Below, in pieces: positions 1 through 64,000 of a stretch of DNA of 64,000 bases. Source of the stretch: Vicinamibacterales bacterium. Lineage in GTDB: Bacteria; Acidobacteriota; Vicinamibacteria; Vicinamibacterales; 2-12-FULL-66-21. Each line of letters starts with the position of its first letter. The stretch's first letter is position 1. Both the position numbers and the translations under genes were made by a program. The notes below the pieces were generated by a model. That model had not been told where the DNA came from. It did no database searches and saw only the letters and a program-made list of their open reading frames with translations. The stretch lies in NCBI GenBank assembly GCA_035699745.1, contig DASSPH010000070.1, positions 1-64,000 of the forward strand, read 5' to 3'.

Positions 1-86
1 GGATGGCGGTCGAGGATGTCGCCGCCGCGCACCTGGCTTTCGAACGGGCGTCAGAGCGGGGTCTGGGACGCGGCTTCGTGCTCTGA
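1..86 (+). CDS. C-terminal fragment of a possible NAD-dependent epimerase/dehydratase (partial)
   Basis: The third forward frame is open from the window edge to a TGA at 84-86 and reads about 28 residues. It contains the phrase VEDVAAAHLAFERA followed by a short Gly/Arg/Phe tail. Extended short-chain dehydrogenases commonly end with a V-x-DVA-x-AHL segment like this, so an NAD(P)-dependent epimerase or reductase is the best guess. Third positions are mostly G or C, as in the real genes here. Only the end of the gene is visible and the start lies outside the window. It converges on the response regulator, with the heptad repeat between them. The family call is weak; the coding call is somewhat stronger. 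Confidence 0.4.
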   Translation, partial: MAVEDVAAAHLAFERASERGLGRGFVL

Positions 87-96
87 CCCGCGTCCC

Positions 97-196
97 ATTG
101 GCGATTGCCGATTGGCGATTGCCAATCGCCAATCCGTCGATCGCCAATCGCCAATCGCCAGTTGTCGATCGCCAATCGCCAATCGCCAATCGCCAA
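97..196. repeat. Heptad tandem array with opposing arms (ATTGGCG / ATCGCCA)
   Basis: From 97 the sequence runs in 7-bp steps: ATTGGCG, ATTGCCG, ATTGGCG, ATTGCCA. It then switches to the complementary unit ATCGCCA, repeated perfectly at 125, 140, 147, 154, 168, 175, 182 and 189 with two degenerate units between. The first arm can pair with the second (GGCGATTG against CAATCGCC), so the transcript could fold into a hairpin. The array abuts the response-regulator stop codon at 197-199 and fills the space between two convergent genes, where a terminator would be expected. Units of this kind resemble the heptanucleotide STRR repeats known from cyanobacteria, but no relationship was tested. Confidence 0.9.
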
Positions 197-862
197 TTAC
201 ATGAGCCCCAACCGCCTCGCCCTGAGTGCCGCCTGGGTGCGATCGCGAACGTCCAGCTTGCCCAGAATGTTCGTGACGTGATTCTTGACGGTGCCCTCGG
301 CGAGATTCAGCCGGTCGGCGATCTCCTTGTTCGATGCGCCGGTCCCGAGCAGCGCCAGGATCTCGCGCTCGCGCGGGGACAGCGGCAGCACGAGCGCCTC
401 GGCGCGCCCGTGCCCCTCCTCCATCAGCCGCGCGAACGCGGCGACGACGCGTCCGGTGACGGTGCTCTGCAGGAACGATTCGCCGCGGGTCGCCGCCTGC
501 AGCGCCGCGACCAGCGTCTCCGACGAGACGTCCTTCAGCAGATATCCCGCGGCGCCGGCGCGCAGCGCGCCGAACAGGTTCGCGTCGTCGTCGAACGTCG
601 TGAGCACGAGGACCGGAATCCCGGGGTGGCGGTCGCGCATCCGCGCGGTCGCCTGGATGCCGTCCATCTGCGGCATCTGCAGATCCATCAGCACCACCGC
701 CGGCTGCAGGTGCGCCGCCATGGCCAGCGCCTCGAGGCCGTTCGCCGCTTCGCCGACGACCTCGACTTCCGGGCGCGTCGAGAGCAGCGTGCGCAGCCCT
801 TCGCGGAACAGCGCCTGATCGTCGGCGATCAGCACGCGGATGCGCGGCGCGCCGCCGCTCAT
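197..862 (-). CDS. NarL/FixJ-type DNA-binding response regulator
   Basis: The 221-residue protein has an N-terminal receiver domain (about 6-122) with the acidic pair at 14-15, phospho-acceptor Asp60 in VLMDLQMP and conserved Lys110 in GYLLKDV. A LuxR-type helix-turn-helix follows (about 158-220; LSPREREILALL, GASNKEIADRL, TVKNHV). The ATG at 862 overlaps the upstream histidine-kinase stop as ATGA, so the two are almost certainly co-translated. The regulator would be phosphorylated by that kinase and bind promoters as a dimer. Target genes cannot be read from the sequence. The adjacent divergent outer-membrane gene at 2137 is a candidate by position only. Confidence 0.93.
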   Translation of the reverse strand: MSGGAPRIRVLIADDQALFREGLRTLLSTRPEVEVVGEAANGLEALAMAAHLQPAVVLMDLQMPQMDGIQATARMRDRHPGIPVLVLTTFDDDANLFGALRAGAAGYLLKDVSSETLVAALQAATRGESFLQSTVTGRVVAAFARLMEEGHGRAEALVLPLSPREREILALLGTGASNKEIADRLNLAEGTVKNHVTNILGKLDVRDRTQAALRARRLGLM

Positions 863-2022
863 CCCGGCAGCTCCATCCGGATGGCGAACCCGGCACCCGG
901 CGCGGTGCGATAGGCCACGGATCCGCCGAGCTGCTCGGCGCGCTCGCGGATGCCGACGAGGCCGAATCCGCCGTCCGTGCCTGCCGCCCCGCGGCCGTCG
1001 TCTTCGACCAGCAGCTCGACGCGGCCGTCGTCGCGATACGCGAGCGTGAACGCGACGCGCGCCGCCGCGGCGTGGCGGCGGACATTGGTCAGCGCCTCGA
1101 GCGCGGTGCGGTGCAACGCGAGGGCCACGGCGGCGCTGACCGGACGCGGCTGTCCCGTGCAGGTGAAGGTGGCGCGAAACGTCTCGTCGCGCGAGGCGTC
1201 GACCAGCGAGGCGAGCTGCTCGGCGATGCCCTCGACCCGCGCGTCCTCGCGGAGCGCCTTCACCGACTGCCGCACGGCGGTGAGGCCGTCCTTGGCGAGG
1301 GTCTGCGCCCGATTGATGGCGAGCAGCCCGCGCTCCGGATCGGACCGGACCAGCGCGCGCGCCGCCTCGAGCTGCACGTGAATCACCGTGAGGTAGTGCC
1401 CGAGGGTGTCGTGGATCTCGCGCGCCAGGCGGTTGCGCTCGTTCGCCGCGGCCAGCTGCGCGACTTCCCCGGACAGCTTCTCGACGCGCTGCCGCGCTTC
1501 GCGCTCGCGCGCCGCCACCCCGACGTAGACGACGACGAACACCACGGCGGCGGTGGCGGACGCGAGATTGCGAAACCAGATCGGCCAGGTCGGGACCCAC
1601 GACAGGTTGCCGCTGACGCCGGCGATCACCAGCATGCACATCAGCGCCGCCCACGCGCGCGGCAGCAGCGCCACCGCCTGGGCCGCGAGCGGCAGCAGGA
1701 TCAGCGGCAGCAGACCGCCGGGCGCCATGCCGGTGAGCCGCATCCCGATGCCGAACTCGATGAGGAGATAGGCGAGCGACACGGGCAGCCGTCGGACGCG
1801 CTGCGCGAACTCGAAGCCCCAGATGCCGAGCGCGAGATACAGGACGCTGAGCGCCGCGAGCGGCCAGAACGACGGGCGCGCGCCCCACGTCCGCGGCGTG
1901 AGCGCGATCAGCGCGAAGTAGTTCACCGCGACGATGGCGACGAACGTGCGGTAGCCCGCGATCGCTCCCGCCTGCGGCGAGGGATGAACGGTTTGACGAA
2001 CGGCGTGATGAGCGTCGGGCAC
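859..2022 (-). CDS. NarL-family sensor histidine kinase (HisKA_3 type), membrane-bound
   Basis: The protein has about 387 residues from the GTG at 2022. The N-terminal half carries about five or six hydrophobic helices with very short loops and no large periplasmic sensor domain. A short coiled segment leads into a HisKA_3 dimerisation box with the phospho-acceptor His in NRLAREIHDTLGHYL, then an HATPase_c domain with N-box (ALTNVRRHA), DDGRG and GGFGLVGIRERA motifs. Another in-frame start exists at 2100 (ATG), but it would add an unlikely basic stretch and leave only 36 bp to the divergent gene, so I prefer 2022. Partner of the overlapping NarL-type regulator. The signal sensed is not evident. 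Confidence 0.9.
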   Translation of the reverse strand: MPDAHHAVRQTVHPSPQAGAIAGYRTFVAIVAVNYFALIALTPRTWGARPSFWPLAALSVLYLALGIWGFEFAQRVRRLPVSLAYLLIEFGIGMRLTGMAPGGLLPLILLPLAAQAVALLPRAWAALMCMLVIAGVSGNLSWVPTWPIWFRNLASATAAVVFVVVYVGVAAREREARQRVEKLSGEVAQLAAANERNRLAREIHDTLGHYLTVIHVQLEAARALVRSDPERGLLAINRAQTLAKDGLTAVRQSVKALREDARVEGIAEQLASLVDASRDETFRATFTCTGQPRPVSAAVALALHRTALEALTNVRRHAAAARVAFTLAYRDDGRVELLVEDDGRGAAGTDGGFGLVGIRERAEQLGGSVAYRTAPGAGFAIRMELPG

Positions 2023-2136
2023 GTGTGGCCAGTATTGCAACCGGCGGCGCGATCGGCAAGACGCACGAAGCCACGGTGACCACAACGTGACCTGCGGCAC
2101 ATGCGCGGCGCGAACCGCTTCCGTAGCATCCGCACC

Positions 2137-4362
2137 ATGACATCACGTGCGGCGCGGCGGCTCGCACTCGCCATCGCGGTCACGGCCGCCGCCGCGCCGC
2201 TCGCCGCGCAGGAGGCGCCGCTCGAGCTGCCCCGCCTTCCCGCGCCGATCTCCGTCGACGGCCGTCCCGACGAAGAGGTCTGGCAGCGGATCCCGGTGCT
2301 GCCGCTCACCATGTACACGCCGGTGTTCCGCGGCCAGCCGACGCAGCGCACCGAGATCCGCGCCGCCTACGACGACGAGTACTTCTACGTCGCCGGCTGG
2401 TTCTACGACACCGATCCCGCCGGCATCCGCGTCAACTCGCTCTATCGCGATCGCTGGAACGGCGACGACGCGCTGGCGATCTACATCGACGCGTTCAACG
2501 ACAACCAGAACGCGAAATGGTTCGGAACGACGCCCAGCGGAATGCGCTTCGATCTGCTGGTCTCCGACGACGGCAACACGAGCAACGAGAGCTGGGACAC
2601 GTTCTGGACGTCGCGGACCTCGATCACGGGAGAAGGCTGGTTCGCCGAGGTGCGGATTCCGTTCTCGAGCCTCGGCTTCCAGGCCGGCCCGGACGGCCGC
2701 GTCGTGATGGGACTGACGGTGACGCGGCTGGTGTCGCGGCTCGACGAGCGGGTCACGTTTCCCGCCATCGATCCGAAGTTCCCCTTCCGGCGCCCGTCGG
2801 TGGCGCGCGATGTGGTGCTGCGCGGCGTGCACAGCCGGACGCCGCTGTACGTCACGCCGTACCTGCTTGGCGGCGGATCGGTTGCGGCGCTGCCGGCCGT
2901 CCCGGCGGTCAGCGGACCGGCGGCGCCGTTCCGCCGCCAGCGCGACGCGTCGCGCGAAGCGGGCCTCGACGTCCGCTATCCCGCCACCGGAAAGCTGACG
3001 CTCGACTTCACCGTGAACACCGACTTCGCACAGGTGGAAGCCGACGGGCAGCAGGTCGCGCTCGATCGCTTCCCGCTGTTCTTTCCCGAGCGGCGGCGGT
3101 TCTTCCAGGAGGGCAGCAGCCTGTTCGACTTCAACAGCGCGAACGGCCTTCGGCTGTTCCACTCCCGGCGCATCGGCCTGACGCCGGACTTCCAGCCGGT
3201 GCGCATTCTCGGCGGCGCCCGCGCCGTCGGACGCGTCGGCGCGTGGGACGTGGGAGCGCTGGAGATGCAGACCGACCGCCACGGCACCACGGCGGCGGAG
3301 AACTTCGGCGTCCTGCGCATGCGCCGTTCGATCCTCAACGAGAATTCGACGGCGGGATTCCTCGCCACCTCCTACGTCTCCGCGGACGGGCGATCGAACG
3401 TCGCGCTCGGCGCCGACACGTCGCTGCGGGTGTATCGCGACGAGTACGTGGGTGTGAAGTGGGCCGCCACCGCCGGCAGCGGCGAGCGCGGCGGCCTCGG
3501 CCTGGCCGACCGCAGTCTCTTCGACACCACCTGGGAGCGCCGCAGCCAACGTGGACTGTCGTACACCTGGCAGGTCTCCCGCGCCGGCGAAGGGTACCGG
3601 CCGGAACTGGGCTTCCTGCCCCGGCGCGACTTCACGACCGCCAACCTGGTCGGCAACTACTTCATCTACACCGACAAGCACCGCTACTTCAAACGCGTGT
3701 ATCCCGGCGCGCTGGCCTTCTCGACGTTCCGGAACCGCGATCGCGTGCTGGAGTCCGGCACCTACGCGTTCTGGGTCCAGTGGGACACGAAGGCGGGCGG
3801 CGGCGGCTGGATCGAGCCGAAGTGGTTCCGCGAGAACGTGCTCGCGCCCTTCGTGATCGGCAACAAGGTGCACGTTCCCGCCGGGTCGTACGACTTCGCG
3901 GATCTCCAACTGGTCTACCTGATGCCGAGCGGCGCCCGCATGCGGACCAGCGCCGACTTCCGCACCGGGTCGTATTTCGACGGCCGGCGGACCCAGTTGA
4001 TTCTCTCGCCGACCTGGAACGCATCGCGGCATCTCGAAGTGGGCGGCGACTACCAGATGAGCCTGCTGCGCTTCGGCAGCCGCGGCGAAGCCGCGAACAT
4101 CCATCTGGCGCGCCTGCGCATCCGCACGGCGCTCGACGCGCAGGCGTCGGGCAACGCCTTCGTCCAGTACAACTCGACGACCAACCGCCTCGATGTCAAC
4201 GTGCGCTTCCGCTACAACGTGGCGGAGGGGACGGACCTGTGGGTCGTCTACAACGAGGGGCTCGACACCGATCGCGCGTTCGAGACCGTCGCGCGTCCCG
4301 CCGCGCCGCTGTCGGTCTCCCGCGCCGTGATCGTCAAGTACTCGCACACGTTCGCCTTCTGA
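2137..4362 (+). CDS. Exported CBM9-like / DUF5916-type outer-membrane protein
   Basis: This 741-residue protein begins with a signal peptide (positive start, Ala-rich core, cleavage near LAAQEAP). Residues about 25-210 form a CBM9-like module (ISVDGRPDEEVWQ, AYDDEYFYVAGWFYD, GDDALAIYIDAF), as in heme- and sugar-binding DOMON-like domains. The remainder alternates aromatic-rich beta strands, contains the FFPERRRFFQEGSSLFDF segment typical of DUF5916 proteins, and ends in a terminal phenylalanine, all consistent with an outer-membrane beta barrel. The ATG at 2137 is chosen over 2101 because it gives the clean signal peptide. TAGCAT at 2124-2129 ends 7 nt before this ATG. It stands alone, divergent from the two-component genes. 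Substrate unknown. Confidence 0.82.
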   Translation: MTSRAARRLALAIAVTAAAAPLAAQEAPLELPRLPAPISVDGRPDEEVWQRIPVLPLTMYTPVFRGQPTQRTEIRAAYDDEYFYVAGWFYDTDPAGIRVNSLYRDRWNGDDALAIYIDAFNDNQNAKWFGTTPSGMRFDLLVSDDGNTSNESWDTFWTSRTSITGEGWFAEVRIPFSSLGFQAGPDGRVVMGLTVTRLVSRLDERVTFPAIDPKFPFRRPSVARDVVLRGVHSRTPLYVTPYLLGGGSVAALPAVPAVSGPAAPFRRQRDASREAGLDVRYPATGKLTLDFTVNTDFAQVEADGQQVALDRFPLFFPERRRFFQEGSSLFDFNSANGLRLFHSRRIGLTPDFQPVRILGGARAVGRVGAWDVGALEMQTDRHGTTAAENFGVLRMRRSILNENSTAGFLATSYVSADGRSNVALGADTSLRVYRDEYVGVKWAATAGSGERGGLGLADRSLFDTTWERRSQRGLSYTWQVSRAGEGYRPELGFLPRRDFTTANLVGNYFIYTDKHRYFKRVYPGALAFSTFRNRDRVLESGTYAFWVQWDTKAGGGGWIEPKWFRENVLAPFVIGNKVHVPAGSYDFADLQLVYLMPSGARMRTSADFRTGSYFDGRRTQLILSPTWNASRHLEVGGDYQMSLLRFGSRGEAANIHLARLRIRTALDAQASGNAFVQYNSTTNRLDVNVRFRYNVAEGTDLWVVYNEGLDTDRAFETVARPAAPLSVSRAVIVKYSHTFAF

Positions 4363-4534
4363 GCGCCGTCGTGCCGTCGGCCCGGTCAAGCACGCTGTGG
4401 GCACGCGGCCGGTCACGGCGCTCGTCACGAAAAGTGTCCGCACGTCGCAAATCCGCACAGACTCAAACCTTTAGCGCGATCGCCCGTCTAACGTCCCGAG
4501 GATGCGTGAGAGGACAGCCCGGACGGGAGGTCCC
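4363..4534. other. Intergenic spacer
   Basis: These 172 bases follow the outer-membrane gene. I see no gene, no strong inverted repeat with a T-run, and no convincing promoter hexamers. The only clear element is the ribosome binding site GGGAGG at 4525-4530, which sets the start of the next gene at 4535. Confidence 0.6.
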
Positions 4535-5062
4535 ATGCTGCCGATCGCGCCATTGCTTCTGGCCGGCCTGCTCTTCTCGCGGCCGTCGCTACCGTTCGAA
4601 CCGCTGACCGAGGCGCACGTGCTCGACGCACCGACGCGCCACATCCGTGCGAGCGATACCGGCGTGCGCAGCCTGCTGCGCCGCGGCTTCCGCAACTCGC
4701 CGACGTTCGCCGCGCTGATCATGCGGCTGCAGCGCAGCGACGTCATCGTCTACGTCGAAGGGGTGCCGCGGCTGCCCGGGGCGCTCGAGGGGCGGATGAT
4801 GATGCTGCCGCGCGTCAACGGCTATCGCTACGTGCGCATCCAGATCGCCCCCCGCGGCGCGCCCGAGGATTCGATCGCCGTGCTCGGCCACGAGCTGCAG
4901 CACGCCGTCGAAATCGCCGACGCGATGGAGGTGATCGACAGCGACGGGCTCGAGCGGCTGTACGCGCGCATCGGGGTGCGCAGCGGTCCGCAGGTCTACG
5001 ACACCAACGCGGCGCAGCAGACCGGCCGGGTGATCCGCCGCGAGCTCGGCGTCATTTCATGA
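4535..5062 (+). CDS. Small exported protein with HExxH-type zinc motif
   Basis: A 175-residue protein from the ATG at 4535, which has a good GGGAGG site 4 nt upstream (an earlier in-frame ATG at 4502 lacks this). A hydrophobic N-terminus (LPIAPLLLAGLLF) looks like a signal peptide. The central region holds VLGHELQHAVEIADA, matching the HExxH metal and catalytic motif of zincin peptidases, with acidic residues downstream as possible third ligands. I do not recognise the family from the rest of the protein, and small HExxH proteins are not always peptidases. It converges on the DUF155 gene and overlaps its end by 11 bp. Confidence 0.72.
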   Translation: MLPIAPLLLAGLLFSRPSLPFEPLTEAHVLDAPTRHIRASDTGVRSLLRRGFRNSPTFAALIMRLQRSDVIVYVEGVPRLPGALEGRMMMLPRVNGYRYVRIQIAPRGAPEDSIAVLGHELQHAVEIADAMEVIDSDGLERLYARIGVRSGPQVYDTNAAQQTGRVIRRELGVIS

Positions 5063-6137
5063 TGCCGAGGAAGAACAGCACCAGCTCGAACAGCAGGATC
5101 AGGACGATGACCAGCTCGAGGAAGTGGCCGCGCGCGATCGACACCTGCTCCACCGCGAAGCGATAGACGTCGTCCAGCGTATCGAGCTTGTCCTCCACGC
5201 TCTGCTTCCAGCGCGCCAGCCCGAGGCGGGAGGCCGCGAGATCGAACACCCGCGCGGCGTAGATGTCGCCGACGATCTTCAGCGCGTTCTCGGTGCGATC
5301 GGTCAGCTCGTTGACGTCGATGAACAGCGCATGCACCTGGCCGGCGGCGCGCACGTAGCCGCGGCCGAACAGGCTGGTCCACCAGCGCGAGCGCTGCAGC
5401 AGGCCGTAGATCCGCCCCAGCTCGCTGTCGAGCAGCGCCTCGTAGTAGCGGAACTCGAGGAGCTGCGAGTTCGCGAACTCGAACAGCTCCAGCGCGGCGG
5501 CGGCGCCGGGCTCGGCGTCGTAGATGAACGCGCAGTTCCAGGTCGGCACGATCAGGTCGCTCCGCAGATACGACAGGCGATGCGCCAGCACCGACGCCTG
5601 CTCCTGCGCGCTGAGCGGCTGCCGCTCGCCGCGGACGATGCGCGCGATCGCCTCGCCGTGGTGCGCGAGCAGCTCGTCGGCCGTCGACGGCGGGTCGACG
5701 GCGGTGACCGCAATGGCGAGGTAGTCCTCGGAAACGAACGGGCCGCGCCGCTTCGTCATCGCCGCCGCGCAGCGCTCGACCAGCCCGAGCACCGCCGCTT
5801 CGGCGCGCGACTCGAGCGCGTCGTTCTCGATGTAGGTCTGGCTCGCCGCGATCAGGTCCGCCCACGACCCGTGAAACGGGCGGGTGAGCGCCAGCGAGAC
5901 CACGCCGTAGTCGAAGAACTTGAGCCTGGCGGTGAAGCCTTCGACCGCGGCCAGGCCGACGTGGTCCCCTTCGACGACGAGCGGCGGCACCTGGTACTGC
6001 AGGTAGGACGGCGTGATGGCGGCGGGCTGCAGCCTGGCGGAGGCGCCGGTCCGGAGCGTCGCGCGCAGCGCCGCCAGATCGATCTGTTCGGCGACGTCGT
6101 AGAGATAGAAGGCGGTGACGGAACCGGTGATCTGCAC
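5052..6137 (-). CDS. DUF155 / RMD1-RMND1-like membrane-anchored protein
   Basis: The 361-residue protein has the layout of the DUF155 family (yeast Rmd1/Rmd8, mitochondrial RMND1): a core with LKFFDYGVVSLAL, a helical middle region, and a single hydrophobic C-terminal anchor after an acidic/aromatic stretch (HFLELVIVLILLFELVLFFL). The family has no defined enzymatic activity; RMND1 supports mitochondrial translation. The likely start is GTG at 6137, 18 bp after sixA, making it third in a CHAD-sixA-DUF155 operon. Position next to phosphate and polyphosphate genes is the only functional clue. The family call rests on motif memory and topology. Confidence 0.68.
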   Translation of the reverse strand: MQITGSVTAFYLYDVAEQIDLAALRATLRTGASARLQPAAITPSYLQYQVPPLVVEGDHVGLAAVEGFTARLKFFDYGVVSLALTRPFHGSWADLIAASQTYIENDALESRAEAAVLGLVERCAAAMTKRRGPFVSEDYLAIAVTAVDPPSTADELLAHHGEAIARIVRGERQPLSAQEQASVLAHRLSYLRSDLIVPTWNCAFIYDAEPGAAAALELFEFANSQLLEFRYYEALLDSELGRIYGLLQRSRWWTSLFGRGYVRAAGQVHALFIDVNELTDRTENALKIVGDIYAARVFDLAASRLGLARWKQSVEDKLDTLDDVYRFAVEQVSIARGHFLELVIVLILLFELVLFFLGIMK

Positions 6138-6155
6138 GCGGTCACCGCATCGGCA

Positions 6156-6659
6156 TCATTCGCCGAGCTTGCGCAGCATCTTGGGCGTCAGGAACCAGCG
6201 CAGCATGCCGCCCCCTTTCGGCGGCAGCATGTCGAAGTCGATGCGGCAGACGCCCCCCTTCTTGAACTCGAGGGGATTGCGCGCGCCGATCAGCTGCGCC
6301 GCCAGCTCGCCGAGATTCGGCTCGTGGCCGACGAGCGCCACCCGCGCCTTGCGGACGTGCCGGGTGATCTCCTGGATCACCAGCGCCGGGGATCCGGCCG
6401 GCGCGAGCGCGTCCGACGTGACGATCGGCGGCCGGGTGTTGAGATCCTCCGAGAACACTTCCGCGGTCTGGCGCGTGCGGACCAGCGGGCTGGTCACGAT
6501 CTGATCGAAGCCGATCTCCATCGCGTTCAGGCCGCGCGCCGCCTTGTGCAGCCGCGCGATGCCGTCGGGCGTGAGCGGCCGCTTCGAATCATCCGGCCAT
6601 TCCTTGCCGCGCTCCTCCGCCACTCCATGCCGGATCAGGTACAACTCGAGCATCGCCAT
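6156..6659 (-). CDS. sixA: SixA-type phosphohistidine phosphatase
   Basis: The 167-residue protein is a compact histidine-phosphatase-superfamily enzyme: the RHG catalytic motif lies at residues 10-12 (LYLIRHGVAEE), the second Arg in SPLVRTRQTAE, and the second His in VALVGHEPNLGELA. Small proteins of this length match SixA, which in E. coli removes phosphate from phosphohistidine on PTS and phosphorelay proteins. No PTS genes are present, and its neighbours are a CHAD protein upstream (18 bp) and a DUF155 protein downstream (18 bp). SixA/CHAD adjacency suggests a role in phosphate or polyphosphate handling, which is inference. An alternative start at 6653 is possible. Confidence 0.88.
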   Translation of the reverse strand: MAMLELYLIRHGVAEERGKEWPDDSKRPLTPDGIARLHKAARGLNAMEIGFDQIVTSPLVRTRQTAEVFSEDLNTRPPIVTSDALAPAGSPALVIQEITRHVRKARVALVGHEPNLGELAAQLIGARNPLEFKKGGVCRIDFDMLPPKGGGMLRWFLTPKMLRKLGE

Positions 6660-6677
6660 GCGTTACCTTCGCCCTGT

Positions 6678-7622
6678 CTAGCCGTCTGCCGCGCGGCGGC
6701 GCCGGGCCGCCAGCGTCATCTTCGCCGATCGCTTCCGCGCCGTGAGGCGCACCGGGATGTCGCGCCGCGCCGCCGCGGCCGCCGTCGCGAGATCCGGCAG
6801 CGATGCCACGTAGCGGCCGTGCAGGTGCCGGCACTCGTCCTCGATCAGGCGCGACAGCACCGCCAGGCCGGCGTCGGGCGTGCTGCGTCCTTTTCGCGGG
6901 GCCGCACCGACCGCAGCCACATGATGCTGCAGGACCTGCAGGTCGTGCAGCCGCCCCAGCGTATCCTGCACCCGTTTGATCGTGCGAAGCGCCTCGGCGC
7001 ACGGAGCGGCGCCGCTCTCGTCGGCGATCTCGAGCGCGTAGCGCAGCTTCTTCGAGGCGATGCGCACCTGGTGCAGACCCTCGGGCTCGTAGATTTGCCC
7101 CGCGGCGGCGATCGCCCGTTCGAGCCGCCGGCCGCGCCGCGCCACCCGTGCCGCCAGCGCCGCCCGCCAGGCGTGCGTCGGCGACGGCTTCAACAGCGAT
7201 TGCCGCACCGCTTCGAGCCGCCGCGCGAGCTTCGCCGCGTCGACCGTGTCGAGCCGTTCCAGCATCAGGCGCCGCCGCTGCTCGCGCTCCTCGATGACCA
7301 GGGCCCGCACCTCCGCGAGCGCGCTGCGCGGGATCGCCGGGCGCTCGGCGAGCTCATCAATCATGTGCAGCGTGACGTCGAGCTCGCGGACGGTGCCCAG
7401 CGCCTGGGTGAGCCGCCGCACCTTGCGGTTCGCCTTCCCCGCCTTCGTGTGGTGCAGCCCCTCGGTCAACACGGGCAGCGCCTCGCGCAGGCGGCGCGAG
7501 GCGACGCGGGCCTGGTGAACGCCGGTATCTTTCCCGGCAACGGCGGCGGCGAGCTGCCGTTTGAGCGCTCGCGTGCGGCGCAGCAACAGACGGACGAGGG
7601 CGGGGGCGGACGGACGGTTCAT
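6678..7622 (-). CDS. CHAD-domain protein (polyphosphate-binding type)
   Basis: The 314-residue protein is strongly basic and helical, with regularly spaced His and Arg/Lys pairs: VHQARVASRRLREALPV near the start, a second half with LHQVRIASKKLRYALEI, then DTLGRLHDLQVLQHHV. These are the two four-helix halves of the CHAD domain, a family that binds inorganic polyphosphate through conserved His and basic residues. No CYTH domain is attached. The ATG at 7622 is chosen over 7679, which would place the start in the divergent promoter region. It is first in a three-gene minus operon and is divergent from ppx, 95 bp away, so both are likely controlled from that gap. Confidence 0.88.
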   Translation of the reverse strand: MNRPSAPALVRLLLRRTRALKRQLAAAVAGKDTGVHQARVASRRLREALPVLTEGLHHTKAGKANRKVRRLTQALGTVRELDVTLHMIDELAERPAIPRSALAEVRALVIEEREQRRRLMLERLDTVDAAKLARRLEAVRQSLLKPSPTHAWRAALAARVARRGRRLERAIAAAGQIYEPEGLHQVRIASKKLRYALEIADESGAAPCAEALRTIKRVQDTLGRLHDLQVLQHHVAAVGAAPRKGRSTPDAGLAVLSRLIEDECRHLHGRYVASLPDLATAAAAARRDIPVRLTARKRSAKMTLAARRRRAADG

Positions 7623-7717
7623 GGTAGGATTCGGCCCGGTTCGACCGAACGCGCAGTATATAACGGTGATGTAACGCAAATCTTTCGCCAGCCCTGCCGT
7701 TCCTCCCGCCCCAGCAG
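7623..7717. promoter_or_regulatory. Divergent promoter region between CHAD operon and ppx operon
   Basis: This 95-bp gap separates the divergent CHAD and ppx start codons and must hold both promoters. It is more A/T-rich than its surroundings, with a TATATAAC stretch near 7657-7664 and GTAACG shortly after. I could not identify a clear Pho-box or a full -35/-10 pair. Confidence 0.5.
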
Positions 7718-9391
7718 ATGCGTATTGCCGCGATCGACATCGGCACCAACTCGATCCATATGATCGTGGTGCAAGTCCGGGCCGACCTCTCCTTCGAAGT
7801 TGTTGATAGAGAAAAGGAAATGGTTCGCCTGGGGGCCGGCGGCCTGGACGGCCGCAGCCTGACCCCCACCGCCGCCACCGCCGCGCTCCAGACCCTGACC
7901 AAGTTTCGCCGGCTGGCCGATTCGCACAAGGTGGACGAAATCGTGGCAGCCGCCACCTCCGCCATCCGCGAGGCCGACAACGGTGGGGATTTCATTGCCG
8001 AGGTTGCGCAAAAAACCGGCATCCAGGTCCGGGTCATTTCCGGCAGCGAAGAGGCCCGCCTCATCCACATGGCGGCGGTCTATGGCGTCCAGCTCGGCGG
8101 CAGCCCCGCGGTGGTCATCGACATCGGCGGCGGCAGCATCGAGGTCACGCTCGGCACCGGATCGCACCTCTCGCATGCGCGCAGCTTCAAGCTCGGGGTC
8201 ATCCGGCTGACGGAGCGGTTCGTCCGCACCGACCCGCTGGCGGATCGGGACGAGCGGCGCATGGTCAAGCACATCAACCGCGAGCTCGGCGACTACCTCG
8301 ACACCATTGCCGAGAAGCGCTTCGACCGCGTGATCGGCACCTCGGGAACGATTCTCAGCCTCGGGGCGCTGGCGCTCAGCGAAAGCGGCGTCGTCCGCGA
8401 CGATGCGCTGCGGAACCGGCGGGTGCCGGCCAAGGCGATCCGCAGGCTCAGAAAACGGCTGAGCGGCGCGGATCTTGAAGCCCGGCTGCATATGGACGGG
8501 CTCGACCCACGCCGCGCCGACATCGCCGTGGCCGGATCGATTCTGCTGGACTGCGTGCTCCGCCGGCTCGGCGCGGACGACATCACGCTGTGCGACCTCG
8601 CGCTCCGCGAAGGGCTCGTGCTCGATTACATCAACCGCAACACCGCGACGATCCGCAAGATCGAACGCTACCCGGACGTCCGGCGGCGGAGCGTGATCGA
8701 GCTCGGCGAGCGCTGCGGCTACGTCCCCGCGCACGCGCGGCACGTGTCGCAGCTGGCGCTGTCGATCTTCGACCAGACCCGCGCCGTCCACAAGCTGGGC
8801 GACCGCGAGCGCGAGTGGCTCGAGTACGGCGCGCTGCTCCACGACGCCGGGGTCCACATCAGTTACGAACGTCACCACCGCCACTCGTATTACCTGATCA
8901 AGAACGGCGAGCTGCGGGGCTTCGATCCGCAGGAGATCGAGATCATCGCGCTGCTGGCCCGCTACCACCGGCAGGCGACGCCCAAGAAGGGGCACGAAGG
9001 GTACGGGACACTGAAGGGGAGCCTGCGCCGCACCGTGCGGACGCTGGCGGCGATGCTCCGTCTGGCCGAGGGGCTCGACCGGAGCCATGCGCAGGTGATC
9101 ACCGCTCTCGACGTCGTGCCGAAGGGGGACGCCTACGTCATCCGCCTGCGCGCCGCGGGGGACGCCGAACTGGAGTTGTGGGCGGCCAGCCGGCACGGCC
9201 AGCCGCTGCAGAAGATGCTTCGCCGGCCGCTGCAGTTCGAGGTCTCGGGACGCCGCGTCAAGAAGGAACGCGCATCACATGCTGAACAACCTCACCACGC
9301 CGCACGAGTATCCGGGAAAGCTGTTCGTCGTGGAGGGCATCGACGGCTCCGGAAAAACGACGCAGCTCGCGCTGCTGGCAAAGTGGCTTAA
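7718..9391 (+). CDS. ppx: Exopolyphosphatase / pppGpp phosphohydrolase (Ppx/GppA family) with C-terminal HD-like domain
   Basis: The 557-residue protein starts with the ASKHA signature AAIDIGTNSIHMIV, followed by the second phosphate-binding loop VVIDIGGGSIEV and the GTSGTILS segment. These form the two ribonuclease-H-like lobes of Ppx/GppA (about 1-305). The C-terminal half carries an HD-type helical domain (ALLHDAGVHISYERHHRHS; then ALLARYHR and RLAEGLDRSHAQ). It would hydrolyse polyphosphate or pppGpp. The reading frame continues 113 nt into the following kinase gene, giving an Arg/His-rich tail that looks like out-of-frame sequence rather than conserved protein. The true family end is probably near residue 510-520. 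First gene of a run leading to two kinases, pstB and phoU. Confidence 0.92.
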   Translation: MRIAAIDIGTNSIHMIVVQVRADLSFEVVDREKEMVRLGAGGLDGRSLTPTAATAALQTLTKFRRLADSHKVDEIVAAATSAIREADNGGDFIAEVAQKTGIQVRVISGSEEARLIHMAAVYGVQLGGSPAVVIDIGGGSIEVTLGTGSHLSHARSFKLGVIRLTERFVRTDPLADRDERRMVKHINRELGDYLDTIAEKRFDRVIGTSGTILSLGALALSESGVVRDDALRNRRVPAKAIRRLRKRLSGADLEARLHMDGLDPRRADIAVAGSILLDCVLRRLGADDITLCDLALREGLVLDYINRNTATIRKIERYPDVRRRSVIELGERCGYVPAHARHVSQLALSIFDQTRAVHKLGDREREWLEYGALLHDAGVHISYERHHRHSYYLIKNGELRGFDPQEIEIIALLARYHRQATPKKGHEGYGTLKGSLRRTVRTLAAMLRLAEGLDRSHAQVITALDVVPKGDAYVIRLRAAGDAELELWAASRHGQPLQKMLRRPLQFEVSGRRVKKERASHAEQPHHAARVSGKAVRRGGHRRLRKNDAARAAGKVA

Positions 9392-9977
9392 GAACGCGGG
9401 GCATCCCGTCTTCCAGACCGAGTGGAACTCGTCCGCGCTGGTGAAGGCGGCGACCAAGACCGGCAAGAAGAAGAACGCGCTCACGCCGATGACGTTCAGC
9501 CTGCTGCACGCCACCGACTTCGCCGACCGCCTGCTCTACAACATCATTCCGCCGCTCAAGGCGGGGATGATCGTGCTGGCCGATCGCTACACCTACACCG
9601 CCTTCGCGCGCGACACCGCCCGCGGCGTCGATCGCCGGTGGGTGCGGGAGCTGTACAGCTTTGCCGTGAAGCCCGACCTGGCGGTCTATTTCCGCGTCCC
9701 GATCGACGTCTCGCTCGATCGCCTGATGGCGCGCCGGGTGAAGCTGAAGTTCTACGAGGCGGGCATGGACATGGGCTGGAGCTCGCAGCCGCTCGAGAGC
9801 TTCCGCATCTTCCAGGGGAAGGTGCTCGACGAGTACGATCGGCTCGTCGACGAATTCGGCCTCAGCGTGGTCAACGCGTCCGGCAGTATCACCGATCAGC
9901 AGCGCGTGTTCCGGCGGCTGGTCTCGCAGCACCTGGAGATCGAACACCATGACGAGCTCATCGATGAATCTGCCTGA
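9279..9977 (+). CDS. Thymidylate-kinase-like P-loop kinase, first of tandem pair (intact Walker A)
   Basis: The 232-residue protein has the thymidylate-kinase layout: Walker A GIDGSGKTT near residues 19-27, the DR motif in LADRYTYTAFARD, and a conserved continuation RGVDRRWVRELYSF. The LID-like region contains EAGMDMGWSS. The start is ATG 9279, with AAGGA 11 nt upstream; it lies inside the end of the ppx frame (113-nt overlap). A housekeeping dTMP kinase is possible, but the polyphosphate and phosphate context, together with a second divergent copy immediately downstream, makes a specialised nucleotide or phosphate kinase equally plausible. It lacks the motifs expected of PPK2 polyphosphate kinases. 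Confidence 0.82.
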   Translation: MLNNLTTPHEYPGKLFVVEGIDGSGKTTQLALLAKWLKNAGHPVFQTEWNSSALVKAATKTGKKKNALTPMTFSLLHATDFADRLLYNIIPPLKAGMIVLADRYTYTAFARDTARGVDRRWVRELYSFAVKPDLAVYFRVPIDVSLDRLMARRVKLKFYEAGMDMGWSSQPLESFRIFQGKVLDEYDRLVDEFGLSVVNASGSITDQQRVFRRLVSQHLEIEHHDELIDESA

Positions 9978-10722
9978 AGACACCGGCGCGAACGGCGGCG
10001 GCAAGCCCGGGCAGTACTACAGCTACGGCATCCCGTATCTGAACATCTCCAACTACCCGGGCAAGCTGATTGCGGTCGAGGGCACGGACGGCGTCGGCCG
10101 TTCGACGCAGATCACGCTGCTGCGCGAGTGGCTCGAGGTGCAGGGCTACGGGGTGATCGAGACCGGGTGGACCCGCTCGGAGCTGATGTCGCCGACGATC
10201 GATCTCGCGAAGTCGAGCAACACCCTCAACAAGCTCACCTTCGTGCTGCTCTACGCCACCGACTTCGCCGACCGGATGGAGAAGGAGATCATCCCCGCGC
10301 TCAAGGCCGGCTTCATCGTCCTCTCCGATCGCTACATCTTCACCGCACTGGCGCGCGCCGGCGTCCGCGGCGTCGACCGCGCCTGGATTCGCAACTTGTA
10401 CGGCTTCGGCATCGCGCCGCACCTGGTGTTCTACCTGCGCATCGACGAGAAGACCCTGATCCGCCGCGTGCTGCAGTCGCGCGGGATGGATTACTGGGAA
10501 TCGGGCATGGACATGAAGCTCGGCGACGACATCTACGAGAGCTTCCGCGCCTATCAGCGCGCGCTGCTGAAGGAATATGCGTCGATGGCCGACGAGTTCA
10601 ACTTCCGCATTCTGGACGCCCGGCGCAAGGTCGAAGTGATCCAGGACGAGCTGCGCCGCCAGATCGCCGCGTTCCTGGCCGAATCGGAGGCCCCCGCCCC
10701 GCTGCCGGCCCGAGTCGAATAA
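9949..10722 (+). CDS. Thymidylate-kinase-like paralogue with Walker A lysine replaced by arginine
   Basis: This 257-residue protein is clearly homologous to the preceding kinase over its length: PGKLIAVEGTDGVGRSTQ versus PGKLFVVEGIDGSGKTTQ, LSDRYIFTALARAGVRGVDRAWIRNLYGF, and the ESGMDM segment. The invariant P-loop Lys is Arg here (codon CGT at 10109-10111), which in most P-loop kinases removes activity. It also has an extra N-terminal tail of about 30 residues containing GQYYSYGIPYLNISNYPG. The gene overlaps the first kinase by 29 nt (a start at 9964 is also possible), so the two are likely made in equal amounts. A non-catalytic or regulatory partner of the first kinase is the simplest idea; it is inference. 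Confidence 0.85.
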   Translation: MTSSSMNLPEDTGANGGGKPGQYYSYGIPYLNISNYPGKLIAVEGTDGVGRSTQITLLREWLEVQGYGVIETGWTRSELMSPTIDLAKSSNTLNKLTFVLLYATDFADRMEKEIIPALKAGFIVLSDRYIFTALARAGVRGVDRAWIRNLYGFGIAPHLVFYLRIDEKTLIRRVLQSRGMDYWESGMDMKLGDDIYESFRAYQRALLKEYASMADEFNFRILDARRKVEVIQDELRRQIAAFLAESEAPAPLPARVE

Positions 10723-10727
10723 AGGAT

Positions 10728-10764
10728 CGACCCTCGACCCTCGACCCTCGACCCTCGACCCTCG
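10728..10764. repeat. Five exact CGACCCT heptads
   Basis: Starting at 10728 the unit CGACCCT is repeated five times without change and then runs into CGT. The array starts five bases after the second kinase gene ends and lies just upstream of pstB. Unlike the other arrays, it has no opposing arm, so it is not obviously a hairpin. It could affect read-through between the kinase genes and pstB, or be a variable-copy tract. Confidence 0.95.
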
Positions 10765-10781
10765 TTACACAGACGTTACAC
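10764..10781 (+). promoter_or_regulatory. Candidate Pho-box-like direct repeat before pstB
   Basis: GTTACAC occurs at 10764-10770 and again at 10775-10781, an exact 11-bp period. PhoB- and PhoP-type regulators bind direct repeats with this helical spacing upstream of pst genes, although the E. coli half-site (CTGTCAT) differs. A -10-like TAGCAT at 10812-10817 lies 6 nt before the pstB ATG. The spacing from the repeat to that hexamer is longer than in E. coli pho promoters, so this remains a candidate. Confidence 0.45.
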
Positions 10782-10823
10782 CGCAGAAACGGCCGCGAAA
10801 CCGCCGCCCGGTAGCATCGGCCC

Positions 10824-11648
10824 ATGGCTTCCCTGGCCTCGGTGCTGCAGTCGAGACCCGCCCCGCCCGCGGCGCGGCCGGCGGCCGATCGCGCGTGCAA
10901 GATCGCGGTCCGCGGTCTGAATTTCTATTACGGACCCAAGCGCGCGCTCGAAGACATCTCGATCGAGATCCCGGAGCACGTCGTCACCGCGTTCATCGGT
11001 CCGTCCGGGTGCGGCAAGAGCACGTTCCTCCGGACGCTGAACCGGATGAACGACATCATCCCGGGCACGCGGGTCGAGGGAGAGATCCGGATCGACGGGC
11101 GCGACATCTACAAGGGGCAGACCGATCTCGTGTCGCTGCGGCGCCGTGTCGGCATGGTGTTCCAGAAGTCGAATCCCTTCCCGAAATCGATCTTCGACAA
11201 CATCGCCTACGGCATCCGGATCAACGGGCTGGCGGACAGCCGCGCCGCGCTGCGCGACCGCGTCGAAGAGAGCCTGCGCCAGGCGGCAATCTGGGATGAG
11301 GTGAAGGATCGGCTGCACGAGTCGGCGATGGCGCTGTCGGGCGGACAGCAGCAGCGCCTGTGCATCGCCCGGGCGCTGGCGGTCAGACCGGACGTGCTGC
11401 TGATGGACGAGCCGGCGTCGGCGCTGGACCCGATCGCCACGCAGCGCATCGAGGAGCTGATCTACCAGCTGAAGGCGCAGTACACGATCGTCATCGTGAC
11501 GCACAACATGCAGCAGGCGGCGCGGGTCTCCGACCTCACCGCCTTCTTCTGGCTGGGACGCCTGATCGAGACCGGTCCGACCGATCGCATCTTCACCAAC
11601 CCGGCGGAGAAGCTCACCGAGGACTACGTCACCGGGCGGTTCGGATGA
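10824..11648 (+). CDS. pstB: Phosphate ABC transporter ATP-binding protein PstB
   Basis: The 274-residue protein has all ABC ATPase motifs: Walker [10 protein letters not shown] at residues 59-67, a Q-loop in [16 protein letters not shown] (the NPFP-S form typical of PstB), signature LSGGQQQRL, Walker [14 protein letters not shown] and the switch His in IVTHNM. An N-terminal Pro/Ala-rich extension of about 25 residues is non-conserved. It would power high-affinity phosphate import by PstSCA. The pstS, pstC and pstA genes are not in this window; only phoU follows, overlapping by ATGA. PstB and PhoU may therefore work with permease subunits encoded elsewhere, or mainly in signalling to a PhoR-type kinase. 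Confidence 0.96.
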
Positions 11649-12307
11649 ACCAGGTCCCCCACTTCCAGGAGGAGCTGGATCAGCTCAAGGCGCGGCTGCT
11701 CGAGATGGGCGGCCTCGCCGAAGAGCGCGTCCGCGCCGCCGTCCGCGCGCTGGTCGAACGCGATCCGGGGCTGGTCGACGCGGTCCTCACCGGCGACGCA
11801 CCGATCAACAGGCTGCACATCGAGATCGACAGCCGCTCGGTCAAGCTGCTCGCGCTGCACCAGCCGATGGCGGTGGATCTGCGCGTCATCCTTTCTGCCG
11901 TCAAGATCAACACCGACCTCGAGCGCGTCGGCGACCTGGCGGTGAACATCGCCGAAGCGGCGGTGCGCTACCTCGCGCATCCGCCCGTCAAGCAGCTGAT
12001 CGACATCCCCCGCATGGCCGACATCGCGCACGGCATGCTGCGGGACGCGCTCGACGCCTTCGTCCGCCGCGACACCGCCCTCGCCCAGCAGGTCCTCGAC
12101 GCCGACGACGCGCTGGATGCGCTGAAGACGCAGGTCTTCCGCGAGCTGCTGACCTTCATGCTGCAGGACCCGGGAACCATCGAGCCCTCACTCGACCTGA
12201 TCCTGGTGTCCCGCCACCTCGAGCGCATCGGCGACCATGCCACCAACATCGCCGAGGACGTCATTTTCATGGTCTCCGCCCGGGACGTCCGACACCACGC
12301 CCAGTGA
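11645..12307 (+). CDS. phoU: Phosphate signalling/transport regulator PhoU
   Basis: The 220-residue all-helical protein has the two PhoU repeats, each with the metal-binding E/D-x3-D signature: [18 protein letters not shown] (about residues 90-107) and [20 protein letters not shown] near the end. PhoU binds PstB and the PhoR-type sensor and restrains phosphate uptake when phosphate is plentiful. The ATG at 11645 overlaps the pstB stop codon (ATGA), indicating translational coupling. The gene ends directly at the first unit of an octad repeat, which may act as the operon terminator. Confidence 0.96.
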
Positions 12308-12420
12308 ATTTGGAAATGTGCGAATTTGGGAATGTGGAAATCTGACGTCCTCTAAAGCGGGGCCGCCAGGCCGCGCCGGCCAGATTTCCAGATTTCCAAA
12401 TTTCCAAATTTCCAAACTAC
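12306..12420. repeat. Octad repeat hairpin (GAATTTGG arm and CAGATTTC arm)
   Basis: The left arm begins inside the phoU stop codon and runs in 8-bp units at 12306, 12314, 12322, 12330 and 12338 (GAATTTGG and close variants). After a GC-rich centre of about 35 bp, the right arm has CAGATTTC twice, CAAATTTC twice and a final CAAACTAC unit (12381-12420). The two arms are complementary over most of their length, so RNA from either strand could form a long stem. A/T content is far above that of the surrounding genes. The same element type recurs at 58029-58124. Confidence 0.93.
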
Positions 12421-12431
12421 AATTGGGGGGT

Positions 12432-12632
12432 TTGGGCACCTCCGAAGACGCGCGGTGCGTCTACTGCCGGACCAAGCCGGTCGACCCGGCGTGGCGTCCG
12501 TTCTGCAGCGAACGCTGCAGGATGGCGGACCTCGGACGGTGGCTCGGCGAGGAATACCGTGTTCCTGTCGAGCGGCGCGACGCTCCGCCAGACCCGCCGG
12601 GCCCGCCGGACGCCGATCCGCGGGACGGGTAG
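12432..12632 (+). CDS. yacG: YacG-like zinc-binding protein (putative DNA gyrase inhibitor)
   Basis: This small protein of about 66 residues carries two Cys pairs, CVYC and CSERC, in the YacG arrangement, followed by the diagnostic RMADLGRWLGEEYRVP segment and a Pro/Asp tail. YacG binds one zinc through four cysteines and inhibits DNA gyrase in E. coli. There is no ATG; the candidate starts are TTG at 12432, with a G-run just upstream, and TTG at 12423. Both lie at the edge of the octad repeat. It precedes citrate synthase by 25 bp. Confidence 0.82.
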   Translation: MGTSEDARCVYCRTKPVDPAWRPFCSERCRMADLGRWLGEEYRVPVERRDAPPDPPGPPDADPRDG

Positions 12633-12657
12633 CGTCGGCGCCGGCGAGCGAGACGAC

Positions 12658-13950
12658 ATGGCTGACACTCTCACGATTACCGACAACCGCACCGGCAAGA
12701 CCTACCAGGTGCCGATTCAGGACGGCACCATCAAGGCCACCGACCTGCGCCAGATCAAGGTGACCCAAGACGAGTTCGGCCTGATGACGTACGACCCGGC
12801 GTTCATGAACACCGCGGCCTGCAAGAGCCGCATCACGTTCATCGACGGCGACAAGGGGGTGCTCCTCTACCGCGGCTACCCCATCGAGCAGCTCGCGGAA
12901 CAGAGCGACTTCCTCGAAGTGGCGTGGCTCATCCTGTTCGGCGAGCTGCCGACCGAGAAGCAGTACCAGGAATGGACGCGGCAGGTCACCCTGCACACGA
13001 TGCTCCACACCAATCTCTCGAAGCTGATGGAGGGGTTCCGGCACGATGCCCATCCGATGGGCATGTTCATCAGCACGGTCGGGGCGCTGTCGACGTTCTA
13101 TCCCGACGCCAAGGACATCTTCTCGCAGGAGTCGCGGCGCCTGCAGACGATCCGGCTGATCGCCAAGGTGCCGAGCATCGCCGCCTACGCCTACCGCCAC
13201 TCGATCGGCCGCCCGTTCAATCTGCCGGACAACGACCTGACCTACGCCGGCAACTTTCTCAGCATGCTGTTCCGGATGACGGAGCTGAAGTACAAGCCCA
13301 ATCCGGTGCTCGAGCGCGCCCTCGAGGTGCTGTTCATCCTGCACGCCGATCACGAGCAGAACTGCAGCACCAGCACGATGCGCGCGATCGGCAGCTCGCA
13401 CGCGGATCCGTACTCGGCGCTCGCCGGCGCCGCCGCGGCGCTCTACGGTCCGCTGCACGGCGGCGCGAACGAAGCGGTGCTGCGGATGCTGCACGACATC
13501 GGATCGATCAACAACGTCCCGGGCTTCATCAAGCGGGTCAAGGGGGGCGAAGGGCGGCTGATGGGCTTCGGCCACCGGGTGTATAAGTCCTACGACCCGC
13601 GCGCCAAGATCATCAAGCGGATGGCGGACCTGGTGTTCGACGTCACCGGCAAGAACCCGCTGCTCGAGATGGCGCTGGAACTCGAGCGCATCGCGCTCGA
13701 GGACGAGTACTTCGTCTCGCGCAAGCTCTATCCGAACGTCGACTTCTACTCCGGCCTCATCTATCAGGCCATGGGCTTCCCCGTCGACATGTTCCCCGTC
13801 CTGTTCGCGATTCCGCGGACCGCCGGCTGGATCGCACAGTGGGAAGAGATGCTCAACGATCCGGACCAGAAGATCGCGCGGCCGCGGCAGATCTATCTCG
13901 GGGCGGCGACGCGCGACTATGCCCCCCGGGACCGGCGCCAGCTGGGCTGA
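12658..13950 (+). CDS. gltA: Type II citrate synthase
   Basis: The 430-residue protein matches hexameric bacterial citrate synthases in length and motifs. Catalytic residues are His267 in LHGGANEAV, His306 in GFGHRVYK and Asp362 in NVDFYSGLIY; the family signature around 300-315 is intact. It condenses oxaloacetate with acetyl-CoA in the cytoplasmic TCA cycle. The N-terminal region has the beta-rich extension of type II enzymes (about 1-45). The ATG at 12658 is chosen because it begins the conserved extension; a start at 12559 would overlap yacG. The downstream M28-type gene follows after 15 bp. Confidence 0.97.
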   Translation: MADTLTITDNRTGKTYQVPIQDGTIKATDLRQIKVTQDEFGLMTYDPAFMNTAACKSRITFIDGDKGVLLYRGYPIEQLAEQSDFLEVAWLILFGELPTEKQYQEWTRQVTLHTMLHTNLSKLMEGFRHDAHPMGMFISTVGALSTFYPDAKDIFSQESRRLQTIRLIAKVPSIAAYAYRHSIGRPFNLPDNDLTYAGNFLSMLFRMTELKYKPNPVLERALEVLFILHADHEQNCSTSTMRAIGSSHADPYSALAGAAAALYGPLHGGANEAVLRMLHDIGSINNVPGFIKRVKGGEGRLMGFGHRVYKSYDPRAKIIKRMADLVFDVTGKNPLLEMALELERIALEDEYFVSRKLYPNVDFYSGLIYQAMGFPVDMFPVLFAIPRTAGWIAQWEEMLNDPDQKIARPRQIYLGAATRDYAPRDRRQLG

Positions 13951-13965
13951 CCTGCGAAGGGGATC

Positions 13966-14859
13966 ATGAAGATCGCCGTGGCTGCCCTCATCGGCGTTCT
14001 GGCGTGTGCGACCCAGGCGCCGCCGCCGGCGGCGCCGAAGTTCGATGGCACGCGCGCCTTTGCCGATCTGACCCGCCTGGTCCAGATCGGGCCGCGGCCG
14101 GCCGGCTCACCCGCGCTCGACCGCGCGCGCGACTACATCCGCAAGGAACTGAAAGCGGCCGGTCTCACCGTCGAGGACCAGCCGTTCGAGGCGCGGACTC
14201 CGCTCGGCGCGGTGCGCATGGTGAACCTGCGCGCCACGCTGCCCGGCGCCGCCGCCGATCGCGGCCGCATCGTGATCGGCGGCCACTACGACACCAAGCT
14301 CGAGAAGACCTTCCGGTTCGTGGGCGCCAGCGACGGCGCGTCGAGCGCCGCGTTCCTGCTCGAGATCGCCCGCGCCTTGAAGGGCCGGTCCAACCCGCTG
14401 CCCATCGAGCTGCTCTTCCTCGACGGCGAAGAGGCCGTCGTCGACTGGCACCACCCGAGCCGCACCGATCACACCTACGGCTCGCGCTACTACGTCGAGC
14501 AGTTGAAGCAGGCCGATGCGGTGAAGGACGTCCGCGCGTTCATCCTCGTCGACATGATCGGCGACAGGGATCTCGGCATCCGTCGCGAGCAGCATTCGAC
14601 CGGCTGGCTGAAGGACATCATCTGGGAGACCGCCGCCGGTCTCGGACGCGCCGAGTTCATCGCCGAAGAAACCGCGATCGAGGACGATCACCTGGAGTTC
14701 CTTGCCGCCGGAATCGATTCGGTCGACATCATCGATCTCGACGACGCGGAGTGGCACACCGCGGCGGATTCGATGGACAACGTCTCCCCCCGCAGCCTGC
14801 AGGTCGTGGGCGACGTCCTGCTCGCCGCGCTGCCGCGGATCGAACAGCGGTTGAAATAG
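13966..14859 (+). CDS. M28-family glutaminyl-peptide cyclotransferase-like protein, exported
   Basis: The 297-residue protein starts with a short hydrophobic segment ending ...GVLACATQA, consistent with a signal or lipoprotein peptide. The M28 zinc-site order follows: GGHYDT, GASDGASS, LFLDGEEAV (general-base Glu pair), the second metal region VDMIGD, and the final His in EWHTAADSMDN. Two details favour glutaminyl cyclase over aminopeptidase: the TYGSRYYVEQL segment after DGEEA, and the IEDDHLEFLAAGI loop, which matches the IxDDHxPFLxxG of glutaminyl cyclases. It would convert N-terminal Gln of exported proteins to pyroglutamate. It is convergent with kup. Confidence 0.8.
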   Translation: MKIAVAALIGVLACATQAPPPAAPKFDGTRAFADLTRLVQIGPRPAGSPALDRARDYIRKELKAAGLTVEDQPFEARTPLGAVRMVNLRATLPGAAADRGRIVIGGHYDTKLEKTFRFVGASDGASSAAFLLEIARALKGRSNPLPIELLFLDGEEAVVDWHHPSRTDHTYGSRYYVEQLKQADAVKDVRAFILVDMIGDRDLGIRREQHSTGWLKDIIWETAAGLGRAEFIAEETAIEDDHLEFLAAGIDSVDIIDLDDAEWHTAADSMDNVSPRSLQVVGDVLLAALPRIEQRLK

Positions 14860-14865
14860 GCCCGC

Positions 14866-16737
14866 CTACAACTCCACCTGCACGCCCAGCTCGACGACGC
14901 GCTCCGGCGGCAGGCGGAAGAACGCCGTGGCGCGGCCGGCGTTGCGCGCGATCAGGACGAACAGGCGCTCGCGCCAGGGCGCCATGCCTGGCGCGCGGGT
15001 CGCGATCAGCGTTTCCCGGCCGAGGAAATAGGTCACGTCCGACTGGTCGATCACCAGCCCCCGATCGGACGCCTGCAGCAGCGCGGCCGGCACGTCCGGA
15101 TCTTCCATGAACCCGTAGGTCAGCGTCAGCTCGAAGACGCCCGCGCCCAGCTCGCGCACGGCGCAGCGGTCCGTTTCCGGCACGTGCGGCACCGGCTTGG
15201 TGACCACCATCAGGATCACCACGTGCTCGTGCAGTACTTTGTTGTAGCGCAGGTTGTGCGCCAGCGCCGCCGGCGTGCCCTTCGGCTGCGCCGTCATGAA
15301 CACCGCGGTGCCGGGCACGCGCGCCGGCGGATGCTCGACGATGTGCGTCATGAACGTCTCGAGCGGCACCGCGCGGGCCATCAGCCGATCCGCGACCAGG
15401 CGCCGGCCGGTCTTCCAGGTCGTCATCAACGTGAAGATCCCCCACCCGATCACCAGCGGCAGCCAGCCGCCGTGCGCGATCTTCAGCACGTTCGCGCCGA
15501 AGAACGCCAGATCGATGACGAGGAACGCGCCGGTGACCGCCGCGGCGACGGCAGCCGGCCAGCGCCAGCGCTCGACCGCGACGACGTACAAGAGCACCGC
15601 GGTGATGACCATCGTCAGGGTGACCGCGATCCCGTACGCCGCCGCCAGCGCGGTCGACGATCCGAAGCCGATGACGATCAGAATCGTGCAGATCATCAAC
15701 GCCCAGTTCACCTGCGGCACGTAGACCTGTCCGATCTCCTCCGACGACGTGTGCGAGATGTCGAGGCGCGGCGAGAAGCCGAGCTGGATGGCCTGGCGGG
15801 TCAGCGAGAAGGCACCCGAGATCAGCGCCTGGGAGGCGATGATCGCCGCGGCCGTGGCCAGGCCGACCAGCGGATACAGCGCCCATGACGGCGCCAGCAG
15901 GAAGAACGGCTGATGCGCTGCGGCCGGGTCGAGGATCAGCAGCGCGCCCTGGCCGAAATAGTTCAGCAGCAGCGCCGGCAGCACGAGGCCGAACCACGCC
16001 AGGCGGATCGGCCGCTTGCCGAAGTGCCCCATGTCCGCATAGAGCGCCTCTCCGCCGGTGACGACCAGGAACACGGCGCCGAGCACGGCGAAGCCGTGCA
16101 GCCGGTGCGCCTCGAAGAATCCCACCGCGTGTCGCGGATCGACGGCGGTCAGCACGATCGGCGCGCGCACCAGCCACACGATGCCGAGAATCGCGATCAC
16201 GACGAACCAGACGACCATCACCGGGCCGAACAGCGTGCCGACCCTGGCGGTGCCGTGGCGCTGAATCGCAAACACGGCGACGAGGATGGCGACGGTGACG
16301 GGCACCACGAACCGGTCGAACAGCGGCGTCGCGATCTTCAGTCCCTCGACGGCGCCGAGCACGGTGATCGCCGGCGTGATCATGCCGTCGCCGTAGAGCA
16401 GCGCGGCGCCGAAGATCCCCATCATCACCAGCAGCGGCCACTTCGGCTGGTTCGGCGACCGCTGCGGCAGCAGCGCCGTCAGCGCCAGGATCCCCCCCTC
16501 GCCCTGGTTGTCGGCGCGCATCACGATGGCGATGTACTTGATCGAGATGACGATCAGGAGCGAGTAGATGATGAGCGACAGCACGCCGAGGACGTTCGCC
16601 GCGGTCGCCGGCACCGAGTGGGAACCGAAGAAGCATTCCCGCATCGCGTACAGCGGGCTGGTGCCGATGTCGCCGTACACGACCCCCACGGCAGCGAGCG
16701 TCAACGGCAGGAGTGGACGGCGGACGCCGGTCGACAC
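14866..16737 (-). CDS. kup: Kup-type potassium uptake protein
   Basis: The 623-residue protein has about twelve transmembrane helices in the first 450 residues and a cytoplasmic C-terminal domain. The opening VVYGDIGTSPLYAMRECFFG and the RADNQGEGGILAL loop are hallmarks of the KUP/HAK/KT family, which imports K+ with protons. The start is GTG at 16737, with GGAGGG at 16743-16748 on the coding strand. The leader contains a c-di-AMP riboswitch whose 3' edge lies about 15 nt from the start codon, so expression is very likely shut down when c-di-AMP, and therefore K+, is high. Confidence 0.96.
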   Translation of the reverse strand: MSTGVRRPLLPLTLAAVGVVYGDIGTSPLYAMRECFFGSHSVPATAANVLGVLSLIIYSLLIVISIKYIAIVMRADNQGEGGILALTALLPQRSPNQPKWPLLVMMGIFGAALLYGDGMITPAITVLGAVEGLKIATPLFDRFVVPVTVAILVAVFAIQRHGTARVGTLFGPVMVVWFVVIAILGIVWLVRAPIVLTAVDPRHAVGFFEAHRLHGFAVLGAVFLVVTGGEALYADMGHFGKRPIRLAWFGLVLPALLLNYFGQGALLILDPAAAHQPFFLLAPSWALYPLVGLATAAAIIASQALISGAFSLTRQAIQLGFSPRLDISHTSSEEIGQVYVPQVNWALMICTILIVIGFGSSTALAAAYGIAVTLTMVITAVLLYVVAVERWRWPAAVAAAVTGAFLVIDLAFFGANVLKIAHGGWLPLVIGWGIFTLMTTWKTGRRLVADRLMARAVPLETFMTHIVEHPPARVPGTAVFMTAQPKGTPAALAHNLRYNKVLHEHVVILMVVTKPVPHVPETDRCAVRELGAGVFELTLTYGFMEDPDVPAALLQASDRGLVIDQSDVTYFLGRETLIATRAPGMAPWRERLFVLIARNAGRATAFFRLPPERVVELGVQVEL

Positions 16738-16752
16738 GAGGACCCTCCAATT

Positions 16753-16892
16753 CCGCCGCCGGGGTTAGCTGACGGGCTCGAGGTTGGAAGTCCTCTACCA
16801 GCTTACCCGTCCGCGCCCGCGGCGCGCCGGCGGAACGGCTGGATACGCCCCACTAGTGGGTCCCCCGTGGCGCCGCGCGGCGCCCTAGGCGT
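16753..16892 (-). ncRNA. c-di-AMP riboswitch (ydaO/yuaA type) in the kup leader
   Basis: Read on the minus strand, this stretch carries both conserved cores of the ydaO/yuaA riboswitch in order. GGGGGACCCA (16857-16866) is followed by a short loop, GGGGCG and TATCC. Near the 3' end comes CGAGCCCGTCAGCTAACC (about 16763-16780), then CCCGGCGGCG. The outer CGCC near 16888-16891 can pair with GGCG near 16753-16758 as P1. Riboswitches of this class bind two c-di-AMP molecules and usually turn off K+ importer or cell-wall genes. Position directly before kup fits well. The aptamer ends about 5 nt from the Shine-Dalgarno sequence and I see no separate terminator stem, so control may be translational. 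Confidence 0.9.
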
Positions 16893-16963
16893 TGTCGTCC
16901 ACTATCGTAGCGCCGATTGGCGCCCGGCGTGCAAGGGGAACTCAGCAGGAGGTCGTGTCGGGC

Positions 16964-17620
16964 ATGTTCAAGGCGAACGGGCTCTCGATCGTGCTCATCG
17001 CGCTGTTTCTCGTCACCATGGGCGGCCAGGCGGTGACCGGCTGGAAGGCGCACAACCAGGATCTGCTGGATCACGGGCGGGCGCCGGCCCCCTTCGCAGC
17101 CTATCTCGGCAGCGGACACTTCCTCGAAGCGACGGGCGAGAACTGGGAGAGCGAGTTCCTCCAGATGGCGCTCTTCGTCCTGCTGACGACGTTTCTCTAT
17201 CAGAAGGGATCGGCGGAGTCGAAGCGTCCGTCGGTAGTGGAAGAGGTGGATCTGGATCCGCGGCGCTTCCAGGACGACCCGGAGGCCCCCTGGCCGGTGC
17301 GCCGCGGCGGGTGGCTCCTCCGCGTCTACGAGCACTCGCTGGGCCTCACGTTCGTGATCCTGTTCTTCCTCTCGCTCTGGATTCACGCCGCCGGCGGCCT
17401 GCAGGAGCTCAACGAGGAGCAGCGCGCGCACGGCCAGCCCGCCGTCTCGATGACCGAGTACGTCGGCGGCGCGCAGTTCTGGTTCGAGTCGTTCCAGAAC
17501 TGGCAGAGCGAGTTCCTCTCGCTGGCGGCGATGGTCGTCGGCACGATCGTCCTGCGCCAGCGCGGGTCGGCGGAGTCGAAACCGGTCCACGCCTCGCACC
17601 GCGACACCGGTCGGGCCTAG
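16964..17620 (+). CDS. DUF6766-like membrane protein with internal duplication
   Basis: The protein has 218 residues and about four transmembrane helices. Two segments repeat the same pattern: ENWESEFLQMALFVLLTTFL...QKGSAESK (about 60-90) and QNWQSEFLSLAAMVVGTIVL...QRGSAESK (about 180-210), each preceded by a helix starting in Ile/Val/Leu. The linker between them is acidic and hydrophilic. I recall this arrangement from DUF6766 proteins; no activity is known. AGGAGG at 16947-16952 supports either the ATG at 16964 (11 nt) or an in-frame GTG at 16955 (2 nt); the ATG is more natural. Divergent from the riboswitch-controlled kup. Confidence 0.75.
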   Translation: MFKANGLSIVLIALFLVTMGGQAVTGWKAHNQDLLDHGRAPAPFAAYLGSGHFLEATGENWESEFLQMALFVLLTTFLYQKGSAESKRPSVVEEVDLDPRRFQDDPEAPWPVRRGGWLLRVYEHSLGLTFVILFFLSLWIHAAGGLQELNEEQRAHGQPAVSMTEYVGGAQFWFESFQNWQSEFLSLAAMVVGTIVLRQRGSAESKPVHASHRDTGRA

Positions 17621-17637
17621 CAGGGTATCCTAGGGGC

Positions 17638-18099
17638 ATGAAGCTCCTGATTCTTGCCGTCGCGCTGGCGTTGGCCGCGCCCGCGGCCCCGGCGCAGCAG
17701 AAGGCGGCCGCGCCCGCGAAACCACACCTGCTCGTCTACAAGAGCCCGACCTGCGGCTGCTGCGCGAAGTGGGTCGAGTACATGGAGGCGCACGGCTTCA
17801 CCGCCGCGGTCACCAACATGCCGGACGTCACGCCGGTCAAGATCACGCACAAGCTGCCGCCGAAGCTGGCGTCGTGCCACACGACGCTGGTGAACGGCTA
17901 CGTGATCGAAGGGCACGTGCCGGTCGAAGACGTGCGCCGGCTGCTCAAGGAAAAGCCGGCCGACGTGGCCGGCCTCGCCGCCCCTGGCATGCCCGCGGGG
18001 TCGCCCGGCATGGACGTGCCGAATTCGCCGCCCTACGACGTGATGGCGTTCGACAAGGCCGGCGGCACCCGGGTGTTCGCCACGCACCGGCCCCGGTAG
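17638..18099 (+). CDS. Exported DUF411 metal-binding protein
   Basis: The 153-residue protein has a signal peptide (LLILAVALALAAPAAPAQ) followed by the DUF411 core: VYKSPTCGCCAKWVEYMEAHGF (a TCGCC metal-binding motif), a central KLPPKLASCHTTLVNGYVIEGHVP with another conserved Cys-His, and a Pro/Gly/Met-containing end (GMPAGSPGMDV). DUF411 proteins occur with copper and other metal-resistance genes and have a thioredoxin-like fold; a periplasmic metal-binding role is likely. The gene starts 17 bp after the DUF6766-like gene. TATCCT at 17626-17631 lies 6 nt before the ATG, so it may also have its own promoter. Confidence 0.88.
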   Translation: MKLLILAVALALAAPAAPAQQKAAAPAKPHLLVYKSPTCGCCAKWVEYMEAHGFTAAVTNMPDVTPVKITHKLPPKLASCHTTLVNGYVIEGHVPVEDVRRLLKEKPADVAGLAAPGMPAGSPGMDVPNSPPYDVMAFDKAGGTRVFATHRPR

Positions 18100-18111
18100 G
18101 ATCCGCTCGCG

Positions 18112-20400
18112 TCAGAACGACGCCGTGAGTCTCACCCCGGCGCTGCGCGGCGGCGCGAGCGCGGTGCCGGAGAACAGGCCCGCGAAGTTGATCACGTCGA
18201 ACCGGTTGGTCAGGTTGCGGACGTCGGCGTAGAGGCGCAGCGATCGCCGCGCGCCCTCCGCGAGCGCGACACCGCCGGCGACGTCGAGGCTCGCGGCCGG
18301 CTTCACGCGGCCGGTGACGAAGTCGACGCGCGCCACCGTCCGCGCGCCGTACTGCTCGAGCGACTCTTCCAGCGAGTCCGCCTCTTCGAACGGCAGCCCG
18401 CTGCCAAACGACGCCGACACCGCGATCCACGAGCGCGGCAGCGCGAGTCGCAGGCGGCCGCGCAGCGTGTGCCGCTGATCCTGCGAGATGGGAAACGCCT
18501 GCCCCTCCGTTCCCGCGTCGTCGTCTTCGAGCAGCAGCCCGCCGGTGACCGGGAACTCGCCGGTGGCGCGCATGTAGGCGTAGGCCAGCGAACCGGACCA
18601 GCGCGCTCCTTCCCGGACCTCGAGCTTCAGCTCCGCGCCGTTGATTCGCGCGCGGCGAAACGCCATCGGGAAGCTCACGCCGGTGTTCAGCAGCAGGTCG
18701 TCGTCTGCGAAGTTGTCCAGCCGCCGCATGAAGTAGCTGGCGTCCAGACGGCCGCGGCCCCGCAGGGCTTTCGAGAGCCCGGCCTCGACGAAATGACCGC
18801 GCGACGGCCTCACCGGCAGCCGCACCGCTTCGTCGCTGAGATCGGCGGTCTCGGCGGAACTCGCCAGCAGCAGGTTCTCGACTGCCGGCGTCTGGAAGAT
18901 GCGATCGTACGAGGCCCGCACCAACAGTCCGCGAGCATCGAACGCGCGCGCGGCGGCGAGCCGCGGGCTCCATGCCGATTCGTGGACCAGAAAGCGGTAG
19001 CGGTCCCAGCGAAGGCCGGCATTCAGCGTCCACGGGCCGCTCCGGATCTGATCCTGAACGAAGAACGCCTGCTCGCTCCCGGTTGCCTCGTCCGCGAAAT
19101 CGAACGTCCGCGGCGTCCCGTCGTCGAATCGATCCGGATCGGTAATCGCGTAGGCAAGCGCTTCGCGCGCGCGCGCCAGATCGGCGTCGGCGCCGGCCTT
19201 CAGCTCGTGGACGCCGTGGTTCAGGGCGACGGTCGCCTTGACGTAGCCGTTCGTCAGCGATCGTGACTGATCGACGATCAGCGGCGTCGCCAGCGCGTTC
19301 GACTCGAGGCCGGCCGACACGCGGCGTCCCATGCCCACCACTTCGGCGACGGCGCGCGGCGACAGGATGCTGCGGTACGAGAACTGCGCCGCGGTCTCGC
19401 GGCCGGTCCGGGTCTGTTCCTGGCCGGCGGCCTGCTGCACCAGCTCGTTCGGCACCTGAAAGTCGAGGCGGCCGTGGCGCGCGATGAGGCCAATGCGATC
19501 GGCGCCGGCGACATCCGCTTCCCACCGGGTCGACGCGCGCGACGACGTCCCCCGGTTGGTGAAATTGCGCTCGACCGGCGGATCGAGGAACCGATTCGTC
19601 GACGACGCGCCGGCGCTGACCTGGACGGTCTGCGCATCGGTCGCGTAGCCGGCGGCGCCCTCCGCTTCGCGCGTCGCGAAGCTGCCGACGGTCAGCGCCG
19701 CGCTGCCATGCGCGCCGCGGCGCCCGCCGGCGTCGGTCACCACCTCCACCACGCCGCCGAGCTTTCGTCCGTACTCCGCCGGATAGCCGCCGGTCAGGAT
19801 CGCGAAGCTGCGGACCGATTCGGCCCCGAGCGGCGGCGCGAACGCCGGCGATCGGTTGTCGGTGAGCGGCAGCCCGTCGATCACATACTGCGTGTCGTAC
19901 TCGGATCCGCGGGGATGCAGCACGCCGTTGGCTTCGAGCAGCCAGCCAGGTTCGGCGTTCACGAGGTCGACGAGGGCGCGGGACGCCGTCGCCGCCGGCC
20001 GCTCCTCGATGCGCTCGCGACCGATCCGCTGGATCGCGCCGGCCTGATGCGGATCCAGGAACGTGTCGGCCGCGACGGTGACGGACGCCTGCACCGGCGC
20101 GATCGTCAGCCCGATCCGCGCCTCGGCGGGGACCGCGGAGCGGATCTCCACGGTCACCGTCGACGCGGCGAAGCCGGCGGATGACGCGGTCACGCGATAG
20201 GTGCCGTACGGCAGCCGTCTGACCGTCGCGACGCCGGTCTCGTCGGTGTCGGCGCGTTCGCGCACGTGGACGCCATCGCTCGACACCTCGATCGCCGCGC
20301 GCGCGACCGGCAGACCGGCGGCATCGGTGACGGTGACGCGCAGTTCGCCGGTGTAGCTCGCGGAAAACTGCGCCAGCGCGAGGAGCAGGGCCGGAATCAT
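18112..20400 (-). CDS. TonB-dependent receptor with carboxypeptidase-like regulatory domain
   Basis: The 762-residue protein has a short signal peptide, then a carboxypeptidase-regulatory-like Ig-type domain (about 18-95; GELRVTVTDAAGLPVARAAIEV and GTYRVTASSAGF). A plug domain (about 110-225; YVIDGLPLTD, GGYPAEYGRKLGGVVEVVT) is followed by a beta barrel that ends in a terminal Phe, typical of outer-membrane insertion. Such receptors import siderophores, cobalamin or glycans using TonB energy. I see no clear TonB box and no partner SusD-like gene; the receptor stands alone and converges with the DUF411 gene. Substrate unknown. Confidence 0.92.
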   Translation of the reverse strand: MIPALLLALAQFSASYTGELRVTVTDAAGLPVARAAIEVSSDGVHVRERADTDETGVATVRRLPYGTYRVTASSAGFAASTVTVEIRSAVPAEARIGLTIAPVQASVTVAADTFLDPHQAGAIQRIGRERIEERPAATASRALVDLVNAEPGWLLEANGVLHPRGSEYDTQYVIDGLPLTDNRSPAFAPPLGAESVRSFAILTGGYPAEYGRKLGGVVEVVTDAGGRRGAHGSAALTVGSFATREAEGAAGYATDAQTVQVSAGASSTNRFLDPPVERNFTNRGTSSRASTRWEADVAGADRIGLIARHGRLDFQVPNELVQQAAGQEQTRTGRETAAQFSYRSILSPRAVAEVVGMGRRVSAGLESNALATPLIVDQSRSLTNGYVKATVALNHGVHELKAGADADLARAREALAYAITDPDRFDDGTPRTFDFADEATGSEQAFFVQDQIRSGPWTLNAGLRWDRYRFLVHESAWSPRLAAARAFDARGLLVRASYDRIFQTPAVENLLLASSAETADLSDEAVRLPVRPSRGHFVEAGLSKALRGRGRLDASYFMRRLDNFADDDLLLNTGVSFPMAFRRARINGAELKLEVREGARWSGSLAYAYMRATGEFPVTGGLLLEDDDAGTEGQAFPISQDQRHTLRGRLRLALPRSWIAVSASFGSGLPFEEADSLEESLEQYGARTVARVDFVTGRVKPAASLDVAGGVALAEGARRSLRLYADVRNLTNRFDVINFAGLFSGTALAPPRSAGVRLTASF

Positions 20401-20491
20401 CCCCCGCTAGAATGCCACAGCCGTGAGCGGGGCCGGACCGGCGGCTGTCAACCGTCTCGCGGGGACCGCTGTATCTCTGCCAGAGGTCAAC

Positions 20492-20836
20492 ATGCACATC
20501 GGGATTCCTGAGCTCATTCTTCTCTCGGTCGCGTTCGTGGCGGTCGCCGGGACGATCGCCGGTGCGGTGGTGCTGATTCGTGCCTTCGCCGGCAAGGCGA
20601 AGCGGTTCGGCTACCCCACCACCCGCGCGTACCTGAGGGCGGTCCCGCGAACCGACGCCGAGAAGCAGGACGCGACCGACCTGGCCCTCAAAGGGGGAGT
20701 GTTCTGCATCCTCGGGGTGCTCTTCCCTCCTTTCATCCTGATCGGTCTCGTGCCGCTGTTCTTCGGCGCGCGGAAGATCGTATGGACGTCGATGGGGTTG
20801 GGCCTCGTGGACGACGCCGACCAGCGTGAGGCGTGA
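20492..20836 (+). CDS. Small two-helix membrane protein upstream of ECF sigma gene
   Basis: This 114-residue protein has two hydrophobic helices: residues about 6-31 and 68-90 (FCILGVLFPPFILIGLVPLFFG). A basic, polar linker with RAYLRAVPRTDAEKQDATDL lies between them. The ATG at 20492 follows GAGG at 20482-20485; a start at 20423 would add an unlikely Pro/Ala leader. It overlaps the sigma-factor start as GTGA and is presumably co-expressed with it. The family is not recognised. The co-operon position suggests a role in the same envelope response. Confidence 0.75.
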   Translation: MHIGIPELILLSVAFVAVAGTIAGAVVLIRAFAGKAKRFGYPTTRAYLRAVPRTDAEKQDATDLALKGGVFCILGVLFPPFILIGLVPLFFGARKIVWTSMGLGLVDDADQREA

Positions 20837-21372
20837 GCGATCCGGATCGTGGCGCGATTCGCGAAGTACGCGCGGGCGACCGTAACGCGTTCGGCCGTCT
20901 CGTCGAGCGTTATCAGGGACGGCTGTTCGGCCTGGTCGTTGTCGTGCTGCGCGATCGCGCCGCGGCCGAGGAGGTGACACAGGATGCGTTCGTCCGCGCG
21001 TATATGCGGCTCGATCGCTATGACGAACGGCTGCCGTTCTATCCCTGGTTGGCCACCATCGCGGTCAGGCTGGCGCAGAACCGCCTGCATCAGCAGGGGC
21101 GGACGCTGCGCCGGGAGGGAACGCCCCTCGACAGCGACGCCGGACCGGGCGCCGAACGGTCTCCCCTCAGCACGCTCATCGCAGAGGAACGCAGCCGCCG
21201 CCTCCGCCGCGCCGTCGGCGCGCTGTCCTCGGGAGAGCGCACGGCCGTGATGCTCTATTACGCCGACGAGTTGCCGGTGCGCGAGGTCGCTCGCGCGCTG
21301 GGCGTCAGCACTGGAACGATCAAGACGCTGCTGTTCCGCGCCCGCCGCCACTTACGGGAGATGTTGACATGA
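20833..21372 (+). CDS. ECF-type RNA polymerase sigma factor
   Basis: The 179-residue protein has sigma region 2 (about 10-75; NAFGRLVERYQGRLFGLV, AAEEVTQDAFVRAYMRLDRY, FYPWLATIAVRLAQNRL) and region 4 (about 120-178; VGALSSGERTAVMLYYADELPVREVARALGVSTGTIKTLLFRARRHLREML). No region 1.1 or 3 is present, as expected for group 4 sigma factors. The start is GTG at 20833, overlapping the previous stop. The next gene is a zinc-finger anti-sigma factor overlapping by ATGA, so activity is probably held in check at the membrane. Confidence 0.95.
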   Translation: MSDPDRGAIREVRAGDRNAFGRLVERYQGRLFGLVVVVLRDRAAAEEVTQDAFVRAYMRLDRYDERLPFYPWLATIAVRLAQNRLHQQGRTLRREGTPLDSDAGPGAERSPLSTLIAEERSRRLRRAVGALSSGERTAVMLYYADELPVREVARALGVSTGTIKTLLFRARRHLREMLT

Positions 21373-21893
21373 CCTGCGCCCACGTCCTCGATTTGATCGA
21401 TGCCGGTCCGTTTGCCGTTCATTCCGCGGCACACCTGGCCGCAGCCCGCGCGCATGCGCGCAACTGCGCGACCTGCGGGCCGGCCCTCGCGGCGCTGCGG
21501 CAGATCGAACCAGAGCTGAAGGCGCTTGGAGATCAGTCAGGGGCGCCGGATGTGAGGATGGCTGTGCTGGCGCGGATTGAAGGCATCCCGCGGGTCGAGG
21601 CCCGGCCGCTCGAACGTGAAACGGCGTCACCCGCCCGGCAGCCATGGTTGGCGTGGGCCGGCGCATTCGGCGCCGTGGCCGCTGTCGTCGCCACTCCGTG
21701 GACCGGCTCCGCGCTCGTCGACACTCTCGCGCCCCGAACCGGCACGTTCACCGCGAGCCTCGTCGGCCTGCCGCCCGCGGGGCCGGCGGCGCTCGTCGTC
21801 GCGCTCGGGCTGTTTCTGTATGCGAAGGGGCTGTTCTCGCTGGCCGCTACCGCGGCGCCAGCTCGCCGCGCCGGAGACGTCGATAGAGATTGA
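21369..21893 (+). CDS. Anti-sigma factor with HC2-type zinc finger and membrane helices
   Basis: The 174-residue protein opens with an anti-sigma zinc-finger: Cys3, then HARNCATC around residues 29-36, giving the His-x3-Cys-x2-Cys pattern of ZAS-type anti-sigma factors. Two hydrophobic segments follow (about 92-110 and 135-160), placing it in the inner membrane. It overlaps the sigma gene by ATGA, matching the usual sigma/anti-sigma order. Its end overlaps the convergent ppa gene by 47 bp, an unusually long convergent overlap. The signal that would release the sigma factor is unknown. Confidence 0.85.
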
Positions 21894-22395
21894 GCGCCTC
21901 GTTGATGATCTCCACCGCCGCCTCGGGCCCGAGCAGGTCTTCCACGATCACCTGCTTGTGCTCGAGGACCTTGTAGTCCTCGAAGAACCTGCGCAGCATC
22001 CGCAGGACGTGCGCCGGCAGCTGCGCCTTGTCGCGGTAGTCCGCGTAGGCGGGGTCGCGGACGCTAATCGCGACGATCTTGTCGTCCACGCCCTTCTCGT
22101 CCCGCATCCGCATCACGCCGATCGCCCGCGCGTCGACGATGGTCAGCGGGAACACCGGCTCCTGGCCGAGCACCAGCACGTCCAGCGGATCGCCGTCGTC
22201 GCAGAACGTCCGCGGGATGAAGCCGTAGTCCGCCGGGTAGTAGACGGCGCTGTAGAGCACGCGGTCGAGCCGCAGCAGCCCGGTCTCCTTGTCCAGCTCG
22301 TACTTGTTGGTGCTGCCCTTCGGAATCTCGATGATCGCCGGAAACGCCGTCGCGACCTGCGTGTCATCGACGTAGGTATCGTGCCAGGGATGCAT
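21847..22395 (-). CDS. ppa: Inorganic pyrophosphatase, family I
   Basis: The 182-residue protein matches soluble family I pyrophosphatases: substrate-binding [25 protein letters not shown], the signature [11 protein letters not shown] with its metal-binding aspartates (about 66-76), the [10 protein letters not shown] strand, and the C-terminal FFEDYKVLE helix. It hydrolyses the pyrophosphate released by biosynthesis. It starts just after the isopropylmalate-synthase-like gene (3-bp gap), so both are probably one transcript that also includes the two genes upstream. Confidence 0.96.
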
Positions 22396-22398
22396 CGA

Positions 22399-23619
22399 TC
22401 AGGATCCCGCGAGCGACGCGTCGATCTCGGCGACGATTTCGTCGGCCGTCAGCACCGTCGCGGAAGACTTCGCCTTCTGGAAAATGCGATCGACGAGCTC
22501 GTCGGTCGCGGTGTAGCCGTGGCGCTCGAGCCAGAACACGACGTTGGATTTCCCCGACATCGGCCCGACGTCGATCTGCTGCTCGCGGCCGACCAGACTG
22601 GCCGGCACGCCTGAATACACCGCGTCGATCAGCGCCCGGTCGTTCTTGCGGAACGCCTTGATGACGGCGGCGGCGTGGACCCCGGTGGCGGTGCGGAACG
22701 CATCGCGGCCGACGACGGGATAGTTGGCGGGGATCGGAACGTCGGTGGCCGCGGCGACGGCGTCGCAGTACTCGCAGAGCGCCGAGAGATCGCGGTCGAT
22801 GCAGCCCATCAGCACCAGGTTCATCAGCAGCAGCTCCATCGGGGTGTTGCCGACGCGCTCGCCGAGGCCGATGGCGGCGCCGTGCAGCCGGGTCGCGCCC
22901 GCCTCGAGCGCCGCGAGGGTATTGATGACGGCCAGGTCGCGATCGCGATGCCCGTGCCAGTCGATCCCGACCCCGCCGCCGCAGTCGTCGATCACCGACT
23001 GGATGAAGCGCACCACGGCGGCGGCGCCGTGGGGGGTGGCATGGCCGACCGTGTCCGCGATGCAGACGCGCCTGGCGCCGGCGCGGATCGCGGTGGTGTA
23101 CAGCGCACGCAGCGTGTCGGGATCGGCGCGGGTCGTGTCTTCGGTCACGTACATGACCGGCAGCCCTTCTCCGACCGCGAACGTGATCGCCTCGTCGGTG
23201 AGCCGGAGCAGTTGCTCGAGCGTCCATCCCTCCGCGTACTGGCGCAGCGGGCTGGACCCGATGAACGCGCCGACCTCGATCGGAATGCCGGCGCGCTGCG
23301 AGATCTCCGCAATCGGCCGGATGTCGGCGATCAGCGTCCGCGCCGCGCAGTTCGCCGCGACCCGCAGCCGCCCATCCGCGATCTCTCGGGCGAGCCGCTC
23401 GACGTCGCGAACCACGTGCGGCCCGGCGCCGGGCAGGCCGATGTCCGCCGTGTCGATGCCGAGGCGATCGATCAGATGCAGGATGCGCAGCTTCTCGTCG
23501 ATCGACGGACAGCGCACCGACGGCGACTGCAGGCCGTCGCGCAGCGTCTCGTCGTCCAGCATGACGACGGGCGGCCTGGGGCGGTCGGTCCGGTTCCAGT
23601 CGTGGATCAGCGGGTGCAC
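22399..23619 (-). CDS. 2-isopropylmalate synthase / homocitrate synthase family enzyme, without regulatory domain
   Basis: The 406-residue protein has the DRE-TIM metallolyase core: DDETLRDGLQSP at the start, the metal-binding HGHRDRDLAVINTLAALEAG around the middle, GLGERVGNTPMELLL, and a C-terminal helical part with GVHAAAVIKAF and MSGKSNVVFWLERHG. It lacks the allosteric C-terminal leucine-binding domain of full LeuA (about 510+ residues). It would add acetyl-CoA to a 2-oxoacid. Whether it makes isopropylmalate, homocitrate or citramalate cannot be decided. The GTG at 23619 is the preferred start because longer forms overlap the upstream small gene further; even so it overlaps by 13 bp. Confidence 0.82.
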   Translation of the reverse strand: MHPLIHDWNRTDRPRPPVVMLDDETLRDGLQSPSVRCPSIDEKLRILHLIDRLGIDTADIGLPGAGPHVVRDVERLAREIADGRLRVAANCAARTLIADIRPIAEISQRAGIPIEVGAFIGSSPLRQYAEGWTLEQLLRLTDEAITFAVGEGLPVMYVTEDTTRADPDTLRALYTTAIRAGARRVCIADTVGHATPHGAAAVVRFIQSVIDDCGGGVGIDWHGHRDRDLAVINTLAALEAGATRLHGAAIGLGERVGNTPMELLLMNLVLMGCIDRDLSALCEYCDAVAAATDVPIPANYPVVGRDAFRTATGVHAAAVIKAFRKNDRALIDAVYSGVPASLVGREQQIDVGPMSGKSNVVFWLERHGYTATDELVDRIFQKAKSSATVLTADEIVAEIDASLAGS

Positions 23620-23885
23620 AGATACCTGCGATAGGTGTACATCGTCGCCAGGCCGGCAAGGAACACGCCGCACGCCCAGGCCGACGAGAACGCGATCGCG
23701 TCGACCCGGCCGCGGGCGAGATAGGTGCGCATGTCGACGCCGCGGCCGAGCCCGGCGTCGGCCCGCGTGGTCTCGATCAGGTAGCCGCGGACCGTATCGT
23801 GCTGGCGCATGTCGTAGACGCCGTTCCAGACGACGAAGCCCAGCGCGAACCAGAGAATCAGCAGACGCTTTTCGATCCGGGTCAT
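23607..23885 (-). CDS. Small two-helix membrane protein, unknown function
   Basis: The 92-residue protein has hydrophobic helices at about 6-24 (LLILWFALGFVVWNGVYD) and 63-84 (AIAFSSAWACGVFLAGLATMYTY) with a polar loop between them containing DMRQHDTVRGYLIE. It lies between the PP2C phosphatase gene (32 bp upstream) and the isopropylmalate-synthase-like gene (13-bp overlap), all in one direction. The conserved-looking topology and G/C-rich third positions support it as real. I do not recognise the family. Confidence 0.7.
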   Translation of the reverse strand: MTRIEKRLLILWFALGFVVWNGVYDMRQHDTVRGYLIETTRADAGLGRGVDMRTYLARGRVDAIAFSSAWACGVFLAGLATMYTYRRYLCTR

Positions 23886-23917
23886 GGTTGCATCCGCCTT
23901 CAGGCGGCCGGACGCGG

Positions 23918-25531
23918 TCAGGCGGCAGGTCCGTACCGCAGCACCATCGCGGTGATGTCGTCGCTCTGGGCGGCTCCTTTGGAGAACTCCCGGACGTCGG
24001 CGAAGATCGCCTGCAGCAGGTCGGCCGGGGTGGCGCCGGGATGCCGCCCGGCGGTGGCGATGATCCGCGCTTCGCCGTACTCCTCGCCGTCCGCCGACAG
24101 CGCCTCCGAGACGCCGTCGCTGAAGACGAGCAGCACGTCGCCGGCCGAGAGCTGCACCGTCTCTTCCTCGAATGACGCCGCCTCGAACAGCCCGACGATC
24201 GGGCCGCCGACTTCCAGCCGGCGGACGCCGCCGGCGCCGAGCACGAGCGGCGGATTGTGGCCGGCGTTGCAGTAGGTCAGCCGGCCGTCGGGTTCCAGCG
24301 TGCCGTACATCAGCGTGACGAACCGCGACTCGATGCCGCGCTTGTAGAGGGCGTGGTTGACGCGCTTGATGGTCTGCGACGGCGTGTCGCTCGCCGCCGC
24401 CTGCGCGGCGAAGATGCCCTGCATCATCGCGCTGAGCAGCGCCGCCGGCGGTCCCTTGCCCGCCACGTCTCCGAGCGCGAAGCCGAACGCGCCGGTCGGC
24501 AGGTCGACGTAATCGTAGAAGTCGCCGCCGATCGAGCGGCACGGAAGCGACGAGGCGGCGGTGCGGAAGAAGCTGCCCGCGTGGCCGGCCCGCGGCAGGA
24601 GCGCCTGCTGGATCTCGGCGGCGATGCGCATCTCCTGCTCCATCTTCGCCTTCTCCATCGTCTCGCGATAGAGCCGGGCGTTCTCGATCGCGACCGCCGC
24701 TTCGGTGGCCAGCGTCTCGAGCGCGCCGCGCGTCGAACCGGAGAGGAACGAGCCCTTCTCACGGCTGTCGAGATAGAGCACGCCGATGCGCCGCTCCCCC
24801 GCCACCTCGTCGGCGCGATCGACGTAGCGCACCAGCTTCAGCGGCACGCACTGCACGTTGCGGATGCCGAGCGCCACCGTGCCCATGTGCACGTTCGCCA
24901 GGTCGCCGTCGAGCAGGTCGGCGAGGATGGCCGGCTCGCCGGTGCGGAAGACTTCTTCGGGGATCTTGCGGCTGGTCGCGAAGCTGGTGCCGGAGAGCGT
25001 CTGCGCGCGGCGGCCGCGGGCGAGCTTGAACTCCAGATCGTTGGAGCCGGTCGCCATCATGATGAACCCGCGCTCGGCGCCGGTCACCTCGATCGCCGAA
25101 TCCAGCACCAGCGCCAGCACGTCGTCCAGCACGCGGCCGCTGCCGAGGGCGCGCAGGCCGTCGAGCAACGCCGCGATCTGGCGCAGGTCGCCGATCGCCG
25201 TGGTCGTCGCCTTGTCCTGGTTGGGCGGGTTGTCGGCGAGCAGGAACACCAGTTCGGCGCCGCCCGTCCGTCCCAGCCGGATGCGGTCGCCGTGCGCCAG
25301 CACCCGCTCGGTCACCTGCTCGTCGTTGACGTAGGTGCCGTAGCGGGACTGCTTGTCCTTGACGACGAAGCCGCCGGTGGCGGCGACGATTTCGGCGTGA
25401 TCGCGCGAGACTTCGCTGCCGGCGAGCCGAAGATCGTTGGTCTCACGCCGGCCGATGCCGAACGCCTCCTTCGAGATCGGCACGATCCGCCGGCCCAGCG
25501 CGTCGGTGACTTCGAGACGGGCGTCGGGCAT
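23918..25531 (-). CDS. FHA-GAF-PP2C (RsbU/SpoIIE-type) serine phosphatase
   Basis: The 537-residue protein has an N-terminal FHA domain (about 18-100; FGIGRRETNDLRL, VSRDHAEIV, SRYGTYVNDEQV), a GAF domain (about 128-285; VTGAERGFIMM, IGVLYLDSREKG, AVAIENARLYRE), a coiled linker (QEMRIAAEIQQALLP) and a SpoIIE/PP2C-like phosphatase (about 315-535; GGDFYDYVDL, GDVAGKGPPAALLSAMMQG, YCNAGHNPPLVL, VFSDGVSEA, SDDITAMVLRY). Metal-binding aspartates are intact. It would dephosphorylate an anti-anti-sigma or other Ser/Thr-phosphorylated partner, with the FHA domain reading phospho-Thr. No STAS or RsbW gene is adjacent. It heads a downstream-directed gene run. Confidence 0.93.
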   Translation of the reverse strand: MPDARLEVTDALGRRIVPISKEAFGIGRRETNDLRLAGSEVSRDHAEIVAATGGFVVKDKQSRYGTYVNDEQVTERVLAHGDRIRLGRTGGAELVFLLADNPPNQDKATTTAIGDLRQIAALLDGLRALGSGRVLDDVLALVLDSAIEVTGAERGFIMMATGSNDLEFKLARGRRAQTLSGTSFATSRKIPEEVFRTGEPAILADLLDGDLANVHMGTVALGIRNVQCVPLKLVRYVDRADEVAGERRIGVLYLDSREKGSFLSGSTRGALETLATEAAVAIENARLYRETMEKAKMEQEMRIAAEIQQALLPRAGHAGSFFRTAASSLPCRSIGGDFYDYVDLPTGAFGFALGDVAGKGPPAALLSAMMQGIFAAQAAASDTPSQTIKRVNHALYKRGIESRFVTLMYGTLEPDGRLTYCNAGHNPPLVLGAGGVRRLEVGGPIVGLFEAASFEEETVQLSAGDVLLVFSDGVSEALSADGEEYGEARIIATAGRHPGATPADLLQAIFADVREFSKGAAQSDDITAMVLRYGPAA

Positions 25532-25549
25532 GTGCGACCCAGCAGTGTA

Positions 25550-25753
25550 TCAAAATGGCAGAGGAACCAGGCCGAGGTAAACCCCGGCCAGCACCACCAG
25601 GATGATCAGCAGGAGCAGCAGGATGAGGGGCGTGACCTTCCGCCGGCGCCGGACGTTGACGGGTTGCCGCACCGGATCGGTCGTCGCCGTGCCGCAGCGA
25701 TAACAGACGATGGCCTTGTCGGCGATTTCGGTTCCGCAGCTGCGGCAGATCAC
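25550..25753 (-). CDS. Zinc-ribbon plus single transmembrane helix protein
   Basis: The 67-residue protein has a Cys4 zinc ribbon at the N-terminus (CRSCGTEIADKAIVCYRCG), a basic linker (VRRRRK) and one long hydrophobic helix (TPLILLLLLIILVVLAGVYL). The start is GTG at 25753, 10 bp after the metal-transport permease gene, so it is probably the last gene of that operon. Many bacteria encode such short ribbon-anchor proteins and no function is established. Its position invites a link to zinc status. Confidence 0.8.
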   Translation of the reverse strand: MICRSCGTEIADKAIVCYRCGTATTDPVRQPVNVRRRRKVTPLILLLLLIILVVLAGVYLGLVPLPF

Positions 25754-25763
25754 GCCATCGATT

Positions 25764-26609
25764 CTAGGTCACCGCGCGGCGGCGAAACAACGGCCGCACC
25801 GCCGCCATCGCCACGAGCACCAGCCCGAAGGTGCAGACGATCGTCGCGCCGGTCGGCAGATCGAGGTGCAGCGACAGCCAGACGCCGAGCGCCGACACCA
25901 CCGTCCCCATCGTCCAGCCGATCGCCAGCCGCGGCCCGATGTCCTCGGCGTAGAGCATGGCGGCGACCGACGGGACGATCAGGTAGCAGAACACGAGGAG
26001 CACGCCGGCAATCGCCACCGAGGAGGTGACCACGAAGCCGAACGAGGCGTAGAACAGGAAATCCCAGAGCCGGTAATTCAGGCCGGTCGCCTCCGGGTTG
26101 CCGTGGCTGCGCGAGATGGCGAGGAACTGCCTGCGGAAGACGTAATGGAAGATGCCGATACAGCCGTAGAGAATCGCCGTCTTGATCACTTCCGGCCACG
26201 ACACCGCCAGGATGTTGCCGACCAGCATGTCCTTCAGGTGCTCCGACTCGGAGGTGGACTTGCTCATCGCCAGGATCGACGCCGCCGAGGCGACGGCGTA
26301 GCAGATGCCGATGAACGCTTCCTGCGGAATCCGCGCCGTCTTTACCCGCACGTTGGCGAAGATGGCGGCGCCGATGAAGGTGAACACCAGGCTGACCCAG
26401 TAGACCTGCGGCGAGTGCGGATCGCCGCCGGAGAACGGGAGCAGCAGCGCGATCGTCGCCCCCAGCGCGGCGATCTGCGCCAGCGACAGGTCGACGAAGA
26501 TCACGCCGCGCTCGACGACGTGCACGCCGAGATAGGCGTGGATGCCGGTCAGGATCAAGCTGGCGACGAACGGCGCCGCCAGGAACTGCAGAACGGTCAG
26601 CTCGCTCAT
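25764..26609 (-). CDS. Metal (Zn/Mn-type) ABC transporter permease
   Basis: The 281-residue protein has about eight hydrophobic helices and the ABC-3 family pattern: an early GVHVVERGVIFVDLSLAQIAALGATIA and a later VAIAGVLLVFCYLIVPSVAAMLYA, which match ZnuB/MntB-type permeases. It would move Zn2+, Mn2+ or Fe2+ delivered by the binding protein encoded just upstream (4-bp gap). The operon lacks the expected ATP-binding subunit, so that must be encoded elsewhere. Metal choice cannot be read directly. Confidence 0.92.
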   Translation of the reverse strand: MSELTVLQFLAAPFVASLILTGIHAYLGVHVVERGVIFVDLSLAQIAALGATIALLLPFSGGDPHSPQVYWVSLVFTFIGAAIFANVRVKTARIPQEAFIGICYAVASAASILAMSKSTSESEHLKDMLVGNILAVSWPEVIKTAILYGCIGIFHYVFRRQFLAISRSHGNPEATGLNYRLWDFLFYASFGFVVTSSVAIAGVLLVFCYLIVPSVAAMLYAEDIGPRLAIGWTMGTVVSALGVWLSLHLDLPTGATIVCTFGLVLVAMAAVRPLFRRRAVT

Positions 26610-26613
26610 CGCG

Positions 26614-27537
26614 CTACTTCGCGCCGGCGGCCTTGATCGCCTCCAGCAGCAGCGCGATGTCGGTGTCGAACAGTTTGAAGTAGTCCGACGCCGCCGGCAC
26701 GCCGCCGACCGAGGGGGGCAGCACCACGACCCGGCCGCCGGTCTTGTCGGCGATCGAGTTCGGTGTCTTGAGGTCGAAATAGGGCTCGACCAGGATCAGC
26801 TTCACGTTCTGCGCCTTCATCGCGTTGATCACGTCGAGCGTGTGCTGCGGCGTCGGCGGAATGCCCGGCTTCGGCTCGACGTAGCCGATCACCTCCAGCC
26901 CGAACGCGTCGGCGAAGTTCGCCCACGAACGGTGGTAGGTCACCACCTTCAGCCCCTTGTACGGCGCCATCTGCGCCTTCCAGCGCTGCTGCGCTTCGGT
27001 CAGGCGGCGCCCGAAGTCCGCCTCGCGCTGGGCGTAATACGCCGCGTTGGCGGCGTCGAGCTGCGACAGGCGCGCCTTGATCGCCTGCGCGATCCGCCGG
27101 CCGTTCTCGGGATCCAGCCAGTAATGCGGGTTGCCGAGCGGATGGACGTCCCCCATCGCGCGGGTGATCGTCCCGGTGGGCAGCTCGAGAATCTTCGCCC
27201 CTTGCGACGGATCGAGATACCCGTTCGAGCCCGGCTGGATCCTCGCGTTGCGGCTCTGGGTGATGAGCGGCGGCAGCCACCCGAGCTCGAGGTCCCGGCC
27301 GACCACGATGAGCAGGTCGGCGCGGTTCAGCGTCAGCACGAAGCTCGGCTTGGCTTCGACGAAATGCGGATCCTGATAGCCCTTGGCGAGCGGCGTGACC
27401 TTGATCCTGTCGCCGCCGATCTCCTGGGCGATCGACGCCAGATCCTGCGTGGTGGCCACGACGTTGAGCGCGGCCCGGGCGGGCGCCGCGGCGAGCAGGA
27501 TCGCCGCGGCCGCAAGTGCGAGACGGATGAATTTCAT
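26614..27537 (-). CDS. Periplasmic metal-binding protein of ABC transporter (cluster A-I, ZnuA-like)
   Basis: The 307-residue protein has a signal peptide (LALAAAAILLAAAPARA) and the two-lobed cluster A-I layout: a first metal His in DPHFVEAKPS, a second in GNPHYWLDPEN, a third in TYHRSWANFADAFGL, and an acidic ligand region VEPYFDLKTP. The long His/Asp-rich loop typical of many ZnuA proteins is absent, so Mn2+ or another metal is possible. It is between the porin-like gene (13 bp) and the permease gene (4 bp). Confidence 0.92.
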   Translation of the reverse strand: MKFIRLALAAAAILLAAAPARAALNVVATTQDLASIAQEIGGDRIKVTPLAKGYQDPHFVEAKPSFVLTLNRADLLIVVGRDLELGWLPPLITQSRNARIQPGSNGYLDPSQGAKILELPTGTITRAMGDVHPLGNPHYWLDPENGRRIAQAIKARLSQLDAANAAYYAQREADFGRRLTEAQQRWKAQMAPYKGLKVVTYHRSWANFADAFGLEVIGYVEPKPGIPPTPQHTLDVINAMKAQNVKLILVEPYFDLKTPNSIADKTGGRVVVLPPSVGGVPAASDYFKLFDTDIALLLEAIKAAGAK

Positions 27538-27550
27538 GATGATGCCACCC

Positions 27551-28849
27551 CTAGAACACGTGCGCGCCGTGCGCGCCGATCGAAAACAGGAACTGGAACA
27601 GCAGCTCGTTGCCCTTCACCCCCTCGGCGTACGACGTCCGCCGGTACTGCGCGCGGACCTGGCTGAACTCGCTCGGCCAGAACGTCAGCAGCAGCGATCC
27701 GCTCTTGTCGCCGAGCGCCGTGTCGATCGCGCGATCGGAGAAGTCGTACCGGCCGCCGGCGAACCAGCGCCGGGCGAACTGGTATTCGCCGCTGACGTAG
27801 GCGCCGAACGCCTTGCCGCCGTCCAGCCCGTCGTCGCGCTTGCTCCAGAACAGCTCGGTCCGGCCGAGGAACCGCCGGTAAATCGCGCGCCGCAGCGGCC
27901 GGTAGCGGAACGTCGCGTCGATGCCGAACACCCGCGTCATCGAGTCGGGACCGCCGTCATTGCGCCCGTAGACGAACGACGTCCCGAGATCCACGTTGGT
28001 GGACTCGGTGATGTCGCGATAGCCGCGCAGCCGGCCGAGATAGGCGAGATCGCTCCGCTTCTCCCCGGTGAACAGATCGTTCGTGCCGTTGTAGATCTCG
28101 CCCGTCGCCTCGAGGAAGAGCGCCGGGTTCGGGATCAGCTTCGAGACCGACACGCCTGAATCGTTCAGCCCCTCGTCCCCCCCGAGCAGGTTGCGAATCG
28201 GCAGCGGTGTGTCGACCCACGGCAGGTTGTGGCTGTGGAACGTGTTCGCCTTGCCGAACTGCGCCTTCATCTTTCCTACCTTGGCGAGCAGGCCGCCCGG
28301 CAGCGTCGGGAACGTCAGGAAGCCCTCCTCGATCTCGAGCCCCTCGGGAGACGCGGCCAGGAAGAAGTCGGCCCTCGCATACGGATCGACGATCGCCTGC
28401 AGGCTGACTTCGGCTTCGTTCAACTGGAGCGCCGGCAGCGGCTCGACGTCGTTCTTTCCCGCCGCGCCGATGAAGTTTCCGATGACGGCGATATCCGGGT
28501 TGAAGATCTTCGACAGCGCCGACACGTTGCCGTAGACCGGCAGCGCGCCGGCCGGACCTGCCGCACCGGCCGCTCCGGGCGGCGTCTCGACCGTGGGCGG
28601 CTGGGCGCCGGCGGGAGCGGCTCCCGGGGGCGCGGCGGCCGGCGGCTGGGCCGGCGGCGCGGCGACCGGCGGCTGGGCTGCTGCCTCGAGCGCCGCGACC
28701 TTCTGCTGCAGCGCGTCGAGCTGCTGCTTGAGCAGCGCAATCTGCGCCCGCAGGTCTTCCTGCGTACCCTGCGCGTACGCCGGTGCGGCACACCCCAGCG
28801 CCGCGAGCACGGCGATCGCCGTACAGGTCTCCCTGAACGAATGCAACAC
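27551..28849 (-). CDS. Coiled-coil porin-like outer-membrane protein of the metal-uptake operon
   Basis: This 432-residue protein begins with a signal peptide (AIAVLAALGCAAPAYAQ). A short coiled coil (LRAQIALLKQQLDALQQKVAALEA), a Pro/Ala/Gly-rich linker and a predicted beta barrel follow, with alternating aromatic strands ending in a C-terminal Phe. The N-terminal heptad coiled coil recalls porins that are tethered to or trimerise on the cell wall. GTG at 28849 has GGAGG 6 nt upstream and gives the clean signal peptide, so I choose it. Its place between an exported CxxCH protein and the binding protein suggests it lets metal through the outer membrane. Confidence 0.82.
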   Translation of the reverse strand: MLHSFRETCTAIAVLAALGCAAPAYAQGTQEDLRAQIALLKQQLDALQQKVAALEAAAQPPVAAPPAQPPAAAPPGAAPAGAQPPTVETPPGAAGAAGPAGALPVYGNVSALSKIFNPDIAVIGNFIGAAGKNDVEPLPALQLNEAEVSLQAIVDPYARADFFLAASPEGLEIEEGFLTFPTLPGGLLAKVGKMKAQFGKANTFHSHNLPWVDTPLPIRNLLGGDEGLNDSGVSVSKLIPNPALFLEATGEIYNGTNDLFTGEKRSDLAYLGRLRGYRDITESTNVDLGTSFVYGRNDGGPDSMTRVFGIDATFRYRPLRRAIYRRFLGRTELFWSKRDDGLDGGKAFGAYVSGEYQFARRWFAGGRYDFSDRAIDTALGDKSGSLLLTFWPSEFSQVRAQYRRTSYAEGVKGNELLFQFLFSIGAHGAHVF

Positions 28850-28895
28850 GACTGACCTCCTCGCCGGAGCCCGGCGAAAACGAATGAACTGACGG

Positions 28896-29201
28896 TTAGA
28901 TCGCGGGGTCAGCCGAGGGGGGAGGCGCGCGGCCGGACGAGGGAGAAAGCGTGCAGGACGGCGGGATTCGGGAGGCCGCCTCGACGGCGGCGCCGGCGTC
29001 CGCCAGATCGGCGGAGGACACGGACGGACGCGTTCCGCCGGGATCGGTCGAGGCGCCGACGTGGCAGGTCGAGCAGTGCGTGCTCGACTTGAAGTGGCAC
29101 ACGACGTCGTGGTGCGCGAACGGCATCGCCGCGAGCGCCACGAAGTACGCCGCAATGACCCAGCGGAGCGTTGCGCCCAGCCGGGGCCGGGTTGGTGCCA
29201 C
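28896..29201 (-). CDS. Small exported protein with HCSTCHVG (CxxCH) motif
   Basis: The 101-residue protein has a hydrophobic N-terminal helix (WVIAAYFVALAAMPFA), then HHDVVCHFKSSTHCSTCHVGAS. This is a His/Cys-dense segment containing a CxxCH that could bind heme or, given the operon, Zn or another metal. The rest is Ala/Ser/Pro-rich and poorly structured. The GTG at 29201 follows a perfect TATAAT (minus strand, 29207-29212) by five bases, so the mRNA may be leaderless. It lies upstream of the porin-like gene and leads the metal-uptake operon. I do not recognise a named family. Confidence 0.68.
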   Translation of the reverse strand: MAPTRPRLGATLRWVIAAYFVALAAMPFAHHDVVCHFKSSTHCSTCHVGASTDPGGTRPSVSSADLADAGAAVEAASRIPPSCTLSPSSGRAPPPSADPAI

Positions 29202-29259
29202 ACCTGATTATACTGCCGCGCCGCGGGACGCCGTTTACGGCTCCCGTATACTCGAATCG
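29202..29259. promoter_or_regulatory. Compact divergent promoter pair (metal-uptake operon / rhomboid)
   Basis: In 58 bp lie two opposed -10-like hexamers: TATAAT on the minus strand at 29207-29212, five bases before the GTG at 29201, and TATACT on the plus strand at 29247-29252, seven bases before the ATG at 29260. Neither gene has a Shine-Dalgarno site in the remaining space. I could not find matching -35 elements or a clear Zur or MntR operator. Confidence 0.55.
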
Positions 29260-29916
29260 ATGATCCCGCTCAGCGACGTCATCCCCTCCCGCACGGTGCC
29301 GGTGGTGACGATCGCGCTGATCATCGTCAACACGCTCGTCTTTCTCTACGAGCAGCTGCTGCCCGAGCCGCTCCTGCAGCAGTTCGTCGCCGCCTACGCC
29401 CTGATCCCCGCGTGGTTCAGCGTCCCGGCGCTGTTCACCAGCCAGTTCCTGCACGGCGGCTGGATGCACATCATCTCCAACATGCTCTATCTCTGGATCT
29501 TCGGCGACAACGTCGAAGACCGGCTCGGTCACGTTCGCTACCTGATCTTCTATCTCGGCGCGGGCGCCGCCGCGGCCGTCCTGCAGACCCTGTTCGATCC
29601 GTTTTCGCGCATCCCGATGGTGGGCGCGAGCGGCGCGATCGCCGGGGTGATGGGCGCGTACTTCGTGCTCTATCCGTACTCACGGGTGCTGACCGCGGTG
29701 TTCCTCATCATCTTCTTCGACATCATCGAGATCCCGGCCGTGTTCTTCCTGGGTCTGTGGTTCCTCCTGCAGCTGCTGAGCGGCGTGGGCTCGCTGGCGG
29801 CGAGCGGCGCCGGCGGAGGGGGGATCGCCTTCTGGGCCCACATCGGCGGCTTCGTCGCGGGAGTGCTGATCGGCCTGGTGCTTCGATCGCGCGACAACCG
29901 GTGGGCAGCGATATGA
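29260..29916 (+). CDS. Rhomboid-family intramembrane serine protease
   Basis: The 218-residue protein has six hydrophobic helices with the rhomboid landmarks: the loop HGGWMHIISNMLYLWIFGDNVED (about 65-87), the catalytic Ser124 in GASGAIAGVMGAY, and the catalytic His194 in FWAHIGGFVAG. It would cleave transmembrane segments of other proteins in the inner membrane. The ATG at 29260 fits the family length and lies 7 nt after a TATACT. It overlaps the next gene by ATGA, so they are co-transcribed. Confidence 0.94.
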   Translation: MIPLSDVIPSRTVPVVTIALIIVNTLVFLYEQLLPEPLLQQFVAAYALIPAWFSVPALFTSQFLHGGWMHIISNMLYLWIFGDNVEDRLGHVRYLIFYLGAGAAAAVLQTLFDPFSRIPMVGASGAIAGVMGAYFVLYPYSRVLTAVFLIIFFDIIEIPAVFFLGLWFLLQLLSGVGSLAASGAGGGGIAFWAHIGGFVAGVLIGLVLRSRDNRWAAI

Positions 29917-31148
29917 TGCGTATCCACATGTCCATGCGCACGCTCGTCCTCGCCGCAATCGCCTGCACCGGGTTGGCTGTCGCTCCGTCGGGCCAGTCGC
30001 AGCCCCCCTGGACTCTCGACGTGAAGCCGCTGACCCTCGCCGCGCAGCCGGGCAGCGGCCAGCCCCAACTCAACGTCTCGACCCGGGGGACGATGCTGAG
30101 CTGGGTCGAGCGTACCGGCGAGACGGCGACGCTCAAGTGGGCGGAACGCACCGCCACCGGATGGTCGGCGCCGCGGCAGGCCGCGTCCGGCGCCAACTGG
30201 TTCGTGAACTGGGCCGACGTCCCCTCCGTCGTACGCCTGCCCGACGGCTCGCTCGCGGCGCACTGGCTCCAGAAGAGCGGCAGCGGCACCTACGCCTACG
30301 ACGTCCGGCTCGCCTTCTCCGGCGACGACGGGAGGACGTGGAGCAAGGACGTGACGCCGCATTCGGACGGCACGCAGACAGAGCACGGATTCGGCTCGCT
30401 GTTCGCCATGCCCGATCGCGGCGTCGGACTGGTGTGGCTCGACGGCAGGGCGATGACGCCGGGACACGGCGAGCACGGCGGCGGCGACATGTCGCTGCGC
30501 TTCGGCGCGTTCGGGCGGGATCGCGCGCAGAAGATCGAGGCGGCGGTGGACACGCGCGTCTGCGAGTGCTGCCCCACCGCATCCGCCGTCACCGCCGACG
30601 GTCCGATCGTCGCCTATCGCGATCGCGCTCCGGACAACACGCGCGACATCTACGTGGCGCGGCTGGTGAACGGCAAATGGACGGAAGGGGCGCCGGTGCA
30701 CGAGGACGGCTGGATCTTCCCCGCCTGCCCGGTGAACGGACCGGCGCTGAGCGCGCGCGGACGCGACGTCGCGATCGCGTGGTACACCGGCGCCAACGGC
30801 GCGCCGCGATCGTTCGCGGCATTCTCCAGCGACGCCGGCAAGACGTTCGGCCCGCCGATTCTGCTCGACGGCAACGGATCGCTGGGCCGTGTCGGAGTGG
30901 CGCTGCTGCCCGACGGCTCGGCGGCGGCGAGTTACATCGCCGTGACGCCGGACAAGCGCGCCGAGTTCCGCGTCCGGCGGATCGAGCGCGGCGGCGCCGC
31001 GTCGGCGCCGGTGACGATCGCCGCGATCGATGCCGGGCGCACCAGCGGCTACCCGCGCATGGCGCTGTCCGGCAACGAGCTCGTGTTCGCGTGGATCGAA
31101 GGGACCCGCCCGACGCAGGTCCGGACGGCGGCGGCGCAGGTCCGCTAG
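29913..31148 (+). CDS. Exported sialidase-like (BNR repeat) protein with CECC motif
   Basis: The 411-residue protein has a signal peptide (MRTLVLAAIACTGLAVA) and a body of repeated beta-hairpins with Asp-box-like patterns (SGDDGRTWSKD, SSDAGKTFGPP). These are the mark of BNR/sialidase-type beta propellers. A striking central phrase, DTRVCECCPTASAV, and a later FPACPVNGPAL provide four closely spaced cysteines plus one more, suggesting disulphides or a metal site. No catalytic sialidase Tyr/Glu set is evident, so the name reflects fold only. It overlaps the rhomboid stop (ATGA); alternative starts at 29928 and 29934 are possible. Confidence 0.78.
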   Translation: MMRIHMSMRTLVLAAIACTGLAVAPSGQSQPPWTLDVKPLTLAAQPGSGQPQLNVSTRGTMLSWVERTGETATLKWAERTATGWSAPRQAASGANWFVNWADVPSVVRLPDGSLAAHWLQKSGSGTYAYDVRLAFSGDDGRTWSKDVTPHSDGTQTEHGFGSLFAMPDRGVGLVWLDGRAMTPGHGEHGGGDMSLRFGAFGRDRAQKIEAAVDTRVCECCPTASAVTADGPIVAYRDRAPDNTRDIYVARLVNGKWTEGAPVHEDGWIFPACPVNGPALSARGRDVAIAWYTGANGAPRSFAAFSSDAGKTFGPPILLDGNGSLGRVGVALLPDGSAAASYIAVTPDKRAEFRVRRIERGGAASAPVTIAAIDAGRTSGYPRMALSGNELVFAWIEGTRPTQVRTAAAQVR

Positions 31149-31154
31149 GCGAGG

Positions 31155-32120
31155 CTACGTCTTCTGCCGGTTGCGGATGTCGCGGGAGACGCGCGCCAGA
31201 TCGATCATCAGCTTCTCGAACTCCTCGCGGTATTCCTCCGGCGTCATCAACTGGCGCCGCATCTTGAGATCGTCGACTTCGATCTGAAGCGTCGTGCGCT
31301 TCTGCAGCAGGCGCAGCAGCTCTTCGTCGGTCGGCGCGGCGCCGGGCACGTCGGGATCCAGATAGAGGCGGCTCGCGGCGGAGCCGTCCTTGCCGTCTTC
31401 CCCCGCCTCCCTCCCCACGCCATCGCCGTCGTCATCGATCAACGATCGCTCGGTCGCGAGCTGACCGCGCTGCGCGTAGTACCGCCGGACGCCGAGGCTC
31501 GCCGCTGCGAACGCTTCCCAGATCGATACCCGGCCGTTCTTGTCGAGATCGGCGGCGGTATCGGTGAGGGCGCGGATGAAGTACTCCGGGAACACGGTGT
31601 CGAACCGCTGCGCGGCGGAATCGGTGGCGGTGATCACGATGCGGCGCGCACCGGAGAGGTGCTCGAGAAACGGGAAGCTGGAAGCGGTGGAGTTGACGAT
31701 CACGGTACGCGCCTGGATCGGCTTGAGCAGCGCGCCCCACTCGCCCGACGTGAGGTCCGGCCCGACCAGGTTGAACTTGGCTTCGGCGCCGTCGAACGAG
31801 CCGTGCCCGATGAGCAGGACCATCAGCAGGTCGTCCGCCGTGAGCTGGCGACGAAGATCGGCCAGCGTGCGGCGGACGTTGTCGCTGGTTGCGGCGTGGG
31901 CCGCATCGCCGCCCTCGAACAGGGTGAGGATGTGCGCGGCGTCGAACCCGAGCCGTTCGAGGAGCGCCGTCACCGCCGACTGCCGCCAGCGTGCGTACTG
32001 GTCCGCGTAGGTCGGCTCGCCGTGCGCGCCCGTAACGATCAGGGCATAGCGCTCCGCGGCCGATGCCGGCGCGGAAACCGTCAGAACCGCCAGGAGCACG
32101 AGCCCGGCGAGCCCTCTCAT
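31155..32120 (-). CDS. Caspase-fold (C13/legumain-like) exported protein, catalytic Cys missing, with EF-hand
   Basis: The 321-residue protein has a signal peptide (about 1-21), then a caspase-like fold: RYALIVTG, LLMVLLIGHGSFDG with the catalytic-type His106, and VIVNSTASSFPFLEHLSG, where clan CD enzymes normally have the nucleophilic Cys. Here residues 144-146 are Ser-Thr-Ala-type, so cysteine protease activity is unlikely. Residues 191-202 (DLDKNGRVSIWE) match an EF-hand calcium loop, and DDDGDG at 229-234 is another acidic cluster. The C-terminus is a coiled coil. It is last in the MoxR/VWA operon and overlaps the preceding gene by ATGA. Confidence 0.8.
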   Translation of the reverse strand: MRGLAGLVLLAVLTVSAPASAAERYALIVTGAHGEPTYADQYARWRQSAVTALLERLGFDAAHILTLFEGGDAAHAATSDNVRRTLADLRRQLTADDLLMVLLIGHGSFDGAEAKFNLVGPDLTSGEWGALLKPIQARTVIVNSTASSFPFLEHLSGARRIVITATDSAAQRFDTVFPEYFIRALTDTAADLDKNGRVSIWEAFAAASLGVRRYYAQRGQLATERSLIDDDGDGVGREAGEDGKDGSAASRLYLDPDVPGAAPTDEELLRLLQKRTTLQIEVDDLKMRRQLMTPEEYREEFEKLMIDLARVSRDIRNRQKT

Positions 32121-34333
32121 CGCAGCCCCGATGCGCGGCGGAACAGCCATTCCGCCGCGAGCAGCCCGGTGAGCAGCGCGAACGACCAGCCGGTGTGCCA
32201 CAGGTCCCTGCGCGACTGTGCGCCCGCCGCCGGCAGCGCGGCATCCAGACGCGCCGGCAGATCCCCGGCGTTCGCGGCGGCGACAATCGCGCCCCCCGAA
32301 GCGCGCGTCACGCGCTGCAGCGTGTCCTCGTTCAGCCGCGGATCCGTCATCTCCGGATCGACGCCGCCCACCAGCATCGACCCCGCCGAGGCGCCGAGAG
32401 GCGCCTGGCCGCGGCGAGCCTGCACCGCGACGCGGTACACGCCCGGTTCGGCGGCGCGCACCAACGCCTGGAATCGCGCACCCTGCCCGGCCGACGGAGC
32501 GGCCTGAACCACGTCGACGCGGCCCGTGGGCGACGTGACGCGAACCTCGACGGCCGCGTCCGCCAGGGGCGCGTAGGCGCCGTCCCGTGCGTCGACGACG
32601 ATCGGAATGCCTTCTCCGGGCGCGGGGGCGGCGGGAAGCGTGAGGCTCACCGGGTCCGGCGCGCTCTGCACCAGCCAGCGCACCGCCTGCCGCCAGAAAC
32701 GCTCGTAGGACTGATCGCTCGTCGGCAGCAGCATGCGCCACCGCCACGATGCCTCGCCGGTGAAGACCATCGATCGGCCGACGCCGAACCGCTGGACCGC
32801 GACCAGCGCGCGCGGCGCGCCGCCCGGTCCGCCGGTGACGGCGAGCACCTGCGCACCAGGCTTCGCGGTTCCGAGCGGAGAGATCGACGCCAGCGGCGGC
32901 ACCGCGGCCCAGCGCTTCTCGTTGCTCTCGGCGCCGGTGCCCAACTGCATCACCGGGTGGGACTCGCCCGCCGCGGTCAACAGCACGCGGTTGCGCCCGG
33001 GAGAGGCGGCCGACTGCACGACCCCGCCGCCGGGGCCGCCGCGATCGGTCGAGTCGAGCGGCAGCACGTCCTCGAGCGGCGTATCGCGCAGCCCCTGGCG
33101 TTGGAAGGCGCGCGCGCCGAGCACGAGCACGCCGCCGCCGCGCTCGGCGACGAAGGCCCGGGTCAGCGCCAACTGCCCGCTGGTGAGGAGATCGGGATCG
33201 ACGTTCGCGAGCACGATCGCGTCGTAGGCGAACAGCGCGTCGCGCGTATTGGGATAGCCGCCGAGCAGCGCGCCGGCGCGCGACTGCGCCGCCTGGACGT
33301 AGAACGTCTCGGCGCCGGAATCGTCGCGTCCCTTGCGGACGACGGAGTCGATCTCGAGGCCGCGATCGGCGGCCCAGGCGCGGCGCAGAAAGCTGTGCTC
33401 GAAGCCGGGCGCTCCCTGGACGAGGAGCACCCGCCGCGGCCGCCCGGCGGCGGGAACCAGCGTGCTGCGGGCGTTGTTCTCCGCCACCGGCTCGTCGGCG
33501 GCGGCAGGGATCTCGACGGTGTAGACCGTGGGCACGTCGCGGTCGGGCGCGACGCGGAACACTTCGCTCACCGGCGCGCCGTCAGCCGCGGGGGTGACGC
33601 GGCGGTGATCGATGGCGCGGCCGTTCTCGAGCAGCCGCAGCTCGAGCGGCGCCGCGCCGAACCCGTGCGAGACCGCCGACACGGCGATGTCGACCATCGC
33701 ATCGCTCAGCACGGAGTCGGCCGCCGTGACGCTGACGATTTCGCGATCGCGCGCCGCCGCGCGCGGACCGAGGCCGATCGCATACACCGGCGGTCCGGCG
33801 GCAGCCGCGGCGGCGGCGTCGACGGAGCCGTTGTCGCCGCCGTCGGTGATCAGCACGATTCCGGCGACGGGCCGGCCGCGATACCGATCGCGTACCGCCT
33901 GCAGCGCGGCGCCCAGCTCGGTGCGTCGATCCGTCGCGGTGAGGCTCGCGGCGTCGACCGGCGACAGCCGGTCGCCGAACCGCAGCAGCTCGGCGCGGAA
34001 TCGGGACGACAACGCGGGCAGCAGCTCGCCGGAGACCAGCTGGCGGGCGCGATCGATCCGCCGCGCGCCGTCCACGTCCGCCAGTCCCATGCTGCGCGAG
34101 CCGTCGACCATGACGGCGACGAGTGCGTCGTGAGGGTTGCCGTCCGCCGACCGCACCATCGGACGCATCAGGCAGACGGCGATCCACATCAGCGTCACGA
34201 AGCGCAGCGCCGACAGCGCGGCGCGCCGGGCGGGTGCGATCGGGACGTCGCGGTACGCGAACCAGGCGACCGCGGCCGCGGCCGCGGCGAGGCCGGCGAT
34301 CGCCCAGACGGGAAGCGGATTAGCGAACGTCAC
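32117..34333 (-). CDS. Membrane protein with von Willebrand A and glutamine-amidotransferase-like domains
   Basis: The 738-residue protein has two N-terminal transmembrane helices (WAIAGLAAAAAAVAWFAYR and FVTLMWIAVCLM), a VWA domain (about 70-240) with the MIDAS DGSRSMG and VLITDGGDNG, a beta-sandwich section, then a GATase1-like region (FAYDAIVLANVDPDLL, AFVAERGGGVLVLGARAF). It closes with a C-terminal helix (WSFALLTGLLAAEWLFRR). The GTG at 34333 overlaps the upstream gene by 14 bp. Proteins of this layout occur beside MoxR/DUF58 genes in Bat-like loci. The amidotransferase part lacks an obvious catalytic triad. Confidence 0.85.
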   Translation of the reverse strand: MTFANPLPVWAIAGLAAAAAAVAWFAYRDVPIAPARRAALSALRFVTLMWIAVCLMRPMVRSADGNPHDALVAVMVDGSRSMGLADVDGARRIDRARQLVSGELLPALSSRFRAELLRFGDRLSPVDAASLTATDRRTELGAALQAVRDRYRGRPVAGIVLITDGGDNGSVDAAAAAAAGPPVYAIGLGPRAAARDREIVSVTAADSVLSDAMVDIAVSAVSHGFGAAPLELRLLENGRAIDHRRVTPAADGAPVSEVFRVAPDRDVPTVYTVEIPAAADEPVAENNARSTLVPAAGRPRRVLLVQGAPGFEHSFLRRAWAADRGLEIDSVVRKGRDDSGAETFYVQAAQSRAGALLGGYPNTRDALFAYDAIVLANVDPDLLTSGQLALTRAFVAERGGGVLVLGARAFQRQGLRDTPLEDVLPLDSTDRGGPGGGVVQSAASPGRNRVLLTAAGESHPVMQLGTGAESNEKRWAAVPPLASISPLGTAKPGAQVLAVTGGPGGAPRALVAVQRFGVGRSMVFTGEASWRWRMLLPTSDQSYERFWRQAVRWLVQSAPDPVSLTLPAAPAPGEGIPIVVDARDGAYAPLADAAVEVRVTSPTGRVDVVQAAPSAGQGARFQALVRAAEPGVYRVAVQARRGQAPLGASAGSMLVGGVDPEMTDPRLNEDTLQRVTRASGGAIVAAANAGDLPARLDAALPAAGAQSRRDLWHTGWSFALLTGLLAAEWLFRRASGLR

Positions 34334-37300
34334 CGGGATTCTTCTTGACCGCGATCGCCTCGAAATACTTCGAGACCCGCCGCTGATATGCGTCGGGCAC
34401 GCGCTCGCTGCCGCCGGCGCGCAGGCGGTCCTTCTCAACCGCGCCGGCGAGACGGCCGGCAACCGCCGACTCGGTGCGCTCGAGCGCGCGGGCCACATCG
34501 GAGGCAAGCGCCTGCCACGCGGCATAGTCCTGCTTGAATGCCTCGGTGCCGGGGGCGGATCGGCTCCACTCGTGCTGCTCGGGCGTGGCGGTGCCGGCGC
34601 CCGACTGCGGCGTGCTGCCCCGGGCGCGATCCATCAGCTCACGGGTGCGCTGGAGCTCGCGGTTGTACGCCTGCTGCAGCTGCTGGAGATCGCCGCCGCT
34701 GCCGCCGCCGCCCGATCCGCGCTCCCCCTGACGCCCTTCGGGCCCCTGCCGGCCGGCGCGGCCCGGCTGGGACGGCGTGCTGCCGCGGCCGCGGGACCCG
34801 TCGGCGGCGCGCGCCGCCTCGGCGATCTGCTTCTCGAGGCGGGAGAGACGCTCGCGCGCATCGCGCAGCTCGTCGAGCTGGCCGGCGAGCTGCTCGGTGT
34901 CTCCCTTCGCGCCGCCCGCATCGGCGCCGTTCAGCTTGCGCGCGACCTTGTCGAGCGCGTCCGCGATCTGCTGCTCCGCCGGCGCCAGCCTGCCTGGCGT
35001 CCCTTCGCGCATCCCGCCGGCGCTCGCCCGCATCCGCTCCCCCAGCTTCTGCGCGGCGAGATCCCGGGCGCCTTCCGCGCCGATCCGCTGCGCGGCCTGC
35101 TGCAGCGCGTCGACGCGATCCGCGAGCCGCTCCTTCTCGCCGGCGAGCCGCCGCCGCGCGTCCGACGCGCCGCCCCCCTCACGGTCGAGCCGATCCGCTT
35201 CGCTGGCGATGCGGCGCTGTGCGTCGGCGATCTGCTGCGACTCGAGCTGCACGTCGCCGAGGGCGCGGCGCCGCGCGTCGGGCGACCCGTTCTGCATCCG
35301 CGATTCCGCCTGCCGGAGCTGCCGCGCCGCTTCCTCTCCTTTCGCGGCCGCCCCCGCGGCATTCCCGCTGTTCCCCTGTTCGGCGGCCTGGCGCATCTGC
35401 TCCAGCGCCCGGCTCAACTCCTGGCTCGAGCCGCCGGCCGCGTCCGCGCCGGCGCCCTTCGCCCCCCTGGCGCCCTCGGCGCCTTTCGCGTCCCGCGAGG
35501 CCTGCTCCGCCTGCCGCCGCAAATCCTCCTGCTCGCGCGTGAGCTTCTCCAGCTCGCGCCGCCGCTCTTCCTCCGAGAGCTGGCGCCCGGCCAGCTCGCG
35601 CTGCCGGCGACTGAGCTCCTCCTGACGGCGCGCCAGGTCGCGGATCTTGTCCATTGCCGCATCGCTCCCCGTTTCGGGCTGCGACTCGACCTGCGCCTTG
35701 GTCTCGTAGTTGGTCTTCTGCTGCCGCTTGAGCTCGCGGTCGAACAGGTTCGACAGATCCTGGCTCTGGCGGTTGCCGCCCGCCCCGCCGGCGTTGTTCT
35801 GCTGCTGCGACACTTCGCGCTTGCGGATCTCCGCCTGCGCCTGCAGCAGCGCGTTGAGCGCCGCCATCTCGTGCGGAATGGCGTCTGCGGTCTTCTGCGT
35901 CTGCAGGTGCTGCAGCGCGCGCGACATGGCCGCCACGGCAGCGGACACCGGATCGCCGGAAGCGGGCGCCGCCGGAGGCTGACCGACGGCGATCTGGAGG
36001 AACCCGCCGAACCGCCGGCGCTGACGGGCGGCGCCGGCCGCCTGCTCGGCGCGCGCCTTCAGCTCCGCCTGCGCGTCGGCGACGTCCTTCACGTCGGACG
36101 GCGATCGTCCCGCCGCCGCGCGGCGCTCGAGGTTCCAGGTCGCGCTGATGATCTCCTTCTGCGCCGCGATCAGTCCTTCGAGCTGCGCCCCCGCGGCCGA
36201 CTGCATCCCCGCCTGGCTCTGCGCCAGCGAATACTCCTCGTTGAACGGCTTCACTTCGAGGAAGAAGATCTCGCTCCGCGCCAGCGTGGACCGCTTGGCG
36301 CGGGGCACGTCGCGCGCTCGCGCGTAGTAGGCGATGACGTCGCCCGGCTTGACCTTCAGGTCCTCGGCCGCCAGCATCCGCGATCCGATCCGCGCCACGT
36401 CCGTGCCGCCGAGGCTGGTGAACGGCACGGCCTGCTCGGGGCCGCCGGCGACGGAATACACCATGTCGAGACTGGCAATCCCGAAGTCGTCGTCGGCCCG
36501 GGCTTCGATCGGCACTTCCTCGAGCGGCGTGATCTGCTGGTCTCCGGTCGGGCGCAGGATGTGAACGGTGGGCGGACGATCGTCCATCACGCGGACGAAG
36601 TACTCCACCCCCTCGGACGTCAGGCCGTCGACGTCCTGCAGACGCACGCGGTAGGACGCTTCCTCCTTCAACGTCAGCGTCGATTCCAGCGCCCGTTCGC
36701 TCACCTTGGCGAGCTCGACGGCGGTCCCGGCCTCGGCGAACGCGAGGCGCCCGCCGCTGATCGGCTTGTCGCTGTGCACCACGAGCGTGACCCGCGTGCC
36801 GGCGGGGCCGAACACGTCGCCGCCGTCGGGCTCGCGCCGCGGCGCCAGGCCGGTGAACGTCGGGTACTCGTAGCGCAGCTCGATCCGCTGCACGCGCGCG
36901 GGCAGCAGCGCCGTCACCGAGTACTCGTTCGATCGCGCCGGACCGGCGGTCACGCGGTACTTGAACGAACGCTCCAACTGCGGGATGCGGAGCTCGTAGC
37001 CGCCGCCGGCAGCCTGCATCGGCACCGTGGTGGCGCCGCCGGCGGACTCGAGGATCACCACCGGCGCGATCCGGCCGAGCGCGATGCGCCGTCCCGCCAC
37101 GCTCGCCGCGATGGTCACCGATCGGCCGGCGGGAATCCGCATGTCGCCCGACGCCACGTGCACGACCACGGAGGACGGAAACAGCTTCACGTAGGCGACC
37201 TGCGCGCTCTTCTCGACGAACGGACGCGCCACGGCCAGCGCGAGCAGCAGCGCCGCCGACGCGCCCGCCGCCCGCCGCATCCCCCGCGCCATCCGCTCGC

Positions 37301-37715
37301 GATCGACGATCTGTTCGGGATCGATCGTCCGCAGCCGCGCCGCCGCGCCGGCGACGACGAGCGGCGCAAAGGCCGTCCCTTCCGCGCCGCGGCGCATCCG
37401 CTGCTGAATGTCCACCGCGGTGACGATGGCGTCGTCCAGCTCCGGCACGCGTTCTTCGATGAACCGGGCGATCTGGCGATCGTCGAAACGCCGGCGCAGC
37501 GGCCACAGCGTCCAGGCCGCGCCGGCCGCGATCGACAGCGCGGCCGCGGCGGCGAGGAGCAGCAATGGGACGTCGGATGGCTGCAGCAGCCGTTCGGCGA
37601 TGGCGGCGGCGCCGAGGATCGCCGCCGCGAGCGCGAGCGCGCGCGCGACCGCGTCGAGCGCCGCGCACCGCTGCCAGCGCCGCCGGATGACGTGCAGGAC
37701 GCTATCGAGATCCAA
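34320..37715 (-). CDS. Very long DUF4175-like membrane protein with Ig-like repeats and coiled coil
   Basis: The 1131-residue protein has two N-terminal helices (about 22-70), then beta-rich Ig-like modules (about 150-460; for example EVPIEARADDDFGIASLDMVYSV). A C-terminal half extremely rich in Gln, Arg, Glu and Ala follows (long runs such as RRQEELSRRQRELAGRQLSEEE), predicted as extended coiled coil, with Gly/Ser-rich low-complexity patches near 970-1030. This matches the DUF4175 pattern found in MoxR/BatA operons. It overlaps the BatA gene by 14 bp and the next gene by 14 bp. It probably scaffolds the membrane complex; no enzyme motif was seen. Confidence 0.8.
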   Translation of the reverse strand: MDLDSVLHVIRRRWQRCAALDAVARALALAAAILGAAAIAERLLQPSDVPLLLLAAAAALSIAAGAAWTLWPLRRRFDDRQIARFIEERVPELDDAIVTAVDIQQRMRRGAEGTAFAPLVVAGAAARLRTIDPEQIVDRERMARGMRRAAGASAALLLALAVARPFVEKSAQVAYVKLFPSSVVVHVASGDMRIPAGRSVTIAASVAGRRIALGRIAPVVILESAGGATTVPMQAAGGGYELRIPQLERSFKYRVTAGPARSNEYSVTALLPARVQRIELRYEYPTFTGLAPRREPDGGDVFGPAGTRVTLVVHSDKPISGGRLAFAEAGTAVELAKVSERALESTLTLKEEASYRVRLQDVDGLTSEGVEYFVRVMDDRPPTVHILRPTGDQQITPLEEVPIEARADDDFGIASLDMVYSVAGGPEQAVPFTSLGGTDVARIGSRMLAAEDLKVKPGDVIAYYARARDVPRAKRSTLARSEIFFLEVKPFNEEYSLAQSQAGMQSAAGAQLEGLIAAQKEIISATWNLERRAAAGRSPSDVKDVADAQAELKARAEQAAGAARQRRRFGGFLQIAVGQPPAAPASGDPVSAAVAAMSRALQHLQTQKTADAIPHEMAALNALLQAQAEIRKREVSQQQNNAGGAGGNRQSQDLSNLFDRELKRQQKTNYETKAQVESQPETGSDAAMDKIRDLARRQEELSRRQRELAGRQLSEEERRRELEKLTREQEDLRRQAEQASRDAKGAEGARGAKGAGADAAGGSSQELSRALEQMRQAAEQGNSGNAAGAAAKGEEAARQLRQAESRMQNGSPDARRRALGDVQLESQQIADAQRRIASEADRLDREGGGASDARRRLAGEKERLADRVDALQQAAQRIGAEGARDLAAQKLGERMRASAGGMREGTPGRLAPAEQQIADALDKVARKLNGADAGGAKGDTEQLAGQLDELRDARERLSRLEKQIAEAARAADGSRGRGSTPSQPGRAGRQGPEGRQGERGSGGGGSGGDLQQLQQAYNRELQRTRELMDRARGSTPQSGAGTATPEQHEWSRSAPGTEAFKQDYAAWQALASDVARALERTESAVAGRLAGAVEKDRLRAGGSERVPDAYQRRVSKYFEAIAVKKNPGDVR

Positions 37716-39540
37716 CGAACGCCTCCACGACGAGCGTCGCGAGCAGCAGCATCAGCCCGTAACGCCAGTAGTTCTGCAGCCCTTCGCTCTCGCGTGCCAG
37801 CCGCTGCGCCTTCGGCAGCGTGTCGGCGCCCGACCGCGCGACCAGCTGCTGGAATTCGGCGGGCGTGACGCGATCGAGAGCGCTCTCGCGAGCATCGACG
37901 TTCACCGCGACGGTGCGACCCGCGATCTGCGCGAACCCGGGACGCGGGGCGGTGCCTGCCGGCACGTCGGCGACGAGATACGCGGATGGCGGCGCCGGCC
38001 GGGCCCCGAGATACCGCGCCACCTCCTGCGTGAACGGCACGAACGCCGGATGCAGCGGTAGATCGTTCCAGCGGCGATCCACGTCGGACGTGAACAGGAG
38101 CACGCGTCCGGGGCCGGAGCGCTCCACCAGCGCGGGGGCGCCGGTCGTGAACCGGGCGGCCACCCGCCAGGCATCGCCGTCGTCGATCCGCCAGGTGCGA
38201 TCGAACGCGACCTGCCCGAAGTTGGCGGCGACGGCGTCGAAGGGCTTGAACACGGGATGCCGCAGATCGGTCACGGCCATGACGCCGGCCTGCCGGCCGT
38301 CGCGCGGCGCGAGCGGCGGACGCCAGTCCAGCAGGGTCGACAGCACCGCCGCATCGACGTCGGGACCGGCAGCGATGAAGATGCCGCCGCCGCGCTGCAG
38401 ATGCGCCCGCAGCAGGTCCCCGGCGCGCCGATCGAGGCCGTGGGTGGCCAGAATCGCAATCACCGCGTAGTCCTGCACCTGCGCTGGCGTCATCGTCGAC
38501 AGCGCGCCGCCGGTGACCGCCTGCGCGATGAACTCGGGCCCGTCGTCGTCCTGGGCCTCGAGCGCGCGCGATAGATAGAACCCGGTCTGCGAGGCCGGAC
38601 CGCCGGTGGCGATCAACACCCGCGGAACCGACCGGCGTTCGACAATCGCAAACCGCTCGTTGTCCGCCGCGAGCCCCTCGCCATCGTCAATCGCGGCGTG
38701 CAGCGACGCCGCGTCTGCCGGGATGTCGAACGCGACGTCAGCCGCGTCGCCGGGCGGCACGGTAACCCGCTTCACCGCCGGCGCGCCGCCGCCCGCCGAC
38801 AGGCGGATGTCAGTGGTCCTGGCCGAGCGCGCGCTGTTGCGGACGGTGGCCACGGCCCGTCGCCGGGCGGGGTCGCCTGCCAGGCGGCTGACGGCGAGAT
38901 TTGGCGGCGGCGCGCCCGCATCGCGCACCGTCAGTTCGACGCCTTCCGGCAGCACGGCGCCGGCGAGGTCGAAGCCGCTGCGCTGCAGGTCGCCGATGAG
39001 CACCACCCGTCCGGACGTCTCGTTCGCCAGCAGCTCTGCGGCCTTGTCGAGCGCCGCAGCGTAGCGCGTGCCGCCAAAGCCGGCCTGCACCTCGGCGACG
39101 GCGGCGCGCGCGTCGGCCGCGGGTCCGGGCGCCGCCAGGACGTCGGCCCTGTCGTCGAACCCGATGACCGCGAGACGATCGCCGGCGGCGGCGTCGATCG
39201 CGTCCCGCGCCAGCGTCCGCGCCCGGTCGAGCAGCGCCGGCGATCCCATGCTGAACGACCGGTCGATCGCGATGACCGTCGTCCGCGTTGTCGCCGCGGC
39301 GCCGGCGCGGTAGGGACGCGCGAACGAGGCGGCCAGCAGCAGCAGCGCCGCCACGCGCGCCGCGAGCAGCAGGAGATCGCGCAGCCGATGACGCCGCGAG
39401 CGGTCCACCGCCGTCTTGCGCAGGAGCCGCACGGCCGTGAACGGCACCGGCGGCGCCACGTCGCGGCGCAGCAGGTGCAGCACGATGGGCAGCGCGATCA
39501 GCGCGGCGCCGGCGAGATACAGCGGCGTGAGAAACGACAT
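37702..39540 (-). CDS. BatA-domain / VWA membrane protein
   Basis: The 612-residue protein begins with the BatA N-terminal module (SFLTPLYLAGAALIALPIVLHLLRR, then RLLRKTAVDRSRRHRLRDLLLLAARVAALLLLAASFARP). Next comes a VWA domain with DRSFSMGSP and a GGTRYAAALDKAAELL strand, then a GATase-like region, and finally a C-terminal helix (YWRYGLMLLLATLVVEAFV). ATG at 39540 has GGAAG 5 nt upstream; GTG at 39546 is a possible longer start. Bat proteins, paired with MoxR ATPases, affect stress and aerotolerance in other bacteria. The MIDAS is DxSxS; the Thr is replaced, as is common. Confidence 0.88.
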   Translation of the reverse strand: MSFLTPLYLAGAALIALPIVLHLLRRDVAPPVPFTAVRLLRKTAVDRSRRHRLRDLLLLAARVAALLLLAASFARPYRAGAAATTRTTVIAIDRSFSMGSPALLDRARTLARDAIDAAAGDRLAVIGFDDRADVLAAPGPAADARAAVAEVQAGFGGTRYAAALDKAAELLANETSGRVVLIGDLQRSGFDLAGAVLPEGVELTVRDAGAPPPNLAVSRLAGDPARRRAVATVRNSARSARTTDIRLSAGGGAPAVKRVTVPPGDAADVAFDIPADAASLHAAIDDGEGLAADNERFAIVERRSVPRVLIATGGPASQTGFYLSRALEAQDDDGPEFIAQAVTGGALSTMTPAQVQDYAVIAILATHGLDRRAGDLLRAHLQRGGGIFIAAGPDVDAAVLSTLLDWRPPLAPRDGRQAGVMAVTDLRHPVFKPFDAVAANFGQVAFDRTWRIDDGDAWRVAARFTTGAPALVERSGPGRVLLFTSDVDRRWNDLPLHPAFVPFTQEVARYLGARPAPPSAYLVADVPAGTAPRPGFAQIAGRTVAVNVDARESALDRVTPAEFQQLVARSGADTLPKAQRLARESEGLQNYWRYGLMLLLATLVVEAFVGSR

Positions 39541-39542
39541 GC

Positions 39543-40454
39543 TCACTTCCGCCTGCCGCGGGCGTCGAGGTACGCCAGCAACGCGAAGTCGAGCGGCTTG
39601 GACGTATCCAGGGTGAGGAAGTCGATGCCGGCGCCGCGCAGCTCCTTCTCATACCGCGCGCGCAGCGCTTCCATCGCCTCGAGATATCCCTCGCGGACGC
39701 GCGCCGGGTCCGCCGTGATTTCGTCCTGGCTCTCGACGTCGGTGAAGCGCGAGGCGCCGCGGAACGGAAAGCGGATCTCGTGGGGATCGAGCACCTGGAA
39801 GACGATCACGTCGGTGCCGCGGAACCGGAGGTGCTTCAGTCCGCGGATCGCGGTGTCGGGCTCGTCGAGCAGGTCCGAGATCACGACCGCGAGACTGCGC
39901 TTGCCCAGCGCCTCGGCGAGCTGGTGCAGCGGACGGCCGAGATCGGACTTCGATCCGGGCGCCACTTTCTCGAGCGCGAGAAGGATGGCGTGCAGGTGCC
40001 CGGGCCGGGCGCTCGCCGGCAGCCGCCCCTTGATGCGCTCGTCGAACTCGATCAGCCCGGTGGCATCGCGCTGCCGGTGCATCAGGTAGGCGAGCGACGC
40101 GGCGAGCACGCTGCCGTATTCGACCTTGCTCATCGCCGCGCCGCCGCGGTACGCCATCGAGGCGCTGACGTCGAGGAGGATGTGGCACTCGACGTTGGTC
40201 TCTTCCTCGAACTTCTTGACGTAGTGCCGGTCCGAGCGCGCGTAGACCTTCCAGTCGAGCGTCGAGAGATCGTCCCCCGGCAAGTACTCGCGGTACTCGG
40301 CGAACTCGACGCTGAATCCCTTGTAGGGGCTGCGGTGCAGGCCGGAGAGGAAGCCTTCCACCACCGTACGCGCCTTCAGCTCCATCGACCCGAGCCGCGC
40401 GATGACGGCGGGATCGAGAAAGCGCAGATCGCGGGAGGCGGAAGCAGGCGGCAT
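39543..40454 (-). CDS. DUF58-domain protein (MoxR partner)
   Basis: The 303-residue protein shows the DUF58 consensus: GFSVEFAEYREYLPGDDLSTLDWKVYARSDRHYVKKFEEETNVECHILLDVSASM at about 44-98. This includes the GDD...DW motif and the DxSxSM MIDAS of the VWA-like second half. It also has VVISDLLDEPD. DUF58 proteins are substrates or partners of MoxR AAA+ ATPases and usually sit beside them, as here (2-bp gap). Cytoplasmic. The start is ATG at 40454. Confidence 0.94.
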   Translation of the reverse strand: MPPASASRDLRFLDPAVIARLGSMELKARTVVEGFLSGLHRSPYKGFSVEFAEYREYLPGDDLSTLDWKVYARSDRHYVKKFEEETNVECHILLDVSASMAYRGGAAMSKVEYGSVLAASLAYLMHRQRDATGLIEFDERIKGRLPASARPGHLHAILLALEKVAPGSKSDLGRPLHQLAEALGKRSLAVVISDLLDEPDTAIRGLKHLRFRGTDVIVFQVLDPHEIRFPFRGASRFTDVESQDEITADPARVREGYLEAMEALRARYEKELRGAGIDFLTLDTSKPLDFALLAYLDARGRRK

Positions 40455-40456
40455 GG

Positions 40457-41466
<1,010 letters not shown>

Positions 41467-41467
<1 letters not shown>

Positions 41468-42288
41468 CAGTGGGTCAGGGAGTAGATGATTTCGTTGATC
41501 TGCATCCGGTACGCCATCGCCGTGTACTTCACGAAGCCCGGATAATCGGCGGCGTTCGACCACTCCCAGCCGTCGCCCATGTCGACGTTCCAGTTGAACA
41601 GCACCATGGCGCGGCCGTGGTCGTCCTCGATCGCGCGGAGCGTCGGCACGTAGCCGCCCTTCTCCCACGTCCGCCCTTGCAGGAACGAACCCAGTCCGGG
41701 CATCGCCGGATAGCCGTCGAGCTTGTAGAAGCAGCTGAAGATCGGGTGCTCCTTCGGCAGGTCGATGATCCTGCGCTCGGGAAACACGCGCTTCATCTCG
41801 CGCTCGGTGTGGGCCCACTCGATCGGCCCGTGGAAATCGTCGAACGTCAGCGTGCCGCCGCGCAGCAGGTATTCGCGCAGGATCGGCACCTCGGTCTCTT
41901 TCAGCCGCATGTTGCCCGGCTCGACGATGTAGATCCACGGATGGTTGAACAGCTCCGGATCCTCGATCGTCAAGTCGATGGGATCGTTGACCTGGATGTT
42001 GGTGGCGGTGCGGACCCGCCGCGAGAGATTCCACTCCGCCGCCGGCGCGTCGATATACCACGGCTCGTCGATGTAGCTGAGGCCGACCCGCGGCAGCGTC
42101 CAGGCGGTGTACTTGATGCGGACGAAGGTCCACTGCAGCCCGGCGAACCGTGCGTCGGGCGCCGCGGGAACGGGCGGCGGCTGGGCGGCGACGCCCACCG
42201 GCGCCAGCCCGGCCAGGCCGGCAGGCGCAGCGAGCCAGAGGGCTGCGCCGAGCAGCCCGAGGGCCGCCGCGCCGCACACCTTCCTCAT
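41467..42288 (-). CDS. Exported DUF4159-domain protein
   Basis: The 273-residue protein has a signal peptide (GLLGAALWLAAPAGLAGLA) and the DUF4159 fold, a GATase-like alpha/beta domain: FVRIKYTAWTLP, FNHPWIYIVEPGNMRLKETEVPILREYLLRGGTLTFDDFHG, and FNWNVDMGDGWEWS near the end. DUF4159 proteins are commonly next to MoxR/Bat genes. It overlaps the TPR gene by ATGA. No catalytic triad is obvious. A periplasmic or membrane-surface partner of the VWA proteins is likely. Confidence 0.88.
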
Positions 42289-44852
42289 TGCCTGCTGCCT
42301 GACTGCCCTCCGACCGCGTTCAGCAGCAGCTCCTGCGCGCGCTCGTAGCTGGGTGCGATCTCGAGCGCGGCGAGCGCTTCCTTCTTGGCTTCGGCCCGCA
42401 TCCCGGCGAGCAGATAGCTCTCGCCGAGATCGCAGTGCGCCGCCGCCTTGTCGGCCGCGCCGGTCTGCAGCGCGGCGCGGAACTCGCGCATGGCAATCGC
42501 GTGGTCCTTGCGCTTCATCGCCAGCCGTCCGGCGCCGGTATGGGCCGCCGCGTCGAACGGATCCAGCGCCACGACACGCTCGAGCCCGAGGTTGAGCGCC
42601 CGGTCGTCGCCGGCGGCCGCCGCCAGGTCGACCAGCTTGCGCGCCGCGTCGACGTTGGTGTGATCGGCGGCGAGCACGGCTTCGTACTCCTTGATCGCGC
42701 GCGGCCGATCGTTCAGCTTCTCCGCCAGCTGCGCCATCACCGCGTGCGGACTCTCCGGGCCGATCGCCGTCGGCGCCAGCACCGCCGCCCGCTGCAGCGG
42801 CGCGTAGGCGGCGGCGTCGCCGCCGGCCGCGAGCGCCTTGCCCAGCGCGAGCTGCGCGACGAAGCTGTCGGGCCGGGCCGCCGCGGCCGCCTTGAGCGTG
42901 TCGATCGAACTGCGTTCGGCCGGCTTCTCCAGCACCGCCACGCCCGCCGGCGTTTTTGGCGCACCGGGATCGTGGAGCGCGCGCCGCATGGCGCCGAACC
43001 GATCCTCGAGCGCGTTGTCGAAGCTGACCTGCAGGGTGTCGATGTTCACCCCGAGCGCCCGCTGCAGCGCCGCGTCGTTGTCGATGCCGCCGGCATACGA
43101 CTTCACCAGCGCGTTGAGCGCCCCCTGCCCTTTCGTCGCGACGATGTGGTCGACGAGCAGCGACGCCTGGTAGTAGGCCAGCGCGATGGTGTCGGGACGG
43201 GTGAACCCGGAGTTCAGGTCGCGCAGCTTGAGGACCTTGTTGCGATCCATGGCGCGCGCGAACGTCACTTCCATGTCGCGCCCCCACTCGGCGCGCTTCT
43301 TCGCTTCCTCGTGCACCGAGATCCCCTCGGTCAGCCAGCGCGGGATCCGCTGTTTGGAGAGCTGCAGCGTGACCACGTGCGCCATCTCGTGCCAGAGCGT
43401 CGCCTGCCAGCTGAACGTCCCGGGATCGCGCGCGCGCGGCGAATCCATCGTGACCACCCGGCCGAAGCAGGCGCCGAGCGCGCCGATCATCCCGGGCAGC
43501 CCGAGATTGCGCACCGCGAAGTCGTCGTGATCGGGGAAGATCTCGACCAGGATCGGACCGGCCGGCGTCACGCCGTACTTGGCCGACAGCGTCTTCAGCG
43601 CGTCCTGCGCCAGCGGCATGGCGTACTCGCGGAGCACCGGACTCTCGTCCCGGTGCATCTTGAGCACGATGTCCCCTTCCTTGACCGCGACGAACTGCTC
43701 GAGGTTGTCGAGCATCTTCAGCAGGTTGAAGGTGACGACGTCGAAGGGGTCGGCCTTCCACGATCGCTCGAGCGCGCGGCGCGCCCCGGTTTCGTCGCCG
43801 GTGCGCAGCAGGTGCATGCCGAGGTCGGCGGCGGCGCGGCTGTTCGACGGATCGAGCGCGAGCGCCTTCTCGGCGAGCGCCGCGGCCTCGTCGAAGCGGT
43901 AATGACTCGCCGCGTGCTGCCCGGCGAGGCGATACACCTCGCCGTACGCCGGATTGATCGCGAGAACCGTGGCCACCTGGCGGTCGTACGCCGCCTTGTC
44001 GTCCTTGACGTACGCCACGGCGGCGAGCATCGCATGCGCGTCGAGGTGCGAGGGGTTGAAGGCCAGCACCTTGTCGATCTCGGCGCGCGCCTCCTTGTCG
44101 CGATCGTCGTCGAGGTGGAGCCCGGCGAGGAGCAGCCGCGCGTCGGCGAGATCGGGATCGATCGCCAGCGCCCTGGCGGCCGCCATCGCGGCCTTTGGCG
44201 GATCCTCGTTCTCGAGCACGCGGGCGAGGCCGGCGTGCGCCGGGGCCCATTCCGGATCGATCTCGATCGCCGCTTCGAACGACTTCAGCGCCTCGGGGCT
44301 GTTGTACTTCTCGAGGAACAGCCGCCCCCACGCGGTCTCGACGATCGCCTTGTGCGCGCCGGCGCGCTCCGCTTCGCGGAAAAAGACGTTGGCGTCGCGC
44401 GGCCGGTTCAGCGCGTGCGCGGCGCGCCCGGCGCGAAAGAGCGCGTAGGGTTCCGAAGCCGTCTGCCCGGCGCGGAATACGGCGTTCAGCAGCGGCTGCG
44501 CGTCGGCCGACCGGCCGATGCTGCGATACAGCAGCGCCAGCTCGAGCGCCGCCTCGCCGGCCGGCTCGCGCGTCGCGATCGGTTCGAGCAGCGCCTGCGC
44601 CTCCTTGTACTGGCCGCGCGCCGCCGCGAGCTGCGCCAGCACGGCCGCAGCGGCCGCGTCAGCCGCCCCGCGGGCGTTCGCCAGCCTGGCGGCCTCGTCG
44701 CGCTTGCCGTGCGCGATCGCGGCCGCCGCCGACAGCGGGAACTCCTGCGGCGCGGCGGCGGACTGGGCGCGGCGGATGGCCGAGCCGGCGGTCGCGAAAC
44801 AGACGAGCAGCGCCAGTGCGATCAGCAGCGCTGAGGGAAGGCGACGAATCAT
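42285..44852 (-). CDS. TPR-repeat protein with peptidase-MA-like HExxH domain
   Basis: The 855-residue protein starts with a hydrophobic signal or anchor (LPSALLIALALLVCFATAG). TPR-like helix pairs fill about residues 45-340. In the middle, LWHEMAHVVTLQLSKQRIPRWLTEGISVHEE (around residue 487 onward) gives the HExxH plus downstream Glu of a gluzincin, of the peptidase-MA type. More TPR units follow to the end (LNDRPRAIKEYEAVLAADHTNVDAARKLV). It is the first gene of an eight-gene operon; a TATAAT on the minus strand lies 12 nt before its ATG. It may handle protein substrates of the MoxR/VWA machinery, which is inference. Confidence 0.87.
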   Translation of the reverse strand: MIRRLPSALLIALALLVCFATAGSAIRRAQSAAAPQEFPLSAAAAIAHGKRDEAARLANARGAADAAAAAVLAQLAAARGQYKEAQALLEPIATREPAGEAALELALLYRSIGRSADAQPLLNAVFRAGQTASEPYALFRAGRAAHALNRPRDANVFFREAERAGAHKAIVETAWGRLFLEKYNSPEALKSFEAAIEIDPEWAPAHAGLARVLENEDPPKAAMAAARALAIDPDLADARLLLAGLHLDDDRDKEARAEIDKVLAFNPSHLDAHAMLAAVAYVKDDKAAYDRQVATVLAINPAYGEVYRLAGQHAASHYRFDEAAALAEKALALDPSNSRAAADLGMHLLRTGDETGARRALERSWKADPFDVVTFNLLKMLDNLEQFVAVKEGDIVLKMHRDESPVLREYAMPLAQDALKTLSAKYGVTPAGPILVEIFPDHDDFAVRNLGLPGMIGALGACFGRVVTMDSPRARDPGTFSWQATLWHEMAHVVTLQLSKQRIPRWLTEGISVHEEAKKRAEWGRDMEVTFARAMDRNKVLKLRDLNSGFTRPDTIALAYYQASLLVDHIVATKGQGALNALVKSYAGGIDNDAALQRALGVNIDTLQVSFDNALEDRFGAMRRALHDPGAPKTPAGVAVLEKPAERSSIDTLKAAAAARPDSFVAQLALGKALAAGGDAAAYAPLQRAAVLAPTAIGPESPHAVMAQLAEKLNDRPRAIKEYEAVLAADHTNVDAARKLVDLAAAAGDDRALNLGLERVVALDPFDAAAHTGAGRLAMKRKDHAIAMREFRAALQTGAADKAAAHCDLGESYLLAGMRAEAKKEALAALEIAPSYERAQELLLNAVGGQSGSRQ

Positions 44853-44933
44853 CGAATTCGCTCGATTATAGACCACGGCAGACGGCTCTCCGGGCGCGGT
44901 GAAGCAGGGTCCGTGCCGGTTAAGACGCCTCGA
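44853..44933 (-). promoter_or_regulatory. Putative promoter of the MoxR/VWA operon
   Basis: The minus-strand hexamer TATAAT at 44865-44870 ends 12 nt before the ATG at 44852, implying a leader of only about 5 nt. No Shine-Dalgarno sequence fits between them. No clear -35 hexamer was found at the usual distance. The rest of the 81-bp gap up to the glycosyltransferase stop has nothing recognisable. Confidence 0.5.
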
Positions 44934-46337
44934 TCAGAAGAGTGGCCGCCAGGTGAAGAACAGCGCCGCGGCGAGCCCCTGGCCAATCGCGAACGCGGTG
45001 ACGACCTGCGGGACGGCGCGCGGCGGGACCATCGCCGCGAGCGCGATGAACAGGGGAAACAGCGTCGACGTCAGGCGTCCCATCGACAGCACGCCGCCGG
45101 CGAGCAGCGGCGGAATCACGGTGATGACGACGAAGAGCGCGAGCGCCCATCCGAGGCGCCGCGCCACCGGCCACACCATCGCGAGCGCGAAGATCAGGCC
45201 GAGGCTGTTCATCGTGTCGTAGGGCACGTTCTGCACCACCGTCAGCAGCCCCTCGTCGATCAGCCAGCCGTAGGCGCGCCCGACGGGCGCGAGGCCGGCA
45301 AACGACCGGCCCCACGTTTCCTGCAGCCGCGCCCACCCGAAGAAGTCCCCGGTGAGCTGGTGGATGTACGCGGAATACAGCAGCATGCCGAAGCCGGGTG
45401 CGGCGGCGGCAAGCACCGCCCTGGCGGCGTCGGCGCGCGGCGCTCTCGCCAGCTCGCGGTACCGCTCGATCAGCATCACCGCGAGCACGACGCTCAACAG
45501 GCATCCATTCGGGCGCGTCAGGCCGACGAGCAGTCCCCACGCGGCGGCGATCGACAGCTCGCGGCGGCGGAAGTGGTACACGCACCCGAGACAGCCAAGC
45601 AGGAACAGCGATTCGGTGTACGGCGCGCTGAAGAACACCGCGAAGGGATAGGACGCGAGCAGCGCCACGGCCGCCGGCGCCCGCGCTTCGCCGACGGTCT
45701 CGGCGGTCAGCCGCCACAGATACACCGCCGCCCAGCCGAACGCGGCGAATGAAATCAACACGCCGGCCCACAGCAGGCGTGCGATCCGCACGTCGTGCGG
45801 CACGCGCGGCGCGAACGCGCCCAGCGGATAGCCCGCGATCCTGGCGAGCATCGGAAACGCCGGAAAGAACGCGATGTTCTGCTGGCGGTCCCACCGCCCC
45901 TGGAACGAGTAGCCGTCGAGCGCGATACCGCCGTACCAGCCGGCGTCGAAGCGCGCGGGCAGGTTCAGCAGCGGCCGCGGCGAGAGCGTGAAACCCGCCA
46001 GTTCCGGCGCCACGCCGATCGTGTTCACCGCCATGTAGCCGACCAACAGCGCCGCGACGCGGGTAGCGACGGCGGCGGGGACGATCGCCGCCGCCGTGCC
46101 GTCCCGGCGGGCGCGATAGCCGCGAAGCAGCCGCCGATGCAGCGGATCCGCCGGGTTGGCGGCGTGGCGGATCGCGACCAGCGCGAGCGCGATGAAGAGC
46201 AGCCGGCCGGCCCCGTGCACGCTGATCGGCAGCGGGCCGAGCTGCAGGTTGAAGCCGCCGAACACGGCGACGAACGACGCGAGGCACAGCGCGACGACGG
46301 CAGCGGCGTCGGCGGCGGCGGTGAGGCGGCGCTTCAT
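44934..46337 (-). CDS. PIG-V-like mannosyltransferase / GT-C membrane glycosyltransferase
   Basis: The 467-residue protein has about ten or more transmembrane helices. An early acidic loop, FDAGWYGGIALDGYSFQGRWDRQQNIAFFPAFPMLARI, resembles the PIG-V/GT-C pattern (RWDxxxYxxIAxxGY...FFPLYP), followed by AALLASYPFAVFFSAPYTESLF and a conserved-looking LTRPNG. Such enzymes transfer mannose from a polyprenyl-phosphate donor outside the membrane. The ATG at 46337 begins the first helix cleanly. The start lies just downstream of a GC-rich dispersed repeat. Substrate unknown. Confidence 0.8.
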   Translation of the reverse strand: MKRRLTAAADAAAVVALCLASFVAVFGGFNLQLGPLPISVHGAGRLLFIALALVAIRHAANPADPLHRRLLRGYRARRDGTAAAIVPAAVATRVAALLVGYMAVNTIGVAPELAGFTLSPRPLLNLPARFDAGWYGGIALDGYSFQGRWDRQQNIAFFPAFPMLARIAGYPLGAFAPRVPHDVRIARLLWAGVLISFAAFGWAAVYLWRLTAETVGEARAPAAVALLASYPFAVFFSAPYTESLFLLGCLGCVYHFRRRELSIAAAWGLLVGLTRPNGCLLSVVLAVMLIERYRELARAPRADAARAVLAAAAPGFGMLLYSAYIHQLTGDFFGWARLQETWGRSFAGLAPVGRAYGWLIDEGLLTVVQNVPYDTMNSLGLIFALAMVWPVARRLGWALALFVVITVIPPLLAGGVLSMGRLTSTLFPLFIALAAMVPPRAVPQVVTAFAIGQGLAAALFFTWRPLF

Positions 46338-46343
46338 CTCTTC

Positions 46344-46445
46344 TCGGAAGGGCCCCGCCCCTCGGGCTCTCCTGCACGCACTCGTGCGGGCCTCACCGGC
46401 GCGCTCCGTTCGCGTGGTCACTCGCTGCCGCTCGTTCGCTCGCCG
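46344..46445. repeat. GC-rich dispersed intergenic repeat, copy 1
   Basis: This stretch shares ordered blocks with 63533-63619: a GGGC..CGCCCC block, CGG.CTC.CCT, GCACGC.CTCG.GCG, CACCGGC.CGC.CC, GCGTG.TCAC and a final CGC.CG.TCG region. Differences are mostly single C/T or A/G changes. The block order is the same in both, so this looks like a family of repeats rather than chance. It includes the 3' end of the isoprenylcysteine-methyltransferase-like gene, whose last residues are repeat-encoded, and ends before the glycosyltransferase start. Confidence 0.7.
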
Positions 46446-46962
46446 GGGCCTCCGTGCCGCTCATTCTACTCTGCCGCAACGCGGCCTCCTCGACGAGGAC
46501 GCGCCGCCGCATCAGCAGGCAGAACCCCGCCACGGCGAACGGGCCGGTGAGAAGCGCGCTCATCGCGATGGCGACGCCGAGCAGCTCGCCGGCCACGCCG
46601 GCATAGTTGGGATGCGCCAGCCAGCGATAGGGCCCGCGGCGGATGCGCGCACCCCCCGGCGGGACCAGCACGCGAAACGTCCAGCGGGGGCCGAGCGTGA
46701 CGATGGCCCAGTACTTGAGCGCCTTGCCGGCGGCGAAGACCGCCGTGCCGATGGCGAACCCGGCATCGGCGCCGACCGATCGCGCCGCCCCTTCGGCGAG
46801 CATGGCGAGAAAGCAGGCGGGATACGCAAGCTGCATGATCCGGTAGACGTCGCCGGCCGGCTCGATCGCGCCCGCGGCGCGGAGCGCGCGCTCGTTCGTC
46901 GAGGCGAGCAGCGCCTCGACGATCATCGCCGCGAAGATGACGGCGCCGGCAACAGCGATCAT
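46393..46962 (-). CDS. Isoprenylcysteine carboxyl methyltransferase (ICMT)-like membrane protein
   Basis: The 189-residue protein has four to five hydrophobic helices and the ICMT/PEMT signature: RWTFRVLVPPGGARIRRGPYRWLAHPNYAGVAGELLGVAIAM, with the RGPYRWLAHPNY motif that binds S-adenosylmethionine. The C-terminal 25 residues (after RVLVEEAALRQSR) are polar, Ala/Ser/Arg-rich and encoded by a dispersed repeat. Its ATG overlaps the FAD-reductase stop as ATGA. Bacterial homologues commonly sit next to ketosynthase or type III PKS genes with an FAD oxidoreductase, where they methylate a polyketide-derived product. Confidence 0.86.
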   Translation of the reverse strand: MIAVAGAVIFAAMIVEALLASTNERALRAAGAIEPAGDVYRIMQLAYPACFLAMLAEGAARSVGADAGFAIGTAVFAAGKALKYWAIVTLGPRWTFRVLVPPGGARIRRGPYRWLAHPNYAGVAGELLGVAIAMSALLTGPFAVAGFCLLMRRRVLVEEAALRQSRMSGTEAPASERAAASDHANGARR

Positions 46963-48092
46963 CGGATGGCCGGCAGGTCCGCGGCGAACGCGATCGTCCG
47001 CTGGAGGATCCACGGCGCGGCGTGCGCGACGCGGCCGGCGAGCGCCACGGTGAGGTCACGGCTGACCAGCGCCCGCAAGGTACGGTTGAAGCGCCACTTC
47101 GCCGCGAATTCGCGGCGGCGCAGCCGCGCGAGCGTCAGGTGCGGCGCGCCGGCCGTCCCGGCCAGCGCCGCCAGGGCAGCCGTCGCCGCCAGCTCTCCCC
47201 CGCGGACCGCGAAGCGGAGTCCGTCGCCCGTCATCGGATCGATGAACCCCGCCGCGTCGCCGGCGAGCAGCAGCCCCGGCGCGCCGGCGCCGCGTGCATC
47301 GACCGCAAGCGGACCGAGCACGGCCGGCGGCGCGATCATCCGCGCGGCGTCGAAGCGGTCGCGCAGCTCGGGATCGCGCGTCACCGCCTCGAGCAGCAGC
47401 GAGGCGGAATCGTCGTGCGCCGCGTCGCGTTCGACGACGAGGCAGACGTTCGCGTCGCCCGACGGCAGCGGCGCCACGCCGATGTAGCGCGCCGGGCGGA
47501 CGTGCATCTCGCCGAACCGCGACAGGCCGGCGACGCCGGTGAAGTAGGCGCCGATCGCCCAGCGCCGCGGCCGCCGCGGATGGCGCAGCAGCCCGGCGCC
47601 CAGCGCGACGCGCGATCGCCGGCCGTCCGCCGCGATCACCAGCGGCGCCGGCACGCGGACGTCGCGGCCGTTCCGTCCCGCGATGACGACGCCGCGGACC
47701 GTGCCGTCCGCGCCGAGCAGCGGACCACGGACGACAACCCCTTCCTCGATCCGCGCGCCGGCCTGCGCGGCCGCGGCGGCGAGCGCCGCGTCGAGATCGC
47801 GCCGCAGGAGCGACAATCCGCGCGCGCCGCTCCCGTACTCGCACCGCACGCGGACGCCGTGCTGCCCGGTCACCACCATGCCGTCGATCGGCAGCGCGGT
47901 CTGCTCGAACGACGCCGTCAGCCCGAGCCGGCGCAAGACCGCGAGCGCGCCGGGGTTGATCGTGTCGCCGCACAGCTTGCCGCGCGGGAACCGCGCGCGA
48001 TCGACGATCAGCACGCGCGCGCCGCCGCGGGCGAGAACCGCTCCCGCCACCGACCCGGCGGGTCCCGCCCCGGCAACGATCACGTCGAACAT
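46959..48092 (-). CDS. FAD-dependent oxidoreductase, geranylgeranyl-reductase-like
   Basis: The 377-residue protein starts with the dinucleotide-binding GxGxxG (VIVAGAGPAGSVAGAVLARGG), has RFPRGKLCGDTINPGALAVLRRLGL (the PxxKxCGxxL-type segment of geranylgeranyl reductases), a central VIAADGRRSRVA and a late GLLLAGDAAGFIDPMTGDGLRFA (FAD-binding GD box). It would reduce or oxidise an unsaturated lipid or polyketide intermediate. ATGA overlap ties it to the ICMT-like gene; 66 bp separate it from the ketosynthase gene. Confidence 0.9.
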   Translation of the reverse strand: MFDVIVAGAGPAGSVAGAVLARGGARVLIVDRARFPRGKLCGDTINPGALAVLRRLGLTASFEQTALPIDGMVVTGQHGVRVRCEYGSGARGLSLLRRDLDAALAAAAAQAGARIEEGVVVRGPLLGADGTVRGVVIAGRNGRDVRVPAPLVIAADGRRSRVALGAGLLRHPRRPRRWAIGAYFTGVAGLSRFGEMHVRPARYIGVAPLPSGDANVCLVVERDAAHDDSASLLLEAVTRDPELRDRFDAARMIAPPAVLGPLAVDARGAGAPGLLLAGDAAGFIDPMTGDGLRFAVRGGELAATAALAALAGTAGAPHLTLARLRRREFAAKWRFNRTLRALVSRDLTVALAGRVAHAAPWILQRTIAFAADLPAIR

Positions 48093-48158
48093 TTGCGAGG
48101 GGGGAGGTGGCCGTTCATTGGGCGTTGGTACCTGGGCGATGGGCCGTTGACCGCGGCA

Positions 48159-49436
48159 TCAGCGGGGAGCGCCCAGCACGATGGCGCTGTTCTTCGACCC
48201 GAAGCCGAGACAGTTGCACAGCGCTGCCGCCGGCGCGGCCGCGCGGCCGGTATTCGGGATGAAGTCCAGGTCGCACGCCGGGTCGGGCGTGTGCTGGTTG
48301 ATGGTCGGGGGGAGGAAACCGCGTGACAGCGCCAGCGCGCTGGTCACCACCCCGGACGCGCCGCTCGCGCCCTGCGGATGGCCGATCATCGACTTGGTCG
48401 ACGAACCGGGCACGGCGTCGGCGCGCGCGCCGAACAGGCGGCGGACGCATCGTGCCTCGACCGCGTCGTTCAGCACCGTGGACGTCCCGTGGTAGTTCAC
48501 GTAGCCGATCTCGTCGAGCGCGCGTCCCGAACGGTCGATCGCCAGCTGCATGGCCCGCACGATCTGCTCGCCGTCCGGATCCATCTGCACGCGGTGATAG
48601 GCGTCGCACGTCGAGCCGTAGCCCTCGACCGTGGCGTAGATCGGCGCGCCGCGCGCCCGCGCGCGCTCCTCGCGCTCGAGCACCACCATCCACGCCCCCT
48701 CGCCGAGCACGAACCCCTCCCGACCGAGATCGAACGGCCGCGACGCTTCCGCGGGGCGATCGTTGTAGCTCGTCGGCACCGCGCGCATCCGGCCGAAGCC
48801 GAAGATCATGCCGGGGGTGACGCACGCGTCGGCGCCGCCGGACAGGACGACGTCCGCATCGCCCGATCGGATGAGCGATGCCGCGTAGCCGATCGCGTCG
48901 GTCGAACTCGTGCAGCCGGTCGAGAGCACGTGGCTCATGCCGTGCAGCTCGAGCGCGATGGAGATCTCGCTGGAAATCATCCCGACGATCGACACCGGGA
49001 TGGCGTAGGGCGTCACCCGTTTCCAGCCGTCCGTGAAGAACTCGTAATACTGGCGCTCGGCGACGTCGATGCCGCCGGCGCCGCTGCCCACGAGCACGCC
49101 GGCGCCGGGTTCGTTCAGCCGCAGCCCCGCGTCCGCCCACGCTTCGTGCGCCGCGAGGACGGCGATGAGCGAGGCGCGCGAATAGCGCCGCGGATCGGGG
49201 CGGCCGTTGCCGTGCCCGTTGCCGTTCCCCGCGTGCGCGGCGAGCGGCACGGCATCGTCGATGGAGCAGCCGGCGGGCACCGGGGCCGCCACCTGGCAGG
49301 GAAACGGCGAGGCGTCGAACGCCGTGATCGCGCGTGTCGCGCTGCAGCCCCGCGACACGCCGGCCCAGAACCGCTCGCGGCCGACGCCGTACGGGGACAC
49401 GACGCCGATGCCGCTGATCGCCACTCGATTCGTCAA
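48159..49436 (-). CDS. Beta-ketoacyl-ACP synthase (KAS II / FabF-like)
   Basis: The 425-residue protein has the full thiolase-fold catalytic set: Cys175 in STGCTSSTDAIGYA, His316 in NYHGTSTVLND and His353 in KSMIGHPQGASG. It resembles FabF and secondary-metabolite ketosynthases; a small His/Gly/Asn-rich insertion (HAGNGNGHGNGRPD, about 68-81) is unusual. No ATG is available; TTG at 49436 gives the best N-terminus (TNRVAISGIGVVSP), and GTG at 49424 is an alternative. With the FAD reductase and ICMT-like methyltransferase it forms a small polyketide or fatty-acid-derived product pathway. Confidence 0.9.
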   Translation of the reverse strand: MTNRVAISGIGVVSPYGVGRERFWAGVSRGCSATRAITAFDASPFPCQVAAPVPAGCSIDDAVPLAAHAGNGNGHGNGRPDPRRYSRASLIAVLAAHEAWADAGLRLNEPGAGVLVGSGAGGIDVAERQYYEFFTDGWKRVTPYAIPVSIVGMISSEISIALELHGMSHVLSTGCTSSTDAIGYAASLIRSGDADVVLSGGADACVTPGMIFGFGRMRAVPTSYNDRPAEASRPFDLGREGFVLGEGAWMVVLEREERARARGAPIYATVEGYGSTCDAYHRVQMDPDGEQIVRAMQLAIDRSGRALDEIGYVNYHGTSTVLNDAVEARCVRRLFGARADAVPGSSTKSMIGHPQGASGASGVVTSALALSRGFLPPTINQHTPDPACDLDFIPNTGRAAAPAAALCNCLGFGSKNSAIVLGAPR

Positions 49437-49525
49437 TCACCACTCGACAGTCAGTGACTCGCCAACCGGCAGTCGCCAGTCACCACCTCGGATCATACCC
49501 CCGCGGCTGCGCTATTCTTGATGGG
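49437..49525. other. Divergent spacer between ketosynthase and M28 peptidase genes
   Basis: The 89 bp between two divergent starts includes imperfect short repeats of CAGTC/CCAGTCG type (49449-49482), reminiscent of the heptad arrays but degraded. TATTCT at 49512-49517 lies 8 nt before the ATG at 49526 on the plus strand and may be its -10 element. No SD sequence precedes that ATG. Confidence 0.5.
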
Positions 49526-51075
49526 ATGCCGCTACGTCGAACAGCCGCGCTTCTGGCGATCTGGTGCGCATGCGCGGCGCCGGCGGCGCGGCCGGCGCCC
49601 GCCCGCGTGCCCGACGCGGTGGTCCGCGCGATCGACGCCGTCTCGACCGCGGATCTCCGGACCTACGTCGAAACGCTCGCCAGCGACAGGCTCAAAGGGC
49701 GCGGCGTGGGTGAAGCGGGCAACCGGCAGGCGGAAGAGTTCATCTGCGACGCGCTGCGCAGGAACGGCGTCACCCCGGCGGGGGCCGACGGCAGCTGCTA
49801 CCAGCCGGTGGAGATCGCGCAGCCGTCGCTCGGCCCGCGCTCGCGTCTGCTCGTCACGCGCGGGGACGGCTCGACGCTGCAGGAGATCCGCGGCGGGTCG
49901 GACTTCTATCCGCTGCCCGACACCGGGAGCCGCGCCGCCAGCGGACCGCTGGTGTCCGCCGGCTACGGCATCACCAGCGCGGAGCGCAGCCACGACGACT
50001 ATGCCGGCGTCGATGCCCGCGGCGCCATCGTCATGATTCTGGACGGCGCGCCGGAACCGCTGCGCGGGGACCGTCAGACGGTGTTCGCGTCCAAAGTACA
50101 GAACGCGACCGCGCACGGCGCCCGCGGTCTCCTCGTGGTCACCGAGAATCCCGCGGCTGCCGACCAGGTGTGGCCCGAGCGGGGCTCGCGGAGTGCGACC
50201 TACCGGCTCGCCTCGGACCTGCGCAGCGCTCCGCCCCTCGCCACGCTGTCGGCGAAAGCGGCGCAGCCGCTGCGCGATGCGCTCGCGCGCGGAGCCACCC
50301 TCGAAGCCACGCTGGCGCCCGACGTGGAAGAGCGGACGGTCACGGTGCGCAACGTGCTCGGGCTGGTCGAGGGACGCGACCCGGCCAGGCGCGGCGAGAT
50401 GATCGTCGTCGGCGCGCATCTCGATCACGACGGGACCGACGCGCAGGGACGGATTTACAACGGCGCGGACGACAACGCCTCGGGTACCGCGGCGGTGATC
50501 GCCGCGGCCGCCGCCATGGCCCGCGCCGCCGCGGCCGGCGAGCGGCCGGCGCGCTCCGTCCTGTTCGCACTGTGGAACGGGGAAGAGAAGGGCTCGCTCG
50601 GCGCGTTCGCCTTCGTCGCCGCGCCGCAGCCGGCCCGCCGCGTCGTCGCCAACCTGAATCTCGACATGGTCGGCCGCAACGAAGAGGTGCCCAATCCCGC
50701 GGACTGGCGCTTCGCCGGCATGCCGAAGGTTTCGGCGGCGAGCAGCGTCAACACGCTGCACGTGCTCGGCTACAGCTATTCGCCCGACCTGGCCGCCGAC
50801 CTGCGCGAGGCGAACGAGGCGATCGGGCTGACGTTGAAGGAAGACTACGACTACGGCATTCACAATCTGGTGCAGCGGTCGGACCAGTGGCCGTTCCTGT
50901 CGCGCGGAATTCCCGCGCTGTTCCTCACCACCGGTCTGCACCCCGACTACCACACGCCGGACGACGACGCGGCGCGGATCGATTTTGGCAAGCTGACCCG
51001 GGTGGCCCGTCTGGCGGCGCGCGCCGCGTGGATCGTCGCCGACGACGCTGCCGAGCCGGCTTTGAAGAAACGCTG

Positions 51076-51076
<1 letters not shown>
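49526..51076 (+). CDS. Exported M28 aminopeptidase with PA-like domain
   Basis: The 516-residue protein has a signal peptide (TAALLAIWCACAAPAAR), a cap and PA-type domain (about 100-240; AGYGITSAERSHDDYAGVDARGAIVMILDG), and an M28 catalytic domain with VVGAHLDHDG, YNGADDNASGTAAVIAAA, LFALWNGEEKGSLGAFAF (catalytic Glu pair), LNLDMVGRN and HPDYHTPDDDA (last zinc His). The co-catalytic zinc ligands are all present. It would trim peptides in the periplasm or outside. It abuts lon (TGATG), suggesting joint expression of two proteolysis genes. Confidence 0.93.
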
Positions 51077-53456
<2,380 letters not shown>

Positions 53457-53460
<4 letters not shown>

Positions 53461-54551
53461 CGGTCGCCTTCTATATCAGCGGTCACGGCTTCGGTCACGC
53501 CTCCCGTCAGATCGAGATCATCAACGCCCTCGCGGCGCGCCGCCCGGACGCGCGGGTCCTCGTCCGCTCCACGGCGGCGCGCTGGCTGCTCGAACGCACG
53601 ATCGCAGCCCGCTTCGACCTGATCCCGGATCCCACCGATACCGGCGTCATCCAGATCGACAGCCTGCGCCTCGACGCCGCCGCGACGATCGCCGCGGCGC
53701 GCGAGTTCTACCTCACGCTGGAGGCGCGCGCCGATGCCGAGGCCCGGCTGCTGCGCGCGCGGCGCGTCGATCTGGTGATCAGCGATGCGCCTCCGCTGGC
53801 GTGCGCCGCTGCCGCCAGAGCGGACCTGCCGGCAGTCGTCGTCTCGAACTTCACGTGGGACTGGATCTACGAGGGCTATCGCGAGCACCTCGCGGCCGCA
53901 CCCGATCTGATTCCGACGCTGCGGGCGGCCTATCGTCACGCCGCTGCCGCGTGGCGGCTGCCGCTGCACGGGGGGTTCGAGACGTTTGCCGGCGCGTCGC
54001 GGCCCGACACGTCGGCGGCGCGAGGCCTCACCGACGTGCCGTTCGTGGCGCGGCACTCGTCGAAGGCGCCGGCGGAGACGCGCGCGCGACTGAAGCTTCC
54101 GCCGGACAAGCGGCTCGCCCTGCCGTCGTTCGGCGGTTATGGTCTGCCCGGCCTCGACCTCGATAGCGTGAGCCTGCCGGAGGGATGGGAAATCGTCCGC
54201 GGACTGGGCGGCGCCGAGGTCTACGACGCGGGGCTCAGCTATCAGGATCTCGTCCGCGCCGTCGACGTCGTCGTCACCAAGCCCGGCTACGGCATCGTGT
54301 CGGAGTGCATCGCGAACGGCACGCCGCTCGTCTATACCGAGCGCGGCGTATTTCCCGAGTACGACGTGTTCGTGCGCGAGATGCCGAAGTACGTGCGCTG
54401 CGCGTATCTGGACAATTCGTCGGTGCTCGCCGGCCGGTGGTCCGCTGCCGTCGAACGGGCGGCGAACGCGCCGCCGCCGGCGGAGCGCCCGCGCACCGAC
54501 GGCGCCGAGGTGATTGCGGCGATGATTGCCGGCTTCCCCCGCGGCGGCTGA
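53457..54551 (+). CDS. GT-B glycosyltransferase-like protein resembling the arabinokinase N-terminal domain
   Basis: The 364-residue protein begins with TVAFYISGHGFGHASRQIEIINALAARRPDA, matching the glycosyltransferase-like N-terminal half of plant L-arabinokinase and related MGT/MurG-type enzymes. Further features are VDLVISDAPPLACAAAARADLPAVVVSNFTWDWIY and a donor-side VVVTKPGYGIVSECIANGTPLVYTERGVFPEYD. A kinase (GHMP) domain is absent here. GTG at 53457 overlaps the lon stop (GTGA). It probably transfers a sugar from a nucleotide donor; donor and acceptor are unknown. Confidence 0.82.
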
Positions 54552-54554
54552 GAT

Positions 54555-54734
54555 TCAGAACGGCGTGCCCAGCGACCTCTGACTGCGGGGTGAAGAGTTC
54601 CGCGCCGTTCTCGGTGATGTGGAGATCGGCGCCGCGGCGGCGCGCATCGATGTCAGCGACTCGAGGGGAGCCGGAGTCTGTGTGGCGGCGAGCGCGGCGG
54701 ACGACGACCAGAGAAAGTCGCGTCGGGTGCGCAT
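54555..54734 (-). pseudogene. Decayed Tat-signal gene remnant, possibly M24/Xaa-Pro peptidase-like
   Basis: The ATG at 54734 opens a 59-codon frame starting MRTRRDFLWSSSAALAAT, a good twin-arginine signal, then becomes Ser/Pro/Arg-rich and stops at 54555-54557. In another minus-strand frame the same stretch reads ADLHITENGAELFTPQSEV, like the C-terminal strand of M24 or Xaa-Pro dipeptidases (a V-x-ENGAE-x-LT pattern). The simplest explanation is a gene reduced by internal deletion and frameshift to its Tat start and a tail scrap. A short real Tat-exported peptide cannot be excluded. It lies between the glycosyltransferase and methyltransferase genes. Confidence 0.45.
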
Positions 54735-54751
54735 GCGGTCATCATGACCGC
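54735..54751. promoter_or_regulatory. 17-bp perfect palindrome
   Basis: GCGGTCAT, one central C, then ATGACCGC form an exact 8-bp inverted repeat. It begins one base upstream of the decayed Tat-signal ATG and five bases before the stop of the methyltransferase gene. It could be the binding site of a dimeric regulator for the lost gene, or part of a short terminator. Confidence 0.5.
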
Positions 54752-54756
54752 GCCGC

Positions 54757-55446
54757 TCACTTCACACAGGTGACGAGCGACCAGATGCGCGGCCAGTTCA
54801 CTTTCTCGATCGAGACCGGCTCCAGCCCGGCCTGCGCGAGAAACGCCGGCAGGTCGAGGTCCGACTTGAAGCCGATGTGAATGGTGGCCGGGGAAATCAG
54901 GCGTTCGATGCGGGACAGGATCGGGTTGGGGCTGAGGAAGTGATTCAGGAAGATGATCCGCCCGCCGGGACGGCAGACGCGGCGCATCTCCTGCGCGACC
55001 TTGACCGGATCCGGGACGACGCTGATGAGATACGGCGCGTAGACGATGTCGAACGAATCGTCGGCGAAGCGCAGGTCCGCGGCGTCCATCTGCAGGAGCC
55101 GGACGGGGGCCGCGTCGGGCCGCGCGGCGCGCTCCCGCGCCTTTTCGAGCATCGACGACGAGAAATCGATTCCCGTCACGTCCGCTTCGCGCGGATACAG
55201 CGAGAGGTTGATGCCGGTGCCGACGCCGACCTCGAGCACGCGCTCCCCCGCCTGGATGTTCATGCGGTTGATCGCCTGCAGCCGCCCCGGATGGAGCGTC
55301 GGCCCGAAGAAGAGGTCGTAGACCTTCGCGAGCTTGTCGTAGACGTTCTCGACGAAGGCGTTTTCGACGGCCGCGACCGAGAGTGCCCGTGTCGCCGCGT
55401 CTCCTGTGACGTTATCGCTATCGGGCTTTCGGTCGAATAAGGCCAT
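54757..55446 (-). CDS. PmtA-like phospholipid N-methyltransferase (class I SAM)
   Basis: The 229-residue protein has YDKLAKVYDLFFGPTLHPGRLQAINRMNIQAGERVLEVGVGTGINLSLYP, where the VLEVGVGTG SAM-binding motif and the preceding phrase match phosphatidylethanolamine N-methyltransferases of the PmtA type. Later motifs are FDIVYAPYLISVVPDP and RVCRPGGRIIFLNHF. It would methylate membrane phosphatidylethanolamine or a related amine. Ubiquinone/menaquinone methyltransferases (UbiE) are the main alternative, but the HPGRLQAINRM segment favours PmtA. Confidence 0.8.
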   Translation of the reverse strand: MALFDRKPDSDNVTGDAATRALSVAAVENAFVENVYDKLAKVYDLFFGPTLHPGRLQAINRMNIQAGERVLEVGVGTGINLSLYPREADVTGIDFSSSMLEKARERAARPDAAPVRLLQMDAADLRFADDSFDIVYAPYLISVVPDPVKVAQEMRRVCRPGGRIIFLNHFLSPNPILSRIERLISPATIHIGFKSDLDLPAFLAQAGLEPVSIEKVNWPRIWSLVTCVK

Positions 55447-55505
55447 AGGCTCGGACTATATCCCGTGTCAGACCGGACGGGCAAGAAAATGGACCAGCCG
55501 CGATC

Positions 55506-57344
55506 TCAGGCGCCGACGGCGTCGATCACGGCCAGCGCCATGCCGACGGCCTTCGGCGCGGTCGAAATTTGCACGCCCTGTACCAACGATCGGACCTCGG
55601 CGGCGATCTCGCGCGCGATGGCCAGCCCTTCGTCGGCAGCGCGCCCGGCGGTGTCGGCGCGCCGCATCCGTTCGACGACCGCGTCGGGAACGCGCACCCC
55701 GGGCACTTCGTTGGCCATGAACTCGGCGTGGCGCACGCTCTCCAGCGGCATGACGCCGGCGATCACCGGAATGCGCGGCTCGCCGATCCGCGCGAGGAAG
55801 GCGCGCAGCTCGGCGACGTCGAACACCGGCTGGGTGATCGCGAACTCGGCGCCGGCGTCGACCTTGTAGGCGAAGCGGCGCAGCTCCTCGTCGACGTTCG
55901 GCGCGCCGGGATTGACGGCGACGCCGATGTGGAACGCCGTCGGCTGGCCGATCGGCTGGCCGCCGATGTCCAGCCCGCCGTTCAGACTGTTGACCATGTT
56001 GGTCAGCCCGATCGAATCGACGTCCGCCAGGGCGGTCGCGTCCTGGTAGTCGCCGACGCGCGGGGGATCGCCGGTGACGAGCAGCAGGTTGCGGACGCCC
56101 ATCGCGTGCGCGCCCAGCAGGTCGGTCTGCATCGCGATCAGGTTTCGATCGCGGCAGGCGTAGTGCAGGATCGTCTCGACGCCGCACTGCTGCTCGATCA
56201 GGAACGCCGCCGCCAGCGCGCTCATCCGGGCGTTGGCCTGCGCCTGGTCGGGAATGTTGACGAGATCGACGCCGTGCTTCTTCAGATTGCGCGCCTGCGC
56301 GCAGAGCACGTCCGTCTGATAGCCGCGCGGCGGGGTCAACTCGACGCTGACCACGAAGCCGCCGCGGGCGAGCGTGTGCGCCATGCGCGACTTCTCGCCG
56401 CGGGCAACGCGCGGCACCGCGGGAGCGGCCGGCGCCGGCGCGCTTCCCCTGGCCGTGACCGCCGCGCCCGGCGCCAGCGAGCGCACCGCCGCTTTGATCG
56501 CGCGGATGTGATCCGGCGTCGTGCCGCAGCAGCCGCCGACCAGGCGCACGCCGGTGTTGATGAAGCGCCGTGCGTACGACGCCATGTATTCCGGCGACGA
56601 CAGATACAGGTTGCGCCCTTCGACTTCCCGCGGCTTGCCGGCGTTCGGCTGCGCGGCGAGCTTGACGTGCGCGACCTGCGCCATCCGCTCGAGCGCCTCG
56701 AGCATCGCCGCCGGCCCGACGCTGCAGTTGAGGCCGACGACGTTGGCGCCGCGCGCCTCGAGTTCGGGGACGAAGATCTCCGGCGCCACGCCGTCGAGAC
56801 TGTCGCCGTCCTCCTCGGTCGTCATCTGGGCGACGATCGGCAGGTCGCACACGCCGCGCACCGCGCGGATCGCGGCGCCGATCTCGTTCACGTCGCGGAA
56901 GGTCTCGAGCACGAACAGGTCGACGCCGCCGTCGAGCAGCGCCTGGGCCTGCTCGCGGAAGTACTGCTCCGCCTCGTCGACGCCGGTCTTCCCCCACGGC
57001 TCGACGCGGACGCCGAGCGGCCCGATCGCGCCCGCGACGTAGGCCTGATCGCGCGCCGCGTGCCGGGCGATCTTCGCGCCCTGCACGTTGATCGCGTGCA
57101 CGCGATCGGCAAGGCCGAAGGCGGCGAGCTTGACCCGATTGGCGCCGAAGGTGTTGGTCTCGATGACGTCGGCGCCGGCGCGCGCGTATTCCTTGTGCAC
57201 TTCCGCGACGAGATCGGGCTGGGTGAGATTCAGCTCGTCGAACGACCGGTTGAGGAAGATGCCGCGCGCGTACAGCATCGTCCCCATCGCGCCATCGCAG
57301 ACGAGAACGTGCTGGTCCAACTCTTCGAGGAAGGGGGTCCGCAT
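55506..57344 (-). CDS. Bifunctional homocysteine S-methyltransferase / methylenetetrahydrofolate reductase
   Basis: The 612-residue protein is a fusion. The first half is a homocysteine S-methyltransferase with zinc ligands GLNCSVGP and VGGCCGTTPDHIRA (about 15-300). The second is a MetF-like TIM barrel (about 320-600) with FVVSVELTPPRGY, LLVTGDPPRVGDYQDA and ITQPVFDVAELRAFL. There is no cobalamin-binding domain, so it differs from MetH. It could remethylate homocysteine using methyl-THF made by its own second domain, or another donor. ATG at 57344 is chosen; a TTG at 57359 could extend it and would overlap the phosphoesterase gene end by 4 bp. Confidence 0.93.
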   Translation of the reverse strand: MRTPFLEELDQHVLVCDGAMGTMLYARGIFLNRSFDELNLTQPDLVAEVHKEYARAGADVIETNTFGANRVKLAAFGLADRVHAINVQGAKIARHAARDQAYVAGAIGPLGVRVEPWGKTGVDEAEQYFREQAQALLDGGVDLFVLETFRDVNEIGAAIRAVRGVCDLPIVAQMTTEEDGDSLDGVAPEIFVPELEARGANVVGLNCSVGPAAMLEALERMAQVAHVKLAAQPNAGKPREVEGRNLYLSSPEYMASYARRFINTGVRLVGGCCGTTPDHIRAIKAAVRSLAPGAAVTARGSAPAPAAPAVPRVARGEKSRMAHTLARGGFVVSVELTPPRGYQTDVLCAQARNLKKHGVDLVNIPDQAQANARMSALAAAFLIEQQCGVETILHYACRDRNLIAMQTDLLGAHAMGVRNLLLVTGDPPRVGDYQDATALADVDSIGLTNMVNSLNGGLDIGGQPIGQPTAFHIGVAVNPGAPNVDEELRRFAYKVDAGAEFAITQPVFDVAELRAFLARIGEPRIPVIAGVMPLESVRHAEFMANEVPGVRVPDAVVERMRRADTAGRAADEGLAIAREIAAEVRSLVQGVQISTAPKAVGMALAVIDAVGA

Positions 57345-57355
57345 GTGTCGATCTG

Positions 57356-58024
57356 TCAATATTTTACCGTATTGATTCGAAGCGACGCGGTCTCAATCAG
57401 CAGGTAGCCCCGGGTGACGAGATCCAGCCCGATCGAGGGGACCCCCTCCCGGACCTGCTCCGAAAAGCGGTGATGGTGCCCGAAGAGGTGCAGCCGCGGC
57501 TTCATGGCCGCCAGGATTTCGTTGATCTGCGGCTTGCCCGCATCGGGTCCGCGCCCGTGCGGAAACGGACGGAACGGCCTGGCCGCCTCGTGGGTCAGGA
57601 GAATGTCGATGCCGCGGAGCGCCTTGCACGCGTCGACCTCCTCGCGGACGAAATGCCGCCGCTTGTCGGCGAGCTCGGTGGCTTTGGCACTGCCTTTCCT
57701 GGGATGCGGAAGATCGGCGGCCGCCGTGTCGTACCACGTCGGCGCGAAGGTGCCGCCCAGGCCGGCGATGCGCAGCGGCCCCACACTCGCGGCTGACGCA
57801 TTGGCGATGTGGTGCAGGCCTCGCGGCAGATCGCCGGCGGCAATGGCGTCGAAGTTGTCGTTGTTGCCGTGAATCCAGTGGACGTCGGCGCCAAGCGGCT
57901 CGTAGCGCCCGTGTTCATCGGCGATGTCGCCGACGCACAGCCACGCGAGGATGTCAGGATGGCGGCTGATGACGGCGCGGGCTGAATCGAAGGCGCCGTG
58001 GATGTCGCCCAGAACCCCGATCAT
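57356..58024 (-). CDS. Calcineurin-like metallophosphoesterase
   Basis: The 222-residue protein has the metallophosphoesterase motif order: VLGDIHG (D-x-H) near residues 5-10, LCVGDIAD (GD-xx-D-like), WIHGNNDN (GNH/D), ILLTHEA and HLFGHHHRF (GH-x-H). The two-metal site is complete, so hydrolysis of a phosphoester is expected; the family is too broad to name the substrate. It starts just after the octad repeat at 58029 and runs in the same direction as the methionine enzyme gene 11 bp downstream. Confidence 0.9.
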   Translation of the reverse strand: MIGVLGDIHGAFDSARAVISRHPDILAWLCVGDIADEHGRYEPLGADVHWIHGNNDNFDAIAAGDLPRGLHHIANASAASVGPLRIAGLGGTFAPTWYDTAAADLPHPRKGSAKATELADKRRHFVREEVDACKALRGIDILLTHEAARPFRPFPHGRGPDAGKPQINEILAAMKPRLHLFGHHHRFSEQVREGVPSIGLDLVTRGYLLIETASLRINTVKY

Positions 58025-58028
58025 GGGA

Positions 58029-58124
58029 GGATTTGGAAATTTGGAAATTTGGGAATTTGGAAATCTGGGAATTTGGGAATCGACAAGATTTCCAAATTTC
58101 CAGATTTCCAGATTTCCAGATTTA
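58029..58124. repeat. Octad repeat hairpin, second copy
   Basis: Left arm: GGATTTGG (58029), AAATTTGG (58037 and 58045), GAATTTGG (58053), AAATCTGG (58061) and GAATTTGG (58069). After a few bases the right arm reads AGATTTCC (58086), AAATTTCC (58094) and AGATTTCC (58102 and 58110), then AGATTTA. The arms are complementary, with a loop of about 10 bases. The right arm runs into the nuoI stop codon (58122-58124) and the left arm starts 5 bases from the phosphoesterase ATG. It separates two genes of the same strand and could terminate nuoI transcripts. Confidence 0.95.
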
Positions 58125-58547
58125 CTCGCTCGTCTGCGCGGGGACGAGCAAGTCGGCCTTGTCCCAGATGAAGTCCTTGTTGCTGTAGACCGCGAGCTCG
58201 TAGTCCTTGCCCATGAAGATCGCGGACACCGGGCAGGCTTCTTCGCAGTAGCCGCAGAAGATGCAGCGCGTCTTGTGGATCTGGTAGACCTTGGCGTAGC
58301 GCGGGCCGGCCTGCACCGTGCCGTCGTTCTCAGCCGCCTCGAGGTAAATCGCGTCCGCCGGACAGGCCACCGCGCACAGCCCGCAGGCGACGCACTTCTC
58401 GAGGCCGTTCTCGTCGCGCATGAGCACCTGTTTGCCGCGCCATTTCGGGAACACCGGGATCTTCTGGTCGGGGTAATTGACGGTCACCGGCTTCCGGAAG
58501 ATGTGCTTGAAGGTGGTGGCGAAGCCGTGGATCAACGGACGGATCAT
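58122..58547 (-). CDS. nuoI: NuoI-like NADH-quinone oxidoreductase 2[4Fe-4S] subunit
   Basis: The 141-residue protein has two [4Fe-4S] motifs, CVACGLCAVACPADAIYLEAAEN and CIFCGYCEEACPVSAIFMGKDYELA, with the YP-x-xKxPV-like opening and the C-terminal ELAVYSNKDFIWDKADLL characteristic of complex I subunit I. It carries electrons from NuoG to NuoB at the membrane. No other nuo genes are in the window, so it is solitary; many bacteria keep nuoI in the nuo cluster. Its start lies 33 bp from the divergent lytS gene. Confidence 0.9.
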   Translation of the reverse strand: MIRPLIHGFATTFKHIFRKPVTVNYPDQKIPVFPKWRGKQVLMRDENGLEKCVACGLCAVACPADAIYLEAAENDGTVQAGPRYAKVYQIHKTRCIFCGYCEEACPVSAIFMGKDYELAVYSNKDFIWDKADLLVPAQTSE

Positions 58548-58580
58548 CCTTGAATCATATCGTAAACTGCTAAGCAGACA

Positions 58581-59900
58581 GTGCCGCCGCAATCTCCCCA
58601 CCTCGCGTCGGAGCGTGACCTGCTCTTCACGCTGATGGCGCAGCTCGCCGTCGGGGCGGTCCTGTCGACGATGCTGGTGCGGTTTCCGTGGTTCAGGCGC
58701 ATCCTCCTGACCGAGAAGCGGGACTGGCCGGAGCGGCTGATCTTCGCCGCCAGCCTGGGGCTGCCGCTGACGCTGGGCGTGGTGTGGCGGCTCGTGCTCA
58801 ACAACAACGGCGCCGACCTGACCCTGTCGGGCGCGTTTCTCGCCGGGCTCCTCGCCGGCCCGTACGCGGGCGCCATCGTCGGCGTCATGCTCGGCATCCC
58901 GCCGCTGTTCGCCGGCGAATGGGGCGCGCTCCCCTTCGCGATCGGCTGCGGGTTCGCCGGCGGCGGGCTCCGCGAGATCTGCCCCAAGGAAGCGATCTGG
59001 CACTTCTCGCCGCTGTTCTTCACCGGCCTGCACCGCCACGTGTGGCGGCTGGTCCGCCGCTTCGAGATCGACTGGGTGGTGATTCTCCTGGCCACGCCGA
59101 TCGGACTCGCGCTGATTCAGCAGGCGGTCGGCTACCGCTGGCCGCTGCGGCTGTTCGTGATCCCGGCGCACACCACGGGCATGTGGGTCGCGGTGCTGAT
59201 CTGCGCGGTGCTGTCGGTCGCGATCCCGATCAAGATCTGGAACAGCGCGCGCATCGAGCATCGCCTGCAGGAGCAGGAGAAGCTGCTCATGGCATCGCGC
59301 CTCGACGCGCTCTCCAGCCAGATCAATCCGCACTTCCTGTTCAACACGCTGAGCTCGATCTCCTCGCTCACGCGATCGCAGCCGGAGACGGCGCGGACGC
59401 TCATCCTCAAGCTGTCGGGGCTGCTGCGGCGGCTGCTGCGCAGCCAGGATCACTTCGTCACGCTGCGCGAGGAGCTCGAGGCCATCGACGAGTACCTCGA
59501 CATCGAGAGCATCCGCTTCGGTCCGTCGCTGACGATCGAGAAGCACATCGATCCGGCGACGCTCGGGCTGGTGGTTCCGAGCATGATTCTGCAGCCGCTG
59601 GTCGAGAATTCCATCAAGCACGGCCTCGCGCAGAAGCTGGGCGAGGGACGGATCACCATCCGCAGCCTCCGCGAGCGCGACCACGCGATCATCGACGTCA
59701 TCGACAACGGCATCGGCATCCCCGCGACGGAGGCGGGGCGGGTCCGCGGCACCGGCATCGGCCTGCGCAACGTCAACGAGCGGCTGCGGGTGATCTACGG
59801 CGCCAACTACCAGCTGCAGCTCGACAGCGTGCCGGGCCAGGGGACGTGCGCGCGCGTGGTGATTCCCGAGACCACCGTCGCAGACCGGATCACCGCATGA
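58581..59900 (+). CDS. lytS: LytS-type sensor histidine kinase
   Basis: The 439-residue protein has five to six transmembrane helices in a 5TM-LYT-like arrangement (about 18-215, including LAGPYAGAIVGVMLGIPPLFAGEWGALPFAIGCGFAGG). A His_kinase domain follows, with SSQINPHFLFNTLSSISSL (phosphorylated His in NPHFLFN), and an HATPase domain with VPSMILQPLVENSIKHGLA (N-box), IDVIDNGIGI and GTGIGLRNVNERL. The start is GTG at 58581. It overlaps its cognate LytTR regulator gene by ATGA. Confidence 0.93.
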   Translation: MPPQSPHLASERDLLFTLMAQLAVGAVLSTMLVRFPWFRRILLTEKRDWPERLIFAASLGLPLTLGVVWRLVLNNNGADLTLSGAFLAGLLAGPYAGAIVGVMLGIPPLFAGEWGALPFAIGCGFAGGGLREICPKEAIWHFSPLFFTGLHRHVWRLVRRFEIDWVVILLATPIGLALIQQAVGYRWPLRLFVIPAHTTGMWVAVLICAVLSVAIPIKIWNSARIEHRLQEQEKLLMASRLDALSSQINPHFLFNTLSSISSLTRSQPETARTLILKLSGLLRRLLRSQDHFVTLREELEAIDEYLDIESIRFGPSLTIEKHIDPATLGLVVPSMILQPLVENSIKHGLAQKLGEGRITIRSLRERDHAIIDVIDNGIGIPATEAGRVRGTGIGLRNVNERLRVIYGANYQLQLDSVPGQGTCARVVIPETTVADRITA

Positions 59901-60679
59901 CGTCGGCGGCGCCGCTGCGCGCGATCGTGGTGGACGACGAACAGCTCGCGCGCGACGAGGTCTGCTTTCTGCTCGATCAGCTCGGCGGGGTCGAGGTGGT
60001 CGCGCAGGCGGGAAACGGTGTCGACGCGCTGACCGTAATAGAGGAGTACCAGCCGGAGCTGGTGCTGCTCGACGTCCAGATGCCCGGACTGACCGGGTTC
60101 GAGGTCGCGCGGCGGGTCGTCCAGGCCGGGATGGACTGCCACATCGTGTTCGTGACGGCGTTCGACCAGTACGCGCTCGACGCCTTCGAAGTCAACGCGG
60201 TGGACTACCTGCTGAAGCCGGTCGAGCCGGGGCGGCTGGCGACCGCGGTCGACCGCGTCCGGAAGCGCCTGGCGGCGGAAAAGGGGCCGCAGCGCGCCGA
60301 CCTGGATCAGCTCCTCCAGATGCTGGGGGACCGGCAGGGGCGGCGGGAACAGCTGGCCATCAAGGTGGACGAGCGGTTCCTGCTGGTGCATGCAGACGAG
60401 GTGGTCCATGCCTCGGTCGAGGACGACCAGATCCGGGTTGTAACGAACAGCTTGTCAGGAACGTCCAACTATCGGACACTGGATGAACTCCAGACCCGGC
60501 TGGATCCGGCCGTGTTCTGGCGGGTGCACCGGTCGCACCTGGTGAACATCAATAAAATCAAGGAGATCGTGCCCTGGTTCAGCCGCAACTACATCCTCCG
60601 GATGAAGGACGGCAAGGGCAGTGAGATCCCTGTGAGCCGGTCGCAGACGCGGCGGCTCCGCGAGTATCTGAAGCTATGA
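59897..60679 (+). CDS. lytR: LytTR-type response regulator
   Basis: The 260-residue protein has a receiver domain with the acidic pair near 13-14, phospho-acceptor Asp59 (LVLLDVQMPGLTGFE) and the Lys of YLLKPVEP. A linker leads to the LytTR DNA-binding domain (about 155-258; LAIKVDERFLLVHADEVVHASVEDDQIRVV, then FWRVHRSHLVNINKIKEIVPWFSRNYILRMKDGKGSEIPVSRSQTRRLREYL). It pairs with LytS and overlaps both neighbours by ATGA. In other bacteria LytS/LytTR systems control envelope or autolysis genes; here lepB and the CDF gene are co-transcribed. Confidence 0.95.
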   Translation: MTSAAPLRAIVVDDEQLARDEVCFLLDQLGGVEVVAQAGNGVDALTVIEEYQPELVLLDVQMPGLTGFEVARRVVQAGMDCHIVFVTAFDQYALDAFEVNAVDYLLKPVEPGRLATAVDRVRKRLAAEKGPQRADLDQLLQMLGDRQGRREQLAIKVDERFLLVHADEVVHASVEDDQIRVVTNSLSGTSNYRTLDELQTRLDPAVFWRVHRSHLVNINKIKEIVPWFSRNYILRMKDGKGSEIPVSRSQTRRLREYLKL

Positions 60680-61368
60680 ACGACAGCAATCACGATCCGC
60701 GATTCGACGCACCGCCGCCGCCGGCCCACGACGCGCCGCCGGACGCTGACGTGTTCCATCCCGCGGACCCGGTGCTTGGCACGGCTGCCGATCCGAGCCT
60801 CGGTCCGTCCGCCGCCCCGCCGCCGCCCGTCGACAACGCGTCGGTGTGGCTGAATCGCGTCGGCGAGGAACTGGTCGCCTGGCTGAAGACGCTGGCGTCG
60901 GCCGCCGTCTACGCGACGCTGATCGTGACCTTCGGCTTCCAGGTCGCCCGCGTGGAAGGCATGAGCATGGCGCCGACGCTGCAGGACCAGGATCGGCTGA
61001 TCGTCAACAAGCTCGCCTACCGGCTCGGCGATCCCAAGGTCGGCGACATCGTGATGCTCTACTATCCGCTCAAGCCGGAGAAATCCTTCGTCAAGCGGAT
61101 CATCGCCGAAGAAGGCGATCAGGTCCGGATCGTGGACGGCCGCGTCTATCGCAACGACGTCCCGCTGGACGACAGCTTCGTGCCGCCCGACTACCGCAGC
61201 CACGACGACTGGGGCCCGAAGATCATCGACGAGGGCTACTACTTCGTCATGGGCGATCACCGCAACAACAGCTCCGACAGCCGGCACTGGGGACTGGTGC
61301 CCAAGAAGTACATCATCGGCAAGGTCCAGCTGCGCTGGTGGCCGATGGGGCACGCGAAGGTGTTCTGA
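60676..61368 (+). CDS. lepB: Signal peptidase I
   Basis: The 230-residue protein has one strong membrane helix (AAVYATLIVTFGFQVA, about 76-92), then the catalytic Ser97 (GMSMAPTL), Lys140 (SFVKRIIAEEGD) and box E GDHRNNSSDSRHWG. It removes signal peptides at the outer face of the inner membrane. The first 55 residues are a Pro/Ala/Asp-rich disordered cytoplasmic tail, longer than usual. It overlaps the regulator stop by ATGA, and its own stop TGA overlaps a CTG that probably starts the next gene. Confidence 0.95.
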   Translation: MNDSNHDPRFDAPPPPAHDAPPDADVFHPADPVLGTAADPSLGPSAAPPPPVDNASVWLNRVGEELVAWLKTLASAAVYATLIVTFGFQVARVEGMSMAPTLQDQDRLIVNKLAYRLGDPKVGDIVMLYYPLKPEKSFVKRIIAEEGDQVRIVDGRVYRNDVPLDDSFVPPDYRSHDDWGPKIIDEGYYFVMGDHRNNSSDSRHWGLVPKKYIIGKVQLRWWPMGHAKVF

Positions 61369-62240
61369 TCCCGGCGCGCCACCAGGAAGTCTCGCGGGTA
61401 CTGACGCGGGTCCTGGTTCTCAACCTGGCCGTGGCGGCGGCGAAGCTCGTGCTCGGCTACGCCACCGGCGCGGTCAGCGTCCTCTCGGACGGCTTTCACT
61501 CTCTCACCGACTCCGCGTCGAACATCATCGGGCTCGTCGGGCTGCGCGCCGCGGGCAAGCCGCCCGACGCCGAGCATCCGTACGGCCACCGCAAGTTCGA
61601 GACGCTCGCCGCCGCCGCGATCTTCATCTTCCTCGTCTTCGCCGTCATGGAGATCGGCCGCACGGCGGTGGCGCGCTTCGGCAACCCGGTGCCGCCGGCG
61701 GTGACGTGGGTCAGCTTCGCGGTGATGGTGGCGACGCTGCTGGTCAACATGTGGGTGGTGCGCTACGAGGCGGGCCGCGGGCGGGCGCTGGGCAGCGAGC
61801 TGCTGCTCGCCGATGCGGTCCACACGCGGACCGACGTGTACGCCACCGTCGGCGTGCTCGCCTCGCTCGCAGGGGTCGCGTTCGGCTATCCGGTTCTGGA
61901 CCCGATCGCCGGCGTCGCCATCGCCATCGTGATCGCGCGGACGTCGTTCGACATCGCCCGGGACACGTCGAGCATCCTCGCGGATCGCATGGTCATGGAC
62001 GAGGACGACATCCGGCGGGTGGTGATGAGCGTCCCCGAGGTGATCGGCTGCCATCACATCCGGACCCGCGGCTCGCTGGATCACGTCTTTCTCGACCTGC
62101 ACGTCTGGTTTCCGGAGGCGATGCCGCTGGTGCAGGCGCATTCGCTGTCGCACGAGGTGAAGGATCGGCTGATCGCGCGTTTCCCGCAGATCGCCGATGC
62201 CATCATCCACATCGAGCCGCCGCCCAACGCGAATACCTGA
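61365..62240 (+). CDS. Cation diffusion facilitator family transporter (probable CTG start)
   Basis: The 291-residue protein has six transmembrane helices: VLVLNLAVAAAKLVLGYATGAVSVLSDGFHSLTDSASNIIGL contains the metal-binding H/D-x3-D pattern (D..HSLTD), HPYGHRKFE follows, and a later LLLADAVHTRTDVYATVGV holds the second pair (H-x3-D). A cytoplasmic C-terminal domain ends PQIADAIIHIEPP. It exports Zn2+, Fe2+ or related metals. No in-frame ATG, GTG or TTG exists in the right place; CTG at 61365, overlapping the lepB TGA (CTGA), fits both length and the pattern of coupled starts in this operon. Confidence 0.85.
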   Translation: MIPARHQEVSRVLTRVLVLNLAVAAAKLVLGYATGAVSVLSDGFHSLTDSASNIIGLVGLRAAGKPPDAEHPYGHRKFETLAAAAIFIFLVFAVMEIGRTAVARFGNPVPPAVTWVSFAVMVATLLVNMWVVRYEAGRGRALGSELLLADAVHTRTDVYATVGVLASLAGVAFGYPVLDPIAGVAIAIVIARTSFDIARDTSSILADRMVMDEDDIRRVVMSVPEVIGCHHIRTRGSLDHVFLDLHVWFPEAMPLVQAHSLSHEVKDRLIARFPQIADAIIHIEPPPNANT

Positions 62241-62301
62241 GCCCGCACCGCGCGCGAACCGCGCCCGGGGCCATGGGCTGGATCGTCTCGTTCGAGGACG
62301 C

Positions 62302-62357
62302 GATCCCGGATCCGCGATGCCGGATCCGGGATGATCGATCAGGGATTAAGGATTCGA
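62302..62357. terminator. GAT-phased heptad array forming a hairpin between convergent genes
   Basis: Eight consecutive 7-bp units, each starting GAT, fill 62302-62357. Within them ATCCCGGATCC (62303-62313) and GGATCCGGGAT (62322-62332) are an exact 11-bp inverted repeat with an 8-nt loop, so the RNA from either strand would fold. It lies between the convergent CDF and sugar-isomerase genes, where a bidirectional terminator is expected. No T-run follows, so if it terminates, it is not a classical intrinsic terminator. Confidence 0.75.
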
Positions 62358-62360
62358 CGG

Positions 62361-63506
62361 CTAGGTGCTGAGCGCGCGGCGGCAGTACTCGAGGCACTTG
62401 CGCACTTCCGCCACCGGGGTGGAATCCGCGGGCACCGTGTACTCCAATTCGATCGACGCCGGGAACTTCCACTTGTTCTTCCTGACCAGCTGCAGCACTT
62501 CCTTGATCGGCGTCTCTCCCTGGCCGAAGGGCAGGTTCAGCGCGCAGTGCTCCGGCGTGGTGCGGTCCTTGACGTGGAAGCTCGAGACGCGATCGTGGTA
62601 CTTCTGCAGGAACTGCATCGGCGTGCCGCCGATGTTGCCCGCCGCCACCCAGTGGCCGATGTCCACGTTCGCCATGTTGCCTTTCGAGAGGGCGAACGCC
62701 TTGTCGAAGGCGGTCATGCTCCCCTGCAGATGCGTGTGGTAGGCGGCGTAGATCTTCTTCTTCATCGCGAAATCGCCGACGCGCTTGAGGATGGCGTCCG
62801 CGCCCTCGCCGGTCGGCAGCTCCAGCGTCGTGTGAGTGCATCCGAGCGCTTCGGCGACGTTGAAGATGTACTCGTACTCCTCGTCCGACATGTTCGGATT
62901 GAGCTGCTTCCACGCGTAGATGGTGACGCCGGCGTCGTTGTACATCTTGCGCAGCGCCTTGAACGTGTCCATCGACACCGAGGTGCGCCAGGCCTTGACC
63001 TTCGCGTTCTGCTCTTCCTGAGCGGCGCGCTGCTCCGCCGTGAGTTCGCCGCGCCCGCGGCCGCCGCCGACATCAGGTCGTCCCCCGCCGCGCGCTCCGG
63101 GAAGCGCATCGCCGCGCGGCGCCGCGTTGCACGGCTGGCCGTTCCACGACGAGTCGAACTGCGCCGGAGGCGCGTCCGCTGCGCCTTCGCCGCGGCGGCC
63201 GCGGCCGGCGCCGCGGCCGCCGCCGGGCCCGGTTGACGGAATCCCGGCGAAGCTCTCGACCGGACCGCCCATCAGCTCGATGGCGCTGATGCCGGAGTCG
63301 ACCACGTATTTCAGCGTCGCCTCGGCGCTCTGATCCGGCATCGCCCGGTAGCTGTAGGTGATCGCTCCGATCTGCACGCCTTCGATCAGCGAGTTCGGCT
63401 TCGCCTGCGCGAACGCACCAAAGATCGACTCTCCACGGCCCAGCAGCGCAGCCGCCGGGAGACCGGCGAGCGCCAGCCTTCCGAATTCCCGTCTCGTGTA
63501 CGACAT
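62361..63506 (-). CDS. Tat-exported sugar phosphate isomerase/epimerase (AP endonuclease-2-like TIM barrel)
   Basis: The 381-residue protein starts with a twin-arginine signal (SYTRREFGRLALAGLPAAALL). The TIM barrel follows: LIEGVQIGAITYSYRAM, YVVDSGISAIELMGGPVESFAG, IFNVAEALGCTHTTLELPTG, AAYHTHLQGS, MANVDIGHWVAAG and VSSFHVKDRT with likely metal-binding Glu, Asp, His and Glu residues. A Gly/Arg-rich insertion (about 95-165) interrupts the barrel and looks disordered. Such enzymes act on sugars or inositols outside the cytoplasm; the exact reaction is unknown. The ATG at 63506 has GGAG 7 nt upstream. It probably shares an operon with the Gfo/Idh gene upstream. Confidence 0.88.
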   Translation of the reverse strand: MSYTRREFGRLALAGLPAAALLGRGESIFGAFAQAKPNSLIEGVQIGAITYSYRAMPDQSAEATLKYVVDSGISAIELMGGPVESFAGIPSTGPGGGRGAGRGRRGEGAADAPPAQFDSSWNGQPCNAAPRGDALPGARGGGRPDVGGGRGRGELTAEQRAAQEEQNAKVKAWRTSVSMDTFKALRKMYNDAGVTIYAWKQLNPNMSDEEYEYIFNVAEALGCTHTTLELPTGEGADAILKRVGDFAMKKKIYAAYHTHLQGSMTAFDKAFALSKGNMANVDIGHWVAAGNIGGTPMQFLQKYHDRVSSFHVKDRTTPEHCALNLPFGQGETPIKEVLQLVRKNKWKFPASIELEYTVPADSTPVAEVRKCLEYCRRALST

Positions 63507-63532
63507 CGCTCTCTCCTCGGTCTTGATCCGAG

Positions 63533-63619
63533 GGCGTCGCCCCCGGACTCCCCTCCGCACGCGCTCGCGCGCGCCACCGGCACGCCCCCTGTGCGTGCTC
63601 ACCCGCCGACGCCCGCTCG
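63533..63619. repeat. GC-rich dispersed intergenic repeat, copy 2
   Basis: It matches the copy at 46344-46445 block by block (GGGC..CGCCCC, CGG.CTC.CCT, GCACGC.CTCG.GCG, CACCGGC.CGC.CC, GCGTG.TCAC). It sits directly between the stop of the Gfo/Idh gene (63621) and the Tat isomerase, in the same orientation relative to the genes as copy 1, that is, after one stop and before the next start on the minus strand. Confidence 0.7.
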
Positions 63620-63620
63620 T

Positions 63621-64000
63621 CTAGGTGACGGCTTTGAGCTCCCACCCCTTGCGGAAGAACGGCTTCACGAACGTGTTCGCCTCGCGGCTGTTCGTGAACG
63701 CCATCTTCTTCGCGTCCCACAGCAGCTTGCCGGGCACGCGCGCCGCGATCGCGCCGAGCACCATCCACTCGGTGTACGGCCCGGCGATGCCGAAGTGCGA
63801 ACACGCCGCCTCGCCCCCCTTGCAGGCGCGGATCCAGTCGCGCTGATGTCCCGGCGATCGCGTCAGGCTGCGCGGCGGCAGCTTGTAGTCCGCCCAGCGG
63901 CTGCCCGGCAGGAGCCCGACGCTCTCGCCGCGGCCGCCGGTGCCGAGGTAGCCCCTGGTCCCGACGAACACGGTGTTGTAGCCGCTGCCCTGCGGCGCAG
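63621..64000 (-). CDS. Gfo/Idh/MocA-family oxidoreductase, C-terminal part (5' end beyond the window)
   Basis: This minus-strand frame is open from the window edge to the TGA... stop at 63621-63623 (about 126 residues visible). It includes APQGSGYNTVFVGTRGYLGTGG, WADYKLPPRSLTRSPGHQRDWIRACKGGEAACSHFGIAGPYTEWMVLGAIAARVPGKLLWDAKKM. The RSPGHQRDWIRACKGG phrase and the GPYTEWMVLGAIA stretch are typical of Tat-exported Gfo/Idh/MocA proteins of acidobacteria and planctomycetes. The NAD-binding domain is outside the window. It is upstream of the isomerase gene and likely acts on a related sugar. Confidence 0.85.
   Translation of the reverse strand, partial: APQGSGYNTVFVGTRGYLGTGGRGESVGLLPGSRWADYKLPPRSLTRSPGHQRDWIRACKGGEAACSHFGIAGPYTEWMVLGAIAARVPGKLLWDAKKMAFTNSREANTFVKPFFRKGWELKAVT

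Follow-up and report, generated by a model that had tools for sequence, protein, structure and literature searches.

The stretch of DNA upstream of this kup gene raises the question of how a c-di-AMP riboswitch can control a potassium transporter when very little room is left between its aptamer and the start codon. The window, by which we mean the whole 64 kb stretch (64,000 nucleotides) of the Vicinamibacterales contig, was compared with all Rfam families (cmscan, gathering cut-offs), and the single match was RF00379 (c-di-AMP, ydaO/yuaA) on the minus strand. This match is full length (model positions 1–134 of 134) and scores 59.9 bits (E 2.2e-11), well over the curated cut-off of 38 bits (Table 1). 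Both conserved cores, GGGGGACCCA...UGGGGCGUAUCC and CGAGCCCGUCAGCUAACCCCG, are present, as is the closing stem P1, in the Rfam alignment and the sequence. An earlier note on this DNA had called a ydaO/yuaA riboswitch on the kup strand at 16753–16892 and proposed an RF00379 search of the minus strand; the search bore out the call, and the interval is essentially the aptamer from P1 to P1. A minimum-free-energy fold of the GC-rich kup leader did not show the aptamer (z −0.6). Judged by its score, cores, P1, the pseudoknot described below and a cyclase gene in the same genome, the element is a member of RF00379; its binding of c-di-AMP would be expected from the family.

The gene that directly follows is a genuine kup (PF02705, E 4.3e-186; PF22776, E 1.3e-49), in agreement with the direct control of kup that the note had proposed. 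On the other side, a DUF6766 membrane protein is encoded divergently at 16964–17620 of the plus strand (E 6e-92). Only about 60 bp separate the start of its gene from the riboswitch 5′ end, so both promoters have to fit into a very short common stretch. The kup mRNA probably starts just upstream of the aptamer. A promoter scan of the leader region found none; by eye, a weak candidate can be picked out, and many relatives show TTGAC and TA-rich hexamers at its place.

Table 1 Features of the riboswitch–kup locus, in window coordinates
Feature	Positions	Strand	Basis
kup, K+ transporter of 623 aa; GTG start at 16737–16735	14866–16737	−	PF02705, PF22776
c-di-AMP riboswitch aptamer, full RF00379 match	16739–16901	−	cmscan
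P1 5′ strand, CGCC	16888–16891	−	RF00379 alignment, sequence
P1 3′ strand, GGCG	16754–16757	−	RF00379 alignment, sequence
Last hairpin of the aptamer, GAGG-ACUUCCAA-CCUC	16780–16795	−	RF00379 alignment, sequence
Pseudoknot loop strand CUUCCAA, putative anti-Shine-Dalgarno role	16784–16790	−	7 bp to 16750–16744; covariation, 60 relatives
Pseudoknot 3′ strand UUGGAGG, also the kup Shine-Dalgarno	16744–16750	−	sequence; loop/tail covariation, 60 relatives
Possible promoter, weak, TTGCAC - 19 nt - TACGAT	16904–16934	−	by eye, sequence alone

The loop of the last hairpin is complementary over 7 bp to a strand that starts 3 nt past P1. This strand contains GGAGG (16748–16744), which stands 6 nt before the GTG, and the pseudoknot strand is thus the kup ribosome binding site. 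The note had placed the ribosome binding site about 5 nt past the aptamer as an element of its own, which has to be corrected, as it begins 3 nt after P1 and coincides with the 3′ strand of the pseudoknot. By sequence and covariation, the ribosome binding site would belong to the ligand-stabilised structure of the aptamer, which is the criterion for a riboswitch that occludes the Shine-Dalgarno (SD) sequence.

We consider it quite probable that the riboswitch represses kup translation by drawing the SD sequence into the aptamer pseudoknot. When c-di-AMP is plentiful, as it would be with ample K+, the aptamer would fold around its ligand and P1 would close; CUUCCAA would then pair with UUGGAGG, so that the 30S subunit would be blocked, less Kup made and K+ uptake lowered. 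When c-di-AMP falls, the pseudoknot would open and translation could begin at the GTG. We infer ligand binding, the OFF direction and the ligand dependence of the pseudoknot from the family. The computed duplex energies, which ignore loop constraints, are −9.0 kcal/mol for loop and SD and −9.8 kcal/mol for SD and the anti-SD of 16S rRNA; the two duplexes are close competitors, so the degree of repression is not predictable from them. Taken alone, the window sequence is weak evidence for the pairing, as 906 of 20,000 shuffled tails equal the loop/SD match. What weight the proposed pairing carries comes from comparison across relatives.

We therefore turned to 60 riboswitches from 53 genomes of the host order, 61 from the rest of the phylum, and a further set from other named taxa with 95 unique loop/tail pairs, and scored the best ungapped helix between loop and tail (G-C 3, A-U 2, G-U 0.5). 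The mean score in the host order was 16.1, as against 14.26 (sd 0.26) with exchanged tails and 15.10 (sd 0.22) when the exchange was kept to sequences sharing a target-gene class; in either case, no shuffle out of 2000 attained the observed value. Likewise, 0 of 2000 did so in the rest of the phylum (15.29 versus 12.58, sd 0.32) and in the other named taxa (13.57 versus 12.19, sd 0.24). These counts should not be read as probabilities, because each sequence was scored in its most favourable register, part of the loop was prescribed by the search pattern used for the named taxa, and the sequences share ancestry. Typical partners are CUUCCAA with UUGGAAG or UUGGAGG, CUUCCG with CGGAAG, CUCCA with UGGAG, and UCCCA with UGGGA. 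Counted from the stem, the second position of the loop pairs as A-U in 39 cases, G-C in 13, C-G in 4 and G-U in 3. The pseudoknot strand carries a purine-rich, SD-like motif at every one of the 60 loci of the host order. The pseudoknot is also present in relatives whose start codon is distant. At a number of mostly planctomycete loci (L090, L092, L113, L114, L146 and similar ones), an extra hairpin stands between P1 and the 3′ strand of the pseudoknot, with the complement GAAAG or UUGAAAG after it; the short-tail helix score underrates these loci.

The arrangement downstream of the pseudoknot differs between the groups. A close start, defined as a start codon that opens a frame of 80 codons or more and lies 2–15 nt past the pseudoknot strand, was found at 53/60 loci in the host order, 5/61 in the rest of the phylum and 16/104 in other named taxa (6%, 1% and 3%, respectively, in upstream control windows). 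Terminator-like hairpins within 200 nt showed the reverse distribution, at 1/60, 32/61 and 24/103 loci, with 1, 1 and 3 in shuffled sequence. In the window, a scan of the minus strand from 16500 to 17200 found no terminator-like site, as the note had also seen, and a terminator for the kup leader was dropped from consideration. From close starts and scarce terminators together, the host order appears to have a terminator-less translational OFF platform where its relatives often use terminators. We find it likely that the whole order has swapped the usual terminator for this built-in platform, in which the pseudoknot strand is the SD sequence. Its targets would then include no fewer than four kinds of gene, namely kup and those for KimA-like permeases, a further APC permease family and SPFH proteins. 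The translational control that the note had proposed is thus supported by comparison; the device, a loop that pairs with the SD sequence, it had missed.

By sequence motif, the 60 targets in the host order comprise 22 KimA-like, 17 Kup, 14 members of another AA_permease_2 family and 5 SPFH genes, with 2 in no motif class, one of which (L049) translates into another Kup; for representatives, domain searches gave the same classes. At L036 (G025:C139), a single contig carries two c-di-AMP riboswitches spaced by about 4 kb; one precedes a KimA-like gene, the other a different APC permease gene. A DAC match was obtained in 51 of the 53 host-order genomes that carry the riboswitch. The two with no DAC-domain match are G081, rated 98% complete, and G026, and either an assembly gap or another source of c-di-AMP could account for them.

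The host genome itself, an assembly of 6.3 Mb in 110 contigs with a completeness rating of 100%, contains a single DAC-domain gene. It encodes a 266 aa protein (DAC, E 3.3e-39) with a CdaA N-terminal domain and is followed by a YbbR/CdaR-like gene. The diadenylate cyclase that the note expected from the riboswitch is thus present, and neither of the two findings that the note would have taken as a refutation, a missing covariance-model match or a missing cyclase gene, came about. The gene preceding the cyclase gene looks, by eye, like one for dihydropteroate synthase. The genome may also encode a phosphodiesterase, in the form of a stand-alone DHH-DHHA1 protein, although NrnA-type nucleases share both domains. 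The genome also has a second RF00379 copy on another contig (54.6 bits; G000:C99:162985-162817, L003 1669-1501), upstream of an SPFH/Band-7 gene and similarly arranged: the loop ACUCCAA can form 6 bp with the tail CUUGGAGG, which is followed after 6 nt by a GTG. Four other genomes of the order likewise have an SPFH gene as riboswitch target. Downstream of the SPFH/Band-7 gene are apparent genes for RDD and SpoIIM-type membrane proteins. A second kup copy (G000:C61:25079-26437) has no riboswitch before it; a search for a decayed one with RF00379, up to E 1, gave no match there. TrkH was sought in the host genome and gave no match. With one kup under a riboswitch, one free of it and no TrkH match, K+ uptake may rest on a regulated and an unregulated Kup.

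Could the riboswitch instead act mainly on transcription, with Rho terminating the untranslated mRNA, or through a terminator invisible to our scan, the translation block being secondary or absent? Transcriptional control is the usual mode of this class (PMC6488665), terminators are frequent in the same phylum, and Rho could still act once translation is blocked. We nevertheless regard this as unlikely, because the window leader lacks a terminator-like site, the one case among 60 in the order is at the level of shuffled sequence, and hardly any space separates the aptamer from the start codon. A slightly weaker candidate is that the loop/tail pairing only stabilises the aptamer, that its overlap with the SD sequence is incidental, and that P1, beside the start site, is what blocks the ribosome. 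The occurrence of the pseudoknot far from start codons fits such a role, and so does the end of P1 3 nt before the SD strand, but an SD-like motif on the paired strand in 60/60 and a start at SD distance in 53/60 of the order argue against coincidence.

Very improbable, in our estimate, is an aptamer that has decayed or been re-purposed and has lost c-di-AMP sensing. The window aptamer does score below most relatives and departs from the consensus at a few positions (GCCUAG for GCcgAA, GCGUAU for GUGAAU); however, its match is full length and far above the cut-off, the same letter changes recur in relatives, and a K+ transporter as target goes together with a cyclase in the genome. Repression of kup translation through an SD-sequestering pseudoknot is accordingly the reading we favour, at the grade given above.

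Earlier publications cover the aptamer class, its use of kup as target and the pseudoknot, as well as translational control in the case of Corynebacterium nlpC. c-di-AMP riboswitches upstream of kup have been predicted in several phyla (PMC6488665). In the literature we found, translational control by a c-di-AMP riboswitch is experimentally backed in one organism, with its mechanism only proposed; among titles and abstracts joining c-di-AMP, riboswitch and Acidobacteria, we found no treatment of the present platform. What we add is good comparative sequence evidence for a mechanism that others had suggested and that we did not find demonstrated in the literature covered. If the platform is as we propose, the host order would be a second lineage, backed by covariation, for the mechanism suggested in Corynebacterium. 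Many natural variants with concerted changes in loop and SD strand are also available within the order, so that a compensatory-mutation test could be designed from the alignment. c-di-AMP signalling is little studied in Acidobacteria, and our results suggest for this phylum a c-di-AMP regulon that takes in Kup, the KimA-like and other APC permeases, and SPFH membrane proteins.

Among known systems, the terminating type of ydaO/yuaA riboswitch, as in B. subtilis kimA and B. thuringiensis kdp (PMC6488665), is like the window RNA in aptamer sequence and structure and in having a K+ transporter as target, whereas the window RNA has no terminator and runs straight into the ribosome binding site. 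In the crystallised Thermovirga lienii ydaO aptamer (4QLM/4QLN), the last hairpin pairs through its loop with the tail past P1, CUCCUUCG with CGAAGGAG (PMC5393176). We therefore rejected the idea that the loop/tail pseudoknot is new in itself; the pairing is the same, but the T. lienii RNA was studied as an aptamer only. A review lists ydaO under interdomain docking, together with docking-type translational switches (PMC10907184), in which the ribosome binding site is likewise covered by a pseudoknot or docking contact, although ligands and aptamer folds are different. A counterpart in mode of control is the C. glutamicum nlpC riboswitch, for which translational repression was reported and a pseudoknot with the ribosome binding site proposed by the authors (PMC9960051). 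Both RNAs lack a terminator, and among the other taxa the loci with a close start include three (L093, L100, L161) whose records bear the titles Actinobacteria, Acidimicrobiales and Actinomycetes, in keeping with that report. The nlpC target, however, is a cell-wall peptidase in an actinobacterium and the window target is kup; and while the pseudoknot was a proposal there, covariation of loop and SD strand is seen here across many relatives.
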